NCBI GenBank assembly: GCA_029260075.1 | Contig: JAJDDY010000087.1 | Coordinates: forward strand, 186,001 to 250,000 | Length of the DNA stretch: 64,000 nucleotides | Source of the DNA: Phycisphaerae bacterium | GTDB lineage: Bacteria > Planctomycetota > Phycisphaerae > UBA1845 | Direction: 5' to 3' | Shown here: in pieces, positions 1-64,000 of the stretch | Numbering within the stretch: position 1 is the first letter of the stretch | How the letters are laid out: each line of letters starts with the position of its first letter | Made by a program: the position numbers and the translations under genes | Notes under the pieces: model-generated | Database searches by the model: none | What the model saw: the letters and a program-made list of their open reading frames with translations, nothing else | Told to the model about the DNA's origin: nothing

Positions 1-404
1 CGGAGTCGCCAACGCCATCGGGCATGATGGGAACGAGTCTGTGGTCGATCATGCGCGAACGGCAAGACCCTTTCCCCGTGTACATGGAGGCGATGCTTTA
101 TGGCAGCACGGAGCGGGCTATTGTCGAGGACGGGTTCAAACTCATGTACGATCAACAGGACGATCGGTATGCCTTGTATGCAGTGTTGACTGATCCGGAT
201 GAGCTTACGGATGTGTCGACGCAGTATCCGGATCGACGAACCAATCTCAAGCAACGTCTTACTTCACTCCACGCTCAATTCAAGAGCGACTACGACACGA
301 GAGGGGCCGTGAAGAAAATCGTCGATCCCACCGATGCGGAACGCGAACAGCAGGAGACGCTCGAAGCACTCCGCTCGCTCGGGTACGTTGGCGATGACGA
401 GTAG
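1..404 (+). CDS. Sulfatase, C-terminal part (partial at window edge)
   Basis: The reading frame is open from the window start, so this is the 3' part of a longer gene; the first ATG at 24 is probably internal. The roughly 133 visible residues end in LRSLGYVGDDE. A closing 'L-x-x-LGYV' is typical of alkaline-phosphatase-superfamily sulfatases of planctomycetes and related bacteria. The segment GFKLMYDQQDDRYALYAV matches the late beta-strand region where these enzymes carry 'KLI...ELYDL'. The catalytic Cys/Ser and metal ligands lie upstream and cannot be seen, so substrate and activity are unknown. The family hydrolyses sulfate esters of polysaccharides or acts on phosphoesters, usually outside the cytoplasm. 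Confidence 0.7.
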   Translation, partial: ESPTPSGMMGTSLWSIMRERQDPFPVYMEAMLYGSTERAIVEDGFKLMYDQQDDRYALYAVLTDPDELTDVSTQYPDRRTNLKQRLTSLHAQFKSDYDTRGAVKKIVDPTDAEREQQETLEALRSLGYVGDDE

Positions 405-426
405 CCGCCTGTCGAATTACGTTGAC

Positions 427-503
427 ATCGAAGGATTGGTTTACCGAGCCGCGACCGTGAGGGAGCGGGCTTCTCGAGCCCTAAGCTTGGGGCGCGAAAA
501 AGC
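427..503 (+). repeat. Fragment of interspersed repeat family B
   Basis: It carries the family-B core CCGAGCCGCGACCGTGAGGG seen also near 2.6, 16.6, 19.7, 29.0 and 46.6 kb. It lies just downstream of the sulfatase stop, and the 3' half of the element is not recognisable. The rest of 405-648 holds GC-rich short inverted repeats and no gene that I can support. Confidence 0.5.
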
Positions 504-648
504 CTAGTGTACGGCCAGTTTTGAATCTTCGGGTTGTCTCCCGCACCAGCGGAGCCAGGCAGGCCGGTCAGAGCCCGCCGCGCTAGCGGTGGGACCGGTG
601 TCCGCGGGCTGGCGCCCACGGCTCTGATGCCGTCGCAAACCCGTAGAT

Positions 649-2295
649 TTAGCTGTGACGCACCACTAGCATTCTGTCGAACAACGCCAATAGCTTGGTG
701 TTCGCTCTTCGCCCGCGAGCACCAACCCGCTGCGCCCGAGTCAAGGAAAGTGGATCAGCGCTGACGGAACACCGACTGGAAGCCGGTGCCACACTTCTTC
801 GGCAAGTTATTGACGCCGTTCGATGCTCTTCTACGTGGCGAAGGTGTGTGGCGAGAAGGTCCGGTTGCCAGATGATCAAGCTGATGAGGAGGCCGACCGC
901 GATGAACATCGACGTCAGTCGAAGTCGGCGCGTTCGTCGCGAATATGTGGGTTCGAAGATGACGAGCGTTCCGCCGAGGGCGAGCAGTCCTAAGCCGATA
1001 GCGAGCATGGCCACCGACCATCCGATCGTACGACCGGCCACGGGAACCGCCACCCACACCATCAGCGTCGACGCCACTAGTGCGCGTGCCATGATTCCGG
1101 CACCGGCGAACGAGCGGTTCGCGACTTGACCCAAGAGCACATGCCGCCCATAGGCCATGGCAAACCCGATGGTCGCGATGCCCAGTGCGCCGACTGCATG
1201 CCGCACCGCGGACGGCAGCGACGGTGTCGTCGCACACAAGAGCACGGCGAGCGCCGTGGCGATACCGGCCACACCGCATGCGACGCCGAACCCGCCGATC
1301 GATTTGATGCCGCGTCGCTTCGGCCAACACCCGAGCAGAACACCAACGCCCATCGCGAGTAGGATGATGGGCATGGCGGCGCGCGTCGCGGGCAACCCGG
1401 CGCCCTGTTCCCAACAACCCACCACTCCGGCGCCCGCCGCACTGACGGCCACAATGCTGCCGCGAAGAAGCAATGGCCAACGGTCACTAGCAATCGGACG
1501 CAGCGGGAACTCTTCATCGCTCAGTCCCGTCGTCTCTTCGTCGCTACGTGCCTCTGCCGAATGACCGGATCCGGTCAGCGCAGCAATCATAGACACGATC
1601 AGAACAGGCAAGGCGGTAGCCATCAGGATCATGCCGTGTCGCACGCCGAATGTCGCTGCGATCGATGACAGAGAAAGTCCGACCGCTGCGCCGATCAACG
1701 ACCAGCCTGTAGCCTTGGTCTCCCACCGACCAAAGCCGCAACTCAATCGGTGGATACAGGAAATCGCCAGCCCGAGCAACATCCAAAAACACACGCTCGC
1801 CAGCGTGATCGTCGCGGCCTGAAGCACGGCTTCTGAGCCGTGCGACCAGAGGAAATGTCGCCTCATCCACACGTGAAACGCCGCGCCAAAACGAACGGTC
1901 AGGGGTAGGAGTCCAGCAGCTGCACCGCTCGCCAGAGCGATCACCGACAACACCATCCAATGCAACGGCCGATCGGACACCGGTGACAACACCATGACAC
2001 TGGACACATCAAGGGCGCGACCTTGGCGTTTCAGCCGTCGCCAGATCATCAGGCAAACAAACAGGGCGAAATGTTGCGGTGCCCGAATCCCCACGGACAG
2101 GCTCAGCAGCGCGACGCCGGCAATCATGACATACACCGATAGCCCCGCGGCGTGCGGCAGCGTGTTCATCGACTCGAACGCGTCGCCAAGACCGGTCATT
2201 CCGAGTGCAACGGTTACGCCAAGAAGCGCGGCGATGATCGCCACCGGTCCGAGCGAACGTTCGGATGATGGTCGGACGGATCGCGCGTCAGACAT
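649..2295 (-). CDS. Polytopic membrane protein of unknown function
   Basis: About 548 residues from the ATG at 2295 (MSDARSV). The frame stays open upstream to 2439, but that stretch is Arg/His-rich and unlike the rest, so I prefer the internal start. After a short cytoplasmic head there are about a dozen hydrophobic segments, for example around AAGLSVYVMIAGVALLSLSV and GVAGIATALAVLLCATT, with little polar sequence between them. This looks like an inner-membrane carrier or the membrane half of a larger enzyme family; I do not recognise the family. The last 50 or so residues are basic and low in hydrophobicity and run through a repeat fragment at 758-808, so the C-terminus was probably extended by repeat insertion. 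It runs parallel to the senB-like gene but is separated from it by repeat DNA. Confidence 0.6.
   Translation of the reverse strand: MSDARSVRPSSERSLGPVAIIAALLGVTVALGMTGLGDAFESMNTLPHAAGLSVYVMIAGVALLSLSVGIRAPQHFALFVCLMIWRRLKRQGRALDVSSVMVLSPVSDRPLHWMVLSVIALASGAAAGLLPLTVRFGAAFHVWMRRHFLWSHGSEAVLQAATITLASVCFWMLLGLAISCIHRLSCGFGRWETKATGWSLIGAAVGLSLSSIAATFGVRHGMILMATALPVLIVSMIAALTGSGHSAEARSDEETTGLSDEEFPLRPIASDRWPLLLRGSIVAVSAAGAGVVGCWEQGAGLPATRAAMPIILLAMGVGVLLGCWPKRRGIKSIGGFGVACGVAGIATALAVLLCATTPSLPSAVRHAVGALGIATIGFAMAYGRHVLLGQVANRSFAGAGIMARALVASTLMVWVAVPVAGRTIGWSVAMLAIGLGLLALGGTLVIFEPTYSRRTRRLRLTSMFIAVGLLISLIIWQPDLLATHLRHVEEHRTASITCRRSVAPASSRCSVSADPLSLTRAQRVGARGRRANTKLLALFDRMLVVRHS
758..808 (+). repeat. 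Right-end fragment of MITE-like repeat family A
   Basis: Contains the family-A right half, an ACCGACT/AGCCGGT short palindrome followed by GCCACACTTCTTC, matching the right ends of the full copies at 18.9, 41.9 and 57.9 kb. It lies inside the 3' end of the membrane-protein gene. Confidence 0.6.
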
Positions 2296-2594
2296 CGCAT
2301 GCGCGACCGCGTCGTCTCGAATGTTCAAGCAATTCTCTGCGTGCGAGGAACGGTGATGGTGCTGTCGACGGTGACTCCGCGGCGCGCCGGGACGGATCGC
2401 TCGACGTGACGACGACCGCCTTCGAGTCTGACCGCGCATTGGTTGGCCTCCCTGCCTGCCGAAGCTCTACCGGTTATGTTGTCTTCGCGCTGCCCACGCC
2501 GACCATGAGACCGGCGGCTAGAAGGTACCAGAAGACGCTCAGGTAGCAAGATGAACAGCCGCTTCAAGCACGGCACTTCGTTTGTGTTCGAGAT

Positions 2595-2706
2595 AGAGTG
2601 CTTTGAACCGAGCCGCGACCGTCAGGGAGCGGTTTTCGCAAATGAAACCGGAATGCTTCCCTACGGACAGAGATCTGAAAAAGACCTCGGAAACACGTTC
2701 TTAGAG
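2595..2706 (+). repeat. Interspersed repeat family B, copy 2
   Basis: Begins GAGTGCTTTGAACCGAGCCG and ends at AACACGTTCTTAGAG. It closely resembles the copies at 28981-29116 and 46624-46738. Its last bases supply the stop codon of the minus-strand senB-like gene. The remainder of 2296-2594 shows no supported gene. Confidence 0.7.
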
Positions 2707-3681
2707 GCGACGCGCATCTGCATGAAGTTCGCGCAGCAGATCAGCCCAGGATTGTCGTTCTCTTGCGGGGTCGAACAATGGCTCGAACTTCTTCAGACTG
2801 AGCTTGAGTGAAGCAAGAAACGTCGGATCAGTTTCGGTGCGGCCGAGCGCGGCGGCTAGCGCAGCGGTATCGCCAACATCGAAGTAACCGGCGTAGTCTT
2901 CTCCGAGCAGGCCGATCGATCCGAGAATTCGCGATGAGATGACCGGTACACCTTCAACGACGGCTTCGGAAATCACGTTGGCGCCGCCCTCCATGACAGA
3001 CGTAAGCGCGAGCACTCGACTCCGAGCCAGAATCCTCCTGGTCTCCCGCCGCGACAATTCACCAAGCCACGTGTATCTCGGGTTGACGTTCATTTCTTCG
3101 AGCGCACGCTGCCGCATGACGTCATCCATGGCCCGCCCGATATGCGTGATAATAATGCGCGACGTACTCGGTAGCGTGCGAACCGCTTCCGCAGCGCGAA
3201 ACGGATCCTTCACTTCGCGCAGGTGACCAATGACGCACACCTCAAACACGTCGTCACGATAATCTACCGCGCGCCCGGCCGGCTCGCCGACGGGCGTCAC
3301 GGATTGGTGAATGACGCGAACCTTGGCACGCAATGCTTCGGACAATTCGTTCGCCGCCATCGGTTGCAGCGCGATCAGGCGGGTGGCCATCTCGATGGCT
3401 TCGTTCGCGGAGGAATCAGTTTGAATGTCGCCGTAGACGTCCGTTCCGGTGAGCGCTAGAACAATCGGCGCGCCGGGTTGGTTTCGTCTGAAGCGCTGGA
3501 TCGATTCGAAGCTCTTTCGGGCGTGGAGGGCGACAAGTAGATCGGCGGGTTCGCGCGTGTACGACTGAGCGATACGAACGCGATGACCCAACTGACGCAA
3601 TCGCCACGCCCAGCGCAAAGCGGTAACGCGGTTGCCGTTACGGCTTCCTCGCGGTGCCGGTGTGATCAGAGATATCTTCAT
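2701..3681 (-). CDS. senB: SenB-like selenosugar synthase (TIGR04348 glycosyltransferase)
   Basis: About 326 residues from ATG 3681 (MKISLITPAP); an alternative in-frame ATG at 3699 adds six residues. The N-terminus shows the very characteristic block GSRNGNRVTALRWAWRLRQL, then PADLLVALHARKS and LALTGTDVYGDI, which I recognise from the TIGR04348 glycosyltransferases now known as SenB. SenB joins selenophosphate to an activated sugar (UDP-GlcNAc or UDP-glucose) to make the selenosugar used for selenoneine. The C-terminal half is the GT-B nucleotide-sugar domain with TSVMEGGANVISEAVVEGVP. The gene starts inside the 3' end of the transglutaminase gene, so the two are probably co-transcribed. Neither senA (EgtB-like) nor senC (SelD-like) is visible. 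The family call is strong; the substrate is inferred. Confidence 0.82.
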   Translation of the reverse strand: MKISLITPAPRGSRNGNRVTALRWAWRLRQLGHRVRIAQSYTREPADLLVALHARKSFESIQRFRRNQPGAPIVLALTGTDVYGDIQTDSSANEAIEMATRLIALQPMAANELSEALRAKVRVIHQSVTPVGEPAGRAVDYRDDVFEVCVIGHLREVKDPFRAAEAVRTLPSTSRIIITHIGRAMDDVMRQRALEEMNVNPRYTWLGELSRRETRRILARSRVLALTSVMEGGANVISEAVVEGVPVISSRILGSIGLLGEDYAGYFDVGDTAALAAALGRTETDPTFLASLKLSLKKFEPLFDPARERQSWADLLRELHADARRL

Positions 3682-4678
3682 AGGTGAATCGTCGATCAAC
3701 GTCGTCCCACGGCTTCCCGTCGACTTCGACGTAAGGATAAACGAAATAGTTCAGCGGCGGTGCGTTTGTTCGTTTCGGCAAGACAAGATCGCGACCAAGC
3801 GAATAGGCAATCCGATTCTCGTCGATCGCACCAAAGAAGTAGTCGGCCTTTTCCGGGTGTTTGTCGGCTTCGGAAATGTCGACCGGAATCCAGCCGGCAC
3901 CCGCAGTCCAAAACTCGGCCCAGCAATGATAGCCGCCAACGGTCCCGGTACCGCGCCCTTGCGGAATCGAAAACCCAATGTGGAACCGCGCCGGGATGTC
4001 AGCCGACCGACTCAGTGCGATGAAATAGCTGTGGAAATCGGTGCAGTTGCCCTTACCAAAGTCGCAGGCGTAGATGGCGTCACCTTGGCCCCACTTTGTT
4101 CCGGACTTGTCATAAGCCATGTGACCGAGAACGTGTGTGTAGAGCGATCGACTTCGGTCCAGCGGCGCGACTTGATCGCGGGTCACTCGTCGGGCGATCG
4201 ATGCAAACCGCTTGCTGAGCGGAACGAGCCGATTGGCACTCAAGAAACGGCGAGCGGGGGCGGGGGTAGCAGACGATTCCTTGTCGCCAACACTCAATCT
4301 TGATGCAACCAACTCGTGACGCACGACTTCCACGGACTGTGTGATGCTGAAATCCGTGCCCTCGGGGCGATCGAAGTCAGCGTACCAAACGCGATTGCCG
4401 TATGTCGATTCAGTCAGATACGTCCCATCAACAGGCGCACTGACCGTGACGTCAAGAACACGCTGTGCGGCGTTATCTATGGGCACCGGCAGCCATACAG
4501 CGATACGCTTTGTCGCCGCCGGTACATCCCGAACGGTAAGCTCGTATCGGAATTGAAAGTGACGCTGCTGCGTGTCCGGTGTGGCCGCCTGCGCGCTCAT
4601 GCCAATCAGCGCTACGGCGATTGGGTACGCCCATGTGACCGTCGAACGCGAGCGTAAGTGTCGTGTGCGTTGTCTCAT
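3638..4678 (-). CDS. Secreted transglutaminase-like cysteine protease-fold protein
   Basis: 346 residues. A basic head and hydrophobic stretch (TWAYPIAVALIGMSAQAA) form a signal peptide, so the protein is exported. An N-terminal beta domain (about 35-140) precedes a transglutaminase core of about 110 residues. The core has the Cys in GKGNCTDFHSYFIALSR, the His in GGYHCWAEFW and the Asp in WIPVDISEAD, in the usual Cys-His-Asp order with normal spacing. Bacterial members act as amide hydrolases or cross-linkers in the envelope; the substrate is unknown. The 3' end overlaps the senB-like start region by about 44 bases. The kynureninase-like gene ends 49 bases upstream of it in the same direction. 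Confidence 0.85.
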   Translation of the reverse strand: MRQRTRHLRSRSTVTWAYPIAVALIGMSAQAATPDTQQRHFQFRYELTVRDVPAATKRIAVWLPVPIDNAAQRVLDVTVSAPVDGTYLTESTYGNRVWYADFDRPEGTDFSITQSVEVVRHELVASRLSVGDKESSATPAPARRFLSANRLVPLSKRFASIARRVTRDQVAPLDRSRSLYTHVLGHMAYDKSGTKWGQGDAIYACDFGKGNCTDFHSYFIALSRSADIPARFHIGFSIPQGRGTGTVGGYHCWAEFWTAGAGWIPVDISEADKHPEKADYFFGAIDENRIAYSLGRDLVLPKRTNAPPLNYFVYPYVEVDGKPWDDVDRRFTYEDISDHTGTARKP

Positions 4679-4727
4679 TCAAGTGATCCAAGAAGGAGTG
4701 TATTACGATGACCATACTTTCGTTCGA

Positions 4728-5882
4728 TCAATCCATCTCCTCGGCCAACAGGTGCATCGCTTCGTCGATTTCTTCATCCGTGTTGAAGAAATGCGGAGAC
4801 AATCGCAAGCCGACGCCGGGGCGACAGTCTACATGAACCCGCCGCTTCGCCAAACGCGCCACCATCGTCTGCGGATCGTCCACCTCGATCATTACCGTGC
4901 CCCCGCGTTGATCGACGTCGACCGGACTGTGTAGCGACCACCCTTGCTCCAACGCAAAATCCACCAATCGCTGCGTACGCCTTCGAGATTCGGCTTCGAT
5001 CACCGAAACACCCACCTCCCCCATAATCTTCAGGCCGGGGAGAAACGAGTGCAGACCGGGGATGTTGGGCGTACCCTGAGAGAAACGCCGAATCCCCGCG
5101 TCGTATTCCATGTTCTTGTGAGAAAAATCGAACGGTCGAGCGTGGGCGATCCACCCGGTCAGGCGCGGCGTGAGTTGGTCAATAAGATCCGGTCGCACGT
5201 ATACGTAACCGCAAGCGGGCCCGCCGCACAACCATTTGATGGACCCGCCGATCAAGAAATCAACGCCCCAGTCCGTCACATCGATTTGCACCACGCCGAC
5301 GGATTGGTACGCATCCAAGACGACGTTGGCACCTACCTGATGGGCGCGTTCGATAATTGCGGGCGCGTCGACACGAGCCGAGCTTCGATAGGACACGTGC
5401 GACAGGGCGACGAGCGCCGTCTGTTCATCAATGGCTTCAAGAATACGGTCTGTGGGCACGACGATGTCGTCGTCGGACGGCACAACGTGTATGTCGGCGC
5501 CGACCCGCTGTTGCGCCTGCCACAGATAGCCCATGGACGGAAAATCGATCGCGGTCGTGACGACCTTACGCCGATCGTCGGTTGCAAAATCGAAACACGA
5601 CGCCACCGTCGACATGGCCAACGTGGCGTTGGGGAGCGGTTGAACGGAACCTGATGGAGCGCCTATCAGTCGCCCGATGCCGTCGCCGACCTCGGCCGAC
5701 AGCGTCCACCACGAAGCGGACCATGCGTCTTCGCTGATGTGCTGCTCCCACCGATCCAGATAGTCGCGCATGGCGTCGCGCGCGGCGCGCGGCGTGGGTC
5801 CGAGGCTATGGCTTAGCAGGTGAATGCCGCCGTCGAGCGTCGGAAACTCGCCGCGGCGCCTGTCGTTGTCTGACAAATTCAT
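4728..5882 (-). CDS. Kynureninase-like class V PLP enzyme
   Basis: 384 residues, fold type I class V aminotransferase family. The PLP lysine lies in GGSIKWLCGGPACGYVYV, which closely resembles the kynureninase motif GG-S-x-KWLCGGP. The end, CRPGVGLRLSPHFFNTDEEI, also matches the kynureninase C-terminal arm. Kynureninase cleaves kynurenine to anthranilate and alanine, but no tryptophan-degradation neighbour is present. Related class V enzymes act as cysteine desulfurases or C-S lyases (for example EgtE), and the downstream SenB-like gene makes a C-S or C-Se role possible. That role is inference. It sits 101 bases downstream of the symporter gene on the same strand. Confidence 0.75.
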   Translation of the reverse strand: MNLSDNDRRRGEFPTLDGGIHLLSHSLGPTPRAARDAMRDYLDRWEQHISEDAWSASWWTLSAEVGDGIGRLIGAPSGSVQPLPNATLAMSTVASCFDFATDDRRKVVTTAIDFPSMGYLWQAQQRVGADIHVVPSDDDIVVPTDRILEAIDEQTALVALSHVSYRSSARVDAPAIIERAHQVGANVVLDAYQSVGVVQIDVTDWGVDFLIGGSIKWLCGGPACGYVYVRPDLIDQLTPRLTGWIAHARPFDFSHKNMEYDAGIRRFSQGTPNIPGLHSFLPGLKIMGEVGVSVIEAESRRRTQRLVDFALEQGWSLHSPVDVDQRGGTVMIEVDDPQTMVARLAKRRVHVDCRPGVGLRLSPHFFNTDEEIDEAMHLLAEEMD

Positions 5883-5983
5883 GACACTTTGTCCCGGTCA
5901 TCGTTTGAAGCACGTCGTGACCCTGCGCTATGTCAACGGTCGATTGACGGATCGGGTTACGCATCCCTGCCGCCTGATCAAAG

Positions 5984-7345
5984 TCAGCGACCTAGCAGTT
6001 CCCGGACGATATTAGAATCCGCCCAGCCATATACCAGCGTGGCGATGATTCCGATAGGTACACCGAACTTTAGCCAGTAGAACAGCCAGGTAGGAATGGG
6101 AAGCTTAGCACTTCTGCGGAATTCTTCAAGCGCGCGCGTTCGCCCGATGCACCATGTCAAGGCGATCACCGCGATGGCGCCGCCCAACGGCTGCATTGTC
6201 GCGCCCCAGAACAGGTCGCTGTATGCGATGTAGTCGCCGATCAGCAACGCCGGGATGGCCAGCAGTAACTGCACAATAACGAGACAGAAAATCGTGCGGC
6301 GACGCGTCCAGGAAAAACCATCCGACGCAGCCGCTATGACAACTTCATACGCCGCCATGAGCGAGAGCATGGCCACAATGTAGACGGAAACGAAGAAGAG
6401 CGCGCCGAACCAATGACCACCCGGCATGTGCGCGAAGACGCGGGGCATGACCTCGAACATGAGCGCCGGACCGCTATCGGGCTCGATATTGAAGGCGAAC
6501 GCCGCGGGCATGACGATGAGTCCGGCCATGAGCGCTGCGGTCACGTCGGCGGTGGCGGTCAGTATGGCCGTGCGCGGAATGTTCTCCTGTGGTCTCATGT
6601 AACTGCCATACACAACCATAAACGTTCCGCCCAGACCGAGCGAAAAGAACGCCTGACCCATGGCCGCTAGCGGCGTGGCCGGCGTGAAGTACTCCCATTT
6701 CGGAACAAGAAACCGCGCCAAGCCATCCATGGCGCCATTAAGCGTTAGCACGCGCACGATCAGGATCATGAAGATCGCGAAGAATATCGGGAGTGCCACC
6801 TTGCTGACCCTCTCGATCCCGTGCTTGACGCCCATACCGAGCGCCGCCGCCGACAGCGCAACGGTAATCAGTACGAACACGAAGCGAACGGATAGCTCGG
6901 ATGAAAGAGCGGGTAATGCATCTGCAGGATTTGCGCGCCATCCGGTGGCCGCCGAAACCGTCGCGAGGTTCAGCACGTACGCCAACACGACGCCGTAGTA
7001 TGACGCAGCCATCGTCACCGTGATCAACAGCAACCGACTCCACCACTTCGCACCGGGCAGTCCCGCGCGTTGAAACGCCGCCCACGTGCCCCGCTGCGTG
7101 TGTCGCCCCAACGACCACTCCGCCATCAGCGCCGGGAGCCCGAAGGCCACGATGATCACGAGGTAGACGAGTAGGAAAACGGCGCCTCCGTACCTGCCCA
7201 TCATGTACGGGAAGCGCCAGATGTTGCCGAGTCCGATCGCGACTCCGGCGGTGGCGAGCACGGTTCCGGCGGCGGAGTTGAACGTCGACCGCGTGTCCTC
7301 TATCGCCGATCGACCGACCCCTTCCTGCCGTCGATCGTCGCTCAA
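5984..7345 (-). CDS. Neurotransmitter:sodium symporter (NSS/SNF, LeuT-like)
   Basis: 453 residues. The first membrane segment has GVAIGLGNIWRFPYMMGRYG, the diagnostic NSS motif that forms the sodium and substrate site in LeuT. About eleven or twelve membrane helices follow, including FFSLGLGGTFMVVYGSYM (TM6 region) and MLSLMAAYEVVIAAASDG (TM8 sodium-site region). The family imports amino acids or related amines with sodium. Its start codon overlaps the stop of the upstream hydrolase gene by four bases (ATGA), so the two are translationally coupled. The substrate cannot be read from sequence. Confidence 0.93.
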   Translation of the reverse strand: MSDDRRQEGVGRSAIEDTRSTFNSAAGTVLATAGVAIGLGNIWRFPYMMGRYGGAVFLLVYLVIIVAFGLPALMAEWSLGRHTQRGTWAAFQRAGLPGAKWWSRLLLITVTMAASYYGVVLAYVLNLATVSAATGWRANPADALPALSSELSVRFVFVLITVALSAAALGMGVKHGIERVSKVALPIFFAIFMILIVRVLTLNGAMDGLARFLVPKWEYFTPATPLAAMGQAFFSLGLGGTFMVVYGSYMRPQENIPRTAILTATADVTAALMAGLIVMPAAFAFNIEPDSGPALMFEVMPRVFAHMPGGHWFGALFFVSVYIVAMLSLMAAYEVVIAAASDGFSWTRRRTIFCLVIVQLLLAIPALLIGDYIAYSDLFWGATMQPLGGAIAVIALTWCIGRTRALEEFRRSAKLPIPTWLFYWLKFGVPIGIIATLVYGWADSNIVRELLGR

Positions 7346-8589
7346 GCGTTGCCTTTCCGCTTCCGATCTTCGGCGCGCTTGATAAGCGTGTTGGATGGGT
7401 TGGTGTTGTCGAGCACCTTGTGGGCGATCTCCACACCCGCGATGGGCAGTTGACCGTCATCGAGCAACCCAAGCTGAACGAGCACGGAGGCTTGGTCCCA
7501 GTAGATGTGCTCGTGGGCCAGCTTGTTGTGGCGGAAATGGACGATGGCGACGAGCGGGATTTCCACGCGCTTACCGGTTGGCGGAACGCCAGGAAGCATC
7601 CAGTCCATTTCTTTCGTGTGGGTGAACTTGAAAATCATCTCATCGACGAGTCGGTCGTAACCGATCGTGCGCGAGACGGGTGTCATCTCCGTGTCATCTG
7701 GCATTTGCGGAATGAACTGATCGCCGTAGAACTTGGCGAGCTCTTTCTTGCCCACGCCCCCGGTCATTGTGGGGATGTGGTTGACGTAGGCGTCTTCGAC
7801 CATCGTATCCAGCGTATCTTGATAGTCGCGCGTCTCGAATTCATACTTGATGTGCTCGTCCCATAGTGCGGCGAAGGCGTGGGCTTCGGCGCCGGCGCCG
7901 TGACCTAGGCGCTCGCGGAAGAATTCGAGCGTGCGCAGATTGGCGAGTTCCCCCATGGTCGCGTCGTGATGCTCGCCCCCCAATCGCGCGAACGCATGAT
8001 CCTGCTCCGGATACACGTGCAACGTGAGCAACGGGTTGTCGTCGAGGGCTTTGTGAATCTCGCGCTGTGCGTCGGCATCGCAGAATTGATCCTTGCCGGC
8101 CATGTGCAACATTACGGGACACTTGATATCGGCGGATTCGTCGAGGGCTTTGTCGATGCCGACACCGTAGTATCCGACTGCGCAGTCGGGATCGTGTCGG
8201 GCAGCCAAAAGGTACGCCAGCTTGCCCCCCAAGCAAAACCCCACGCCGCCGACCTTGCCGGTACACATTTCGTGCTTGCGTAAAAACTCCATGGCTGCGG
8301 CGGAATCGTCAGCCGCCTTGGCTTCGTCGAGACCGTTGTAGAGTTCGAAGGCCCGGTTCCACTCAGCCTCGCTCTTGTCGGTCAGCTCGATGCCAGGCTC
8401 CTGTCGCCAGAACAGATCGGGAACAATGGCGACGAATCCCTTGGCGGCGAATTCGTCGGCGATGTCGCGCATGACGCGGTTGACCCCGAAAATTTCTTGC
8501 ATCACCACGATACCGGGTCCGCGACCGCCCACCGGAAGCGCAAGGTACGCTTGAAACTCACCGCCGTCTTTTGCTTGTATTGTGACCAT
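7342..8589 (-). CDS. Dienelactone hydrolase fused to a SnoaL/NTF2-like domain
   Basis: About 415 residues from ATG 8589 (MVTIQAKDGG); longer in-frame starts run into Arg-rich non-conserved sequence. Residues 1 to about 230 are a dienelactone-hydrolase alpha/beta domain: nucleophile Cys in VGGVGFCLGGKLAYLLA, Asp in HMAGKDQFC, His in YPEQDHAFARLGG. Residues of about 250-390 form a SnoaL/NTF2-like domain (TIGYDRLVDEMIFKFTHTKE, KRVEIPLVAIVHFRHNKLAH, HEHIYWDQASVL), a fold of small isomerases and ester cyclases. The family hydrolyses lactones and esters; the fused domain may process or bind the product. It is followed by the symporter with a four-base overlap, which suggests hydrolysis and uptake of a related compound. 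Confidence 0.88.
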   Translation of the reverse strand: MVTIQAKDGGEFQAYLALPVGGRGPGIVVMQEIFGVNRVMRDIADEFAAKGFVAIVPDLFWRQEPGIELTDKSEAEWNRAFELYNGLDEAKAADDSAAAMEFLRKHEMCTGKVGGVGFCLGGKLAYLLAARHDPDCAVGYYGVGIDKALDESADIKCPVMLHMAGKDQFCDADAQREIHKALDDNPLLTLHVYPEQDHAFARLGGEHHDATMGELANLRTLEFFRERLGHGAGAEAHAFAALWDEHIKYEFETRDYQDTLDTMVEDAYVNHIPTMTGGVGKKELAKFYGDQFIPQMPDDTEMTPVSRTIGYDRLVDEMIFKFTHTKEMDWMLPGVPPTGKRVEIPLVAIVHFRHNKLAHEHIYWDQASVLVQLGLLDDGQLPIAGVEIAHKVLDNTNPSNTLIKRAEDRKRKGNA

Positions 8590-8852
8590 CGTCGAATGCC
8601 TCAATGTGTTCTTGACCGCGAAGCGAGCGCAGGGCGGAGTGCTCGCCCTGGTCGCGCGGTCGACTCTTGGAATACTTTGCCGCAAGCCAACGGCAAGGCG
8701 GGTCGACCACCTTGTCGGTCTTCGCGGTGTCCGATACTTGCCAGAGCGTACATCGGGTGACCGGGTGGAATCAAGGGTTGTCATCGTCGCCACGAAAAAG
8801 CCGCCCTGACGACGCTTTGCAGACGGTGTCGTCTGCTCGTACGATCGTGGCC

Positions 8853-9668
8853 ATGGGCAAACCGAAACGATCCGCTGTGCAGCGATACCACGACCGCGTA
8901 GCCCCGCGCTACGACCACAGTTACGACGACGTCTTCTGGCAATGGCACGACGCACTGACCTGGGACTACCTCAAACCGCACCTGCCCGCTCAGCATGGTG
9001 CGGCTGTGGTCGACCTTGGCTGTGGAACCGGAAAGTGGGCGGCCAAGATGCTCAAGTCGGGCTACGCCGTAACCTGTATGGACATATCGCAGCGCATGCT
9101 CGACCAGGCTCGAAGCAAACTCGACCGTCAGGGCGACGACGTTCGTGCGGACTACGTTCAAGCTGACTTGATGGACATGTCCATGATCGACGACGGGGCG
9201 TTTGAACTGGCTACGGCGCTTGGCGATCCGCTCGCGTGTACGACATCACCGCTACGTGCTCTGAAGGAAATCCGGCGTATTCTGCAGACCGACAGCGTGC
9301 TCGTGGCCACGTTCGACAACCGCCTGGCCGCCATCGACTATTTCCTGGAACAAGGTGACGCGGCGCAACTTGACCGCTTCCTCCGCGACGGTCGTACAAA
9401 CTGGCTGACCAAGCTCACCGAGGAACAGTTTCCGCTGATAACGCACACGCCACAGAACGTTCGTCAGCTTGTCGAACAAGCAGGGTTCGAAGTAATTGAT
9501 CTCGTCGGTAAGACGGTGCTGCCGATGCGCAAGCACCGCCATTTACTGAGTGAGGCGAAAGCGCGCCGCGATTGGTCGCGCCTCGAAAAGAAACTCTGCC
9601 GTACGGCCGACGCCATGGGCCGCGCGTCGCATATCCAAGTCGCGGCCCGTGCCGTGGACATTGCGTAG
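8853..9668 (+). CDS. SAM-dependent class I methyltransferase
   Basis: 271 residues from ATG 8853 (MGKPKRSAVQ); upstream in-frame codons lie in the divergent intergenic region. The N-terminal RYHDRVAPRYDHSYDD resembles the leader of UbiE/Coq5-type and related methyltransferases. Motif I is VVDLGCGTGKWAAKML, motif II TCMDISQRMLDQAR, and the acidic adenine-binding position is YVQADLMDM. The C-terminal half is longer than the minimal Rossmann fold and may bind the acceptor. Nothing in the sequence fixes a small-molecule substrate. It is divergent from the hydrolase operon and shares the 263-base spacer 8590-8852 with it. Confidence 0.88.
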   Translation: MGKPKRSAVQRYHDRVAPRYDHSYDDVFWQWHDALTWDYLKPHLPAQHGAAVVDLGCGTGKWAAKMLKSGYAVTCMDISQRMLDQARSKLDRQGDDVRADYVQADLMDMSMIDDGAFELATALGDPLACTTSPLRALKEIRRILQTDSVLVATFDNRLAAIDYFLEQGDAAQLDRFLRDGRTNWLTKLTEEQFPLITHTPQNVRQLVEQAGFEVIDLVGKTVLPMRKHRHLLSEAKARRDWSRLEKKLCRTADAMGRASHIQVAARAVDIA

Positions 9669-9856
9669 CCGTAAAGACTGTCACAATTAGGTATCGTACT
9701 GGCGCCATGTCCACGTTCTTGCGGTCCGAAACCCACACCGCCCTTACTATAGGAATAGACCCTCAAGGTGCTTTGGTCGATCTCCGAAAAACCGGTAGGG
9801 CCAGTGCAACGCGGCCATACCGACGGCCGGTGTTACTTTACAGTTACTGGCATGGA

Positions 9857-9885
9857 TTGACCTGTCCATGCGACCCAACTAGACT
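9857..9885 (+). promoter_or_regulatory. Possible sigma-70 promoter of the metal-efflux operon
   Basis: TTGACC at 9857-9862, a 17-base spacer and TAGACT at 9880-9885. Transcription would begin about two bases before the ATG at 9894, giving an almost leaderless transcript. I found no MerR-like long spacer and no dyad that I can name. Confidence 0.4.
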
Positions 9886-9893
9886 CGTCTACG

Positions 9894-10268
9894 ATGGCCA
9901 GAGTACTAACAACTTTTGCGGCATTGGTGTCATTTCTCGTCGTTCCGGGCTTGTGCGTGGGCGGCGTGATTTCGCACGCTTGTGACTGCACTTCCGAACC
10001 TACCCCCTCATGCCATGCTGACTGCGACCATAAGGCCGGTTGCGGTCACGAGGGCGAATGCCCCGACGATCCATGCAGCGTGCGCGTCGTCCGGCCGGAT
10101 CGCCAAACTGACGACATCGACAGCGTTGCCCATACTGCGGTCTCGACGCCGATCATTTTCACCGCTGCAACCCCACCGACGCTAATGGCGGACCGCACTG
10201 GCGAGCAGCTGTGGCCCGGCGGTACGATGTTGCCGCTTCTGCCCAGTGACCTTCCCCTCCTGATCTGA
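9894..10268 (+). CDS. Small Cys/His-rich secreted protein at head of czc operon
   Basis: 124 residues. An N-terminal hydrophobic segment (VLTTFAALVSFLVVPGLCVG) looks like a signal peptide or anchor. Residues of about 28-63 are packed with Cys, His and acids (HACDCTSEPTPSCHADCD, KAGCGHEGECPDDPC), consistent with periplasmic metal binding. The rest is low-complexity and Pro-rich. It lies 137 bases before czcC in the same direction, so a metal-buffering or sensing role for the efflux pump is likely. That role is inferred from position and composition; I recognise no named family. Confidence 0.65.
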   Translation: MARVLTTFAALVSFLVVPGLCVGGVISHACDCTSEPTPSCHADCDHKAGCGHEGECPDDPCSVRVVRPDRQTDDIDSVAHTAVSTPIIFTAATPPTLMADRTGEQLWPGGTMLPLLPSDLPLLI

Positions 10269-10405
10269 CCCCCTTCTTAGATTCTCCGTATACTGCTTCG
10301 GGGTGCGTTTGCGCGCTCCGGTCGACAATCTCGGTATGCGCCATTCGCGCAAATGTCTGAGCGTTGCGGCGCCTTGTACTCCGTCCAACAAATTGAGGAG
10401 CTTTC

Positions 10406-11839
10406 TTGATGATTGTGCAATCGCATAAGTCCACGTGGTTGTTCGCGTCGCTGGCGATGATCGGCGGCTGCGCCACTGTCAACCCGCAGCACGACTATGA
10501 GCGAGTCGGCCGGCGGGTGATCGAAGCCACAGGGCAGGAGCAGGTCTATCGGCCTGAGGACGACAAGCTTGTCGCTGAGCTTGTTGTGAAGCTGGTCGCA
10601 GATGGCATCAGCGCCGACGAAGCGGTTCAGATTTCGTTGCTGAACAATCCATCGCTTCACGGCGCGTTCATGGACGTCGGTATCGCACGCGCCGATGTCG
10701 TTCAGGCTGGATTGTTTTCCAACCCATTCCTTGGCATTTCGGCAAGACTTCCCGATGGGGGCGGATTGGCCAATATCGAGGGGAGCATCGCCCAGAACAT
10801 CGCCGAGTTGTGGCAAATTCCGATTCGCAAGCGTGCGGCCGAGCGGTCACTTGATGTGATCATCCTCGACCTCGCCCGAATGGCCGCCGGCATCGCAGCT
10901 GACGCGAAAACAGCATACTACGTGGGTGTCGGCGCGGATGAACGGAGACGGATAGCGGAAGAGAACTTCGACATTGCGGAGAACCTCCTGGAGCTTGCGT
11001 TGGCACGCCAAAAGGCCGGGGCTGCCAGCGAGCTGGACGTGAACCTGTCGCGCGGTATTGCGCTGAATGCGGAGATTGAGGTCGAACGCGCCCGACTCTT
11101 CGCCGCCAACGCCCGTCGCGCACTGGCGGCCATACTTGGCCTCACCGGCGACGCAGACCTGCTGGTCTTCTCTGACGCGCTGCCGACCGAATCGCTGGCC
11201 ACACCGGACGCCGAATCGCTTGTTCAGCTTGCCAAGGTTTGGCGCCTTGATATTCGATTGGCGGAAGAAGCCGTAGCGGCTGCGGAGGCGCGGTTGACAC
11301 TTGAGCGTGCTCGCGTGTTCCCGGTGGTCGACACCGGCGTCGCTTTCGAACGCGGCGAACGGCGTGCCGGGAGTGGACAGGATCTAATCGTCGGTCCGAG
11401 CCTCGGTATTGAACTGCCGATCTTCGACCAGAATCAAGCACAGATTGCCAAGGCGGAGTATGTGCTTCAGAAAGCCCTGAAGGCGCTCGATGCGATTGAT
11501 CGCGCCGTTACGCAGGAAGTCCGCAGCGCCGTCGATCGCGCGGCAACCGCATGGCAACTGATGCACATGTACCACGACCGATCGATTCCGCTCGCGCAAG
11601 GCAATCTCGACTTGTCTCGCGAGGCGTATCGGGCCGGCCGGGCGTCGTTTCTGTCCGTGCTCGAAGCCCAACGCTTCTTTCTCGAAGCCCGTCGTGGGTA
11701 CGTCGAGGCGTCGCAGTCTGCAGCCACGACGATACCCGAGCTTGAACGCACCATAGGCCTGCCGTTCAACCGGTTTCTGGACGAGGTAGAGACACCAACG
11801 CAAGCTGCGCGGGACACTGCCGAAGAAAACGGGCCTTAG
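10406..11839 (+). CDS. czcC: CzcC-like outer-membrane efflux lipoprotein (TolC family)
   Basis: 477 residues with a good ribosome site (GAGGAG eight bases before ATG 10406). The head contains a lipobox-like IGGCATV. Two TolC-type repeats of long amphipathic helices follow: ISLLNNPSLHGAFMDVGIAR, then YVLQKALKALDAIDRAVTQE and VRSAVDRAATAWQLMHMYHD, with SREAYRAGRASFLSVLEAQR. The protein forms the trimeric outer-membrane tunnel of a metal RND pump. It is the first structural gene of the pump and is followed by the adaptor and the RND protein on the same strand. Confidence 0.88.
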   Translation: MMIVQSHKSTWLFASLAMIGGCATVNPQHDYERVGRRVIEATGQEQVYRPEDDKLVAELVVKLVADGISADEAVQISLLNNPSLHGAFMDVGIARADVVQAGLFSNPFLGISARLPDGGGLANIEGSIAQNIAELWQIPIRKRAAERSLDVIILDLARMAAGIAADAKTAYYVGVGADERRRIAEENFDIAENLLELALARQKAGAASELDVNLSRGIALNAEIEVERARLFAANARRALAAILGLTGDADLLVFSDALPTESLATPDAESLVQLAKVWRLDIRLAEEAVAAAEARLTLERARVFPVVDTGVAFERGERRAGSGQDLIVGPSLGIELPIFDQNQAQIAKAEYVLQKALKALDAIDRAVTQEVRSAVDRAATAWQLMHMYHDRSIPLAQGNLDLSREAYRAGRASFLSVLEAQRFFLEARRGYVEASQSAATTIPELERTIGLPFNRFLDEVETPTQAARDTAEENGP

Positions 11840-11985
11840 TTAGCGACCTGTCGCAAGAATCTGGGGGACCGACTTGCCTGTCGGTCAATCGCCACTGGTG
11901 GCCCACTTCTGATCGAATGGAAGACCAGCTTCACACAATGATCATGTCATTCAAGAACATGACTTTGACGACGAAGGAAATGCTG

Positions 11986-13461
11986 ATGAGTAGAAAAACG
12001 ATTGTGGCCACGATGATCGCAATATTCGCCGCCCTCGGGACTGGAAATGTGTGGTTTCGTTCTGCGCGAGACGGCTATGCAATGGCCCAACATGAGGACC
12101 ACGAAGGTCATGAAGAAGGCGTTGTGCATCTCAACGAGACGCAGCGTGCGGGGTTGAAACTCACACATGTGGAAGTCAAGCGCGGATCGCTGACCACCCT
12201 CGTCGAGCTGCCAGGCGAAGTCGCGTGGAACGCCGATCGACTTGTCCATGTGACACCGCGCGTCAGCGGAATCGTATCGTCCGTGACCAAGACGCTCGGT
12301 GACCGCGTCGACGTTCGCGATCTGTTGTGCGTCTTGGACTCGCGCGAAATGGGCGACGCCAAAATGGAGTACCTTTCGGACCTGAGCCGCTTCGAGGTGG
12401 CCAGTGCAGATTTTTCACGTGCCGAGATCGTCTACACGAACACCAAGAAACTCCTAGTGATCCTTGAATCAGAACCCACACCAGAGGAAGCACTGGCGCT
12501 GGCGCACGATCTTCCTGTGGGTGACAACAAGAACAAACTGCTCACGTCGTTCACAAGAATGAAAGTGAACCTCCGCAATTACAAGCGCAACAAGGAGCTC
12601 CTGGCCAGCAAAATCGCTAGCGAAGCAGAATACCTTGAAACGCAGGGCAATTACGAAGTTTCACGCGCCGACTACCTGTCCACGCAAGAGGAGATTTCGT
12701 TCGATCTGGAGCTTCGATTCCTTCGTGCCAAGAAAGACCATCACCTTGCAGAAGTGGAAATGCACAACGCCGAGCGGGCACTGCGTATTCTTGGGCTTAC
12801 CAAAGAAGAAACGGCGATCATCGCACAGCATGGCGACAAGATGGATTCGGACATTGCACGAGCCGCGCTCACAAGCCCGATATCCGGCGTCATTGTGGAT
12901 CGCCACCTGACGCGCGGCGAACTGGTCAACACGGACACCCGGCTGTACACCATCGCCGATCTTTCCGACGTCTGGGTCATGGGACGCGCCTACGAACGGG
13001 ACATTCGCTTTCTCAAGAAGGGACAAAAGACAACAGTCCGCCTCGAGGCATTTCCCGGCACGTACTTCGAAGGCGAGGTCGACTATGTAGCCAGCCGGCT
13101 TGATACGGATACGCGAACGGTGGAAATCCGAGTTGTCCTACCCAACCCGGAACGAAAGATTCGCGCTGGCATGTTCGCGACCGTCGCTATTCACGTCGAA
13201 GACGGCAACGATACAGCAGAACAAATGGGTGTGCTCGTTCCTGTCGGCGCCCTGCAACGCACTAGCGACGGATTCGTCGTGTTTCAGGCGACCGGACCGG
13301 GCGAATACAAGCTCATTCCGGTTCAGGTGCTGCGCAAATCCCGGGAGTACGCCGAAGTAACAGGTGAGATTGCCATGGGCGACCGGGTGGCGGTAGGTGA
13401 CACGTTCGTGCTCAAGTCCGAAGTGGGCAAAGAAGAAATGGGTGGCGGACACTCGCACTAA
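11986..13461 (+). CDS. czcB: CzcB-like periplasmic adaptor (membrane-fusion protein)
   Basis: About 491 residues. I choose ATG 11986 (MSRKTIV) because AAGGA lies seven bases upstream; the frame is open back to 11917. A signal-anchor is followed by the acidic His-rich stretch HEDHEGHEEG and a C-terminal GGGHSH, both likely metal ligands. The lipoyl-type barrel is split by a long alpha hairpin (about 120-290), and the beta-barrel includes LYTIADLSDVWVMGRAYERD, a signature of metal-efflux adaptors. It links CzcA to CzcC across the periplasm and may hand metal to the pump. It ends 10 bases before czcA. Confidence 0.9.
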   Translation: MSRKTIVATMIAIFAALGTGNVWFRSARDGYAMAQHEDHEGHEEGVVHLNETQRAGLKLTHVEVKRGSLTTLVELPGEVAWNADRLVHVTPRVSGIVSSVTKTLGDRVDVRDLLCVLDSREMGDAKMEYLSDLSRFEVASADFSRAEIVYTNTKKLLVILESEPTPEEALALAHDLPVGDNKNKLLTSFTRMKVNLRNYKRNKELLASKIASEAEYLETQGNYEVSRADYLSTQEEISFDLELRFLRAKKDHHLAEVEMHNAERALRILGLTKEETAIIAQHGDKMDSDIARAALTSPISGVIVDRHLTRGELVNTDTRLYTIADLSDVWVMGRAYERDIRFLKKGQKTTVRLEAFPGTYFEGEVDYVASRLDTDTRTVEIRVVLPNPERKIRAGMFATVAIHVEDGNDTAEQMGVLVPVGALQRTSDGFVVFQATGPGEYKLIPVQVLRKSREYAEVTGEIAMGDRVAVGDTFVLKSEVGKEEMGGGHSH

Positions 13462-13471
13462 CGGAGCAATC

Positions 13472-16400
13472 ATGTCAAAGATTATTGACTTCTCATTAAA
13501 TAATCGTTTCCTGGTCCTCGTTTTGTGGTTCATGGTCGTACTCGTCGGCTTGGATTCGGTGACCAAACTCCCCATGGACGCTGTACCGGACGTGACCAAC
13601 GTTCAGGTGCAAATCTTAGCCAACTCTCCAGGACTTCCGCCGGAAGAGGTCGAGCGTTTTATTACGTTCCCGGTCGAAACTTCGATGAGTGGTCTGCCAG
13701 CCATCGAAGAAGTACGCTCCGTGTCGAAGTTCGGCCTGTCCGTTGTCACAGTCGTATTCGAAGAGGGCACCGACATTTACTGGGCGCGCCAGCTTGTGGG
13801 CGAGCGGCTTGTTGAAGCCCGCGCGAGCATTCCCGAGGGTTACGGTGAGCCCAGTATGGGACCTATATCAACGGGTCTCGGAGAAATCTACCAGTTCGAA
13901 GTGCGCGGCGATAACCACACGCCAATGGAGCTTCGCACCATTCTCGACTGGTACGTCAACTACCAACTTCGTAGCGTCCCCGGTGTGGTCGAGATCAACG
14001 CATTCGGTGGTGAGTTGAAGACGTATCAGGTCACGCTCGACCCGGACCGACTGGCTGCGCTCGATATACCGGTGGGCGATGTGCTCGAAGCGTTGCGCGG
14101 AAACAACAGGAACGTCGGCGGCGGATACATTGAACACCACGGCGAGCAGTACCTGATTCGCGGCGAGGGGTTAATCGAAACACTGTCGGACTTGGGTAAC
14201 GTAATCGTCAAGCACGACCCCGACGCCGGAACACCCATCTTCGTGAAAGATATTGGGGACGTCGAATTCGCCCCGATGATTCGTCAGGGCGCCGTAACGC
14301 GCGACGGAAGAGGCGAGGCGGTCGTGGGTATCGTCATGATGCTCATGGGCGAGAACTCTCGTGTCGTGTCTCGGGCAGTGGATAAGAAAATCGAAGAGCT
14401 AAAGGAGTTTCTTCCTGAAGGCGTCACGATCGATACGTTCTACAACCGAACGGAACTCGTGGACCGAACCATCAAGACCGTCGCTTGGAACTTGGCTGAA
14501 GGCGGGTTTCTCGTCGTCGTCGTCCTTCTACTCTTGCTTGGCAACCTGCGCGGCGGACTGATTGTGGCCTCATCCATTCCGCTTTCCATGATGGTCGCGT
14601 TCATCGCCATGCGAATCACCGGGCTCAGCGGTAACCTCATGAGCTTGGGGGCGATTGACTTCGGGATCATTGTTGACGGCTCGGTTGTGATGATCGAAAA
14701 CGTCGTACGCTTTCTTCGGGGTCGTCAAAAGGGTTCCGGGTCTCATATGGAAGCCGTTCGCAATGCGTGTCGCGAAGTCGCTCGACCGGTGGCGTTCGGG
14801 GTGATGACGATCACGATTGTGTACCTTCCCATTATGGCACTGCGTGGAATTGAAGGGAAGATGTTCCGCCCGATGGCCCTGACCGTCGTCTTTGCCTTGA
14901 TGGGCTCAATGATCTGCGCCCTAACGCTCATGCCGGTCTTGGCGTCGCTGTTTCTCAAGAACGTTTCCGAGAAGGAGCCTATTCTATATCGCCTCGCCAA
15001 ACGCCTTTACTACCCGCTATTGGAAAAAATCATGGGGTACCGGGCGCGGGTGTTCGGCGGTGCGGTGGCTGTGTTTGCAGCCAGCTTGTGTTTCGTGCCG
15101 TTCATGGGGGCAGAGTTCATGCCCCGCCTCGATGAAGGGGCGATCGCATTGCAAATCTGGCGACTGCCAAGCGTCTCACTGGAAAAGTCGAACGAGATCA
15201 GCATTCATGCGGAGCGTGTACTCAGGGAAGAGTTCCCGGAAATTGATACGATCGTTTCTCGTACCGGGCGTGCAGAAATCGCCACGGATCCGATGGGCGT
15301 GGAGATCAGCGACACGTACCTAATTCTCAAAGACAGATCGACTTGGCGTTATGACACGAAAGAGAAATTGATCGAAGCCATCGACGCCACCCTGAAGGCC
15401 AAGGTGCCGGCGGCCATATTCAGTTACTCGCAACCCATCGAATTGCGCGTCGCGGAACTCATCTCCGGCGTTCGAAGCGATATCGGTATCAAGATTTACG
15501 GCGACGACCTGGAACTGATGAAGAAAAAGGCGGACGACGTTGTGCGGCTCATCAGAGGGGTAGAAGGGGCTGCGGATGTCAAAGCGGAACAGGTGATCGG
15601 TCTACCGACGATGCGCGTTCGAATCGATCGTGACGCCATCGCGCGGTACGGGATTAACGCTGAAGACGTTCTCGAAGTTATCGAATCGATCGGCGGCAAC
15701 CAAGTGGGCACCGTCTTGGAGGGTCAAAAGCGGTTCGCCCTCCAAGTGCGGTTTGGCGATAGCGTTCGCGCCGACCTCGACCGGATCGGCGACCTCAAGA
15801 TCGCCGGCCCGCCGCAAGGTGATGGCTCTCCCCGATTGATCCCACTCTCACAACTCGCGTCCATTGAAATCGAAGAAGGTCCGGCACAGATTAGCCGCGA
15901 AAACATCAGTCGGCGGATCACCGTAGAAGCCAACGTCCGCGGGCGCGACCTCGCCAGCTTCGTCGCAGAAGCACAAGGTGTCTTGCGTAGCGAACTCGAT
16001 CTACCGTCCGGTTGGTATATCGATTGGGGCGGACAGTTCGAAAACCTTCAAGAAGCATCGAAACGATTGGCTGTCCTGGTTCCGATAGCGCTGCTCTTGA
16101 TTTTCGTACTACTCTATACAATGTTCGGCACGTCGCGACTCGCATTGTTGATCTACTTGAACGTACCGTTAGCGATCAGCGGCGGTATCGTCGCACTTGT
16201 AGTACGTGGCTATCCATTCTCCATCTCAGCCGGTGTCGGGTTCATCGCCCTGAGCGGGATCGCCGTGCTCAACGGTGTTGTGCTGGTCTCGTATATACAG
16301 GAAAAACGTAAGACCGGCATGTCGCCGGAAGAAGCCGCCCAACACAGCGCCCGCGTTCGTCTTCGCGCTGTCTTAATGACGGTGGTGACCGACGCCTTCG

Positions 16401-16564
16401 GGTTCCTTCCGATGGCCGTGTCGAGCAGCGCCGGCGCCGAAGTGCAGCGCCCGCTCGCTACTGTGGTCATTGGCGGATTGGTAACTTCAACCTTCCTAAC
16501 GCTGTTCGTCCTTCCAACGGTCTACCGTTGGTTTGACCACGGCGAAGAGAAAGTGGAAGTGTAA
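13472..16564 (+). CDS. czcA: CzcA-like heavy-metal RND efflux transporter
   Basis: 1030 residues from ATG 13472 with GGAG nine bases upperstream of the usual spacing window. Twelve membrane segments and two large periplasmic loops are present, as usual for the family. The TM4 motif is GAIDFGIIVDGSVVMIENVV: the DFG...VDG pattern is that of CzcA-type pumps for divalent cations such as Co, Zn, Cd or Ni. CusA-type Cu/Ag pumps carry AIG...VDA there. It uses the proton gradient to expel metal from the periplasm through CzcB and CzcC. No czcD, two-component pair or MerR/ArsR regulator is nearby. Confidence 0.93.
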   Translation: MSKIIDFSLNNRFLVLVLWFMVVLVGLDSVTKLPMDAVPDVTNVQVQILANSPGLPPEEVERFITFPVETSMSGLPAIEEVRSVSKFGLSVVTVVFEEGTDIYWARQLVGERLVEARASIPEGYGEPSMGPISTGLGEIYQFEVRGDNHTPMELRTILDWYVNYQLRSVPGVVEINAFGGELKTYQVTLDPDRLAALDIPVGDVLEALRGNNRNVGGGYIEHHGEQYLIRGEGLIETLSDLGNVIVKHDPDAGTPIFVKDIGDVEFAPMIRQGAVTRDGRGEAVVGIVMMLMGENSRVVSRAVDKKIEELKEFLPEGVTIDTFYNRTELVDRTIKTVAWNLAEGGFLVVVVLLLLLGNLRGGLIVASSIPLSMMVAFIAMRITGLSGNLMSLGAIDFGIIVDGSVVMIENVVRFLRGRQKGSGSHMEAVRNACREVARPVAFGVMTITIVYLPIMALRGIEGKMFRPMALTVVFALMGSMICALTLMPVLASLFLKNVSEKEPILYRLAKRLYYPLLEKIMGYRARVFGGAVAVFAASLCFVPFMGAEFMPRLDEGAIALQIWRLPSVSLEKSNEISIHAERVLREEFPEIDTIVSRTGRAEIATDPMGVEISDTYLILKDRSTWRYDTKEKLIEAIDATLKAKVPAAIFSYSQPIELRVAELISGVRSDIGIKIYGDDLELMKKKADDVVRLIRGVEGAADVKAEQVIGLPTMRVRIDRDAIARYGINAEDVLEVIESIGGNQVGTVLEGQKRFALQVRFGDSVRADLDRIGDLKIAGPPQGDGSPRLIPLSQLASIEIEEGPAQISRENISRRITVEANVRGRDLASFVAEAQGVLRSELDLPSGWYIDWGGQFENLQEASKRLAVLVPIALLLIFVLLYTMFGTSRLALLIYLNVPLAISGGIVALVVRGYPFSISAGVGFIALSGIAVLNGVVLVSYIQEKRKTGMSPEEAAQHSARVRLRAVLMTVVTDAFGFLPMAVSSSAGAEVQRPLATVVIGGLVTSTFLTLFVLPTVYRWFDHGEEKVEV

Positions 16565-16579
16565 CGCAGAGCTCAGTCA

Positions 16580-16728
16580 GACATCGAATGACGGGTCTAC
16601 CGAACCGTGCCCGTACTGAGCCGCACCAGCAAGGAAGTGGACGCTCAAACGCCGGTCGCGACAGCTTGAAGACGCTCCCTCACGGTCGCGGCTCGGTTCG
16701 GACGTACCCCGTCAATGGAGCGCTGTCA
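16580..16728 (+). repeat. Interspersed repeat family B, copy 3
   Basis: Shares with the 19.7 kb copy the internal block GACAGCTTGAAGACGCTCCC and the CTCACGGTCGCGGCTCGG half-palindrome. It fills the gap between two convergent genes (czcA and the sulfatase), so its palindromic core may act as a two-way terminator. Confidence 0.65.
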
Positions 16729-18621
16729 GCGTTGCTTGCGGAACTTCTTGAGCCCATGCATGACTTCGATAATCTGTGCCTGGTGTTGCTCGTAGAATTG
16801 CGTCCGGTCGGCCACGGGCACGTCGTCCGCCGTGGTCACCGATTGACGAAAGGCGGCGAATCCTGACGTCGGAAACACAGCCTTAAAGTTCTCGTCGGCG
16901 TAGGCTACATGGTTCCAATCGCTGAGCACGGTATACGATCGTTGCTCGACACCGAACAGATCGTGCCCTTGAGAGTAATCCTCGGGCGCATTCAACACGC
17001 CCAAGAGGGGCATAATCGTCGCCGGAAGATCGAGATGGCTCGTGATCGTGGTGACGACACGGGCGGATTTACCCGGAACCCAAAGCACGAGCGGGACGTG
17101 TGTTTGCTCTTCGTTCAGCTCGGAGTTGTGGCCCCAACGTCCCTTCTCCATGAACTCTTCGCCATGATCGCCCGTGACCAGCAACACCGTTGAGTCCATC
17201 AGGTTGTGCGATTCCAAGTACTCAAGGATTCGGCCAATCTGCTGATCTACATGGTGGGCGGAATTGATGTAGCGATTCTTCATAAGATCGATGTCGCGCT
17301 CGATGTTCATGGTCACGTAGTTCAGATCGGTGGCGTATGGTCGACGTATGACGGACGTCTCGGGGAACCAATATTTGGCGTGCGTGGATTCGAAGAACAT
17401 ATACGTCATGAACGGCCTGGACACGTCACGCCCTTCAATAAAGTCGAGCATGCTGGTGATGTGCATGTGATCCTGCCGCCACGGCATTTTCTCGGTGACT
17501 TCGTGCAGCCGCTCGGCTTCGATTCGTGCAAATACAGTCTTTTCAAACTCAGGGTACGTGAACCTCGAACTCGTGAACATCTGCATTTCGAAGTTCAACT
17601 CCTTCAACGTATCGATCAATACAGGACCGCGGTTCTCGGCGAGGAACGAGAACCAGTACGGACCGTACAGTCCGTAGAACATCGAAAACACGCCCATGCG
17701 TGTCCCGTTGCCGCCGCTGTAGTGTCTCTCAAAACGGGCGGCGCGCTCGGACAAAGCCCAAAGATTCGGCATGATGTCCGGCTGAAGCATGTCGGCGCGA
17801 AGAGACTCCACCGCAAGCCAAATGATATTCGGCGGCTCAACTGACGTGTCGAGCTGGATTTCTTGGTGCGGGTAGTGCAGCCCCGTGGTCGCATTGTCGA
17901 AGTGGAAGGACGTTTCGCGCGTTCGCTTGTACCCGAGCGACTGGGCAAGGTGACCGAAGGTCGTCGGCACGAAACCGGGGAACGCCTCAGCCGCCATCAG
18001 CACGGGACCGTACGAGCGAAAATGCGCCACACCGTACGCTACCTGCTGTGTGATGCTGAGGGTCACGGCTGCGACGAGTCCGGCAATTAGCGTACGCCGC
18101 GTCGTGAACTTCGCCAGCGGTCTTTGAACACGACCCACCCGCATCACCAAGAACAGGAGCACGCTTTGAATCAAAACGAACAGCACGCCAACAAGCATGG
18201 CGGCGATCGTCGTCGAATCTCCACCGCCCATCGACTCGACACCGCCCTTGGTGAGAACGAGGTTCCACACGAAACCGTTGAGGTGAAAACCGAAGATACC
18301 GAACACGGTTTTGTCGGCGAAAATGATGTATTGAACCAACGCCGCGCTGAGGATGGCTACGGCGTAAACAACGCGACGACGCTTCGCCGAGCTCGGTCGA
18401 CCATGGTGGGAAAACCACTGCAAGCGATCCCAATGATCGGCGCAGCGCGTGAATATGATTACGGGAAGCAGGTACACAGAGGTGTACGTAACAAACACAG
18501 CCGCAGCAAAAAGCGAAGTCCAAACACCGTCGGACGTAATCTGTAAAACGTACGTGGAGGTGTTAAGCAGCAGCGCAACGTACGTGAGTAGGAAGTAGCC
18601 CCAAAGCTCTTGTGGTCGCAT
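16726..18621 (-). CDS. YejM/PbgA-like inner-membrane sulfatase-fold protein
   Basis: 631 residues from ATG 18621 (MRPQELWGYF). Five or so N-terminal membrane segments (about 1-210) precede a periplasmic alkaline-phosphatase/sulfatase domain. That domain opens with NIIWLAVESLRADML and HYSGGNGTRMGVFSMFYGLY, which closely follows the YejM (DUF3413) family, and carries VLLVTGDHGEEFMEKGRWGH for metal binding. In enterobacteria YejM/PbgA is a lipid-A-sensing regulator and is not an active sulfatase. Other relatives transfer glycerol phosphate or phosphoethanolamine. Where sulfatases have the formylglycine Cys/Ser, this protein has the GGNGTR segment, and its activity is uncertain. Confidence 0.8.
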   Translation of the reverse strand: MRPQELWGYFLLTYVALLLNTSTYVLQITSDGVWTSLFAAAVFVTYTSVYLLPVIIFTRCADHWDRLQWFSHHGRPSSAKRRRVVYAVAILSAALVQYIIFADKTVFGIFGFHLNGFVWNLVLTKGGVESMGGGDSTTIAAMLVGVLFVLIQSVLLFLVMRVGRVQRPLAKFTTRRTLIAGLVAAVTLSITQQVAYGVAHFRSYGPVLMAAEAFPGFVPTTFGHLAQSLGYKRTRETSFHFDNATTGLHYPHQEIQLDTSVEPPNIIWLAVESLRADMLQPDIMPNLWALSERAARFERHYSGGNGTRMGVFSMFYGLYGPYWFSFLAENRGPVLIDTLKELNFEMQMFTSSRFTYPEFEKTVFARIEAERLHEVTEKMPWRQDHMHITSMLDFIEGRDVSRPFMTYMFFESTHAKYWFPETSVIRRPYATDLNYVTMNIERDIDLMKNRYINSAHHVDQQIGRILEYLESHNLMDSTVLLVTGDHGEEFMEKGRWGHNSELNEEQTHVPLVLWVPGKSARVVTTITSHLDLPATIMPLLGVLNAPEDYSQGHDLFGVEQRSYTVLSDWNHVAYADENFKAVFPTSGFAAFRQSVTTADDVPVADRTQFYEQHQAQIIEVMHGLKKFRKQR

Positions 18622-18880
18622 GAGTATCCGGTCCTCTGATGTCCTTGTTGTCGAAGACGGCCGGGCGCACGCCCCGCCGAATTGCCGCCCAGTGGGGGAT
18701 GATAGCCGAACGAAACAAGACGCGAAACCGTATGACCCTTGCCAGCAGCCTGGCGCTGCGCCCGTGGGCACGGCAGGGCATGGACTATAGCATTTTCAGT
18801 CCAAATGTAGCGGCGAACTACGATGACTTCCCGGGTGAGAACCGCGATCGAACGCAACAAATTGGATAGAGCTTGCTCCG

Positions 18881-19025
18881 CCAGTCTGTTGAACAAGGCT
18901 GGTATTCACTCGCGTCGCCGCGAATCCGCCGGTGACAATGGGGCTTGTCCCCGTCAAGAGGCGGAAATCGCTTATGCATCACCGGCTGGAAGCCGGTGCC
19001 ACACATGTTTAACAGGCTGCTCTAG
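18881..19025 (+). repeat. MITE-like repeat family A, full copy 1
   Basis: About 145 bp with imperfect terminal inverted repeats (left AGTCTGTTGAACAAG, right GTTTAACAGGCTGCT). Inside lies the palindrome ACCGGCT-GGA-AGCCGGT. It carries no coding capacity and lies in the 558-bp gap 18622-19179, which otherwise shows no gene. Confidence 0.75.
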
Positions 19026-19179
19026 CGCGTGCGCCGGCAACCTGCATATTTTGCAGCAGTTACGCAGTGCTTGGACAAACCGGGATCGCGTGTCGCAACG
19101 GCGACATCAGCTTCTATCCTGTGAGCCAAACTCCGAACCGCCCATAGCATGCTCATTCCAAGAGTCGCGGAGAAACGTC

Positions 19180-19359
19180 ATGACGTACCGGGAAAAACAC
19201 GTATCCAGACGCTACAATTGGTTAGAGCTTGCTCCGGTCGTCGCACTGTTGGCTTTTGGATGGTTTGTTTCGGCGCTTCAGTTCGGAGCGCAGACAACCG
19301 ATAACCAATCGGATCGCATGATGTGCAGGAGTGTTTACGATGATCACGCGTTTGGTTGA
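19180..19359 (+). CDS. Small single-pass membrane protein (59 aa)
   Basis: Begins at ATG 19180 with GGAGA about eight bases upstream. The protein has a basic head, one hydrophobic helix (LAPVVALLAFGWFVSALQFG) and a short polar tail. Its 3' end overlaps the PilZ gene by 20 bases, which suggests translational coupling. No family is recognised; a role linked to the PilZ protein is inference from the overlap. Confidence 0.5.
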   Translation: MTYREKHVSRRYNWLELAPVVALLAFGWFVSALQFGAQTTDNQSDRMMCRSVYDDHAFG

Positions 19360-19645
19360 AGCGACGAGTACGTCACCGCAACGAGAGCGAAGAGCGAGTC
19401 GGCGTTTTGAGTCTGAGGGCGGCACCGTTCTAGCGGACGCCCAATCGACGGACGGATCGACCCGCCGCGTCTGCGTCTCGGACATTTCCGGTCGCGGTGT
19501 GGGGCTCGTGGGTACACTACCGTTTGAAGTGGGCGATCAATTCTCCGTGGCGATTCATCTCAACCCCGGAGCGCCGCCGTTCAATATTTCGGCTGTCGTG
19601 GCCCACCGTCACGACGATAGCCTCGGCGCCACCTTCACTTCGTAA
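19340..19645 (+). CDS. PilZ-domain protein
   Basis: 101 residues from ATG 19340, preceded by AGGAG at the right distance. The sequence RERRASRRFESEGG supplies the RxxxR arm, and VCVSDISGRGVGLVG the D/NxSxxG motif that together bind cyclic di-GMP in PilZ domains. A six-strand barrel pattern follows. It is a stand-alone PilZ protein and probably a c-di-GMP effector. The HD-GYP protein at 42.5 kb would degrade the same messenger. Confidence 0.8.
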   Translation: MITRLVEATSTSPQRERRASRRFESEGGTVLADAQSTDGSTRRVCVSDISGRGVGLVGTLPFEVGDQFSVAIHLNPGAPPFNISAVVAHRHDDSLGATFTS

Positions 19646-19667
19646 CCGACCGGCGAACAAGCCTAGT

Positions 19668-19812
19668 GCTCCGTCACACATCGATTGAAGGGTTTACCGA
19701 GCCGCGCCCGTAAGGATGCGGACGTTCGAAAACCGGTAGCGACAGCTTGAAAACACTCCCTCACGGTCGCGGCTCGGATCGGACCAACCCATCACTTAAC
19801 GTGTGACGGAGC
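19668..19812 (+). repeat. MITE-like repeat family B, copy 4 with perfect terminal inverted repeats
   Basis: 145 bp bounded by perfect 12-bp inverted repeats, GCTCCGTCACAC (19668-19679) and GTGTGACGGAGC (19801-19812). Inside is a second imperfect inverted pair, CCGAGCCGCGCCCGTAAGG with CCTCACGGTCGCGGCTCGG, so the element can fold into one long hairpin. AGT flanks both ends and may be a target-site duplication. It sits between the convergent pilZ and recQ genes. Confidence 0.8.
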
Positions 19813-19830
19813 AGTAGTGGAATCGCCGTT

Positions 19831-22143
19831 TCAATCGCTACGCACTTCGAGATGGGCCAGCGTTAGGCGGATTTGATCGTACTCGATCTTCCCGTCCAGC
19901 TGCTCGAAGATTGGCTTGAGTCGACGGGCGCCGAGTTCTCCCGCGGCCCGAGCGACGGCGTCGTACGTCTCCGCGTCCACCCACCGATCAATGGAATCCG
20001 GCTTAGTTGCTTCTATGAACGCACACAGATAGCCAGCCACCGTCGTCGTCGCCCGTCCTGTGGCTTCCGCCACGTCGTCGATCGACGCACCCTCCGCGAA
20101 CATCTTCGACGCATGTTGGCGGGTCGCCGACATCGTACGAGTCTGTCGGGTTGGTCGCGGCGAGGGGTTCGATCCGTCGTCGCGGACCACGCTAGGCGGC
20201 GGTCGGCCAGCCCCCACGTTCGTATCGAGATCGTTATCACGGCAGAACGTTTCAATCTCGCGGATAAATTGGTCTGCAAACTGCGCGAGCTTCGACTTAC
20301 CAATACCGTGTACCTCTTGGAACGTCTCGATACTCACCGGTCGCCGCCGGGCGAGATCGCGCAGCGTTCGATCACTGAAGATGACGTATGCAGGCACGCC
20401 GCGCTCCGTAGCCAACGTGTGACGAACGCCACGCAAGTGGTCGAACAGCGGACGGTCCACACCTTCCCACGAAGCGGCTTCTCCGCGCGTCTCGCGAACC
20501 GGTTCGGCGGCAGCGCGAATCAGTTGCACGGTGCGTTGACCCCGCATGACCTCCCACGACGCAAGATTAAGCTGCACCACGGGTAGCTTGCCACGCGTAC
20601 GTTCCAGAAGCCCTTGGTCCACAAGTTGGTAGACCAAGTTGGTAAGCGTTTTCTTCGGCATGCCCCGGAGAATGCCGTAGGTGGTCGCGTGATCGTGACC
20701 GCGACGGCGAACGCCTTCGGTATCGGCCCCCATCAACACATCCGCGATATGTCCGACGCCGCAGTTAAACCCGCTCATTCGCTCAACCCTAGCGACGCAC
20801 GAGATAATCTTGACAGCCACCTCGGTCGCGTCCTCCGTCCCTGCAGTTTCGTCAAGGCAGACGTCGCACGCTTCGCAGTTGGTCGCCGAGTACTCTTGCT
20901 CAAAATATTTCGAGATCGCACGATGACGGCAGCACGGTGCGGCGCAGTACCGCCTCATCTCATCGATCAATTGTGTCGCGGAGGCTATCACTTGCTCGGG
21001 GTTGTTCGAATCCGCCGCGCTGCGCGCGATCAGCGACTGCCACCGCATTGGATCCGCGGGCGAATAGAAAAGTACACACTCAGCCTCCAGCCCATCGCGC
21101 CCCGCACGTCCGGTTTCCTGTTGATAGTGCTCGATCGACTTGGGCATGGTCGCGTGGATAACACAGCGTACGTTGCTGCGATCGATGCCCATCCCGAACG
21201 CCACCGTCGCGGCGACGACGTGTAGCGATTCGTTGGCGAACGCCTCTTGCGTCGCGGCGCGCTCGCTGGTTTCCAATCCGGCGTGGTACGCACGGGCGTC
21301 GATGCCCGCCCCGCGCAACGTTTCCGCCATCGCCTCCGTGTCTTTGCGACTCAAGCAATAAACAATGACGCCCTCCCCTTTGTGTCGCGACATCACGTCG
21401 AGCACCTGATCGTATACGTCCAATCGCGGGACAATACGGTAGATCAGATTCGGGCGATCGAACGTACCCACAAGCATCAACGGATCGACAAGACGAAGCT
21501 GCATGGCGATGTCGTCGCGGACGCGCTGTGTCGCGGTCGCGGTATACGCATGAACGCCGGCGTTGGGGAATCGTTGCTTGAGTTGAGCGAACTTTCGGTA
21601 CTCTTGTCGAAAATCGTGACCCCAGTGGCTGATGCAGTGGGCTTCATCAATGGCGAACGATCGGACGCCGGCTTGTTCAATCATGTTCAAGAACGCGGGC
21701 ATCAACAATCGCTCGGGCGAAACGAATACCAGCCGCAACCGCCCCTCGCGAAAGTCACGCATGGTGACTGCGTTGTCGGCGCTCGATCGTCCGCTGTGAA
21801 TGGCGGCGGCGGCGTAACCGCAGGTTTGGAGGCCGTCCACCTGATCTTTCATGAGCGAAATGAGCGGCGACACGACGATGTCCGTATGATTAGTGACGCA
21901 TGGTGGCACTTGATAGCAGAGAGATTTCCCTCCACCCGTCGGCATCACCACCACCGAGTCTTGCCCGTCCAGGCTCGCGCGAATGGCTTCTTCCTGCAAC
22001 GGGCGGAGCGAATCGAACCCCCAGTAGGAACGAACCGGGGCAAGAATGCGTTCGAGCGATGTTCGCCCCGCGGAACGATCCGCCTGCGGCGCTTGGCCAT
22101 CGTCGTTGGAAACATTCGCCTGTGTGTGGCCTGCCGTGCTCAT
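19831..22143 (-). CDS. recQ: ATP-dependent DNA helicase RecQ
   Basis: 770 residues from ATG 22143 (MSTAGHTQ). The frame extends upstream, but there it reads through REP-like hairpins, so the shorter start is better. Walker A is PTGGGKSLCYQ, the DEAH box AIDEAHCISHWGHDFR, and motif VI is HYQQETGRAGRDG. A zinc knuckle (CCRHRAISKYFEQ, CEACDVC) and winged-helix RQC follow. The HRDC domain is at about 545-620, and a C-terminal helix-turn-helix (RQHASKMFAEGASIDDVAEA) resembles HTH_40. It unwinds forked and recombination DNA in the 3'-5' direction during repair. Confidence 0.95.
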   Translation of the reverse strand: MSTAGHTQANVSNDDGQAPQADRSAGRTSLERILAPVRSYWGFDSLRPLQEEAIRASLDGQDSVVVMPTGGGKSLCYQVPPCVTNHTDIVVSPLISLMKDQVDGLQTCGYAAAAIHSGRSSADNAVTMRDFREGRLRLVFVSPERLLMPAFLNMIEQAGVRSFAIDEAHCISHWGHDFRQEYRKFAQLKQRFPNAGVHAYTATATQRVRDDIAMQLRLVDPLMLVGTFDRPNLIYRIVPRLDVYDQVLDVMSRHKGEGVIVYCLSRKDTEAMAETLRGAGIDARAYHAGLETSERAATQEAFANESLHVVAATVAFGMGIDRSNVRCVIHATMPKSIEHYQQETGRAGRDGLEAECVLFYSPADPMRWQSLIARSAADSNNPEQVIASATQLIDEMRRYCAAPCCRHRAISKYFEQEYSATNCEACDVCLDETAGTEDATEVAVKIISCVARVERMSGFNCGVGHIADVLMGADTEGVRRRGHDHATTYGILRGMPKKTLTNLVYQLVDQGLLERTRGKLPVVQLNLASWEVMRGQRTVQLIRAAAEPVRETRGEAASWEGVDRPLFDHLRGVRHTLATERGVPAYVIFSDRTLRDLARRRPVSIETFQEVHGIGKSKLAQFADQFIREIETFCRDNDLDTNVGAGRPPPSVVRDDGSNPSPRPTRQTRTMSATRQHASKMFAEGASIDDVAEATGRATTTVAGYLCAFIEATKPDSIDRWVDAETYDAVARAAGELGARRLKPIFEQLDGKIEYDQIRLTLAHLEVRSD

Positions 22144-22213
22144 CAACATCAGCATAGTCAGGCCAAGCGGGGGGGACAAGGATTGGGCTCGGGACGAGAC
22201 TTCAGCTACGGAT

Positions 22214-22356
22214 GGTGCGAGAAAGGATTCGCGCACCAGCGGATTCACGTACCAGCGGTCGGTGTAGCCCGCTGGGACGAGATTGGGCTCTGACGAGATC
22301 GGGCTGGGACGAGATTCCTATCTCGTCCCTCCGCTTGTGCAGGATTCCCATCCTGC
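22214..22356 (+). repeat. Three REP-like hairpins upstream of recQ
   Basis: Hairpins at 22214-22237 (arms GGTGCGAGAA and TTCGCGCACC, loop AGGA), 22306-22329 (arms GGGACGAGAT and ATCTCGTCCC, perfect, loop TCCT) and 22339-22356 (arms GCAGGAT and ATCCTGC, loop TCCC). The stems differ but the loop does not, as in the cluster at 36.8-38.9 kb. They fill most of the 244-bp gap before recQ. Confidence 0.8.
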
Positions 22357-22387
22357 GTATTACGCGCCACCGGCTCTCGGCACATTG

Positions 22388-23893
22388 TTAGGCGCCGGCT
22401 AATTCCTTAAGGACAGCCGTAAGGTAGGCCCACATTTTTTGCACAGACGCGACGTACACTCGCTCGTCCGGCGAATGCGCCCCTTCGATGCGCGGACCGA
22501 ACGAGATCATGTCCATCGTACCGACGCGTTCCCCGATGATTCCGCACTCCAGACCGGCGTGAATCGCAGCCACCTTCGGTTCGTCCTTGAACATGGACGA
22601 ATAGACCCGACGACATTTCGCCAAGAGCGGCGAGTCCGGATTCGGATCCCAACCGGGATAGTCGTTGCCGAAGCATACGTCAGCCCGAGCCAATCGACCG
22701 ACCGAAGCGATTTGGTGAAGCGTGGTGGCCATCCAATGCGTCGAGGAACTTCTCGTTAAGTTGCCGATCTCGACGTGCATGGTCGGATCGTTCTGGCGCG
22801 TCGTGCAGCCTATCGTGGCCACGTTGTTCGAAGTCTCCACCAAGCCAGGCACCGTGGGGTGCAAACCCAAGACGCCGTGCGGCAGACCGGTGAGCGCCTG
22901 AAGGACGCGCAACGTGTCCTCCGCGTTGAGTGCCATCGTGTCAGCACTTCGCTCCACGTGTTCCACGCGGATACTGGCGTTCGGCTCGCGACACATCTGC
23001 GACACTTCACGACTGATTCGCTCCGCGACCGCTTCAAGCTTGGCTTTCGTTCCACTCGAACCAAGAATGACAGCATCAGCCGATCGGGCGATCGCGTTGC
23101 GTTTACTCCCACCGGTTATCGTTTCGAGGCAGAGCCCATTAACTTCAGCGGTCAGCAGCGTTCGCGCCAAGACCCGAACCGCGTTGCCCCGATTCTCGTG
23201 AACATCGCAACCCGAATGTCCGCCTCGCAGGCCGTCCACGACAACGCGAACACGCTCGGCGCCGCTGCCTGCTGAGTGCAACGGCATCGACCACGTCAGC
23301 GTGGTATCGCAGCCGCCGGCGCAACCGATGTAGAGGGCGTCGTCTTCCTCCGAGTCGAGGTTTAGGAGCACGCGACCGGTAAACGACGATGGCGTCAACG
23401 CCTTGGCGCCGGACATACCTGCCTCTTCGTCGACCGTAAGCAACAGCTCGAGCGGACCGTGTGTCACGTCGGGTGAGAGGGCAGCCGCCAGCGCCATGGC
23501 CACACCGATTCCGTTGTCCGCACCCAACGTCGTGCCGTCACCACGACAAATCGCTTCGCCGTGCGCGTCGTTGTCGAAGACCAACGAGATGCCCTGCTCA
23601 TCGAAGTTGTGGTTTGTTCCGGCGTTCTGCTCGCACACCATATCGACGTGTCCCTGCAAGACAACCGTGGGCGCCGACTCGCAACCTTTGGACGCCGGCA
23701 CGGCGATCACCAAGTTGCCGATATCGTCCGTGCGTACCGACAAACCCTTCTCGACGGCAAAGTCGTGCAGGTGCTTGCAGATTCGCTGTTCGAACTTTGA
23801 AGGCCGGGGCACGTTGGCGATGTCACCAAACAGGCGCCAGAGCAATTTCGGCTCGATCGATGCCGGGATGTTATTGTCTTTGGATGGTGTCAC
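22388..23893 (-). CDS. pepD: Cytosol non-specific / Xaa-His dipeptidase PepD (M20)
   Basis: 501 residues from GTG 23893, which has AGGAG ten bases upstream; the frame is open to 24004 without conservation. It starts NNIPASIEPKLLWRLFGDIA, like PepD. Metal and catalytic residues are visible in VLQGHVDMVCEQN, LGADNGIGVAMALA and LLTVDEEAGMSGAKAL. A dimerisation domain is inserted before the C-terminal ESAHSP-like GAHSPDERVYVAS. The enzyme hydrolyses dipeptides such as beta-Ala-His and many Xaa-Xaa pairs in the cytoplasm. It is on the same strand as recQ, with recQ downstream. Confidence 0.92.
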   Translation of the reverse strand: MTPSKDNNIPASIEPKLLWRLFGDIANVPRPSKFEQRICKHLHDFAVEKGLSVRTDDIGNLVIAVPASKGCESAPTVVLQGHVDMVCEQNAGTNHNFDEQGISLVFDNDAHGEAICRGDGTTLGADNGIGVAMALAAALSPDVTHGPLELLLTVDEEAGMSGAKALTPSSFTGRVLLNLDSEEDDALYIGCAGGCDTTLTWSMPLHSAGSGAERVRVVVDGLRGGHSGCDVHENRGNAVRVLARTLLTAEVNGLCLETITGGSKRNAIARSADAVILGSSGTKAKLEAVAERISREVSQMCREPNASIRVEHVERSADTMALNAEDTLRVLQALTGLPHGVLGLHPTVPGLVETSNNVATIGCTTRQNDPTMHVEIGNLTRSSSTHWMATTLHQIASVGRLARADVCFGNDYPGWDPNPDSPLLAKCRRVYSSMFKDEPKVAAIHAGLECGIIGERVGTMDMISFGPRIEGAHSPDERVYVASVQKMWAYLTAVLKELAGA

Positions 23894-24033
23894 CGTAAAG
23901 GCACTCCTGTTGCAACAAGAAACTTGGGTAGGTAGTGGAACCGCCGCCGTTTCGAGCGACGGGACACTCTTCTCTGAACACACCGCGACACCACCGACGA
24001 ACAAAGACGGGCCGGTCGCACCGCCGCAACGAA

Positions 24034-24552
24034 TCAGTAAAAGATGGTGATGACGATGTTGGGTTCCGTGTGTTTCCCTTCGAACAATCCGATCGACGTA
24101 TTGGCAAACTTGACGGTGATTTCCGGGTTGCCATCAAGCCACTCGTTGACTTGGTTGTTCAGAAAGTCGACTGCCCCTTCGCTCAGTTTGCAGTGAAACG
24201 TACGGCAGCGGCTGGCGTTGGGGTTCTTCGGATCCAGCGGTCGCTTGAATTTCAAATCGTCCCATCCGGCCCCCTTGCCAAGGGTCGGCGCGCTCATGCC
24301 GTGTATCTTTGTGCTGGACAAACCGGCCACCGAACCTTCCGCCTCCTCGTGACCTTCGAGAGAAATCGGCTCGAACGCTTCTTCGTCCATACCGCCTTCG
24401 GCGGAGTCGTGCTCGCTTTCGTATTCCGATACGCAGTGCGCACACAACAGCCTGCCGCCTTCGTATCGCGCGATTCCGGAATCAATATGTTCGGGATAGA
24501 CGCTTGCGCCGCACTTCTCACAAGCTCTAGTTTTCTCCTCGGCGTGCTTCAT
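24034..24552 (-). CDS. Zinc-ribbon protein of unknown function
   Basis: 172 residues. The N-terminus has a C4 ribbon, CEKCG (11-15) and CAHC (37-40), on an otherwise polar strand. An acidic linker rich in Glu and Asp covers about 45-75. The C-terminal domain (about 110-172) has RCRTFHCKLSEGAVDFLN and ends KHTEPNIVITIFY, a pattern I associate with uncharacterised planctomycete proteins. No enzyme motif is visible. It is read in the direction of pepD and separated from it by about 140 bases. It could be a regulatory or structural cytoplasmic protein. Confidence 0.7.
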   Translation of the reverse strand: MKHAEEKTRACEKCGASVYPEHIDSGIARYEGGRLLCAHCVSEYESEHDSAEGGMDEEAFEPISLEGHEEAEGSVAGLSSTKIHGMSAPTLGKGAGWDDLKFKRPLDPKNPNASRCRTFHCKLSEGAVDFLNNQVNEWLDGNPEITVKFANTSIGLFEGKHTEPNIVITIFY

Positions 24553-24696
24553 TCTGGATGCTCCTGAAGGGTGCTATGGGTCATCTGTCGTGCGTAGCGA
24601 GCAACGTGAATGCGCCCCGTGAAAGACCCGGGTCTGAGTGCCTCGGTCCAATAGAGCCTGCTCCTCCCGCATTGTAGACCGGATCAAAAACCACCG

Positions 24697-25401
24697 TCAA
24701 GACCAGTCGCTACGGGCCGCTTCAACTATGGCTACACCCGCGGACGTTCCGATTCGATCGGCACCGGCGTCGAGCATGGCCATAGTCGATTCGAGCGTAC
24801 GGATACCTCCGGCCGCCTTGACCCTCAGCGGAGAGGCATGCCGATGGAGCAGTCGAACATGCTCAACGCACGCGCCGCCGCTGGCGTGGAAACCTGTCGA
24901 CGTTTTCACGAAGTCGGCTTCTCCTTCTGCGCAGCACCGGCAGGCTTGAATAATCTGCGCTTCGGACAACGTCGTAGTCTCTAGAATGACTTTCAGAATC
25001 GTCCCCTCTCGCGATCCGTGTACGGCGTGCGCCACCGTCTCGATGTCGCGACGAACCTCGCGCAACTCACCTGCAATTAGCGAGCCAACGTGCATGACCA
25101 TATCGATTTCCGTCGCGCCCTCGTCAATCGCCCGCCGCGCTTCGTCGGACTTCACTTCTGTGGTGGCCGCCCCCAGCGGAAACCCAGCCACCGACGCCAC
25201 GACCGGTCGAAACGCATCCCCAGCCGCACCGCCGAGTTCGTCCAGACGTTGCACCGCCCGACGGACATAAATCGGATTCACGCAGACCGCGCGGAATCCG
25301 AATCGCACACCTTCTTCGCACAAGACGTCGATTTGCTCCGGCGTCGCTTCCGGTTTCAGTAGCGTGTGATCGATGCAATGGGCTAACTCTGTCGGGGTCA
25401 A
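24697..25401 (-). CDS. deoC: Deoxyribose-phosphate aldolase DeoC
   Basis: 234 residues, the normal length. It opens with CIDHTLLKPEATPEQI and carries the Schiff-base Lys in DFVKTSTGFHASGGACV. The second active-site Lys is in RVKAAGGIRTLESTMAML, and KVILETTTLSEAQI matches the conserved barrel strand. It cleaves 2-deoxyribose-5-phosphate to glyceraldehyde-3-phosphate and acetaldehyde in nucleoside salvage. The start overlaps the stop of the upstream YkgJ-type gene by four bases, so the two are co-translated. Confidence 0.95.
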   Translation of the reverse strand: MTPTELAHCIDHTLLKPEATPEQIDVLCEEGVRFGFRAVCVNPIYVRRAVQRLDELGGAAGDAFRPVVASVAGFPLGAATTEVKSDEARRAIDEGATEIDMVMHVGSLIAGELREVRRDIETVAHAVHGSREGTILKVILETTTLSEAQIIQACRCCAEGEADFVKTSTGFHASGGACVEHVRLLHRHASPLRVKAAGGIRTLESTMAMLDAGADRIGTSAGVAIVEAARSDWS

Positions 25402-26675
25402 GGTCGCGCTCCCAGGATGGAGTAATGGGCTACCAAGCGAACAATACCGTCGTCGCGAAGCAGATAGGTTACGCGTGCACGCTCTGCGACAGAACCCAGC
25501 GCGGGCAGTCGTGTCGCTGCCCGGTCGACGACGCGTAGCGCGCGGGCCACATCCTCAAACGTGAACCGGTCTCGTTTGTCCAGAGCGGCTGAGAGGCGCG
25601 CCAGCCAACCGATCGAAGCCATGGCCAAACATAACGCGGATAAGCCGCCGAAGACCGACCAACCGTAGTAGCCCGCGCCGCAGATCGATTGCCCCTCAAT
25701 ACGAGCGGTCAAATAGCGCTGCATGAGATCGGCCACCGGACCACGATCGGATTCGAGTTCGGCAATGGCTTCTACATCCCGAAACGTAGTGTCACCTTCG
25801 AATCCGGGAAGCGTGGGCACCGGTCCGCGACCACGACGAAACCGCCCCGCCGTCGAAAGTTGTCGACGGCGCAGCTTGAACTTCGAAAGAAAACCGGCAC
25901 GCCGTTCGTGCATGGTCACGTGTTCCGCGTGGGCGAACACCAGTTGCCGAAGCATGCCTTGCTGCAAGGCCGTCGGCGCCTCAATGGAGTCTTCCGACCC
26001 GAGCGCGCCGACCAACAAGTCGAGCAGTTCGCCAAACCGCACGCCGCGTACGTCGGTCAACTTCAATTCGGAAAGTGTGTGCGCCAACCTCGCCAGTCCC
26101 AGCCAGCGCGTCTGCGGCTCAATCGTGCTGTCGTCCAACCAACGGCGCAGGCGACTCCACAGTAGGTCCAGTTCTTCGACGGTCGCTCTCGAACGATCGG
26201 CAAGCATCGGTGCCTGCGAATCCTTCGGCGTCGCATGGTTCAGGTTCCGGACGATTCGGCGAATCCCGGCGCGCTGCTGCCTGATCGGTCGCCCCTTGGA
26301 CGACGTAACGCTTGGGCAATCAAACCGAAGCGAAACCTGCCACCCCTCGGGCACGGCTCGCACGAAGAAGGGGAAGATTCGACAGGCCAACGGTTTGGCT
26401 GACTCGTCGAATTCGCTGTGAATACGACACCGGTTGTCGGCGTCCAAGAACACGCAAGCGCCGTCGTCGCGTTTGTTGAGGGCCCATCCACGCCCGACCC
26501 GAACGTAGGGCGCGACGTCCAAACGATCACGCCAACCCTGTTCGTCCAAGCGAATGCGATCCTCATCGAACAGATGACCAACCAACGAGCGGCAACAATC
26601 GCCACACGAATGACAGGACCAGCGCTGGTCGCCGAGGTCCGGCATGATTATGGGTAGGGATTGCGACGTGGCCAT
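25398..26675 (-). CDS. YkgJ-type cysteine-cluster (putative metal/Fe-S) protein
   Basis: 425 residues from ATG 26675 (MATSQSLPI). The N-terminal domain shows WSCHSCGDCCRSLVGHLF and the later Cys in CVFLDADNRCRIHSE and LACRIFPFF, the CxxCxxCC...C pattern of the YkgJ/UPF0153 family, which is thought to bind a metal or Fe-S cluster. The longer C-terminal part (about 150-425) is mostly helical and Arg-rich with no motif that I recognise. Its stop overlaps the deoC start by four bases. Family members are linked to flagella or aromatic metabolism in other bacteria, and neither fits here. Confidence 0.78.
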   Translation of the reverse strand: MATSQSLPIIMPDLGDQRWSCHSCGDCCRSLVGHLFDEDRIRLDEQGWRDRLDVAPYVRVGRGWALNKRDDGACVFLDADNRCRIHSEFDESAKPLACRIFPFFVRAVPEGWQVSLRFDCPSVTSSKGRPIRQQRAGIRRIVRNLNHATPKDSQAPMLADRSRATVEELDLLWSRLRRWLDDSTIEPQTRWLGLARLAHTLSELKLTDVRGVRFGELLDLLVGALGSEDSIEAPTALQQGMLRQLVFAHAEHVTMHERRAGFLSKFKLRRRQLSTAGRFRRGRGPVPTLPGFEGDTTFRDVEAIAELESDRGPVADLMQRYLTARIEGQSICGAGYYGWSVFGGLSALCLAMASIGWLARLSAALDKRDRFTFEDVARALRVVDRAATRLPALGSVAERARVTYLLRDDGIVRLVAHYSILGARP

Positions 26676-26801
26676 GACGCCGATTGTGCGGTCAAGCGGC
26701 GTGGAAGGCAACGCATTACCACTCACGCCGATGCTGCTACCTCGTGAAAACTACCCAATATGCTCCGCGTCACCCAATGACCAGACCGTCGCCGAGACGA
26801 T

Positions 26802-28817
26802 CTACCGCGACTCGAACCGGGTCTGTAGGTACGCATAGTCAGCCAGGGTGATAGTTCCATCGGCGTCGAAATCGAATGCAAAGCAAACGGGGAGGATGTC
26901 TTGGCCAAGCCCGCCCAGACAATCGGTAAACGCGCGGTGATCGGACAGGTTCACGATGCCGTCGGGGTGGCCATCACCACTGACGCGCGGGCAGTGGACC
27001 GTCTCAGTCCGGAAGTCGTCTACAGCCGCCTCGGTCAGCGAGTCGCTGGGAAGATCAGACACGGAGAACCGAACGCGTACCTGCGCACCTTCGACCTCGG
27101 GCGCGTCGCTCAGTCGAAAACTTCGTTCGATCCACTGCCCGGTGGATGCGATGGTATCTACCGTCGTCCACGTCGCGCCGCCGTCGCGCGATAACTCGAC
27201 GAGCAGGAAATCCTCGTTACCGATCTCAGACCAGAAGAACCAGCACGCGAAGCTCACGGCCATGTCCGGCCCGTCGAATTCGATGATCGGAGAAATCAAC
27301 TCACGCGGACCGCCGTCGACGTCGTTGGTTCCATCCGAACCGCCGAAGTGCTGGCCGGTGACAAAGCAGGAACGCCCGGCGTCCGACGTATGATCGAACC
27401 CCGGCTGCGCGCTCGTACCGACCGGTACCACGCGCGACCAGCGACCGTTGGAATTGTCGCCGCCCACGACCTCCCATCCTTGATCGGATTCAAAATCGTC
27501 GAAGAACACAGTCGAACGAGATGACGCGCGCAGCAAATGCACCGAGGTCGGGGCATCCAGCGGATCAGATATGGTCACATCTTGATCGGTACTTGCCACA
27601 AGGTAGTACTCAATCCATCCGCCGCACGGGATCGCAGGCAGCGTTACGCGAAACCGACCCAGCCCCAGCGATTCGACTGGAGTGGATCGAAACGCGCCGG
27701 GGGCAGTCCGAAGGAAAACGCTTGCGGTGTCATCGACGACACGCTGCGACCCGTCGCCAATACGAACGACATACTGCGTGGGCGTTCCGGGAGCGGCTTC
27801 GTCCGGACGCGGATCGACCGGCTCAAATCGAATAGCTGGTTCAGTCGCGAGTTCAAGAGCCCGACGGGCATTAAGCCGACCATAACCAGATCGGTCGTCC
27901 CAACCGACCGGACCAAGGTCGTCCGCAGCACTAACCAAAACATCCATAACCTCGACCGCGCTGAGTTGCGGCGCGTAGGATCGCACAAGCGCCGCCACGC
28001 CGGCCGCGTGCGCCGCGGCGGCGGCTGTCTCTCTTGTATCGCCAAGAAAACTGTATGTATCGTTCGTCCAAGTCGACCACACATCGCGCCCGGGGGCCGC
28101 CAAGTCAACCTGGGGACCGAAGTTCGACAGGGACGAGACAACGTCTTGATTTGTAGTAGCTGACACGGCAAGGCACCCGTCGACGGCGGCGGGATAGGCG
28201 ACGCCGGGCCCTTCCGCATCGCCCACGGGCGCAATGCATACCGCATCACGCGAGAGCGCATACGCCACGGCACTCGCGAGTTCTTCGCTCGGGTTCGCGA
28301 ACTGCACAGCGATGAGGATTACCGAAGCGCCATGATCTACCGCCCAGCGAACGCCATCCGCAACCGCCAAAGCCGTCCCCGTGCAACTATCGAACGCACG
28401 CACGGGCAGGATTATCGCCTTGGCGCTGACGCCGGAAATGCCCAGATTGTTGTCGCACGCCGCCGCCACAATCCCCGCCAAGTGCGTATCGTGCGTGCAA
28501 TGATCCAGCGTATCGAAGAGGTCGCCCACGGTGGCGCGTCCTTCCAATAGCCGATCAGAAAACTCGATGTGCGGATCAATTCCTCGACCGACGATGGCCA
28601 CGGTAACGGTCGGCAAGCCAGCGTGAATCTGCCACGCAGCAAGAGCGTCAATATCAGCGCCCGCGTTGCCCGCGACGTTGCGTATGACTTGCCCGACGTT
28701 CTGCAACCCCCACTGTTTGGGGAAATTTGGATCAGAAGGCTCGCCCGCCCGCACCGTAACCGTAGCACCGACCACGGCGAAACCACGCATCAATACGTAC
28801 ACCCGCCATCGGTTCAT
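26802..28817 (-). CDS. Subtilase-fold surface protein with degenerate active site
   Basis: 671 residues from ATG 28817 (GAGGGG eight bases upstream). A signal peptide ends near residue 24. Residues 35-320 are an S8 subtilisin domain, but the Asp position reads VAIVGRGID (Gly77 for Asp). The Ser position reads ETAAAAAHAAG (Ala265 for the Ser of GTSMAAPH), and the oxyanion Asn is Asp200. Only His109 (HDTHLAG) remains, so proteolysis is very unlikely. A beta-sandwich follows, then a jelly-roll-like region with RDGGATWTTVD. The C-terminal tail has two calcium-loop motifs (SGDGHPDGIVNLSDHRAF, DFDADGTITLADYAYL) as in dockerin-like planctomycete proteins. It is probably a secreted binding or scaffold protein. 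Confidence 0.85.
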   Translation of the reverse strand: MNRWRVYVLMRGFAVVGATVTVRAGEPSDPNFPKQWGLQNVGQVIRNVAGNAGADIDALAAWQIHAGLPTVTVAIVGRGIDPHIEFSDRLLEGRATVGDLFDTLDHCTHDTHLAGIVAAACDNNLGISGVSAKAIILPVRAFDSCTGTALAVADGVRWAVDHGASVILIAVQFANPSEELASAVAYALSRDAVCIAPVGDAEGPGVAYPAAVDGCLAVSATTNQDVVSSLSNFGPQVDLAAPGRDVWSTWTNDTYSFLGDTRETAAAAAHAAGVAALVRSYAPQLSAVEVMDVLVSAADDLGPVGWDDRSGYGRLNARRALELATEPAIRFEPVDPRPDEAAPGTPTQYVVRIGDGSQRVVDDTASVFLRTAPGAFRSTPVESLGLGRFRVTLPAIPCGGWIEYYLVASTDQDVTISDPLDAPTSVHLLRASSRSTVFFDDFESDQGWEVVGGDNSNGRWSRVVPVGTSAQPGFDHTSDAGRSCFVTGQHFGGSDGTNDVDGGPRELISPIIEFDGPDMAVSFACWFFWSEIGNEDFLLVELSRDGGATWTTVDTIASTGQWIERSFRLSDAPEVEGAQVRVRFSVSDLPSDSLTEAAVDDFRTETVHCPRVSGDGHPDGIVNLSDHRAFTDCLGGLGQDILPVCFAFDFDADGTITLADYAYLQTRFESR

Positions 28818-28980
28818 AAGCACCGCCCCTCGAAACGCAGCCCAAAGTCACGCGGTCCAGAAATGAGTCAACTTTGCTGACGAACATGATAGCGGATGGG
28901 CCTGAATTTCCCAAACTCGCTCGCTACGCCGATCCGTCGAAGTAGGTGATTAGGGCTTTTCTAGGGCAAGAACTATTGCA

Positions 28981-29116
28981 TTGTCACGACTCAAGGGACG
29001 GGTTCATCCGAGCCGCGACCGTGAGGGAGCGTTTTCGACCTGTCACGGCTGGCTTTCAAACGTCCGCTTCCTTACGGGCGGGGCTCTGAAAGAGGCTTCT
29101 CAAACACGCTCTAGGT
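28981..29116 (+). repeat. Interspersed repeat family B, copy 5
   Basis: Carries GAGCCGCGACCGTGAGGGAG, then GGGGCTCTGAAAGAGGCTTC and a terminal AAACACGCTCTAGG, matching the 2.6 and 46.6 kb copies. It occupies the gap between the pseudo-subtilase start and the stop of the next minus-strand gene; nothing else is seen in 28824-29132. Confidence 0.65.
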
Positions 29117-29132
29117 CTTATTGTGGCAAGGA

Positions 29133-29711
29133 CTACGTCTTGGAGGTGCGTTCGGGGCGATGAGCGTGCAGGGGGTCGGATTCACCCGGTCGGTTGATTC
29201 GACCAAGATCGAGCACTGAATCAGGCTCAAGGCCGTATGCCCGTTTCCACTCCGCATCGAGAGAAACCTCTAGATGTCGTGCGCCGGCTTCCTCGAGCGC
29301 CAAAAGCAGGGCGTGGACCCCGTTCCACTGAGCGCGCGACATGTGCATGTCGACCGTGGAAGGATCAATCCGAACCGTGACCAAACTAGCTGACGGTCCG
29401 ACGAGTTGCTGCCTAGTCCAGCCGGTGGTTCGTGATATCAAACCTGCGGCATCAATATGAAAATGGTGGCGTTGGTGCCCAGTCTGGGCGGCGAGGAGCG
29501 TCGAGCCCCGGCGGTGACCTGTAAGAATCTCCATCCCGTGCCACCGTTCCGGATCAATCGTGACGTCGTCGGCCACCAAGAGACGAGCAATTGGCAACAA
29601 CTCATCGACGGATGGAGTTGGCGCTGTCAGAGCGTTTGACGGATCCATCCAACCGAGAAGAAACGAAGTGGCTGTCATGGACCCGACGAGGGCGGCGATG
29701 GTCTTCAACAT
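29133..29711 (-). CDS. Secreted or anchored protein of unknown function
   Basis: About 192 residues from ATG 29711 (MLKTIAALVG); an upstream in-frame start at 29744 is possible. A hydrophobic head (TIAALVGSMTATSFLLGWM) suggests export or anchoring. The rest is soluble, with WHGMEILTGHRRGSTLLAA and HHFHIDAAGLISRT. The alternating His and Gly residues there hint at a metal or sugar site, but I recognise no family. It ends 17 bases after a family-B repeat. No operon partner is evident: the accD gene lies upstream in coordinates but is read separately. Confidence 0.55.
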   Translation of the reverse strand: MLKTIAALVGSMTATSFLLGWMDPSNALTAPTPSVDELLPIARLLVADDVTIDPERWHGMEILTGHRRGSTLLAAQTGHQRHHFHIDAAGLISRTTGWTRQQLVGPSASLVTVRIDPSTVDMHMSRAQWNGVHALLLALEEAGARHLEVSLDAEWKRAYGLEPDSVLDLGRINRPGESDPLHAHRPERTSKT

Positions 29712-29966
29712 CCGTGTTTGTTGTTGCATCAAAGTTTCAAACACCCAGACCCGAAACGCACACCAAGAAAACGAAGACGAGCAAGCGCCTCAAACAATGA
29801 CCGTTGGGATGAATCGTCGATTGAGTGACCGCACCTTCCTTAACATCTATCGGCGCGAATCGCGGCGCGACTTGCGGGATTTTGAGCGCGGCATTCAAAG
29901 CCACCGACGGTCTCGCCACCGCGCGAAAATTCACAGGTTAACCGACTGATTGATGAAACGGCGTGG

Positions 29967-30776
29967 CTACTTCCCACAGTAATCTATGATCCGCGCGACT
30001 TCGCGTCGAAGGTCCGAGCGATGCACGATGCGGTCAACGAATCCGTGTTCGAGCATGAACTCGGCTGTCTGAAATTCGTCGGGCAACTCCGCGTTGATCG
30101 TGTTGGCGATAACGCGTGGACCGGCGAAACCGATCATGGCATGTGGTTCCGCGATGATCACGTCACCGAGACTTGCGAAGCTCGCCGCAACACCCGCTGT
30201 TGTCGGGTCCGTCGCGACCACAATATATAGACCACCGGAATCGTCCAACCGTGCGAGTGCGGCCGAGGTCTTCGCCATCTGCATCAGCGAGATCATGCCC
30301 TCCTGCATGCGTGCCCCGCCCGATGCGGTGACCAACACCAAGGGAAGGTTCTCTTCGATGGCCCGCTCGATCGATCGCGTGATCTTTTCACCGACCACCG
30401 CACCCATCGACGCCATGATGAACGACGGATTCATCACGCCGAGGATCACCGCCCGACCACGAATGAATGCCCGACCCACAATCACCGCTTCTACCTCGCC
30501 CGTTCGACTCTGCTCACGCTTCAGGCGATCTTTATAGGTGATGCGATCTTTGAAATGAAGCGGATCCGTCGGGGTAAGGTCAGTCGCGAATTCCTCGAAG
30601 GAATCGGGGTCAGCCAATTGGCGAACGCGAGCCCGTGCGTCCAAACGCCGGTGATGATCGCACTCCGGGCAAACGAAATGGGCATCGGCGACCTCTTTTT
30701 CGTACAGCATGTGGCCGCAACCCTCGCAGCGACTCCACAGCCCGGCCGGTACGCCGCTCTTGTCCACTTTCGTCAT
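29967..30776 (-). CDS. accD: Acetyl-CoA carboxylase carboxyltransferase subunit beta
   Basis: 269 residues, close to the usual length. The N-terminal C4 zinc ribbon is CEGCGHMLYEKEVADAHFVC plus PECDHH. The carboxyltransferase crotonase-like core has VVGEKITRSIERAIEENLPL, SGGARMQEGMISLMQMAKT and SFASLGDVIIAEPHAMIGFA. With AccA it moves CO2 from carboxybiotin to acetyl-CoA to make malonyl-CoA, the first step of fatty acid synthesis. Its ATG overlaps the stop of the upstream pseudo-phosphatase gene by four bases. accA, accB and accC are not in the window. Confidence 0.95.
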   Translation of the reverse strand: MTKVDKSGVPAGLWSRCEGCGHMLYEKEVADAHFVCPECDHHRRLDARARVRQLADPDSFEEFATDLTPTDPLHFKDRITYKDRLKREQSRTGEVEAVIVGRAFIRGRAVILGVMNPSFIMASMGAVVGEKITRSIERAIEENLPLVLVTASGGARMQEGMISLMQMAKTSAALARLDDSGGLYIVVATDPTTAGVAASFASLGDVIIAEPHAMIGFAGPRVIANTINAELPDEFQTAEFMLEHGFVDRIVHRSDLRREVARIIDYCGK

Positions 30777-31429
30777 GAATTCCCCTCGGGCGATGCGCCG
30801 GTCGGCTGCGACTCTGGCTGCGCGACAATAACAGAAGGTGGAGACACGACATCCTTAGCGCTCGATTGCTCGTCCAACTCGACGGATTCATAATGGACCG
30901 GATCGGCGTTGTCGAGCGATCGCATTTCAGCAGGCTCGATCGATTCCAACCTGCATCGCGCGAGGCCCAACGCAAGCGGTCCCAGAACGATGCCCACGGT
31001 GTCCTTCGGGTTGCGTTGAACCAGGGACACGACCGCCGCGGAGACGCGATCGAACGCCTCGACCATATCCTCGCCCTCCGGCGGACATACGCTTGTAGGG
31101 TCGGCGAGCCATCTCTTGAAACTCTTCGTGTGTCGGCGGTTGAGCTCTTCCGCGGTAAGGCCATCCCACAAGCCAACGTCGACCTCAGAGAGATCGGCGG
31201 CTGTCTTGCACCGCCCGCCCGTCCGCTCCGAGATGATTCGCGCGGTCTCCACGGCAGACTGCTCGTCGCTCGAGTAAATCCGCGCGACGTTGAAATCAGC
31301 AATCCGTTCGGCCCAAGCGCACGCCTGGTCGCGCCCGGACTCACAAAGAGGCAAGCAGGTGCGACCGGAAAGGCGACCCGCTACGCTCCAGTCAGTTAGG
31401 GCCCACGGAATGAGAATGAGCGACGCCAT
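30773..31429 (-). CDS. Histidine-phosphatase-fold protein lacking the catalytic RHG
   Basis: 218 residues from ATG 31429 (MASLILIP). The fold signature is kept: LILIPWALTDW, RIYSSDEQSAVETARIISER and EVDVGLWDGLTAEEL align with phosphoglycerate-mutase-like phosphatases. However, the RHG triplet is Pro8-Trp9-Ala10, the second Arg of SDLxRA is Ser, and the late catalytic His of VxHG is missing (TVGIVLGPLAL). It cannot form the phosphohistidine intermediate and is probably a regulatory or binding pseudo-enzyme. The four-base overlap with accD indicates co-translation and a possible link to acetyl-CoA carboxylase. Confidence 0.82.
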   Translation of the reverse strand: MASLILIPWALTDWSVAGRLSGRTCLPLCESGRDQACAWAERIADFNVARIYSSDEQSAVETARIISERTGGRCKTAADLSEVDVGLWDGLTAEELNRRHTKSFKRWLADPTSVCPPEGEDMVEAFDRVSAAVVSLVQRNPKDTVGIVLGPLALGLARCRLESIEPAEMRSLDNADPVHYESVELDEQSSAKDVVSPPSVIVAQPESQPTGASPEGNS

Positions 31430-31710
31430 AGAATCTTCCAAATTGCGAACCAGCTTCGCCAAACCACCACGGCGACCACGCCGTCCACAACCACCGCGCG
31501 GAGCATGCTAACTGCCCACCGGGGCTGGACACAAGGGAACACCGGAAAATGCTCCGACACATTGTTGGCGCGATAGTCACCGATCTCAAAGGTCCGGTAA
31601 CAACGGCCGGGAGTTCATCGTGAGGATGCTGCAAGTCTGGCGTGACCTTGGCGTCCCGGTATTACGCAGGATCGGCCGCTAACACCGCGCATGCCGAACC
31701 AACCGCTACC

Positions 31711-31760
31711 GCCTGCCCAAAGAAGTGTGGCACCGGCTTCCAGCCGGTGATCCATTGGCT
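31711..31760 (-). repeat. Fragment of MITE-like repeat family A (reverse orientation)
   Basis: Contains AGAAGTGTGGCACCGGCTTC and CAGCCGGTGATCCATTGGC, the reverse complement of the family-A right half. The rest of the 416-bp gap 31430-31845 shows no gene. Confidence 0.6.
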
Positions 31761-31845
31761 CCTTGGCCGCGTTGACGAACGCGCTTCCCGATGGCGGCGA
31801 TCTGAGGCGATCGAAACGAGGATATGCCCCTTGTTCCACAGGCCC

Positions 31846-32541
31846 CTACCCGCCCACGCGTTGGTCGGTGGTTGAGCGTGCGAGTTCGAGCAGACGGGTG
31901 TACGCAGCCTTGCGATCCGCTTGCCCGAACACAGCCGTGCCGGCCACGAACGTATCCGCACCCGCGGTGGCGGCTGCTTCAATAGTCGACGCATCGACGC
32001 CGCCGTCGATCTCAAGCCGCTGATGGGGCTGTAGGCGTGATCGAAGCCCGCGCACCTTGTCCAGCACGTCGGCAATAAACGACTGCCCGCCGAACCCAGG
32101 CCAGACGCTCATCACTAGGACCATGTCCACCTGATCGAGAATCGATTCGATCGAGTCGATAGGCGTCGTCGGGTTCAAGCACACGCCCACGGTTACGCCG
32201 AGCGCGCGAATATGTTGGACGATCGCGACGGGATCCTTGACGACTTCGATGTGGAACGTGATGTGATCGCAACCAGCCTTGACGAACGATTCGGCGTACC
32301 GCTTCGGTTCTTCGATCATCAGATGGGCGTCGAAGAACATCTCGGTGTTCGGCCTGAGCGATGCGATCACCGGCGCGCCGTAACTGATGTTCGGCACGAA
32401 GTGACCATCCATCACGTCAAGGTGCAACACCTCTGCCCCGGCGGACTCAACCTGCGCCACCTCCTGCTCCAAACAAGAGAAGTCAGCCGCAAGAAGCGAC
32501 GGCGCGATTCGCATTCCGGGTTCTTTCGGAAAATTAGTCAT
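31846..32541 (-). CDS. rpe: Ribulose-phosphate 3-epimerase
   Basis: 231 residues (222 if it starts at ATG 32514, MRIAPSLLAAD, the usual family start). The TIM barrel shows APSLLAADFSCLEQEV, LDVMDGHFVPNISYG, MIEEPKRYAESFVKAGCD, LVMSVWPGFGGQSFI and EIDGGVDASTIEAA, with the expected catalytic Asp and metal-binding His and Asp residues. It interconverts ribulose-5-phosphate and xylulose-5-phosphate in the pentose phosphate pathway. It lies downstream of the ATPase/TOPRIM-like pair and in the same direction as pgk and gap. Confidence 0.95.
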   Translation of the reverse strand: MTNFPKEPGMRIAPSLLAADFSCLEQEVAQVESAGAEVLHLDVMDGHFVPNISYGAPVIASLRPNTEMFFDAHLMIEEPKRYAESFVKAGCDHITFHIEVVKDPVAIVQHIRALGVTVGVCLNPTTPIDSIESILDQVDMVLVMSVWPGFGGQSFIADVLDKVRGLRSRLQPHQRLEIDGGVDASTIEAAATAGADTFVAGTAVFGQADRKAAYTRLLELARSTTDQRVGG

Positions 32542-32573
32542 GCTACCGTTCCAACTCGTTTGGCGTCTCGCAA

Positions 32574-33140
32574 TTAGCTCTTTCGGCAGCGCTGCGGCAA
32601 TCCGTGTAAAAACGCCTGTAGTGCGTCATCGCTCAACCATCGGCGGAACACGTCGCTCGGCACGTCGTGGACAAACTGCGCCACAACATTGTCGTCACGA
32701 CCGTTGCGGATTCGAGCTTTCCCAATCGCGCGCTTGATGCGGTCCGTACAATGACGAGCATTTTTGAGGTCGGCGGGATCCAAGCCGAATTCTGTCGCGA
32801 GATGTTTGGCATCGAGATGAAGCCATTCCTCGACATTGTTGACGGCCACTCCGCAGACCCATACCTCCTTGGCCTCTTCGGGCACGGCACGTAGGTCGTC
32901 CCGGCGCACGTCCTGCCACCGATGTCCGTCCGCGTCGGTTAGCCGCACGACTATTTGCGCGCCGCGCTTCCGGAAGTTTTGCCACGCCAGTCTCGCGTTT
33001 TTTCGCGTAAGGACACGTGCGGTGCCGATCGGTGAGGTTGGAAGAAGCAACTCAGCGTTGCACAACAGCCGACGCTTGATTCCTTCCAGGAATTTTCGAC
33101 TGTTGAGATCTTGGTAAATGATGCCGATCTTCGTAATCAA
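32574..33140 (-). CDS. TOPRIM/DUF4276-like partner protein of AAA ATPase
   Basis: 188 residues, cytoplasmic. The start, MITKIGIIYQDLNSRKFLEG, resembles the first strand of DUF4276/TOPRIM-like proteins, although the usual Glu is Gln here. An acidic pair, VRLTDADGHRW, fits the second TOPRIM metal motif (DxD). A late VNNVEEWLHLD helix region and a basic C-terminus follow. The start overlaps the ATPase stop by four bases, so the two are a coupled pair. Such AAA_21 plus TOPRIM-like pairs occur in anti-phage systems. The assignment rests on motif shape and pairing, not on a firm family match. Confidence 0.6.
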   Translation of the reverse strand: MITKIGIIYQDLNSRKFLEGIKRRLLCNAELLLPTSPIGTARVLTRKNARLAWQNFRKRGAQIVVRLTDADGHRWQDVRRDDLRAVPEEAKEVWVCGVAVNNVEEWLHLDAKHLATEFGLDPADLKNARHCTDRIKRAIGKARIRNGRDDNVVAQFVHDVPSDVFRRWLSDDALQAFLHGLPQRCRKS

Positions 33141-34333
33141 TCGAACAGCTCCGCGGAGTACTGCTCGGCCAAGAGCGGGCGATCTGGGTCGGCATCGTCC
33201 GGCGGTGGAATTCGAACAATCTCTGTGATTTCTTTCTTCCTACGCAGCATTGTCACCGTGTCACGAGCCCCATCGAAGAAATTGATAAAGTACGGAGAAT
33301 GGGACGTGAAGACGAACTGAGCCATCCCCATGCTACCCTCAAACATTTCTTGGATCCTCCGCAGATGCCCCGGAAACAAACCGTTCTCTGGTTCTTCGAT
33401 GATTACCAGGGGCGCGGAAGGAGCGTGTATGCTGTCGGAATCTACTCCCATCGCTTCCGCAATGACCGCAAGAGCGAGGCACTTCAGCGTGCCGTCCGAG
33501 AGACCCATCCAGCTGGTCTGGGGACGATTGCGTAGGGCAACAAACGGTACGGGAGCCTGGCCCGCCACCACCATGAAATTGATGGCCTCCAGCGCAGGCT
33601 CAACCAGTCGTGCGTGGTCAAGCACGCGTCGGTAGCATGCTTCATTGATATTCTTCAGGTGATAGAGAACGATCGCCAAGTTGCTTCCATCGTTGGAAAG
33701 AACGAATCCGGCAGACTTGGATTCGCGCCAGCCGATGCGCATTGCGTGCGGACTCAACGAAAAATATAGCCAACTCGACAGGTAGTCTCGGAAACGAATG
33801 GCCAGGCGATTTGTTTCAAGTTTATAGAGCTTGGACAGCATGGTTGCGTTTGCGGGAGCCAGCGTCTTGGGCACATAGCCCTCCTCCGAAGTCTCGTGAC
33901 GCATTTTTGCTTCATGGCCGTCGTTCTCGAGCAGAACTAGATCTTTGAACTGCGGACCGGTAACGGTTAGCTCTTCATTCTTGACACTGAGTGAGTACAG
34001 GCCCGGTTGAGGCGTATCTGCTCCATCCTTCACCACCAACGATAGGTCGTATGTGAAGCTGTGTAACTCACCTTCAAACGCCAACTCGCAATCGCATGCG
34101 AGCTGTATGACATCACTGTCGAATGCCCAATTCCGCATCTCCGGGAGACCGCCCGGAACCGCTTGGGCGGCCACGTCAAGCTCTACCAACGACGATGCCC
34201 TCAGAAGACTCAGTGCGGCACAGAGGTTCGTTTTGCCGCTGTTGTTTGCACCGACGACTAATTGGCGGTCGGAAAACGAAAACTCAGCGTTCAAGTACGT
34301 ACGAAAATTGTGAAGTCGAAGCCTCTTCAGCAT
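33137..34333 (-). CDS. AAA_21/OLD-like ATPase of candidate defence cassette
   Basis: 398 residues. An ABC/RecF-type Walker A is present (LVVGANNSGKTNLCAALSLL), with the head MLKRLRLHNFRTYLNAEFSF typical of AAA_21/OLD ATPases. A signature-like WMGLSDGTLKCLALAVIAEA, Walker B LVIIEEPENGLFPGHLRRIQ and a switch His in FVFTSHSPYFINFFD follow. There is no C-terminal TOPRIM domain, so it is shorter than OLD nucleases; the partner gene may supply that function. It lies between pgk and rpe, on their strand, 35 bases after the pgk stop. A role in phage defence is inference; SMC-like repair use is an alternative. Confidence 0.8.
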   Translation of the reverse strand: MLKRLRLHNFRTYLNAEFSFSDRQLVVGANNSGKTNLCAALSLLRASSLVELDVAAQAVPGGLPEMRNWAFDSDVIQLACDCELAFEGELHSFTYDLSLVVKDGADTPQPGLYSLSVKNEELTVTGPQFKDLVLLENDGHEAKMRHETSEEGYVPKTLAPANATMLSKLYKLETNRLAIRFRDYLSSWLYFSLSPHAMRIGWRESKSAGFVLSNDGSNLAIVLYHLKNINEACYRRVLDHARLVEPALEAINFMVVAGQAPVPFVALRNRPQTSWMGLSDGTLKCLALAVIAEAMGVDSDSIHAPSAPLVIIEEPENGLFPGHLRRIQEMFEGSMGMAQFVFTSHSPYFINFFDGARDTVTMLRRKKEITEIVRIPPPDDADPDRPLLAEQYSAELFD

Positions 34334-34368
34334 GGTCGTTCTCCCGGCCTACGTAGCTTCACGAATCG

Positions 34369-35601
34369 CTACACGTCGTCCAGCACGTCGATGGCGGCGA
34401 AATCCTTACCTTCCAGAAACTCCAACGACGCGCCGCCGCCTGTCGAGATATGGGTCATTCTCTTCGCTACGCCGGCCTTGTCGATGGCGGCGCTGCTGTC
34501 GCCGCCGCCGATGATCGACGTGGCTCCGTTATCGCTCGCCTTCGCCACGGCCAGCGCCATCGCCAACGTGCCCCGGTCGAAAGGCGGAGTCTCGAACACG
34601 CCCATCGGCCCGTTCCAAACCACCGTCTTAGCCATCGCCACTACGTCTCTGTATGCATCGATTGTCTTAGGGCCGATGTCCAAGCCCATGTGGTTCTCCG
34701 GGATCGAACCGGCGACGATTCGAGCCGTCGCATCGGGATGGATTGCGGTGGCGGTGACGGAATCACTCGGCAGCATCAGCCGGCTACCAGCCTCTTTGCG
34801 AAGTTTGCGGGCGGTGTCGTACAAGTCCGGCTCGACCAAACTTCGCGCCACATCTACACCCTCAGCCGCAAGAAACGTGTAGGCCATGGCCCCACCGATG
34901 AGAATCGTGTCGCAGCGGGACAGCAGTGAGTGAATGACGCCGAGCTTGTCGGAAACCTTCGCCCCGCCAAGCAGACAAACGAATGGTCGGGCCGGATCGG
35001 ACAACTTCTCGCCTAGGAAGCGTAGCTCTTTTTGCACCAGGTATCCGACGACGCGAGGCTTGCCCTGCATAAGCTGCGGGACGGTCAACATGCTGGCGTT
35101 GTCGCGGTGGCAGGTTCCGAACGCATCGTTGACGTACATATCAGCGAAGCTAGCGAGCTGTTGTGCGAAGGCGTCCTTCTGCTTACGAAGTGCGGCGTCG
35201 GTGGCTGCGTTCTTGTCTTTGATCGTCTCAGCTTTGTTGAAGCGTAAGTTTTCAAGCAGACAGAGTTCACCGTCCCTAAGCGCGGTCACGATCGACTTGG
35301 CTCCATCCCCAATGCCGCCCGGGACGAGGGACACCGATGCGTGCACCAATTCCGACAGACGAGTCGCGACCGGCGCCAGCGAAAACTTCGCCCGATCCTC
35401 GTCCGTGTTCTCGGGGCGACCGAGATGGCTCATCAGAATCAATCGCCCACCGCCGTCGACGAGTTTTCGGATCGTGGGGAGCGCAGCTTGAATGCGTCGA
35501 TCGTCAGTGATACGACCGGCATGATCGAGCGGGACGTTCAGGTCGAGACGCACCAATACACGCCGCCCGCATACGTCGATGTCGTCAATCGTTTTTTTCA
35601 T
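34369..35601 (-). CDS. pgk: Phosphoglycerate kinase
   Basis: 410 residues from ATG 35601 (MKKTIDDIDV). Conserved blocks are RVLVRLDLNVPLDHAGRITD, RLILMSHLGRPE, LLENLRFNKAE, KLSDPARPFVCLLGGAKVSD and the nucleotide-binding IIGGGDSSAAIDKAGV and TGGGASLEFLEGK. It transfers phosphate between 1,3-bisphosphoglycerate and ADP in glycolysis. It follows gap at 63 bases in the same direction, the common gap-pgk order. The next gene downstream is not triose-phosphate isomerase but the ATPase cassette. Confidence 0.97.
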   Translation of the reverse strand: MKKTIDDIDVCGRRVLVRLDLNVPLDHAGRITDDRRIQAALPTIRKLVDGGGRLILMSHLGRPENTDEDRAKFSLAPVATRLSELVHASVSLVPGGIGDGAKSIVTALRDGELCLLENLRFNKAETIKDKNAATDAALRKQKDAFAQQLASFADMYVNDAFGTCHRDNASMLTVPQLMQGKPRVVGYLVQKELRFLGEKLSDPARPFVCLLGGAKVSDKLGVIHSLLSRCDTILIGGAMAYTFLAAEGVDVARSLVEPDLYDTARKLRKEAGSRLMLPSDSVTATAIHPDATARIVAGSIPENHMGLDIGPKTIDAYRDVVAMAKTVVWNGPMGVFETPPFDRGTLAMALAVAKASDNGATSIIGGGDSSAAIDKAGVAKRMTHISTGGGASLEFLEGKDFAAIDVLDDV

Positions 35602-35664
35602 GGGCGCAAGCAAAGCGACCGATCTCTACGTTCCTACGTCCCTTGGTCCCTTCGTCTCTCCCCC

Positions 35665-36780
<1,116 letters not shown>

Positions 36781-36847
36781 TCAAGACCGCAAACGTCTCG
36801 CGGATGGGAATCCACGACGGGTGGTCCCGCTGGTGCGTCAAATCGCT

Positions 36848-37046
36848 GGTGCGTGAATCCCTTCTCGCACCTATCTTCCGTGTAGTCAGGTCCGCGCAAA
36901 ATAATGCGGATAGGAATCCGCCGAAGATTGTGCCGAGATGGGAATCACGGCACAGCGGGAGAGGAATCACGGCACAGTTGCTGGTGCGTGAATCCCTTCT
37001 CGCACCTGTTACCGATCACGCTGGTGCGTGAATCCTTTCTCGCACC
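36848..37046 (+). repeat. REP-like hairpin cluster 1 (five hairpins, 5' of RAYT)
   Basis: Hairpins at 36848-36871, 36906-36921, 36930-36953, 36983-37006 and 37023-37046. Three stem types occur: GGTGCGTGAA/TTCTCGCACC, GCGGAT/ATCCGC and GTGCCGAGAT/ATCACGGCAC. All close a four-base loop of AGGA/GGGA or its complement TCCT/TCCC. The 24-base types have one stem mismatch at the seventh position. This block and its linkers make up the gap 36691-37089 between gap and the RAYT gene. Confidence 0.88.
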
Positions 37047-37089
37047 TCCGTTCCCGGGGAATCCCTTCCCGCGAATCCCACCCAACGCT

Positions 37090-37638
37090 ATGCTCCCGGA
37101 CATGGGCCGCTACCGCGCTGACGAACACGTGCCATACTTCTGCACGATTACGGTACTGGATTGGCTCCCCGTCTTCATCGATCGCACATATATCGACGCT
37201 GTCATCGACAGCCTCAAGTACTGCCGCGATCACAAGAACCTCGCCGTATTCGCCTTTGTCGTCATGCCTAACCACGTACACCTGGTCGCGGGAACGGACG
37301 GCGATCTTCACAGCATCATGCGCGATTTCAAACGGTTCACATCTCGCACGATCCACGATCGGTTGAAGGCCGAGGGGCGCGTCTCTCTGTTGAAGTGGCT
37401 CAGCGAGGCAACTGAAAGTGCCCGACGAACACGCGGCGACCTCGGGTTGTGGCAGAGCGGATTCCATCCGCAAGCGATATACTCGCGCAAGGTGTTCGAT
37501 CAGAAGGTCCGGTACATTCACGAAAACCCTGTTCGGAAGGGGTTGGTATTGCAGGCGGAGGATTGGTGGTACAGCTCGGCACGCGAGGAGGCTGGTCTCG
37601 ACGAACTGTGCATGAGCGTAGATCCGATCGACTTCTGA
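37090..37638 (+). CDS. REP-associated tyrosine transposase (RAYT, Y1_Tnp family)
   Basis: 182 residues from ATG 37090; ATG 37102 (MGRYRADEHV) is equally possible, and the frame upstream is only repeat DNA. The HUH motif is VVMPNHVHLVAG. The C-terminal RAYT signature RYIHENPVRKGLVLQAEDWW is preceded by LWQSGFHPQAIYSRKVFDQK, where RAYTs place the nucleophilic Tyr; here Phe or the Tyr of AIYS occupies the area. RAYTs cut and join single-stranded REP hairpins and are thought to spread them. The length and the flanking hairpins on both sides support an intact gene, not a remnant. Confidence 0.92.
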   Translation: MLPDMGRYRADEHVPYFCTITVLDWLPVFIDRTYIDAVIDSLKYCRDHKNLAVFAFVVMPNHVHLVAGTDGDLHSIMRDFKRFTSRTIHDRLKAEGRVSLLKWLSEATESARRTRGDLGLWQSGFHPQAIYSRKVFDQKVRYIHENPVRKGLVLQAEDWWYSSAREEAGLDELCMSVDPIDF

Positions 37639-37653
37639 CGCTGAGGTGGAAAT

Positions 37654-37750
37654 GCGGATAGGAATCCGCGAAGAGTCGTGCCGAGATAGGAATCACGGCA
37701 CAGCGACACAGCGGGACGAGTGTGCTGGTGCGTGAATCCTTTCTCGCACC
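37654..37750 (+). repeat. REP-like hairpin cluster 2 (three hairpins, 3' of RAYT)
   Basis: Hairpins at 37654-37669 (GCGGAT stem), 37678-37701 (GTGCCGAGAT stem) and 37727-37750 (GGTGCGTGAA stem), in the same order as in cluster 1 and all with AGGA or TCCT loops. The order is conserved on both sides of the transposase gene. Confidence 0.88.
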
Positions 37751-37844
37751 TCCGATCCGGGGAATCCCTTCCCCCGAAGCCCGAATCGCCCCACGCTACC
37801 CTACATGGACCCCTATCACGCCGAAGAATCTTCACCGCCATCCT

Positions 37845-38189
37845 TGGGAATCGCAACGCCGTATGTGGACCCACCACACCCACTACGCTCACCGGAACCA
37901 GTGGTCGCGCATTTTTCCGAGGAACGCCGCTGTGATCGGGTAGCCTGATTGACTCCCGATGACCGAGTCGATACCGCAGTGAGGGCAAAGAGCGGTATCT
38001 CCACGAGAATCGTCATTGTCCCTCCACTCTTCAATAGCTTCGGGGGCGAAGACTTTCAGGCAGTAGAAACACCCGCATTGCTCGCTGGCTGTGATCTCAT
38101 CACGATGAAAAACGCTGCGTTTGTGCGCTACAATGTGGTCTGATTCAGTCATCACGGCAAGACCCCGATCAGTGGGAATCGCAACGCCG
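37845..38189. repeat. 17-bp direct repeats flanking the small C-terminal module
   Basis: TGGGAATCGCAACGCCG occurs at 37845-37861 and 38173-38189. On the minus strand both copies encode the zinc-ribbon end 'CGVAIP' in different frames. The second copy, at 37845, continues into KDGGEDSSA and a stop at 37816, which looks like the original C-terminus of the membrane protein. Confidence 0.75.
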
Positions 38190-38650
38190 CATTCAGAGCA
38201 AATCCCGGATACGTTGCCCGTCAGGTTGTATTCGCAATTGGTACAGTATTCCCCGAGACGCGCCCGTTGATCTGCCAAGCGGAAACGAATCGTCGCCACC
38301 CAGCGACATAACAGGCCCATCACAACCGGCAGCGCGATACAGCCAATCACCCGCGGCACGTAATCGGAGTCCCGTGCCCACCAGCTAAGGCTAGAAGCCC
38401 ACTCAAAATCAAACACCGCCGTGCAAAGCACTCCGTAGAGTAGAAACGTGATCGGGTGTCCACCGTATTTCGCAGCGAGCCATGCGCCGACAGGTCCTAA
38501 GGCAAGCACCGCATAATGCCACGGACCGTGCGGGTGATAGGTTTTCATCGGGCTCGGCTGAGGGATCGCTACGCTAAGGAATGAAATCAGTATCCACCAC
38601 CCCGCCAAGTACAAGACTGCTCGAGTTGCGTCATCGGACTCTTTGTTCAT
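37889..38650 (-). CDS. Membrane zinc-ribbon protein fused in frame to a small Cys-rich cytoplasmic module
   Basis: 253 residues from ATG 38650 (MNKESDDATR). Residues of about 1-115 hold four or so membrane helices (AVLYLAGWWILISFLSVAIP, VIGCIALPVVMGLLCRWVA). A planctomycete-style ribbon follows (YCTNCEYNLTG...CSECG). At Met 38152 a second module of 87 residues begins (MTESDHIVAHKRSV) with CGCFYCLKVFAPEAIEEW and CPHCGIDSVIGSQSGYPIT. Elsewhere this module occurs as a free-standing protein of about 85 residues. The fusion is therefore probably secondary; the second part may also be translated on its own from 38152. 17-bp direct repeats bound the insertion. Confidence 0.75.
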   Translation of the reverse strand: MNKESDDATRAVLYLAGWWILISFLSVAIPQPSPMKTYHPHGPWHYAVLALGPVGAWLAAKYGGHPITFLLYGVLCTAVFDFEWASSLSWWARDSDYVPRVIGCIALPVVMGLLCRWVATIRFRLADQRARLGEYCTNCEYNLTGNVSGICSECGVAIPTDRGLAVMTESDHIVAHKRSVFHRDEITASEQCGCFYCLKVFAPEAIEEWRDNDDSRGDTALCPHCGIDSVIGSQSGYPITAAFLGKMRDHWFR

Positions 38651-38685
38651 GCTGCGGCGTACCCTCATATGCGTGAACGCTTGCT

Positions 38686-38892
38686 GGTGCGTGAATCCTT
38701 TCTCGCACCAATCCTCCGAATCGTCGGCGTCGTGTAATGCGGATAGGAATCCGCAGAAGATTGTGCCGAGATAGGAATCACGGCACAGCTGGAGTGACAA
38801 GAGCATGGCACAGCGAGTGTACGCCGCTGGTGCGTGAATCCTATCTCGCACCTGTTACCGATCACGCTGGTGCGAGAATCCTTTCTCGCACC
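38686..38892 (+). repeat. REP-like hairpin cluster 3 (five hairpins)
   Basis: Hairpins at 38686-38709, 38739-38754, 38763-38786, 38829-38852 and 38869-38892, again with AGGA/TCCT loops; the last is a perfect ten-base stem (GGTGCGAGAA). The linker TGTTACCGATCACGCTGGTG between the last two also separates the last two hairpins of cluster 1, so whole units were duplicated. Confidence 0.88.
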
Positions 38893-38919
38893 TCGTCCCG
38901 TCATAGGCGGGCGTTCCTC

Positions 38920-40053
38920 CTACCCACAAGGCCCCTCGCTCATCATCACCGGTAGCGGAATGCCCTCGCCATGGGTGTGGTCGGGTGGGTTGTCTTCCCA
39001 AACGCCGGGGATGGGCTCCTCGCAGAACGGGCAGGTTGATCCCTTCATGCGGTTCTCTTCAACCACGAAGCCGCAGCGCCGAATCAATAATCGCTCGCAC
39101 GATGGGCAATAGGTGTTCTCGCGGTTGCCCACGCCGGTGCGGATGTTGCCGGGATAGACATAGCGGAGTCCGGCGGCTTGGCCGAAGTCGTACGCACGGA
39201 TGATCGTCTCGGTCGCGGTGCGCGGCGGGTCGGTCATCTTGTAGTCGGGGTGAAACGCCGTCACGTGCCACGGCATGTCCGTCGACACCGACGCCACGAA
39301 CTCCGCCATGCCCTTTAGCTCGTCGTCGCCGTCGTTGAAACCCGGCACGATCAGCGTGACAATCTCTACCCAGAATTCCATCCGCGCAAGCTGCTTGATG
39401 GTGTCGAGCACGTTTTGAAGCGTACAGCCGAGGCTACGATAGTTGCGGTCGTCGAAACTTTTCAGGTCGACCTTGTACAGATCGACGTACGGGCGGATGA
39501 ATTCGAGCACCTCGAGCGTGGCGTTGCCGTTGCTGATGAACCCGCAGCGAATTCCCTCGGCACGGGCCAGCTTGAAGATTTCCACCGACCAATCGGCGGT
39601 GATCAGCGGCTCGTTGTACGTGCTGACGATCACCGGCACCTTATGGTTGACGGCGGCGGCGATCATCTTCTCGGGCGAAACGAAACTGGGCCTCGCTACG
39701 GCTGCGTCGTCGCGCAACGCCTGACTGGTGACCCAATTCTGGCAATAGCCGCAATGCAGGTCGCACCCGAGCATGCCGAACGAGAGGGCGTCGCGCGCGG
39801 GGAAGGCGTGGTAAAACGGTTTTTTTTCGATCGGGTCGATTTGCAGACCGGCCACATAGCCGGACGGGGCACGCAGCTCGCCGTCGGTATTGAAGCGCAC
39901 GCGACAGACGCCGCTCTTGCCCGGCTGAATCGAGCAGCGATGGCCACAGGCTATGCACCGAACGCGACCGTTGGGCTCGGGCAGAGCAAGCTCTGGCGCC
40001 GACGTCATCGTATTGTCACTGAGAAGTTGCTTGAGTCGCGTTGATGCGGACAT
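38920..40053 (-). CDS. amrS: AmmeMemoRadiSam system radical SAM enzyme (AmrS)
   Basis: 377 residues from ATG 40053 (GGGAG ten bases upstream). The N-terminus has a Cys-rich segment, VRCIACGHRCSIQPGKSGVC, and the radical SAM cluster is CDLHCGYCQNW. The TIM-barrel shows STYNEPLITADW and KVDLKSFDDRNYRSLG. A C-terminal zinc ribbon (YCPSC, TCPFC) closes the protein. This pattern is that of the AmmeMemoRadiSam radical SAM protein (PFL-activase-like), usually found near AMMECR1 (amrA) and Memo (amrB) genes, which are absent here. The reaction is not established. Confidence 0.9.
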   Translation of the reverse strand: MSASTRLKQLLSDNTMTSAPELALPEPNGRVRCIACGHRCSIQPGKSGVCRVRFNTDGELRAPSGYVAGLQIDPIEKKPFYHAFPARDALSFGMLGCDLHCGYCQNWVTSQALRDDAAVARPSFVSPEKMIAAAVNHKVPVIVSTYNEPLITADWSVEIFKLARAEGIRCGFISNGNATLEVLEFIRPYVDLYKVDLKSFDDRNYRSLGCTLQNVLDTIKQLARMEFWVEIVTLIVPGFNDGDDELKGMAEFVASVSTDMPWHVTAFHPDYKMTDPPRTATETIIRAYDFGQAAGLRYVYPGNIRTGVGNRENTYCPSCERLLIRRCGFVVEENRMKGSTCPFCEEPIPGVWEDNPPDHTHGEGIPLPVMMSEGPCG

Positions 40054-40185
40054 GGCGATCATTCTCCCGGCAGCACAACCGCCGCCACGCTGATTATACC
40101 GCGTCAGAGGGGCCGGAACATCCCGCGTGCTTGCTTTGCCGCAGGGGATGAGAATAATCCGGCGGCGCCCATCAACCGGTCCAAC

Positions 40186-40290
40186 GCGCCCAACTCGGCG
40201 GCGTGACCCATAGCTTTGGCTGTAGGGGACTCGGCGGCGTGACCCATAGCTTTAGCTGTGGGGGAGTCGAATCGACGACGGACTCGCGTC
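40186..40290 (+). repeat. Interspersed repeat family E, tandem pair
   Basis: Two adjacent copies of GGCGGCGTGACCCATAGCTT with TTAGCTGTGGGGGAGTCGAA, related to the 43.2 kb copy. The element lies in the divergent gap between amrS and the His-rich membrane gene and shows no coding capacity. Confidence 0.6.
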
Positions 40291-40306
40291 CACCGCTGCT
40301 GATACG

Positions 40307-41077
40307 GTGGCGCTCGCAGAATGCGAAACGAGTAAGCATGGAACTAACGAAAACGTGACCGACACGAAACACACACACGACCATCATCACCACGCGGACG
40401 GCGAACGACCGTCGGCGATGTCCGTCGAGCTGCGCGAGCACCTTCCGTTCTCCGTTTCGGCGGTGGCCATCGGGTTGATCGCCGCCGGCGCCATCTGCAT
40501 CCTGGGTCCAGCCACAGTCGGCGGCGACAGTACGGGCGCGGGCGGGCGCGATCCGGCCGACCTGTTCTTCCATCTGTTTCATCCCGCGCACATGCTGTTT
40601 TCCGCCGCCGCGACGACGGCTATGTTCTGCCGGTACGACCGCGGGCTGGTCAAAGCTGTAGTCGTCGGATTGGTGGGCGCCGTCGGCGTGTGCGGCGTGA
40701 GTGACATCGTCATGCCACACGTGTCGTTAGTGATCATGGGCGTGCCCGCCCCGTGGCATCTCTGCGTGTGGGAACATCCCGGCCTGTCGCTTCCGTTCGC
40801 CGCGATCGGCGTGGGCGTGGGCATCGCCGCCGCCGGTGGCGTGGTGCGCAGCACAATCATCTCGCATTCGCTACACGTATTCGCCTCGACAATGGCAAGC
40901 ATCTTCTACATGGTCGGCCCGCTCGGACGGATCGAATGGATCGACAACCTCGGCGAGGTCTTCATCTTCGTCGTGCTCGCCGTCATGATCCCCTGCTGCC
41001 TGAGCGACGTCGTCTTCCCCATGTTCATGAGCCGCTCCGGCCGCGACTGGTACGAACAAGAACCGCACGCGCATTGA
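40307..41077 (+). CDS. Polytopic membrane protein with His-rich N-terminus
   Basis: 256 residues if it starts at GTG 40307; a GTG at 40355 (VTDTKHTHDHHHH) is an alternative and I cannot decide between them. The head carries HTHDHHHH, the tail HAH. Five or six helices are visible (VSAVAIGLIAAGAICILGPA, GLVKAVVVGLVGAVGVCGVS, VFIFVVLAVMIPCCLSDVVF), with conserved-looking His residues inside (LFFHLFHPAHMLF, ISHSLHVFAS). The pattern suggests a metal-linked membrane protein such as a cation transporter or copper-handling factor, but the family is not recognised. A family-A repeat begins directly after the stop codon. Confidence 0.65.
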   Translation: MALAECETSKHGTNENVTDTKHTHDHHHHADGERPSAMSVELREHLPFSVSAVAIGLIAAGAICILGPATVGGDSTGAGGRDPADLFFHLFHPAHMLFSAAATTAMFCRYDRGLVKAVVVGLVGAVGVCGVSDIVMPHVSLVIMGVPAPWHLCVWEHPGLSLPFAAIGVGVGIAAAGGVVRSTIISHSLHVFASTMASIFYMVGPLGRIEWIDNLGEVFIFVVLAVMIPCCLSDVVFPMFMSRSGRDWYEQEPHAH

Positions 41078-41150
41078 CTGCCTGTTGAAGAAGTGTGGCA
41101 CCGGCTTCCAACCGGTGATCCATTGGCGATTTCCGCCTTTTGAAGGGGGT
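41078..41150 (-). repeat. Truncated MITE-like repeat family A (reverse orientation)
   Basis: Starts CTGCCTGTTGAAGAAGTGTG, one base after the stop codon of the His-rich membrane gene, and runs through the CCGGCTTCCAACCGG palindrome to about 41150, where the other end is lost. Confidence 0.65.
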
Positions 41151-41271
41151 TCAGTCGATTGTCACCGGTGGGTTCGAGGTGACGCGCCTGAATATCAGCC
41201 TTGTACCACAGACTGCTAAGCCGACGACGCAGGGCCGTACCAAGACCGGCACTTCGACTCGACGCGTTACA

Positions 41272-41727
41272 CTACGGCTCGCTACGTGACGTGTGGTCGT
41301 GGATGATGACCCAGCCGCCGAGTTCCTTACGCAATACGAGCGTGAAGATTCCACCAACCGGGTCGGTTCGCGCGAGGTGCCATCGACCGAGCACCAGGGC
41401 TGCGGTGTCGCCGAGCGGTGTCACTTCGATCTGGCTGAACGTCAGTTTACCCATGGCGTCGTGGTCCGGGTATCGCGCTCGATAGCCGTCGAGCGTGGCC
41501 TGCCAACCGCGCGTGACCTTTCCGCCGGAACTGAACGAAAGCTCGTCCGATCGCCAGTAGGACTGCATGAACCGATCGATGTCGCCCTCGTTCCACGCGA
41601 TGGCCTGCCCGTTGAGCATACTGACCACGTTATCGCGGGTCGTTGTTCGAACACCCCCCGGGCTAGCGCATCCGGACGTCACAACCACCAACCCCGCCAA
41701 CGCGTGAAACAACAAGCAGCTTTTCAT
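41272..41727 (-). CDS. SnoaL/DUF4440-like lipoprotein
   Basis: 151 residues from ATG 41727 (MKSCLLFHAL). The signal peptide ends in a lipobox (VVTSGCAS), so it is lipid-anchored. The mature part is an NTF2/SnoaL-like domain of the DUF4440 type: SMLNGQAIAWNEGDIDRFMQ, FSSGGKVTRGWQATLDGYRA, GDTAALVLGRWHL and WVIIHDHTS. Proteins of this fold bind or turn over small ligands; no substrate is implied. It stands alone on the minus strand. Confidence 0.82.
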   Translation of the reverse strand: MKSCLLFHALAGLVVVTSGCASPGGVRTTTRDNVVSMLNGQAIAWNEGDIDRFMQSYWRSDELSFSSGGKVTRGWQATLDGYRARYPDHDAMGKLTFSQIEVTPLGDTAALVLGRWHLARTDPVGGIFTLVLRKELGGWVIIHDHTSRSEP

Positions 41728-41883
41728 TTGGACTCTTCCGTATGACCAGTGTGACCCGATCCTCAAGCCGGTACACGCTCCGGCCAAGCGCCGGTGTCAC
41801 ACCATACTGGGATCCGCTCCTCATGTCAGCCACAGCGGGCACAGGTCGGAAGGCCGCAACATCAACCTTGTTCAGCAAGCCGC

Positions 41884-42031
41884 TAACAGTCTGTTGAACA
41901 AGGTTGGTATTCAAGTGCGCCGCCGCGAATCCGCCCGTGACAACGGGCTGAATCCGCATCAGAAGGGGGAAATCGCCAATGGATCACCGGCTGGAAGCCG
42001 GTGCCACACTTTTTTGACCGGCCGCTAAGAT
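41884..42031 (+). repeat. MITE-like repeat family A, full copy 2
   Basis: Runs from AACAGTCTGTTGAACAAGG to TTTTTTGACCGGCCGCTAAG, with the central palindrome ACCGGCT-GGA-AGCCGGT. A degenerate right end of another copy (CCTTGTTCAGCAAGCCGCTA) lies directly before it. The remaining sequence of the 742-bp gap 41728-42469 contains no gene that I can support. Confidence 0.78.
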
Positions 42032-42469
42032 ACTCGGCGATATGTGTACCGCTCTTGGGGCCGATCACATCGACGGCCAAGCGACGACCCCATAACTTGC
42101 GCGTTATCGCCCGGTCCGCATATCGACGCGGGGTTCCCGCGCGCTGATCGCATCGCGGTTATGCGACCGTCCAAGAATTGCCCCGGACAGACGATCATGC
42201 GTTCCGCATGTAGTGCCATGTATATGTCACTACCAATAACGCGCGTACACCAGCGAACGTCCTGATTCCGCTTTGTCCATAGCATATCAAGCAAGACCGG
42301 AGACGGTGATCGGACGACATGCGCATGACCGGACGCACGCGCCCCGGGACACCGCCGTTGGTCAAGTCCCTACGGGTCGCTGACGATAGCGGTAGAGGTC
42401 ATACGAGGGATCGGGTTGGTTGGGTCGGCCGACTAACCGATTCTTCGCCAGGGTGCTATCTAGGGTCTT

Positions 42470-43174
42470 GTGATGAGTGGCGATCGGACATCGGTAACCA
42501 GCGAGCGAAATCCATCGTCCGCGGGATGGACCGGACGCGGCGAGGAGCTGAGTCGCCACCTCCGGTCCAAGCCGGTCGAAGCCATCCGCGCGCTCGTCGC
42601 AGCGGTGGACGCGAAAGACCCACACACCCGCGCCCACTCCGTCACCGTAAGCTCGTACGCCGCAGCGATCGCACAGCGCATGAACCTGCCCACCGCCACG
42701 GTCGAGTCCGTGCGCACCGCGGGCCTGCTTCACGATCTTGGCAAGATCGGCGTGCCCGATGCGATCCTCACTAAGAACGGTGCCCTCACGGAACCCGAAA
42801 TCGCGATCATGCGAAGGCATCCGGGGATCGCGTTGGAAATCCTCAAGGGCGTGTCGGCTGTTCGGAATGAGTTGGCCGCAATATTCCACCATCACGAGCG
42901 CTACGACGGCACGGGGTATCCAGCGAAAATCGCCGGGGAGGACATACCCATCGGAGCGCGCATCCTTGCCGTCGCCGATGCGGTCGAGACCATGCAGTCA
43001 GCACGATCATACAAGCGCCCCTACGACGCCGACCGTGTTCGAAGCGAACTCACGAGCAACGCTGGTGGTCAGTTCGACCCCAAGGTTGTCGACGCCGCGC
43101 TTAGTTGGTTGGATGGACCGGAGGGCGCCGTTCAGAATCAATCGACCCCCAGCCAGCCCGCTAAGATCGACTGA
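42470..43174 (+). CDS. HD-GYP domain protein (cyclic di-GMP phosphodiesterase)
   Basis: 234 residues with no receiver, PAS or membrane part. The domain has VDAKDPHTRAHSVTVSSYAA, the metal HD in AGLLHDLGKIGVPDAIL, MRRHPGIALEIL, and the GYP motif FHHHERYDGTGYPAKI, then ADAVETMQSARSYKRP. All the residues needed for a bimetal phosphodiesterase are present. It should hydrolyse cyclic di-GMP to pGpG or GMP. The PilZ protein at 19.3 kb is a possible reader of the same signal. The start may be Met 2 of the frame. Confidence 0.92.
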   Translation: MMSGDRTSVTSERNPSSAGWTGRGEELSRHLRSKPVEAIRALVAAVDAKDPHTRAHSVTVSSYAAAIAQRMNLPTATVESVRTAGLLHDLGKIGVPDAILTKNGALTEPEIAIMRRHPGIALEILKGVSAVRNELAAIFHHHERYDGTGYPAKIAGEDIPIGARILAVADAVETMQSARSYKRPYDADRVRSELTSNAGGQFDPKVVDAALSWLDGPEGAVQNQSTPSQPAKID

Positions 43175-43242
43175 CACAATCGTGTCGCACCATCCTCTGC
43201 CCGTTAATTCCGCGTAGCCATCCTCTTTGTAGACGGGTCGGC

Positions 43243-43355
43243 GGACGGCCGATGGCATTAGCCATTGGGGCAGGGTGGCCCATGGCTTTAGCCGTGGGGG
43301 AGTCGAATCGACGCTGGATTCGAGTCCCCCACCTCTGAAGAGATGGGCCACCCGG
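43243..43355 (+). repeat. Interspersed repeat family E, palindromic copy
   Basis: TGGCCCATGGCTTTAGCCGT, then a GGGGGAGTCGAA ... TTCGAGTCCCCC inverted pair and GATGGGCCACC, together a long palindrome of about 80 bases. Similar to the pair at 40.2 kb. Confidence 0.65.
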
Positions 43356-43364
43356 CGCGTCCCT

Positions 43365-43432
43365 GTCAAAAGGCGAAAACCTCTAATGGATCACCGGCTG
43401 GAAGCTGGCGCCACACTTGTTCAAAACCCAAT
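43365..43432 (+). repeat. Right-half fragment of MITE-like repeat family A
   Basis: TGGATCACCGGCTGGAAGCT and GCGCCACACTTGTTCAAAAC, next to a family-E element and abutting the stop of the DUF1571 gene. Confidence 0.6.
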
Positions 43433-44256
43433 TACGGTTTGAAGTCGTCGTCGCCAAGTCCGACGTTCATTTCCACGTCGGTCATCGTATAGCTTCCGAC
43501 CAATTTTTTGCGTTCTTCGTCAGCGTATCCAATGCACGCGGTCGGCACCAACCATTCGCGATCGATGTGTAGTTGGAGGAGGCGCTCGGGATAGACGTCA
43601 GCCGTCTGAGCAAAGGGGAGGCGCCGCTCGAAGTAGTAAGTCGGCCGCCCACCGAACTCGGACCGACCTATGTAGCGCATGTCGTACTGCGGATCGTCCT
43701 TCGCCGCGTCGCTAGTTTCGATGATGCGGTCCAACGTGTTCTTGAAACCGAACTGGTCGATCGAGCCGCGCGCCGCGCGTTTGGCTTCGGGACTGTGGAT
43801 GTCGCGGCGGACGCCGTTCGGAGCGATAAGGCCAAGCACACCCGTTAGCTCGATGAAAAACAGATTCTGTCCATCTTCAACCCACCGCCCGGCCACATAG
43901 TTGACGCGCTTGGCGATCCCCGCGTTTCTGATCCAACGCATATCGACGCTCACCGGATTCGCCCGATAGAGCACCTGCATCTCCTGCTCCGGCTTGAGCA
44001 CGTCGCCCCGCCGCTCCTGCGATTGGTACCGACAGCGATAGTCCGTAATCGTGTCGGCGCAGCGCTTTCGGCAGAAGCGGAGGAAATCGAGCGGTTGCTC
44101 AAAGGCCAAGACCTCCAACGGATCACTCCGGTCGACCGAAAGTATGGGATCAACCGGAGACCCGGCGTAGTGACTGCGAGCATCTCTCGGAACGGTATGG
44201 CAACCAGACAGATACATGACTGCGAGCGGGCACAACAACGCCCAACACGTTTGCAT
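43432..44256 (-). CDS. DUF1571 lipoprotein
   Basis: 274 residues from ATG 44256 (MQTCWALLCP); the frame extends upstream through palindromic intergenic DNA. The signal peptide has the lipobox YLSGCHT. The mature part matches DUF1571, a family common in planctomycetes: CADTITDYRCRYQSQERRGD, LYRANPVSVDMRW and AKRVNYVAGRWVEDGQN, with RRLPFAQTADVYPERLLQL near the end. It is probably a LolA-like beta-fold envelope protein. The function is unknown. It runs in the same direction as the histidine-kinase gene upstream but with a 320-bp gap. Confidence 0.85.
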   Translation of the reverse strand: MQTCWALLCPLAVMYLSGCHTVPRDARSHYAGSPVDPILSVDRSDPLEVLAFEQPLDFLRFCRKRCADTITDYRCRYQSQERRGDVLKPEQEMQVLYRANPVSVDMRWIRNAGIAKRVNYVAGRWVEDGQNLFFIELTGVLGLIAPNGVRRDIHSPEAKRAARGSIDQFGFKNTLDRIIETSDAAKDDPQYDMRYIGRSEFGGRPTYYFERRLPFAQTADVYPERLLQLHIDREWLVPTACIGYADEERKKLVGSYTMTDVEMNVGLGDDDFKP

Positions 44257-44576
44257 GCTACTTCTCGATGCGGCACGGGCGATACACGATCGAGCGTTTG
44301 AACAGAGCGCGGGCGCAGCACGTGCCTCATCGACATCGCGCGGTCGAACCGCAGGAGCGGGTAAGTCCTGTGCGGTTTGCCAAGCCATGGCTCCACTGTC
44401 GATGGTTCCGGAGGCTTGATGCCATGGCCGAGCGCGGCCCGGCCATGAGCCGGTGCGGGCAACATATGCCCGCACCTCCGGCTTGGCCATGCCATCCGAA
44501 GAATGACGAAACGTGCTGGGATGAAGTCCCGATCCCGTTCCCATAGTCCGCAGGATTCCCATTCTCCATCCCACCG
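44257..44576. repeat. Palindrome-rich intergenic stretch
   Basis: Holds a ten-base stem GGTGCGGGCA/TGCCCGCACC around an ACATA loop near 44452-44476, itself inside a larger GGCATGGCC-type inverted pair. It also holds decayed REP-like pieces (CCGCAGGATTCCCATTCTCC) near 44548-44567. No gene is seen. Confidence 0.5.
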
Positions 44577-45644
44577 TTACGTCTTGGGAAATACCACGCG
44601 GAACGACGATCCCTTGCCAGGCGCCGACGTCACGGAGATGGACCCGCCCAACATCTGTGCCAACCCGTGCGCAATCGCCAGACCCAGCCCCGTCGCAGTT
44701 GCGGTGGGTGAGCCGAGCGTGCTCTTCGTCGTCCAGAACGGTTCAAAAATTCGCGATTGGGTTTGTTCGTCCAATCCGCAGCCCGTGTCGGAAATACACA
44801 CAACGAGGTCGGCGCCTTCGAGCGATACGTCAATGCCCAGTTGGCCACCATGCGGCATGGCTTCGAGGGCGTTCTCAATAATGTTGGTGATGATGGTGGT
44901 TGTCGCCACGCGTGTCACGGGCGTCACCGGAATCTTGGGCAGGTGGAAGGCGATTGTCGTTCCGGTTCCCGCGATCCGCCGTTCCGTCGCGTCAGCAACT
45001 TGAGTAACGATTTCGCTAAAATCGCTCAGGTCTTGCGTGCGTCGATCGCCTTGTGCAAACGCCAACAACCCGTCGATCAGCGCAGTCGCTCGCTGCAGCG
45101 CCGGTCCGATCTGTTCCAGCGTTCGAGTCTTAAGCCGAGTGTCGTCGCTGCCAATCGCAAAGTCGATACTGGTCACGACGCCGCCGAGGATGTTGTTAAA
45201 ATGATGGGCGATGGCGCCGGCCATCTCGCCCAGCGACGCCATCTTTCGACTCTCGTTGAGCTCGTTTTGAAGATCGATCCGGTTCGTGATGTCGCGAACG
45301 CACATGGACACCGCACAGCGCGCCCCACCCGGAGCAACGACCGGTGCGATCGTCGCGACAAGTTCTCTTGTCATGGCGTGGGCGTCGCCGTGGCGAAAGG
45401 CGAACTGTAGCACCTCACCCGTCTCCAATGTCCGACGTATCATTCGGTCAGCCAGGGTACGCCGGTCCTGCGGAACGATTTGAACGATCGGTGTACCCAC
45501 CATCTGATCAGCTGCAGCACCGAACGTTCGAGAGGCGGCGCCGTTCCACACTTGAATCAGCAGGTCGCGATCCGCCACAACCAGCGCCACACCGAGGTGC
45601 TCGCAGACTTGATGATGAAACGCATCCGATTCAATCTGATCCAT
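44577..45644 (-). CDS. PAS-domain sensor histidine kinase (orphan)
   Basis: 355 residues, soluble. A PAS domain is at about 12-125 (LGVALVVADRDLLIQVWNGA, with the PAC end CVRDITNRIDLQNEL). The phosphoacceptor His lies in MASLGEMAGAIAHHFNNILG. The ATPase domain has N-box IIENALEAMPHGG, G1 CISDTGCGLDEQTQSRIFEP, F-box FEPFWTTKS and G2 TGLGLAIAHGLAQMLGG. The cytosolic kinase should sense a soluble cue and phosphorylate a response regulator, but no regulator gene is adjacent. Confidence 0.92.
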   Translation of the reverse strand: MDQIESDAFHHQVCEHLGVALVVADRDLLIQVWNGAASRTFGAAADQMVGTPIVQIVPQDRRTLADRMIRRTLETGEVLQFAFRHGDAHAMTRELVATIAPVVAPGGARCAVSMCVRDITNRIDLQNELNESRKMASLGEMAGAIAHHFNNILGGVVTSIDFAIGSDDTRLKTRTLEQIGPALQRATALIDGLLAFAQGDRRTQDLSDFSEIVTQVADATERRIAGTGTTIAFHLPKIPVTPVTRVATTTIITNIIENALEAMPHGGQLGIDVSLEGADLVVCISDTGCGLDEQTQSRIFEPFWTTKSTLGSPTATATGLGLAIAHGLAQMLGGSISVTSAPGKGSSFRVVFPKT

Positions 45645-45663
45645 GGGGACGCCTGTTTGGCTC

Positions 45664-46548
45664 TCAGGGTAAACGGGGGGGAGCCACCAGCGATTGGTAC
45701 GGCTTCGGCGCGATACAGTAGATCGTCTCGGTGCTTGTTCGCGAGTGATCGGCGCTCAGAAACCGCCGTCCGACGAGGAACTCGTTGTCCGCTTTGTCGC
45801 TCAATCCGATGACCAAGAACTCGTCCGCGTTGACGGTCACCGTAGCGTCAAGCTCGGAGAACACATGGCGTTCGACGTCGGGAACTTGTTGGATCGCGCC
45901 GTCTCGCTTCTGCCATGTCATCACGCCGAGATCGCGTTGAATCTCCAGCGACAAGCGAAGCGTTGTCGCGCCGCCGAAGCCGGGCCGAAAGGCGTGCTCC
46001 ACGATGAGCACTTTGTCCCCGCCGGCGAACGTTTGGCCGGCGAGCCGCCCGTTGTTCTCGTAGAAGAAGATCGACTCACCGTCTTCGACGCTGCCGACGT
46101 TAATCGCCAACGGAAGATCGCGCTGCGGCGTCAGTCGATCGCGACGTGTTCGCGCATTGGTAGCTTCGACGACGGTTCGAATGGCTGGCCACGATTCTTC
46201 CGATGCGACGCCCATGCGTATGCCATTACGCGCCAGGCGTATGGCCACCTCCGGGTCGATACGCAACTCGTCCACATGGTTCCAGATTTTTCGGCTGTGA
46301 CGCGGAGCGCGAAGTGTGAAATCGATACGTGTGACGTCGAAGTTCATTCCCACGGACGCCACAGTTTTTCGTGGACCGGCGCCGCGTCGAAACACGGCGT
46401 TCGGCGAGTCATCCTGCCGACCGCCCTCGTGCGGCGATCGAACCGCAGCCCCAATGCGCTGACGATCGCTCTGAGGCGCGCACGCCCCGGAAAGCAGCAA
46501 GACCGAGCACATGGCAAGACGTCGCAGGATTGGCTGGCTTCTCTTCAT
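45664..46548 (-). CDS. Putative lipoprotein of unknown function
   Basis: 294 residues from ATG 46548 (MKRSQPILRR). The head is basic, then hydrophobic, and ends LLLSGACAP, a fair lipobox. Two regions resemble paired beta-rich domains: MNFDVTRIDFTLRAPRHSRK and RLARNGIRMGVASEESWPAI, then FRPGFGGATTLRLSLEIQRD. No catalytic motif is visible. It follows the strand of the kinase gene with a 19-bp gap (kinase downstream), so the two may be co-transcribed and this protein could act in the signal path. Confidence 0.65.
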   Translation of the reverse strand: MKRSQPILRRLAMCSVLLLSGACAPQSDRQRIGAAVRSPHEGGRQDDSPNAVFRRGAGPRKTVASVGMNFDVTRIDFTLRAPRHSRKIWNHVDELRIDPEVAIRLARNGIRMGVASEESWPAIRTVVEATNARTRRDRLTPQRDLPLAINVGSVEDGESIFFYENNGRLAGQTFAGGDKVLIVEHAFRPGFGGATTLRLSLEIQRDLGVMTWQKRDGAIQQVPDVERHVFSELDATVTVNADEFLVIGLSDKADNEFLVGRRFLSADHSRTSTETIYCIAPKPYQSLVAPPRLP

Positions 46549-46623
46549 ACCGAACACGCTCGACATTCTACTTTTCTCGACCTGCGACCGTCAAGAAAGC
46601 GCGTGCGGCTTGGGGGGTGTTTA

Positions 46624-46738
46624 GGACGGAGTGCTTCGAACCGAGCCGCGACTGTCAGGGAGCGGTTTTCCCACTCCAAACCGGATCGCTTCCTAACGGG
46701 TGTGGCTCTGAAAGAGACTTCTTAAATACGTTCTTGGT
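46624..46738 (+). repeat. Interspersed repeat family B, copy 6
   Basis: GGACGGAGTGCTTCGAACCG through GTGGCTCTGAAAGAGACTTC to AATACGTTCTTGG; close to copies 2 and 5. The remainder of 46549-46860 is without a gene. Confidence 0.7.
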
Positions 46739-46860
46739 TATTTCCGGGCGTTGAGGAACGCCACCAGCGCGGCTCGCTCTTCGGCCCACAACTCTTGGTT
46801 TCGCTAACCAATCATCCAACGTCATCTCAGAACGTTGCGCCTCGTGCCCGATACGCGCGC

Positions 46861-46892
46861 AAAAAAAAGCGGGCGACTTTCGTCGCCCGCTT
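46861..46892 (-). terminator. Rho-independent terminator of the Cys-rich giant gene
   Basis: An 11-bp perfect stem (AAGCGGGCGAC at 46867-46877, GTCGCCCGCTT at 46882-46892) with a four-base loop. On the minus strand a run of eight T follows (46868-46861). It lies 29 bases after the stop of the giant gene. Confidence 0.9.
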
Positions 46893-46921
46893 GGGATTCA
46901 ATTGATAGTCAGCGGTGTGAG

Positions 46922-49900
46922 CTACCGGCTGTTTCTGCCGTCGGCAAATCGTCGACGTCCGAACGAAATCTTCCAGCCGACCAGAAGAAGTAGCGTAAGC
47001 ATCAACATGCCCCACTCCGAGACCGTGGGAATCGCATCACACATGCCCGCCGTGCAGCTATCATCAGCTTCGCAGCACGTCGGCGTGCTCGGATCGCACG
47101 GGTTGCCCGACGAAACGCACACCCCAGCCACGCACGATTCGGTACCGTCGCAGAACGCGAGGTTGTCCGAACACCCGGCGTCGTCGCAGCATTGAGCTGC
47201 ACACGTACCGGTAGTCTCGCAACAAGTTGGCGACCCACCGCCACATGGACTGCCGGAGAACTGACACATGCCAGCCACACAGACCGGACTTCCCGAGCAG
47301 AATAGGCCGTCATCGGGGCAGTCGCTATCGGCACAGCATTCGACTTCGCAAACATCCGCCGCTTCACAACAAACATCAGTCCCGATGCACGGGCTGCCCA
47401 ACGATTGACAATCCAACGTCGGGTCACACACTTCCGCACCATTGCAGAACAGGCTGTCCTGACAGAAATCATCCATGGTTTCATGCGAGCACAATCCATC
47501 GACGCACACGTCCAACGTACAGGAGAGGGCATCGGTGGTGCAGGCTATGCCGTTCGTCGCGTCCGGATGGTCGCACACGCCGGCCAGACACTGATCGTCC
47601 GTACATTCATTGCCGTCGTCCGTGCATCCGGTTCCGTCCGTCAAGTTCGGATGTGAACAAGTGCCGTTGTCGCACAGGTCGCCGGTACATTCGTTGCCGT
47701 CATCCGTACACGACAGGCCTTGATTGGCCGGGTCAGCCACGCAGTCTCCGGTCTGTGCTGAACACACCCCGACCGTACACTCGCCGTCCAGTGTAGAACA
47801 ATCTTTAGGTCCACCAGCACACGACCCGGCGGAACATACGTCGTTTACCGTACACGGGTCGCCATCCGCGCAAGAGCCGCCGTCGTTGGTGGCCTGCTTC
47901 TCACACACGCCCGACATCGCATTGCACACGCCGACGTTGCACGCATCATCCTCGAACGAGCAATCCTTCGGCGGTCCGGCGCACGCACCGATTGTGCACA
48001 CGTCGTCAATGGTGCAAATATCGCCGTCGTCGCACACGCCGCCCTCGTTGTCGGGCGACGCCTCACACAATCCCGAGACAGCGTTGCACACGCCGAGGAG
48101 ACATTGGTCGTTCAAGCCGGAGCAGTCCTTGGCCATACCGCCGCACGTACCGCCGGTACACGTATCGCCCAGCGAACAGATGTCGCCGTCGTTACACGAG
48201 CCACCTTCGTTGTCGGGAAGGGCTTCGCACAACCCGGAACCGGCGTTGCACACGCCCAGGAGACATTGATCACTAAGACCGGAGCAGTCCTTGGCCGAAC
48301 CGACGCACGCCCCGGCTGTACACGTATCGCCGAGCGTGCAGAGGTCGCCGTCGTTGCAGGTGCCCCCATTGTTGTCGGGAAGGGCTTCGCACAATCCGGA
48401 GGCGGCGTTGCACACGCCAAGGAGACATTGATCGTTAAGACCGGAGCAATCCTTCGCCGAGCCGCCGCACACGCCGCCGCTACACGTATCGCCAAGCGTA
48501 CATAGGTCGCCGTCGCTACATGCCCCGCCATCGTTGTCGGGCAACGCCTCGCACACGCCCGACGTGGCGTTACACACACCCAAGAGGCATTGATCGGTAA
48601 GACCCGAGCAGTCCTTCGGCGAGCCGCCGCAGGTACCACCGGAACACACGTCACCAACGGAACACGCATCGCCGTCGTCGCACATACCGCCGGTATTGGC
48701 CGGCTGCGCTTCGCAGACGCCGGAAATCGCATTGCACACACCAATGAGACATTGGTCATTAAGGAACGAACAATCCTTGGCTGACCCGGCACACGACCCA
48801 CCGGTACACGTATCATTCTCAGTGCAGGCGTCGCCGTCGTCACAACCGCCGTTTTCGTTGGACGGTTGCGCTTCGCACACGCCGGTTAGGCCATTGCATA
48901 CGCCGATGTTGCAATCGTCCGCAACGGCGGAGCAATCCTTAGGATCAGTCACGCACATGCCCGCAACGCAGGCATCGTTCACCGTGCAAAGATCGCCGTC
49001 GGTGCAGGCGTTGGCATCATTCGCAGTAAACGTGCATCCCGCCACCGGATCACAGACATCGTCGGTGCAGGTGTTGGCGTCGTCACACGAACCGCTGTTC
49101 GGTGCGAATTCGCACATGTTCGTCGTCAAATTACACGTGTCTACCGTACAGGCGATGCTGTCATCGCACTGGGCGTCGCTAATGCAGTCGACACACTGGT
49201 CGCCAGCCTCGTCACATACAAGCGGCGCCTGACACGGATCGGCGCTGTCCTGGCAACCCAAGGTCGGATTGCAAGACTCCTGACCATCACAGAACAGGCC
49301 GTTGGTACATGCGCTATCGTCCGGCATGTTCACGCAGACGTCGTTCATTTCGTCGCAACTGTCGACCGTGCAAACGACCGCATCGGCACAGTCCCGAAGC
49401 GTTCCCCCTCCACACAAACCAGCCACACACGTCTCACTGACGGTGCAGAATTCACCATCGTCACATGCTTGATTTTCGTTGGCCGGCGACGCGGCACAAA
49501 CTCCGCTGATAGCCAAACAGACACCGACGTTGCACTGATCGTTCAGGAAGGAGCAGTCCTTAGCCATACCCGCACATGAACCGCCCAAGCACGTATCGTT
49601 TTCCGTGCATGCGTCACCGTCGTTACAAGAACCGGTGTCATTGGATGGCGTCGTCTCACACACACCCGTACCAGCGTTACAGACGCCCGCGTTGCAATCG
49701 TCGTTGAGGGCGGAACAGTCCTTAGCCCCACCGACACACGTGCCCATCACGCAGGCGTCAGCAACGGTACAAGGATCGCCGTCAGTACACGCACCGCCCT
49801 CATTGGCGTTGGCTGCCTCACAAAGACCAGTGGTTGCGTTGCAAACCCCAACGTGACACTGATCGTCGAGCGCCGAACAGTCCTTCGCCGAACCACCACA

Positions 49901-52900
49901 AGACCCGCCCGAACAAACATCCGCCACCGAGCAGCCGTTGCCGTCATCGCAAGTGCCGCCATTGTTGGCTGGCTGGGCTTCGCATTGCCCTGACGTCGAA
50001 TTGCACACGCCGACGTTGCACTGGTCTGTCAGCGACGAACAATCCGTCGACGCACCTCCGCAAACTCCGACGGTGCATACATCACCGACGGTGCAAGCTT
50101 CACCGTCATTGCACGTAAACCCCTCGTTAGCCGGCTGAGTACCACACGCACCCGTACCCGAATCGCAAACACCGACGACGCATTGCCCATCGAGCGACGA
50201 ACAGTCGGTCGGAGTACCAGCCACACAACCGGATATTGAATCGCACGTCTCGATACCGGTGCAGGGGTCTCCGTCATCACAAACCACGGGCGAGCCGCCG
50301 CACACGCCGTTGGCGTCACACGCATCGGCAGTCGAACAGGCGTCGCCGTCATCGCACACGGCGCCCGGTGTCGGCTGAGCCTCACACATTCCGGTCAGTG
50401 CGCTGCACACCCCGACGTTGCATTGATCAGTCAAAGCCGAGCAGTCGCGGGGTGTTCCGGAACAAATCGTACTGCTGCACGTATCGTTCACCGTGCAGGA
50501 ATCGCCATCGTCGCACTGATCCGCAGACTGGCAGGCGCTGAGAATCAACGCCGCGATCGCACCGGAAATATCCGAGCTCGGATTTGTTGAAGCGAAAGCA
50601 ATACCGCCGGTGCCGGCCGCAAGATCTTGAGCTAAGCCAATAACGCACCCGCTTGAACCATCGCCGGTGATCGGAGAAACCACCACGTCGAAGGCGATAG
50701 CCGTGTTGATCGCGTTCGTTACTGCATCGCGATCGCTACCGGGGTCATTACAACCGTTTCCACTGGAACCCAGACAAGCACCCTCGTCGCTGATCGGTAC
50801 GATCACGCGGGTCGCGCCGAACGTCCACGGGAACCGTTCCGCCACGATGGCCGTGGCTGGACCCCAGTTTTCGTCCTTCTCCGTGCTGTTGTTTCCCGTC
50901 AAGTCGCCTGGGCAACCATCGGGATCACCCGGAACCGCATCACCGAACAAAGCCGTCACCGTGTCGCCCGATGACTGACACGAAAACAGGTTGCTGGTAC
51001 TGTTGGGATGAATGGCAAGAATCGTGGCGTCCACCACAACGCCCTGCGTCGCCAGATCGGCCACGACGCCGGTGATTTTGCTACAAAGAGCCTCGCCCTC
51101 GTTTTGCATCGAGCCCGAGGTGTCCATCACGAACACGACATCCACCGGCGGGCAATTGGTTGGCACGCCGGCTTGGCAACCCCCAATCGAATCACACAAC
51201 TCAAGACCATTGCAGGCGTTGCCGTCGTCACAAACGAGCGGGGATCCCGCCTGACACACGCCATTGCCGTCGCAGACTTCTCGACCATTGCAAAGATCGT
51301 CGTCGTCGCACGGTCCGCCAGGGTTCGGCGTTCCCGCCATACATCCGCCAACCGGGTCGCACGTTTCGACACCGTTGCACACGTTGCCGTCATCGCAGAC
51401 GAGCGGCACACCGGGCTGGCAACCGCAAATCGGATCGCAAGTCTCCACCCCATTGCATCCGTCGCCATCATCACAGTCGGAATCCACGGCGCAGTGGCAG
51501 GTAAAGTCGAGACTTGCAACGTAGAAGTAATCCCGCGTTTCTCGAATCTTGAAGGCGTCGATTTGCGTTCCGGCCGGCAACGCCAACAGGTCGCTGAAGG
51601 TCAAGCTACCCTCATCGCTTCCAGACGCCACGAAGGCACTGACGATTGCGGATGTCGGAATGACCACGTCGTAACCGGACGCAGCCGTGGTCGAAACAAA
51701 CAAGACCGGTTCGTCGTAGTTCGGATGGGCGATGATCGAAGTGGTCGACGTCGATGCGGCTTGGCCATCGAACGCGCGCACCCGAAACACAAGTTGCTCA
51801 TCACGGCGAATATCCGGGATCAAGAACTGTGGCCTGGCTGTGTTCACATCAAACATAATCGCCGTGGGACCAGACACCTGCGTCCAAGTGTAACTCAACG
51901 CATCGCCGTCGGCGTCCGTCGAGCCATCGGCCGCCAAGACAATCGCCGTCAGCTCATTGCCCACCTGCTCAGGACCAGCGTAGGCCACCGGGACGGTGTT
52001 GCCCGGCGTCGGCGGATTGACCGTGATGACGACGCTATCGAAAGCGCCGAGCGCGCCGGACTGAACCTCAAGGTAGAACTGTAGTGACGTTGGCGCCGTG
52101 ACTACAGGGGCCACAAAATCTGTGATCGCGGTGTTCGGACTCGATATCACCGCCGCCGGTCCGGCGACTTGGCTCCACTGGTAAGTCAGCCCCGTGCCTC
52201 CGGGACCAAAACTCGCCGTCGCATCGAGCGTCACCACCGCCCCGATCGCAGCCGTCTGATCCTGTCCGGCTTCGGCACCAATCACATCGCTGCCCTGCGC
52301 GGAAGAACTCGTGTCAAGCTTGATCTTGTCGAACCCCATGGTCAGGCACGCGGAGTCGACCGGCGTATCAAACGTGAATATCAACTCCTCGTCGCGATCA
52401 GAATCTTTGCCCCGTATTCCCTTCTCCCCATCGCAATCTGCACGCTTTACCCCCGCGCCGTGTTCGCGGATGTCGACAGAACCGACGCTCCCGGACGCGG
52501 TGGGGTCAAGCGGCGACGCTTGATCCACGGACGTCCGCGCGGTCATCACAAAAGCCGCCACGCCGCCGGACGACGTCGTCGGCCGCAACGATGCGATGCA
52601 CTGCTCGCCTTGCCCGTCCTTACTCAGATCGACCGATGTCCCGCCTGGCGGATTTCCGCCACCGGGACAGGGGGGCAAACAGAAACCCAAATTGCGTGAC
52701 GCAAAATTGAGCACTGTAAACGGCCCGAACACGGTTCCGACGTCGATCGGCTGCGAGCAGGAAACGTGGATCGACGTGTTGGAGCCATCAACCGAAAGAA
52801 TAAGGTTGTTGGTGAGGAACCGTCCATTCGCCGACCCACCGATCAACGCGAACGTATCGTTGTCGTTAAGCGTATCAATAAAAATGATGGTGCCGCCATC

Positions 52901-53164
52901 GTCAACCGAAACCAGCGCACCATTCGCCCCGTTGTAGCGAAGCTCTAGATAGGTAACGCCACCATCGCAATCGCAGCTACCGGAGCTACCGCCCGCGAAA
53001 GTCGGCGACGCCGACCACATCGCCATCGCAGCCACCGACCACAGCGCGCATGCAGCCCGCCGAGAAACGATGCGCCTTGGCGACCCACGACGACGAGCCA
53101 AACTGAGATGACCAGCGGCAAGAGCGACAGCCCGACGAACCTCGCGCGACTTATGATGCGTCAC
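46922..53164 (-). CDS. Giant Cys-rich repeat surface protein with PKD-like and vWA domains and IPTL-CTERM sorting tail
   Basis: 2080 residues from GTG 53164 (GGAAG upstream). A signal peptide ends near FAGGSSGSC (about 57). A beta domain (60-290) is followed by two PKD/Ig-like repeats (about 300-485) and a first Cys block (555-670). A von Willebrand A domain with MIDAS DTSGSM spans about 675-880. From 880 to about 2030 run Cys-rich repeats of the form CDDGDACTENDTC...KDCS...DQC, with 14 KDCS-type units. Units 9-12 are near-identical 54-residue (162-bp) copies, and shorter variants lie near the end. The tail IPTVSEWGMLMLTLLLLVGW with basic residues is an IPTL-CTERM signal for exosortase-type processing. 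It is likely a surface adhesin or stalk-like protein. Confidence 0.9.
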   Translation of the reverse strand: MTHHKSREVRRAVALAAGHLSLARRRGSPRRIVSRRAACALWSVAAMAMWSASPTFAGGSSGSCDCDGGVTYLELRYNGANGALVSVDDGGTIIFIDTLNDNDTFALIGGSANGRFLTNNLILSVDGSNTSIHVSCSQPIDVGTVFGPFTVLNFASRNLGFCLPPCPGGGNPPGGTSVDLSKDGQGEQCIASLRPTTSSGGVAAFVMTARTSVDQASPLDPTASGSVGSVDIREHGAGVKRADCDGEKGIRGKDSDRDEELIFTFDTPVDSACLTMGFDKIKLDTSSSAQGSDVIGAEAGQDQTAAIGAVVTLDATASFGPGGTGLTYQWSQVAGPAAVISSPNTAITDFVAPVVTAPTSLQFYLEVQSGALGAFDSVVITVNPPTPGNTVPVAYAGPEQVGNELTAIVLAADGSTDADGDALSYTWTQVSGPTAIMFDVNTARPQFLIPDIRRDEQLVFRVRAFDGQAASTSTTSIIAHPNYDEPVLFVSTTAASGYDVVIPTSAIVSAFVASGSDEGSLTFSDLLALPAGTQIDAFKIRETRDYFYVASLDFTCHCAVDSDCDDGDGCNGVETCDPICGCQPGVPLVCDDGNVCNGVETCDPVGGCMAGTPNPGGPCDDDDLCNGREVCDGNGVCQAGSPLVCDDGNACNGLELCDSIGGCQAGVPTNCPPVDVVFVMDTSGSMQNEGEALCSKITGVVADLATQGVVVDATILAIHPNSTSNLFSCQSSGDTVTALFGDAVPGDPDGCPGDLTGNNSTEKDENWGPATAIVAERFPWTFGATRVIVPISDEGACLGSSGNGCNDPGSDRDAVTNAINTAIAFDVVVSPITGDGSSGCVIGLAQDLAAGTGGIAFASTNPSSDISGAIAALILSACQSADQCDDGDSCTVNDTCSSTICSGTPRDCSALTDQCNVGVCSALTGMCEAQPTPGAVCDDGDACSTADACDANGVCGGSPVVCDDGDPCTGIETCDSISGCVAGTPTDCSSLDGQCVVGVCDSGTGACGTQPANEGFTCNDGEACTVGDVCTVGVCGGASTDCSSLTDQCNVGVCNSTSGQCEAQPANNGGTCDDGNGCSVADVCSGGSCGGSAKDCSALDDQCHVGVCNATTGLCEAANANEGGACTDGDPCTVADACVMGTCVGGAKDCSALNDDCNAGVCNAGTGVCETTPSNDTGSCNDGDACTENDTCLGGSCAGMAKDCSFLNDQCNVGVCLAISGVCAASPANENQACDDGEFCTVSETCVAGLCGGGTLRDCADAVVCTVDSCDEMNDVCVNMPDDSACTNGLFCDGQESCNPTLGCQDSADPCQAPLVCDEAGDQCVDCISDAQCDDSIACTVDTCNLTTNMCEFAPNSGSCDDANTCTDDVCDPVAGCTFTANDANACTDGDLCTVNDACVAGMCVTDPKDCSAVADDCNIGVCNGLTGVCEAQPSNENGGCDDGDACTENDTCTGGSCAGSAKDCSFLNDQCLIGVCNAISGVCEAQPANTGGMCDDGDACSVGDVCSGGTCGGSPKDCSGLTDQCLLGVCNATSGVCEALPDNDGGACSDGDLCTLGDTCSGGVCGGSAKDCSGLNDQCLLGVCNAASGLCEALPDNNGGTCNDGDLCTLGDTCTAGACVGSAKDCSGLSDQCLLGVCNAGSGLCEALPDNEGGSCNDGDICSLGDTCTGGTCGGMAKDCSGLNDQCLLGVCNAVSGLCEASPDNEGGVCDDGDICTIDDVCTIGACAGPPKDCSFEDDACNVGVCNAMSGVCEKQATNDGGSCADGDPCTVNDVCSAGSCAGGPKDCSTLDGECTVGVCSAQTGDCVADPANQGLSCTDDGNECTGDLCDNGTCSHPNLTDGTGCTDDGNECTDDQCLAGVCDHPDATNGIACTTDALSCTLDVCVDGLCSHETMDDFCQDSLFCNGAEVCDPTLDCQSLGSPCIGTDVCCEAADVCEVECCADSDCPDDGLFCSGSPVCVAGMCQFSGSPCGGGSPTCCETTGTCAAQCCDDAGCSDNLAFCDGTESCVAGVCVSSGNPCDPSTPTCCEADDSCTAGMCDAIPTVSEWGMLMLTLLLLVGWKISFGRRRFADGRNSR

Positions 53165-53439
53165 AACTTCTTCCTTTCCTCATAACCCGCGAACGCATAG
53201 CGACGCAGGCCCCCAACCATCCGACAGAAAAGTTCTGCGGACCGGCATTGTGTGACGCGACGTGGCACTGTGAAAAGCACCGCGAACGTCACCATGTCTT
53301 GCAACCATGAAGCGCCAAGAAACCAGATGAGCACGATCCGCACGATGAATACTGCGGATCAGAAAAAGTGGACGCCGCCGTTCGCCCGTGCTGTTCTTGC
53401 CGCCTCCTGAATCGATAACGGATTACCGATAACACCCGC

Positions 53440-53469
53440 AATTTACCAAAATCCACGAATGAATGTCAA
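53440..53469 (-). promoter_or_regulatory. Probable promoter of the Cys-rich giant gene
   Basis: On the minus strand, perfect TTGACA (53469-53464), an 18-base spacer and TAAATT (53445-53440). The start site would lie near 53433, giving a 5' leader of about 270 bases. The surrounding gap 53165-54222 holds no gene that I can support. Confidence 0.6.
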
Positions 53470-54083
53470 GCTTTAGTTAGAAATAACACAGATTTGGCGG
53501 AATGGAACAAAGGGCCGATAATAGTGACACTTCCCCTTCTGGCCAATCCGCAATCCACTCGCGCGAAAGTCTGTGCGGGGGATCTATGGCGCCCGACCAC
53601 GCGGGTTTGTCGCATTTCGCTGGTCGCGTCGTTCTGAGAGGACTCCGACACATGCCTCGACGCGGACATCGCGTTCATCAGGCGAGGACTTCGGCAACCT
53701 AACATGGTCCCAGCTGGCATAATTCAGTTGTCACACGCCATCGTCATCGGACATCTCGAATTGGCCGCCATCACGCCCAATTCGGAACCCCGTTCGACAA
53801 TCATCCGTAGTGAACGATCGATCGGATCAACCCCCGCGACAGCGATCAAACTAGAAGAAATAACACGCTACTCATGTGACGTACAAGTTAACGAACCGGG
53901 TCGACACGATTCGTCTGATACACTAGCCTTGTTCGGCTGTCGAGATGGGGAACGGCCGGAATGATGGTGCGCGATCAATTCGATGGAGCACGAACGATGT
54001 TCATCGATGTCGCCAGTGTCCGGTAAGATACGAATCGACTTGGGGTCGCGGATCGGTCGACGCCGTCGACCGGACTGCGCTGC

Positions 54084-54112
54084 TTGACTTGCTCGCAGCA
54101 CGCCTCTACAAA
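54084..54112 (+). promoter_or_regulatory. Possible promoter of rpsA
   Basis: TTGACT (54084-54089), a 17-base spacer, TACAAA (54107-54112). The distance to the rpsA start is about 110 bases. Confidence 0.4.
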
Positions 54113-54222
54113 ACGTAGTCTCTAGTGATAAATGGCACCTCGGATCGACCCTCCGGATACTTCGGAATATCGGGACGAATCATGGCCCGGACGTGCCCGG
54201 TTTTGGCGTTTGTGAGTATGTG

Positions 54223-55791
54223 ATGGCTGATCAGGCAGAATCGAGTTCTTCCAACCTGGACCAGAAGCCGGTCGCGGCGGACCTTAGCGCAGCGGAACCG
54301 GCTGAAGCACCCAAGCCGGTCGACGACATCGCCAACGAAGCGCCCGTGGAAGAGCTTGATCTTGATCGAGAAGTGGCCAGCGCGTTCGCGTCGATGGACA
54401 AGAGCGACCTGGCCGAACTCACCGCAAACGTCACCGCCGAGGATCACAACTCCGATCCATCCGGCACCGAGCTCGTGGGTACGGTGGCCGGCATCTCCGA
54501 CGACGACGTGTTCCTTGATTTCGGTCCGAAGTCGCAGGGCATCCTCCCCCGCCGCGAAGTCCTCGAAGACAAATCGATTGTCGTCGGTGGCCGCCTTGAG
54601 GTCGTCGTCGAGCGCTTCGACCCGGAGTCCGGTGTCCTAATCGTTCACCGCAAAGGCACCGCTGTCCGGCCCACGTGGGAAAACCTCACGCCGGGACTAC
54701 TCGTCGAAGGTCGGGTCACCGGCATGATCAGGGGCGGTCTTGAGGTCGACTTGCGCGGCATCCGCGCGTTCATGCCGGGCTCGCACGCCAGTCTGAGCCC
54801 AATGAAAGACATCTCCGATCTACTCAACGAACGCATTAAGTGCGAAGTGCTTGAGGTGGACCAACGCGGCAAGAACGTGCTGGTCAGCCGGCGCAAGGTT
54901 ATGGAGCGCGAACAAGAAGCATCTCGCGAGAAGCTCGAAGCCACACTCGAGGTCGGCCAAACGCACAAAGGCGTCGTCCGCAACATCGCCGAGTTCGGAG
55001 CCTTTGTGGATATCGGTGGCCTCGAAGGGCTGGTCCACATTCGCGAGCTGAGCTGGGGCAACGTCGAAAAGGTCACCGACGTGGTTTCGGTTGGCCAGGA
55101 CGTCACTGTCCAGGTACTCAAGATCGATAAGAAGCGAGGCCGTCTCTCCCTGGGACTTAAGCAGGCCACCCCAGACCCGTGGTCAACGATCGGTGATCGT
55201 TACGCCGCCGGGACGGAGTTAAAGGTTCGCGTAGTACGACTCGCTGATTTCGGCGCCTTCGCCGAGCTTGAGGAGGGCATCGAGGCACTGATCCCGATCA
55301 GCGAAATGTCATGGGCGCGAATCCGACATTCGTCCAATGCGGTGAACATCGGCGACATGGTGGACGTGGTCGTTATTCGCTCCGCACCAGAGAAGCGCCG
55401 CATCGCGTTGAGCATGAAGCAAGCCCAAGCCGACCCATGGGAGGGCGTGCTCGAGAGCTTCGAAGAAAAATCCCTGGTGAAAGGTCGCGTGACGCGACTG
55501 GCTGACTTCGGCGCGTTCGTAGAGCTGGCACCCGGCGTCGAGGGGATGATCCACATTTCCGAGCTTTCCGATCGCCGCGTCAACACCTGCGGCGACGTCG
55601 TTCGCGTAGACCAAGAGGTCGAAGCCCGGGTCTTGGGCATCGATAAGGAAAACCGACGCATCGCCCTGTCGATTAAGCAGGTCGCGGCCCCACAAGTGGC
55701 GGAAGCGCCTGCCGCCGCCGAACCCGCCAAGCCACGAAAACCGCGCAAGAAACCACTTCGCGGTGGTCTGAGCAGCTACATCGACTGGTAG
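54223..55791 (+). CDS. rpsA: 30S ribosomal protein S1 (five S1 domains)
   Basis: 522 residues from ATG 54223 (MADQAESSSS). An acidic N-terminal extension (about 1-85) precedes five S1/OB domains. These begin at GTELVGTVAGISDDDVFLDF, GLLVEGRVTGMIRGGLEVDL, GQTHKGVVRNIAEFGAFVDI, GTELKVRVVRLADFGAFAEL and KSLVKGRVTRLADFGAFVEL. The third to fifth have the strong RNA-binding pattern GAFVDIGGLEGLVHIREL. The protein binds mRNA on the small subunit during initiation. A Lys/Arg tail (KPRKPRKKPLRGG) ends it. The family usually has four to six domains. Confidence 0.93.
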   Translation: MADQAESSSSNLDQKPVAADLSAAEPAEAPKPVDDIANEAPVEELDLDREVASAFASMDKSDLAELTANVTAEDHNSDPSGTELVGTVAGISDDDVFLDFGPKSQGILPRREVLEDKSIVVGGRLEVVVERFDPESGVLIVHRKGTAVRPTWENLTPGLLVEGRVTGMIRGGLEVDLRGIRAFMPGSHASLSPMKDISDLLNERIKCEVLEVDQRGKNVLVSRRKVMEREQEASREKLEATLEVGQTHKGVVRNIAEFGAFVDIGGLEGLVHIRELSWGNVEKVTDVVSVGQDVTVQVLKIDKKRGRLSLGLKQATPDPWSTIGDRYAAGTELKVRVVRLADFGAFAELEEGIEALIPISEMSWARIRHSSNAVNIGDMVDVVVIRSAPEKRRIALSMKQAQADPWEGVLESFEEKSLVKGRVTRLADFGAFVELAPGVEGMIHISELSDRRVNTCGDVVRVDQEVEARVLGIDKENRRIALSIKQVAAPQVAEAPAAAEPAKPRKPRKKPLRGGLSSYIDW

Positions 55792-55845
55792 GGCAGGTTC
55801 CACCTGCCTTTCCGCACCGTTACGACAGGTGGAACCCGCCCTACC
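55787..55845 (+). repeat. 20-bp inverted repeat across the rpsA stop codon
   Basis: Left arm 55787-55806 (GGTAGGGCAGGTTCCACCTG) and right arm 55826-55845 are complementary with one mismatch, around a 19-base loop. The rpsA stop TAG is inside the left arm. There is no T-run, so it is a palindromic repeat and at best a weak terminator. Confidence 0.75.
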
Positions 55846-56073
55846 GCTATTACCCATTCCCCCGGCCTGTACACCTACGGAAAGAACGGGGAGCCGCGCT
55901 GACACGGTAGCAGCCGGCATCAATAGCCATTGTGACAAGCGGAAAAGGGACTCGCCCGCCGTCGGAATGGCCGCATGTCGCACCGCGCGGCTGGCAATAG
56001 CCCGTCATTCTGACGCCCGATCTAACGCCGTGAACGGTTACCGAAATTTCTTCGTTTTGGATACTCTTTTTCC

Positions 56074-56102
56074 TTGACGAAGGGGGTTCGAGCGAGTACG
56101 GT
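56074..56102 (+). promoter_or_regulatory. Probable promoter of small secreted protein gene
   Basis: TTGACG (56074-56079), a 17-base spacer and TACGGT (56097-56102). The leader to ATG 56175 would be about 65 bases. The rest of the 383-bp gap 55792-56174 has no gene. Confidence 0.5.
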
Positions 56103-56174
56103 CTTGGTAGGTCACGTTGTTCCGATGACGTATCGTGACAACATACCGACATTTTCCGCAAAGGAGCTGTTTCA

Positions 56175-56441
56175 ATGAACACGCGCATATCTCGAAGTAG
56201 TCTGGTATTGGCGGCCTTGTGTTTTGCCTTCTTCGCGGTTGTTGGCTTGGGCTATTCGCAGAACCCACCCAGCGCGACAGATTGCCAGGCTTATGACAAC
56301 CAACTCAGTGATCTCGACGCGATGCTTGAGAATTGCGCTACTTTTAATGACTGCGGAATCGTGGAGATTATGCGAAACAATACGGCATGTTTGTCCGCCG
56401 AGTGTTGGGATGTTGTCGACGGCGTCTGTTCCGCCCAATAG
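56175..56441 (+). CDS. Small secreted Cys-containing protein
   Basis: 88 residues with a strong ribosome site (AAGGAG eight bases before the ATG). A clear signal peptide (SSLVLAALCFAFFAVVGLGYSQ) leads to a mature part of about 60 residues. Its five Cys (DCQAYDN, ENCATFNDCG, NTACLSAECWD, GVCSAQ) are likely disulfide-bonded. No family is recognised. It lies 58 bases before another secreted protein on the same strand, so the two may be one transcript. Confidence 0.7.
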   Translation: MNTRISRSSLVLAALCFAFFAVVGLGYSQNPPSATDCQAYDNQLSDLDAMLENCATFNDCGIVEIMRNNTACLSAECWDVVDGVCSAQ

Positions 56442-56517
56442 AGAAGTGTCGATCGGTTTCCGGCTTGATCGCCTTTCATAACGATCTTGCTATGCAACAA
56501 TGAGAAGTGATGGAAAC

Positions 56518-57516
56518 ATGGTAGAGCGTCTTCTCATTTCTCTGCTGACCGTGGCGTCGTCTGGTGTTCTTGTGGCGCATTCCGTGTCGGCAGGTCCGCA
56601 GGACGACAAGAAGTGCATCTTCCCCGGTGACTGCCTACGTCATGGGTTCTACAGACCCAACATATGGGGTACGTGTGAGAGTCGTTCCGCGTGGAGGGAG
56701 CGGTACCTCAGCGCCACGCCCGAGCAGCGTTCGCAGATGTGGGACGAGCGCGGCAAACCGATGGACCGGAGAATTTTTGACGCTTATGACCTCACGGAGG
56801 GTCAAAGGGAGGTGTGCGATCGCATCCGCGAGCGAACCATTGCGGAATGGCGGCGCGGGATGGGCGAACAGTTTGAAGAGGGTCGCGGCCTGCGGGCGCA
56901 GTTGCTGGAGCGCATCGGCGAACGCGTTGATATGAGCAGAGAGGTAATAAAAGGAAACGCAAGCGCCGCCGAGATGATGAAGAAGCAGAGAAGTCATCGC
57001 GAGGGGGCTGTGGAACGCGGTATCCGCGAGCGGCTGGAGCAAATCAACCGCAAACATCCAATCGATTGGAGTGACCTGGCCGACAGGATCGAGGACGCCT
57101 TGCCGCCGGAGCAGGCCAAGCGAGGGCGTCAACGGTTGTCAGAAAAGTTTCCGTATACTATCTCAAGCGTCCACGGGGGGAAACTCGGGGCTGACGAACC
57201 GGCAACCGACGGTCGCGCGAGTGATATCGACCGATGGGGTGTGTACTTCCGGGAGTTCACGGCTCGGTATGAACTGGCTGACGGGCAGTCGAATGCCGCG
57301 GAATCGATTCTTGAGGAGGTGCGTGAACGAGGCGCCCAACTCACCAAGAATATGCGCGATGACGTCGCTCGCTACCAAAAAAGTGCGGATGAAGAATCGC
57401 CCCGACATCGACTCGATGTCTTCCAGCTTGACATAGACGACTTACTGGAAGAATTCAGAACGCGCTTGGACGCCCTCTTGACTACTGCTCAAAAGCAGGC
57501 GACTACAACGCCCTAA
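56518..57516 (+). CDS. Secreted helical protein of unknown function
   Basis: 332 residues from ATG 56518 (MVERLLISLL); ATG 56500 is in frame but lacks a better site. The signal peptide ends near SVSAGPQ. The mature part starts with a Cys pair region (KKCIFPGDCLRHGFYRPN, GTCES) and is then almost wholly helical and charged: RDGERGKPM-type turns, long Glu/Arg helices (REGAVERGIRERLEQINRKH) and coiled-coil potential around EESPRHRLDVFQLDIDDLLEE. No enzyme motif is visible. It could be a periplasmic structural or chaperone-like protein. Confidence 0.65.
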   Translation: MVERLLISLLTVASSGVLVAHSVSAGPQDDKKCIFPGDCLRHGFYRPNIWGTCESRSAWRERYLSATPEQRSQMWDERGKPMDRRIFDAYDLTEGQREVCDRIRERTIAEWRRGMGEQFEEGRGLRAQLLERIGERVDMSREVIKGNASAAEMMKKQRSHREGAVERGIRERLEQINRKHPIDWSDLADRIEDALPPEQAKRGRQRLSEKFPYTISSVHGGKLGADEPATDGRASDIDRWGVYFREFTARYELADGQSNAAESILEEVRERGAQLTKNMRDDVARYQKSADEESPRHRLDVFQLDIDDLLEEFRTRLDALLTTAQKQATTTP

Positions 57517-57534
57517 GTCATACATCCACTGATT

Positions 57535-57562
57535 GAGTTGCGTCATCGGACTCTTTCTTCGT
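57535..57562 (-). pseudogene. Remnant of a gene start related to the zinc-ribbon membrane gene
   Basis: GAGTTGCGTCATCGGACTCTTT here is identical to 38623-38644, the first codons (KESDDAT) of the minus-strand membrane zinc-ribbon gene. A degenerate hairpin region follows in the same relative position. Only about 25 bases remain, so it is a relic, not a gene. Confidence 0.4.
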
Positions 57563-57863
57563 GACGCCCCTATCCACGGGTGCGCGAACCCCGCGCTACA
57601 TGAGTTCTTTCTCGCGCCTCATGCGGGGTGTGGGGTGCTCCATTCTTCGCTGTTTGGACCGGAGACAAGGGTTCCAACCGCCTTTCTGCGCCGTCGCGGC
57701 GAATGAAACCAACCCGACCGCATGTACCCGACCAGCAATACCACATAGGATCGCGCACACACGCCAACTCCGATCCAAATTCACTCAGCTAGTCATCTTG
57801 TGCGAATTCGCTAAGCTACTCGCGTGATTGGACAACTGAGGGGTTGGTCTGCGATCAATTTGC

Positions 57864-58013
57864 GGGCTAACAGCCTGTTGGAAAATTCTTGTATTCGAGC
57901 ACGTTGCCTCGGTCCCGCCCGCGACGATGGGCCGCGTCCCGATTAAGAGGCGGGAATCGCTAATGGATCACCGGCTGGAAGCCGGTGCCACACTTTTTCA
58001 ACGGGCTGCTAAC
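57864..58013 (+). repeat. MITE-like repeat family A, full copy 3
   Basis: 150 bp with ends GCTAACAGCCTGTTGGAAAA and TTTTTCAACGGGCTGCTAAC, inverted repeats of about 18 bases with few mismatches, and the central ACCGGCT-GGA-AGCCGGT palindrome. It is the best-preserved family-A copy. The rest of the gap 57517-58077 has no gene. Confidence 0.82.
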
Positions 58014-58077
58014 TGATTCATGGCTTCAGCCCACTGCCTCTCAGTGTCGGACACCCCGAGACCAGAAGACAGCCGAA

Positions 58078-58545
58078 ATGAAATTCGTACTCATCGATCG
58101 AATCGTAGAGCTGTCGCGTGGTGAACGCATCGTGGCCGACAAGGCTGTCAGCCTGGCCGAAGAGTATCTGGGCGACCACTTTCCGACGTTTCCGGTGCTC
58201 CCTGGCGTGATGATGCTGGAGACCATGGTCGAAGCCGCTGGCTGGCTGGTCCGGGACGCTCAGGATTTCCATTCCCCGGTGATCTTGCTCCGCTACGCGA
58301 AAAACGTTACATATAAGAACTTCGTCAGACCGGGCAATATCCTCAGGGTGTCCGTAACCTGCCGGCAACTGTCGTCCGGCGAAAGCGATTTTTCCGGTGT
58401 CGGCCACTGTCGTGATGACGAGGTGGTCCGGGCCAGGTTCGGGTTGACCCATCTTTCTCTAAGCGAAGATGGCCTCGGACCAACGCCAGTGGAACAAGAG
58501 CTTGCCGACGCGGGGCGAGCCGATTTGATACGTTTGCGGTGCTAG
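58078..58545 (+). CDS. FabZ-like 3-hydroxyacyl-ACP dehydratase 1
   Basis: 155 residues from ATG 58078 (MKFVLIDRIV). The hotdog fold has the active His in EEYLGDHFPTFPVLPGVMML and the acid in MLETMVEAAGWLV, as in FabZ. YAKNVTYKNFVRPGNILRVS matches the FabZ central strand. It should remove water from 3-hydroxyacyl-ACP. It is the first gene of an operon (FabZ1, ACP, FabZ2, KAS-like, KAS) with short gaps or overlaps. It probably serves a specialised lipid pathway, since the genes differ from the housekeeping fab arrangement. Confidence 0.88.
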   Translation: MKFVLIDRIVELSRGERIVADKAVSLAEEYLGDHFPTFPVLPGVMMLETMVEAAGWLVRDAQDFHSPVILLRYAKNVTYKNFVRPGNILRVSVTCRQLSSGESDFSGVGHCRDDEVVRARFGLTHLSLSEDGLGPTPVEQELADAGRADLIRLRC

Positions 58546-58632
58546 GACGTCCCCAAGACCCACGCGGTCGGGACGTGGACAGCGATTTCGCAGCACCGGG
58601 CAAAACCGATTGACAATGGAGGTTGTACCGGA

Positions 58633-59043
58633 ATGGCTCTTAGCCGTGAAGAAGTGTTCGCAAAGGTCAAAGATGTGCTCAGTGACGCTCTGGGTGTGGA
58701 CGATGACGAGGTGAAATCGGAGGCTACGCTTCAGGGCGACCTCGGCGCCGAGAGCATCGACTTTCTTGACATCGTGTTTCGCCTTGAGAAAGAGTTCTCG
58801 ATCAAAATTCCTAAGGGTGAACTCTTTCCCGAGGACATCCTCAACAATCCCGAGTTCGTCGATGGCGACAAGATGACGCCGGTGGGGCTTGAAAAGCTCA
58901 AGTCCGCCATGCCGCACGCCGACTTCACGGAATTCGAGCAGTCGCCCGACGTAGACAGCATGTCCAATCTGTTCACGGTCAACACGATCGTCAACTATGT
59001 CGAGACCAAACTCGCGGCGACGCAATCCGTAACCACGGGTTGA
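58633..59043 (+). CDS. Acyl carrier protein, extended form
   Basis: 136 residues, longer than the usual 75-80. The first 60 or so match ACP: VKDVLSDALGVDDDEVKSEA and the phosphopantetheine Ser in DLGAESIDFLDIVFRLEKEF. A further 70 residues, FPEDILNNPEFVDGDKMTPV through SMSNLFTVNTIVNYVETKL, form an insertion and a C-terminal helix not found in AcpP. It carries acyl intermediates between the dehydratases and condensing enzymes of this operon. A Shine-Dalgarno-like GGAGG lies about nine bases before the ATG. Confidence 0.9.
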   Translation: MALSREEVFAKVKDVLSDALGVDDDEVKSEATLQGDLGAESIDFLDIVFRLEKEFSIKIPKGELFPEDILNNPEFVDGDKMTPVGLEKLKSAMPHADFTEFEQSPDVDSMSNLFTVNTIVNYVETKLAATQSVTTG

Positions 59044-59079
59044 TGACCGCCTCATTCCCTCGGGCCACGGCAACGTATC

Positions 59080-59580
59080 ATGCGCTGGTTTTGGATCGAT
59101 ACGCTCGTTGACTTCGAGTCCGGAGTGCGGGCTTCGGGCGTGAAGAACGTCAGCCTAGCCGAGGAATATCTGCACGACCATTTCCCCGGCTACCCGGTCA
59201 TGCCCCCCACGCTCATGATTGAGGGGATGGCTCAGACCGCGGGCATTCTTGTCGGGGAAGCGCGGGGGTTTGCCGAAAACGTCATCCTCGCCAAAGTGCG
59301 CAACGCAGAGTTCAACGCCTACGCTCGTCCGGGTGATCAGGTACAATACGATGCCACGGTCGACGTGCTCGACGATCGCGCCGGCGTTACGAGCGGGACC
59401 ATCCGCATCAATGGCCAAGAGACCGGTCGGGTGGATTTGATTTTTTCGCACATCGGACAGGCGGAAAAGCCGGTCGACGTGCCCGATCACAATTTTGTGT
59501 TCACCCGGGAATTATTGTCGTTCGTCGACGATTTCAGAAAGCGGTCGAAACAAGGTAGCGGCGGAAGCGATGAACGATAG
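59080..59580 (+). CDS. FabZ-like 3-hydroxyacyl-ACP dehydratase 2
   Basis: 166 residues, hotdog fold. The His is in YLHDHFPGYPVMPPTLMIEG and the acid in MIEGMAQTAGILV. The usual Gly in MPG is Pro here (MPPT), also seen in dehydratases outside the core FabZ group. AKVRNAEFNAYARPGDQVQY is the middle strand. It differs from the first dehydratase, so the two may act at different chain lengths or one may isomerise. Its 3' end overlaps the KAS-like gene by 11 bases. Confidence 0.86.
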   Translation: MRWFWIDTLVDFESGVRASGVKNVSLAEEYLHDHFPGYPVMPPTLMIEGMAQTAGILVGEARGFAENVILAKVRNAEFNAYARPGDQVQYDATVDVLDDRAGVTSGTIRINGQETGRVDLIFSHIGQAEKPVDVPDHNFVFTRELLSFVDDFRKRSKQGSGGSDER

Positions 59581-60910
59581 GCGACGTGTGGTGATTACCG
59601 GGTTGGGCGTCGTAGCCCCAACCGCTCTTGGTATCGAACCGTTCTGGGACGGCTTGATCCAGAAGTCGACGGGCGTGCGCCGGATCGATTCGTTCGATCC
59701 GTCAGCCATGAAAGCACAAATCGCCGGGTCACTGCCCCCGTACAAACTCGGCGACTACATCCCCAAAGCCTACCGAAAAAGCGCCAAGGTCATGGCCTGC
59801 GATATCAAAATCGCGGTGGTCGCATCTTACCTCGCCGTGCGCGACGCCGGATTGATTACCAAGTGCACCATCGGGCGCGGCGAGTCGCCCGGACCGACCA
59901 ACGTAGAAAGTCAGCGATTCGGAGCCAACATCGGCGCCGGACTTATTTGTGCGGACCTTGGCGAACTCGCCGGAGCGCTGGCGACGGCCGCTGACGAGAA
60001 CGGTCGCTTCAGCCTCACACGCTGGGGTGCCGAAGGCATGACGAACCTGACGCCCCTTTGGCTGCTCAAGTTCCTGCCCAACATGCTCGCCTGCCACGTC
60101 ACGATTGTTCACGACGCCCAAGCGCCGTCGAACACCCTGACCTGCGGCGAAGCGTCAAGCCATCTGGCCATCGGCGAAGCGTTTCGCACGATCGGCCGCG
60201 GCGACGCCGATCTATGCATTTGCGGCGGAGCGGAGAGCAAGGTCAATCCGCTCGCGATGATCCGGCCTCAGCTTCGCAATCGACTGAATACAACCTGCAA
60301 CGAAAACCCCGAACGTGCGTCTCAGCCCTTCGCCGCCCAGCCTCATGGCATGGTGAATTCCGAGGGTGGCGGACTTGTTATTCTTGAAGAGCTCAGCCAC
60401 GCGCAGGCTCGCGGCGCCAGGATTTACGGCGAGGTCACGGGTTTCGGTACCGCAGCCAGCAGCCTTAGTTGGGTCAAGCCGGACGAGGACGGCGGTCCGA
60501 TGGCCCGGGCTTTGACCCGAGCCATGTCCGATGCACAGGTGACCGCTTCCGATGTCGACCTCGTAGCACCGTTCGGCTCCGCTTCCGTGGAACACGATGC
60601 GGCTGAGATGGCTGCGTGGAACAAAACGTTCGGCGATCGACTAAGCGAAATCCCCGCGATGGTGACCAAGGGCGGGCTCGGTAACAACGGCGCCGGCTCT
60701 GGAGCGATCGACTTCGCCGCCACAGCCGTCGCGCTCCACCGCAACACCGTGCCGCCGTCGCTCAACACAGCCAACCTCGACCCGGCGTGCCGTTTCCGTT
60801 TCGTTCAAAATGACCCCCAAGACGCACCGATCGACTGTGCGATCACGCTCGGGACCGCCCTCGCCGGTGGCCAAAGCGCCGCCCTGGTCATTCGAAAAGT
60901 TCAGGAGTAA
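59570..60910 (+). CDS. Beta-ketoacyl-ACP synthase homologue lacking both active-site His
   Basis: 446 residues from ATG 59570, which overlaps the dehydratase stop. The thiolase fold is clear (RVVITGLGVVAPTALGIEPF, VNSEGGGLVILEELSHA). The nucleophile Cys192 is kept (NTLTCGEASSHLAIGEA). The first His of NAHGT is Phe335 (LVAPFGSAS), and the second His of GH is Asn372 (GGLGNNGAGSG). Classical KAS needs Cys-His-His for decarboxylative condensation, so it is probably not a normal condensing enzyme. It may be the partner subunit of the intact KAS downstream, as in KS-CLF pairs, where the partner lacks the Cys instead. Confidence 0.85.
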   Translation: MNDRRRVVITGLGVVAPTALGIEPFWDGLIQKSTGVRRIDSFDPSAMKAQIAGSLPPYKLGDYIPKAYRKSAKVMACDIKIAVVASYLAVRDAGLITKCTIGRGESPGPTNVESQRFGANIGAGLICADLGELAGALATAADENGRFSLTRWGAEGMTNLTPLWLLKFLPNMLACHVTIVHDAQAPSNTLTCGEASSHLAIGEAFRTIGRGDADLCICGGAESKVNPLAMIRPQLRNRLNTTCNENPERASQPFAAQPHGMVNSEGGGLVILEELSHAQARGARIYGEVTGFGTAASSLSWVKPDEDGGPMARALTRAMSDAQVTASDVDLVAPFGSASVEHDAAEMAAWNKTFGDRLSEIPAMVTKGGLGNNGAGSGAIDFAATAVALHRNTVPPSLNTANLDPACRFRFVQNDPQDAPIDCAITLGTALAGGQSAALVIRKVQE

Positions 60911-60914
60911 CCAC

Positions 60915-62219
60915 GTGTCGCGACGCGTTGTCATTACAGGAATGGGCTGGGTTACGCCGCTAGGCCACGAGTTGGAATCGGTCTGGCGGCGCATGCTTCA
61001 ATCCGAAAGCGGCGTGGCGCCGACCACCATCTTCGACGGGCACACGTTTCCCACATCGTTCGCAGCCGAGGTGAAAGACTTCTCACTATCGACGTTTCTT
61101 GGCGATGACGCCGCACGCCACGACAGCGCCAGCCGAAATACCCGCTTCGCACTCGCGGCGGCGTCCGAGGCTTGGAAACACGCCGGGATGTGCGACTACA
61201 TCGGCCTCGATGCTTCACGCGTCGGCGTGTACCTAGGCGGCGGCGAGGGGCCGGTCGATTTCGACCCCTTGTCCAGCGCCGGCCTTGCGGGCTGCCTCTC
61301 CGACAGTGGAGAAATACAAGAGCTGGACACAATTAAATGGGTTCAGGTCGCCGAAAAACTGCTCAACGGAACGAACGAATTGGAGCAAGAGCCGAACTTG
61401 GCCGGCGCCCACATCGCCGCCCAATTCGGAGCCGAGGGGCCTAACTTCAACACGCTAACCGCCTGCGCCGCCAGCACGCAAGCATTGGGAGAGGCTGCGA
61501 ACATCATTCGCTACGGCGATGCCGACGTGATGATCTCCGGCGGAACACACAGCATGATCCATCCGCTGGGCATGACGGGTTTCGTTCGCCTTACCGCGCT
61601 GTCGACGCGCAACGATTCACCCGCCACGGCGTCGCGACCCTTCGACCGCACGCGCGACGGCTTCGTGCTCGGTGAGGGCGCGGGCATCTTAATCTTGGAA
61701 GAACTGGAACACGCGCGGCGCCGCGGCGCAGCAGTGCTCGGCGAAATCGTCGGGTTCGGCTCGACAGCCGACGCATTCCGCATCACCGACATCGACGAAG
61801 ACGCTCGCGGCGGGATCGCCTCTATGGAGCGAGCGATGAAAAGCGCCGGCATGACCCCCGACGACATCGACTACATCTCCGCACACGGAACCGGCACGGA
61901 AGAAAATGACAAGATCGAGTCACTGGCCATCACCAAACTGTTCGGCGAGCGGGCCGGCCACGTGCCCATGAGCAGCATCAAGAGCATGATCGGCCATCTC
62001 ATCGCCGCCGCCGGCGCGGTTGAGCTAATCACCTGCGTACTGGCCATGCGCGACGGCGTCGTACCACCCACGATCAACTACGAACACCCCGACCCCAACT
62101 GCCCACTCGACTACGTCCCCAACAAACCCAAATCCATACCCGTCCGCGCTGCGCTGTCCAACAGCTTCGGATTCGGCGGGCAGAACAATACGCTGATCGT
62201 TAAAGCACCGTCTACGTAG
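60915..62219 (+). CDS. Beta-ketoacyl-ACP synthase II-type (FabF-like), intact triad
   Basis: 434 residues from GTG 60915, with AGGAG eight bases upstream. The Cys-His-His triad is complete: Cys184 in LTACAASTQALGEA, His324 in ISAHGTGTEEND, His361 in SIKSMIGHLIAAAGAVE. SNSFGFGGQNNTLIV ends the fold. It condenses acyl-ACP with malonyl-ACP. It starts four bases after the KAS-like gene, which fits a heterodimer. It is the last gene of the operon. Confidence 0.93.
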   Translation: MSRRVVITGMGWVTPLGHELESVWRRMLQSESGVAPTTIFDGHTFPTSFAAEVKDFSLSTFLGDDAARHDSASRNTRFALAAASEAWKHAGMCDYIGLDASRVGVYLGGGEGPVDFDPLSSAGLAGCLSDSGEIQELDTIKWVQVAEKLLNGTNELEQEPNLAGAHIAAQFGAEGPNFNTLTACAASTQALGEAANIIRYGDADVMISGGTHSMIHPLGMTGFVRLTALSTRNDSPATASRPFDRTRDGFVLGEGAGILILEELEHARRRGAAVLGEIVGFGSTADAFRITDIDEDARGGIASMERAMKSAGMTPDDIDYISAHGTGTEENDKIESLAITKLFGERAGHVPMSSIKSMIGHLIAAAGAVELITCVLAMRDGVVPPTINYEHPDPNCPLDYVPNKPKSIPVRAALSNSFGFGGQNNTLIVKAPST

Positions 62220-62274
62220 GCCACAATGCGCCCGCGGCGTGCCCATGCTCGGGCAGTGTGGGATACTTTCCGTG

Positions 62275-62292
62275 CCCCCCCCCAAAAAAAAA
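62275..62292. repeat. C9-A9 homopolymer tract
   Basis: Nine C followed by nine A, flanked by CGTGC and GCACG. It is in the 361-bp gap between the KAS gene and the lipoprotein gene, which otherwise has only a promoter-like sequence. It is prone to slippage and to assembly error. Confidence 0.7.
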
Positions 62293-62351
62293 TTGCACGA
62301 ACGGTGCGCTTCCTCCGTTCAGATGACGCATGTATTGTCGGAGCTTGGATC

Positions 62352-62380
62352 TTGACAGCGGCCGATCGCCATGTTACCCT
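62352..62380 (+). promoter_or_regulatory. Probable promoter of Cys-rich lipoprotein gene
   Basis: Perfect TTGACA (62352-62357), a 17-base spacer, TACCCT (62375-62380). The leader to ATG 62581 would be near 195 bases. Confidence 0.45.
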
Positions 62381-62580
62381 GGCTTCAATCTTTCATCATC
62401 GCAGCCACTGTGGGCGCGACGGCTTGGAGAGGGATTCGGGGGACCCGGTTACCGATTCTTGGGCCGAATATCCGCCACGCATCACCACCGCTGCTCAACA
62501 CACAGCATGACCACGAAGTCTCCAGCCCTTGGCGACGGTTGCGGGACAAGAACGTCAACTCGCCCATAGGATTACATGAC

Positions 62581-64000
62581 ATGCGTCGCTATCCCTCTTT
62601 CGGTCTCGTTCTCGTCGCAATAGTCGCACTCCCGTTGATTACTGGGTGTCCTGACCCAACGGTACTGGATCCCTGTTCGGGAATCTCTTGCGATGACGGC
62701 GATACATGTACGGTTGACAGTTGTGACAACGGTACTTGCGTCAACGCCCCTATGGACTGCCCGCAAGGTGAGACCTGTGAATCCGGGCAATGCGGACGAA
62801 TTGTACCGGCGGAGTGCCGAGCCAACGATCGCGACGACGGAGTGTTTTGTAACGGCTCGGATACGTGTATCGGCGGGAGTTGGATCCACACGGGCAACCC
62901 GTGCGAGGCCGGGCAGACTTGTAACGAAGGAGGCGACAGGTGCGATGATTGTACCAGCGTCGCCGATTGCGCAGACAACAATCCTTGCACCAACGATTCA
63001 TGCGTTAACGGTACGTGCTTGAACACGAACAACAATACGTCGTGTAACGATGGGGCGTTTTGCAACGGCTCGGACACGTGTAGTGGCGGGGTTTGCACGC
63101 ACGCGGGGAATCCATGCACGTCGGACCAAAGTTGCAACGAAGGCACAAACAAGTGTGATGATTGCGATACCGACGTCGATTGCCTCGACAACAATCCCTG
63201 CACCAGCGACGTATGTCTTGACGGTAAGTGTTCGCACATCAACAACAATGTGCCGTGTGATGATGGAGTGTATTGCAACGGCTCGGACACGTGCAGCGGC
63301 GGGACTTGCATCCATGCGGGAAATCCATGCGCCGCGGGACAGACCTGTAACGAGGGCGCCGACAGCTGTCCTGATTGTACTACGGACGCCGACTGCGACG
63401 ACGGCGATTTCTGCAACGGCAGCGAAACGTGCGATAACACCGGCACCTGCAAGAACGGAACTTCCCCATGTTCGGCGAATCAGGTCTGCGATGAAGAGGA
63501 TAACCGTTGCACCAAAGCCGGCAAGATGTACTGGACTCAAAGGGCGTCCGATATCATGAGGGCCGATCTAAACGGTGACAATGTCGAAACCGTAGTCATA
63601 ACGGACGGTCCCACGCAACTCGGCATTAGTCTTGACTTAGTTGCCCGGAAGGTCTACTGGGTTCGGTGGGACGGCAGCAACTCGTCCAACGCAAGAATCC
63701 AACGTGCAGACCTAGATGGACCGGACTTCAACACCAACTTCGAGCCGAATTTCATAACAGGCCTGAACACGCCTTACGGTATCGCCGTCTCGAATGCCGC
63801 CAACAAGGTGTATTGGGCATCTTCAGGCGGGAACAGAATAGGGCAGGCGACTTTGAGCGGTGCTAACGTTGAGACCCTCGTGCCTAACCTCTCGGACGGG
63901 CCGTTCGGCATTGATTTCAACCCGGCCGGAGGATCCAGCGGTCAGATCTACTGGACGGAGAACAGTTTCCCGGACACGGTGAAGCGAGTCGACTTTAGCG
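62581..64000 (+). CDS. Cys-rich lipoprotein with YWTD-type beta-propeller repeats (partial)
   Basis: The frame opens at ATG 62581 and is still open at the window end (473 residues seen). The signal peptide ends in a lipobox, PLITGCPD. Residues of about 30-310 are Cys-rich repeats of 65-70 residues: CDDGVYCNGSDTCSGGTC and NPCAAGQTCNEGADSCPD recur with TDVDCLDNNPCTSDVC. The style matches the giant protein at 47-53 kb, but the units are longer. From about 315, blocks GKMYWTQRASDIM, RKVYWVRWDG, NKVYWASSGG and GQIYWTENS follow, the YWTD pattern of LDL-receptor class B propellers. It is likely a cell-surface lipoprotein for protein or glycan binding. Confidence 0.85.
   Translation, partial: MRRYPSFGLVLVAIVALPLITGCPDPTVLDPCSGISCDDGDTCTVDSCDNGTCVNAPMDCPQGETCESGQCGRIVPAECRANDRDDGVFCNGSDTCIGGSWIHTGNPCEAGQTCNEGGDRCDDCTSVADCADNNPCTNDSCVNGTCLNTNNNTSCNDGAFCNGSDTCSGGVCTHAGNPCTSDQSCNEGTNKCDDCDTDVDCLDNNPCTSDVCLDGKCSHINNNVPCDDGVYCNGSDTCSGGTCIHAGNPCAAGQTCNEGADSCPDCTTDADCDDGDFCNGSETCDNTGTCKNGTSPCSANQVCDEEDNRCTKAGKMYWTQRASDIMRADLNGDNVETVVITDGPTQLGISLDLVARKVYWVRWDGSNSSNARIQRADLDGPDFNTNFEPNFITGLNTPYGIAVSNAANKVYWASSGGNRIGQATLSGANVETLVPNLSDGPFGIDFNPAGGSSGQIYWTENSFPDTVKRVDFS

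Follow-up and report, generated by a model that had tools for sequence, protein, structure and literature searches.

Introduction

Group 3 REPtrons, studied in Stenotrophomonas maltophilia and Marinomonas (Corneloup 2021, PMC8266576), are close counterparts of the repeat family described here. SELEX on group 3 REP-associated tyrosine transposases (RAYTs) revealed essential loop bases and tolerated stem changes (PMC8266576): the loop is essential, with one free position, and stem swaps are tolerated or have a modest effect, which resembles the present family. Both systems use short, perfect hairpins preceded by a 5′ tag, but the group 3 tag is the tetranucleotide GTAG while ours is GCT, the loops differ, and the group 3 evidence comes from SELEX while the present family is known from natural covariation in sequence only.

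The RAYTs of subclass 2.6, or Bertels group 5, are ~179 aa long and carry the motifs NH[LIV]H, WQ, YIH[QN]NP and SS, with ~80 aa from HuH to Tyr, and the structures that flank their genes lack GT[AG]G (Quentin 2018, PMC6006769). They are described there mainly from Bacteroidetes, and the main text reports ‘atypical secondary structures’ recognized by manual inspection but gives no loop or tag rule.

Inverted pairs of two unlike hairpins, as in the present family, also form the E. coli BIMEs (Y-Z2) and other REP heterodimers. In the accounts of these elements in PMC3733652 and PMC6006769 the partners of Enterobacteriaceae heterodimers differ in loop length, whereas those of the present family differ in the foot of the stem or in its apical pair, in 94 of 94 close pairs. 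A preference for such heterodimers was noted by Di Nocera et al., who wrote that it ‘has no obvious explanation’ (PMC3733652). The REPINs of Pseudomonas fluorescens SBW25 (PMC3116915) share with the present elements the arrangement of two inverted REPs as a mobile unit with a RAYT; unlike ours, they join like with like, and a single long hairpin is their predicted fold.

Results

A RAYT gene within an array of inverted hairpins

The window, that is, the whole 64,000-nt stretch of DNA analysed, is part of a 4.92-Mb, 93-contig genome, a Phycisphaerales-like MAG of the Planctomycetota. It contains an intact RAYT gene of 178 aa (37102–37638, + strand) with inverted hairpin units on both sides. The protein matches NCBIfam NF047646 (REP_Tyr_transpos; E = 1.4e-33, 115.8 bits against a cut-off of 80) and Pfam PF01797. 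Its best PDB sequence match, 4ER8 (E. coli TnpAREP), is also the best structural match of its AlphaFold model (pLDDT 92.9; Foldseek E 2.7e-8, Z 15.1, rmsd 3.2 over 136 residues). Both profile and predicted fold identify the protein as a RAYT; the model is that of a HuH transposase, with E. coli TnpAREP as its nearest structure. It carries the HuH motif N56-H57-V-H59, W116-Q, Y137-I-H-E-N-P and S157-S158 (numbering of P0001, without the first Met), and H57, H59, W116, Y137, N141 and P142 are invariant across 37 sequences. Residues 78–110, with a predicted helix at 93–106, have no counterpart in the sequence alignment to 4ER8 and are a candidate region for contact with the hairpin loop. Compared by motifs rather than by a subclass profile, its 178 aa, NHVH, WQ, YIHENP (with E replacing Q/N), SS and the ~80 aa that separate HuH from Tyr, together with relatives in Bacteroidota, resemble subclass 2.6/group 5.

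The units adjoining the gene are inverted with respect to each other. On the left (37020–37070), a GCT tag and a long hairpin with foot GGTG and loop TCCT (37020–37046, +) are followed by the short hairpin GGGAA-TCCC-TTCCC (37057–37070, +), a similar one being present in orthologous loci L106–L110. On the right (37654–37704), the short hairpin GCGGAT-TCCT-ATCCGC (37654–37669, −) precedes a long hairpin with foot GTGC and loop TCCT closed by an apical T.A pair (37678–37704, −; GCT at 37704–37702). Farther upstream lie two GCT-tagged GGTG hairpins with loop TCCC (36845–36871 and 36980–37006, both +), between which are a short GCGG hairpin (36906–36921, −) and a GCT-tagged GTGC hairpin with loop TCCC (36930–36956, −). 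Downstream of the gene we found a GCT-tagged GGTG hairpin with loop TCCT (37724–37750, +), a short hairpin TCCGGGGAA-TCCC-TTCCCCCGA with one mismatch (37756–37777, +), a GCT-tagged GGTG hairpin (38683–38709, +), a short GCGG hairpin (38739–38754, −), a GCT-tagged GTGC hairpin (38763–38789, −) and two further GCT-tagged GGTG hairpins, one with an imperfect apical pair (38826–38852, +) and one with a perfect stem that lacks the mismatch at position 7 (38866–38892, +). Three more members lie elsewhere in the window: a long GGTG hairpin adjoining a RecQ-like ORF (22213–22238, −), a GCT-tagged GGGA hairpin with loop TCCT (22303–22329, +) and a short GCAG hairpin with loop TCCC (22339–22356, +). The stretch 37757–37828 (+) is a remnant, 72% identical to 37054–37125, in which the short hairpin is repeated together with a truncated RAYT 5′ end; short RAYT 5′ fragments are also found in MAG DeMMO2_9 (L294, L295).

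A preliminary description of this DNA had recognized a REP/RAYT architecture, which the RAYT profile match and the flanking inverted hairpins bear out. Its four stem types, with an AGGA/TCCT (GGGA/TCCC) loop and a flanking A/T pair, are all present, and so are the three hairpins near recQ (22213–22356); the thirteen that it placed at the RAYT gene become ~15 plus one half-hairpin (36956–36978) in our recount of the region from 36798 to 38892. The GTGC and GGTG stems, described as separate types, are one family when oriented by the 5′ GCT tag. By anatomy the system is a REPtron whose REPs are of neither the GTAG nor the CGTC type: in place of the canonical 5′ GTAG (GT[AG]G) or CGTC they carry GCT.

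A constant loop and tag on compensated stems

The core CG[A/T]GAWTCCYWTCTCG, searched as pattern CGWGAWTCCYWTCTCG, occurs in 362 copies genome-wide and pattern TGAWTCCYWTCT in 336, with 0 matches to the reversed control in either case. Detailed statistics were obtained from 1.25 Mb of sampled stretches of the source genome. Among the 349 hairpins with a four-base loop in this sample, 85 have the loop AGGA and 41 GGGA (together 126), while the next commonest loop occurs 6 times and shuffled sequence gives 5 AGGA and 2 GGGA; the excess is far beyond chance.

Read in a common orientation, the long hairpin is GCT, a 4-bp foot, CG[T/A], GAW, TCCY, WTC, TCG and the complementary foot; the short partners read GCGG/GCAG/CGGG-GAW-TCCY-WTC and onwards. 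GGTG is the commonest foot in the sample (53), followed by GGGA (20), GTGC (18), GGAG (7) and rarer ones. Of 120 long hairpins, 117 carry the GCT tag, the base before it being C or T in 86%, and information reaches ~2 bits per position at GCT, C-3, G-2, GA, TCC, TC and TCG. Foot pairs −4, −5 and −6 are Watson–Crick in 117 of 118 hairpins each, against permutation maxima of 62, 68 and 90; a hairpin was included if 5 or more of its 6 lower positions paired, a criterion that inflates the counts, and the permutations were run under the same selection. A covariation score of 0.569 on 16 natural types (shuffled 0.115, slid at most 0.103) is an illustration rather than a test, the set having been hand-picked for distinct types. 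At position 7 the stem GGTGCGTGAA/TTCTCGCACC has a T.T mismatch and GTGCCGAGAT/ATCACGGCAC, in the other-strand reading, A.A; T.T dominates in the source genome (99 of 118 hairpins). Only 22 of 120 hairpins lie within ORFs of at least 250 aa, which span 75% of the sample. The hairpins gave no match to structured RNA in an Rfam search, and their strand bias relative to GC skew showed no clear pattern.

The preliminary description had proposed that structure and loop are preserved while stem sequence is not. The 336–362 copies of several stem types with one loop, and the compensated stem variation, agree with it; neither a single stem type nor a loop confined to the copies in the window was found.

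Other RAYT-like genes of the source genome (L001, L002, L004, L007, L009) have hairpin families of their own nearby: GGCAGGTC-atc-GACCTGCC, CACCGGCT-gga-AGCCGGTG and TCAGAG-CCGTGGGC-gcaa-GCCCACGG-ACA, the last in several stem versions. In some of these, too, a common loop sits on differing stems.

Orthologous systems in related genomes

Orthologues of the RAYT (57–65% identity) occur in nine related genomes and form a tight clade, below which the next best RAYTs of our first survey were ~35% identical. By name, the genomes with the closest orthologues are Phycisphaerales/Planctomycetota MAGs. Their loci carry the hairpin GCT-GGTGCGAGAA-TCCY-TTCTCGCACC, often with a short CGGGAA-TCCC-TTCCCG partner, inverted on the two sides of the gene, in a less regular layout at L104, L105 and L110. 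Core and tag are thus conserved together with the RAYT orthologues.

The core was found in 53 of 249 genomes, and every genome with more than two copies comes from one order. Across several families of this order the loop, the tag (for example, on 129 of 133 hairpins in G031) and the upper stem are constant, and the feet differ. We rejected the idea that the family is private to the source genome: a pattern requiring the T mismatch is too narrow, and CGWGAWTCCYWTCTCG gives the order-wide spread. A shared position-7 mismatch, pointed out in the preliminary description, holds for the two long types of the window but not in general, and we discarded it as a defining determinant, as position 7 is A–T in 33 of 34 hairpins of G084 and 26 of 32 of G106. 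Because orthologous systems usually have perfect stems, the T.T mismatch is probably derived and unnecessary for family membership.

A close RAYT orthologue was not found in the assemblies G106 (135 copies), G092, G071 and G032 (49–135 core copies). Such core-rich genomes, G106 for instance, may reflect loss of the gene, an assembly gap, relic hairpins or action in trans.

Comparison of occupied and empty sites between G031 and G071 gave one gap that spans a REPIN; exact insertion boundaries and a target site were not obtained from these sites, in which the flanks are too diverged and several REPINs are nested in a larger MITE. At G031:C35:58113, compared with G071 (L214, L224), a near-identical 21-bp direct repeat, TAGCATCCCCGGC[A/G]TTGGCGC, flanks the element and is single in G071, again with diverged flanks; such a repeat is unusual for an IS200/IS605-like insertion. 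Many compact REPINs of G031 (L172–L214) are carried in a MITE of ~170 bp, bounded by the terminal inverted repeats CTAGTACCGTGTTTCA, which other REPIN copies are without.

Close inverted hairpins are never of the same type

In the source genome sample, adjacent long hairpins in inverted orientation within 160 bp had the same foot in 0 of 34 pairs (permutation P ~ 1e-4); tandem neighbours did in 16 of 26. Same-type close inverted pairs were also absent from G031 (0/25), G071 (0/15) and, scored by foot and apical pair, from G106, G084, G098 and G113 (0/20 together). Over all seven Phycisphaerales genomes the count is 0 of 94 (from 34, 25, 15, 6, 3, 6 and 5 pairs), some of the relatives' loci having been picked because several hits lay there, though without regard to foot type. 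To allow for the common origin of copies of a single REPIN, every pair type was scored only one time in each lineage, which left 0 of 48 against 4.9 expected (P = 0.0026), a strong but not overwhelming result; counted by type, the source genome (G000) alone gives P = 0.19. The stem types are thus placed non-randomly, and the interchangeable stems of the preliminary description are an oversimplification, since the partners in a close inverted pair always differ.

Spacings of the pairs are discrete, with compact pairs at 31–34 or 39 bp and extended ones at ~80–98 bp with short hairpins between. The hairpins flanking RAYT genes lie ~650 bp apart, and there identical feet are frequent (L102, L103, L106, L107, L109). 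The ban on same-type inverted ends thus seems not to extend to distant ends, and the same feet around RAYT genes argue for an effect of proximity and against fixed left and right labels.

Folding of natural and homotypic pairs

We folded 21 natural convergent pairs as DNA. Two separate hairpins were optimal in 13, and the two-hairpin state fell short of the optimum by a median of 0.2 kcal/mol; compact pairs (31–34 bp) often still prefer a long-range fold, by 0–8 kcal/mol. When, in silico, one end was given the sequence of its partner, end-to-end annealing was optimal in 42 of 42 constructions, the median shortfall rose to 17.9 kcal/mol (21 measured) and a continuous stem of ~24 bp was formed. 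The computed energies suggest a reason for unlike partners: with different feet, both hairpins can coexist in single-stranded DNA, the form on which RAYTs act.

Loops and tags of distant RAYTs

Distant RAYTs with 32–48% identity, from Bacteroidota, Chloroflexota and Methylococcales, are accompanied by other loops (TGY, CTCT). Hairpins are enriched within 260 bp of these genes, with 153 in 24 kb near them and 68 in 60 kb farther away. In Chloroflexota the loop is CTCT/AGAG closed by T.A, found 32 times near RAYTs and absent among the commonest control loops; TGC/TGT loops belong to Bacteroidota, Methylococcales and some others. On a tree of 57 RAYT proteins the three loop classes, which were defined after inspection of the data, need 2 changes (minimum 2; shuffled mean 17.6). 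Loops are thus distributed with their RAYTs and stay constant in clades reaching across several genera or phyla, where the stems do not: we counted 24 distinct five-bp stems among 70 TGY-type hairpins and 8 among 32 CTCT hairpins, variable yet compensated. A conserved 5′ tag of about YGTA precedes the CTCT hairpins of Chloroflexota RAYTs (L254–L280), so that tag and loop seem to change in step. Close inverted pairs were of the same type in 0 of 16 cases in Chloroflexota; of the 19 in the TGY class, 5 have the innermost 6 bp in common.

That the RAYT recognizes the loop is a hypothesis well supported by these sequence comparisons. Loop-plus-tag recognition with a free stem would be the best explanation, given the clade-specific loops, the varied stems and the group 3 biochemistry (PMC8266576). 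The preliminary description had suggested that the shared loop may reveal how the transposase finds its target; clade-specific loops on distant RAYTs and covariation favour this, though the loop would not act alone, the GCT tag and the loop-adjacent pairs being equally invariant. It had also called a shared loop with swappable stems unusual, for which SELEX on group 3 RAYTs provides a precedent (PMC8266576).

Discussion

We propose, with somewhat more confidence than doubt, that the system is a REPtron of the subclass 2.6/group 5 kind with loop-and-tag binding, a scaffold stem and unlike close ends. The RAYT would bind single-stranded hairpins through the apical loop and adjoining pairs (GAW-TCCY-WTC), the unpaired 5′ GCT tag would be a second contact, and the lower stem would be a scaffold of any sequence that pairs. 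The elements are inverted hairpin pairs (REPINs), compact ones with two long hairpins and extended ones in the order long-short ... short-long; the RAYT of the window presumably mobilizes them, and its own gene repeats this layout at long range. Ends that lie close together would need to be unlike, in the foot or in the apical pair, since two inverted copies of a single end would pair with each other as one long stem and leave neither recognition hairpin exposed; identical close ends might alternatively be harmful as a deletion-prone palindrome. Against the proposal speak the long-range folds that compact pairs often prefer, the 5 TGY pairs with the innermost 6 bp in common, and core-rich genomes such as G106 and G092 in which an orthologous RAYT was not found.

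This last possibility leads to a competing explanation, in which same-type close inverted pairs are deleted as palindromes by SbcCD cleavage or replication slippage and stem variety is a by-product, dispensable for RAYT recognition. Such a purge was suggested for REP heterodimers by Di Nocera 2013 (PMC3733652), and the continuous ~24 bp stem of homotypic pairs would provide its substrate. However, SbcD gave no match at the curated cut-off in six Phycisphaerales genomes (weak partial matches in three), which weakens the idea, and in P. fluorescens REPINs that join two like REPs, with predicted long hairpins, are abundant (PMC3116915); we regard it as a serious but rather unlikely account. That the two feet are labels of left and right ends read by the RAYT, like LE and RE of IS200/IS605 transposases, would fit combinations that recur with a constant distance between the ends (for example, GGAC/GTGC 39 bp apart in G031, GGTG-GAA/GGGA-GAT 96–98 bp apart in G000), yet the same foot is often found at both RAYT-flanking ends, GTGC and GGTG feet occur at either end and each genome has many combinations, so this reading is improbable.

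A slightly poorer prospect still is subfamily drift, in which independent subfamilies gained compensated changes and loop conservation reflects recent spread, not recognition. REP families do commonly hold subfamilies with alternative complementary stem residues (PMC3733652), but loop, tag and upper stem are unchanged across several families of the order despite differing feet, and within RAYT clades the loop is constant across genera or phyla while stems are not. It is very hard to see the hairpins as intrinsic transcription terminators or RNA elements instead of transposon ends: they lie mostly outside long ORFs, but the 5 terminator-like sites of the region (1.7 expected from shuffling) include REP hairpins only as one short and one partial overlap, and the strict GCT tag, the RAYT linkage and the lack of an Rfam match also speak against it.

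More generally, and tentatively, since we hold it to be a little short of an even chance, loop and tag may determine specificity in this RAYT subclass, constant inside a RAYT clade and exchanged from one clade to another across phyla, with the stem free. A free stem would allow each close inverted pair to carry two non-annealing ends; stem diversity would itself be selected to keep both ends folded, and this selection for separate folding could explain the predominance of REP heterodimers. Heterodimers were known before but unexplained, and what is new here is the absence of same-type close inverted pairs and the folding rationale. With its fixed loop and tag, its free but compensated foot and its lack of same-type close ends, the family gives a quantitative and testable answer. 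It is also a natural hairpin series for swap experiments, and TCCY, CTCT and TGY are candidate loops for decoding how HuH transposases read hairpins.
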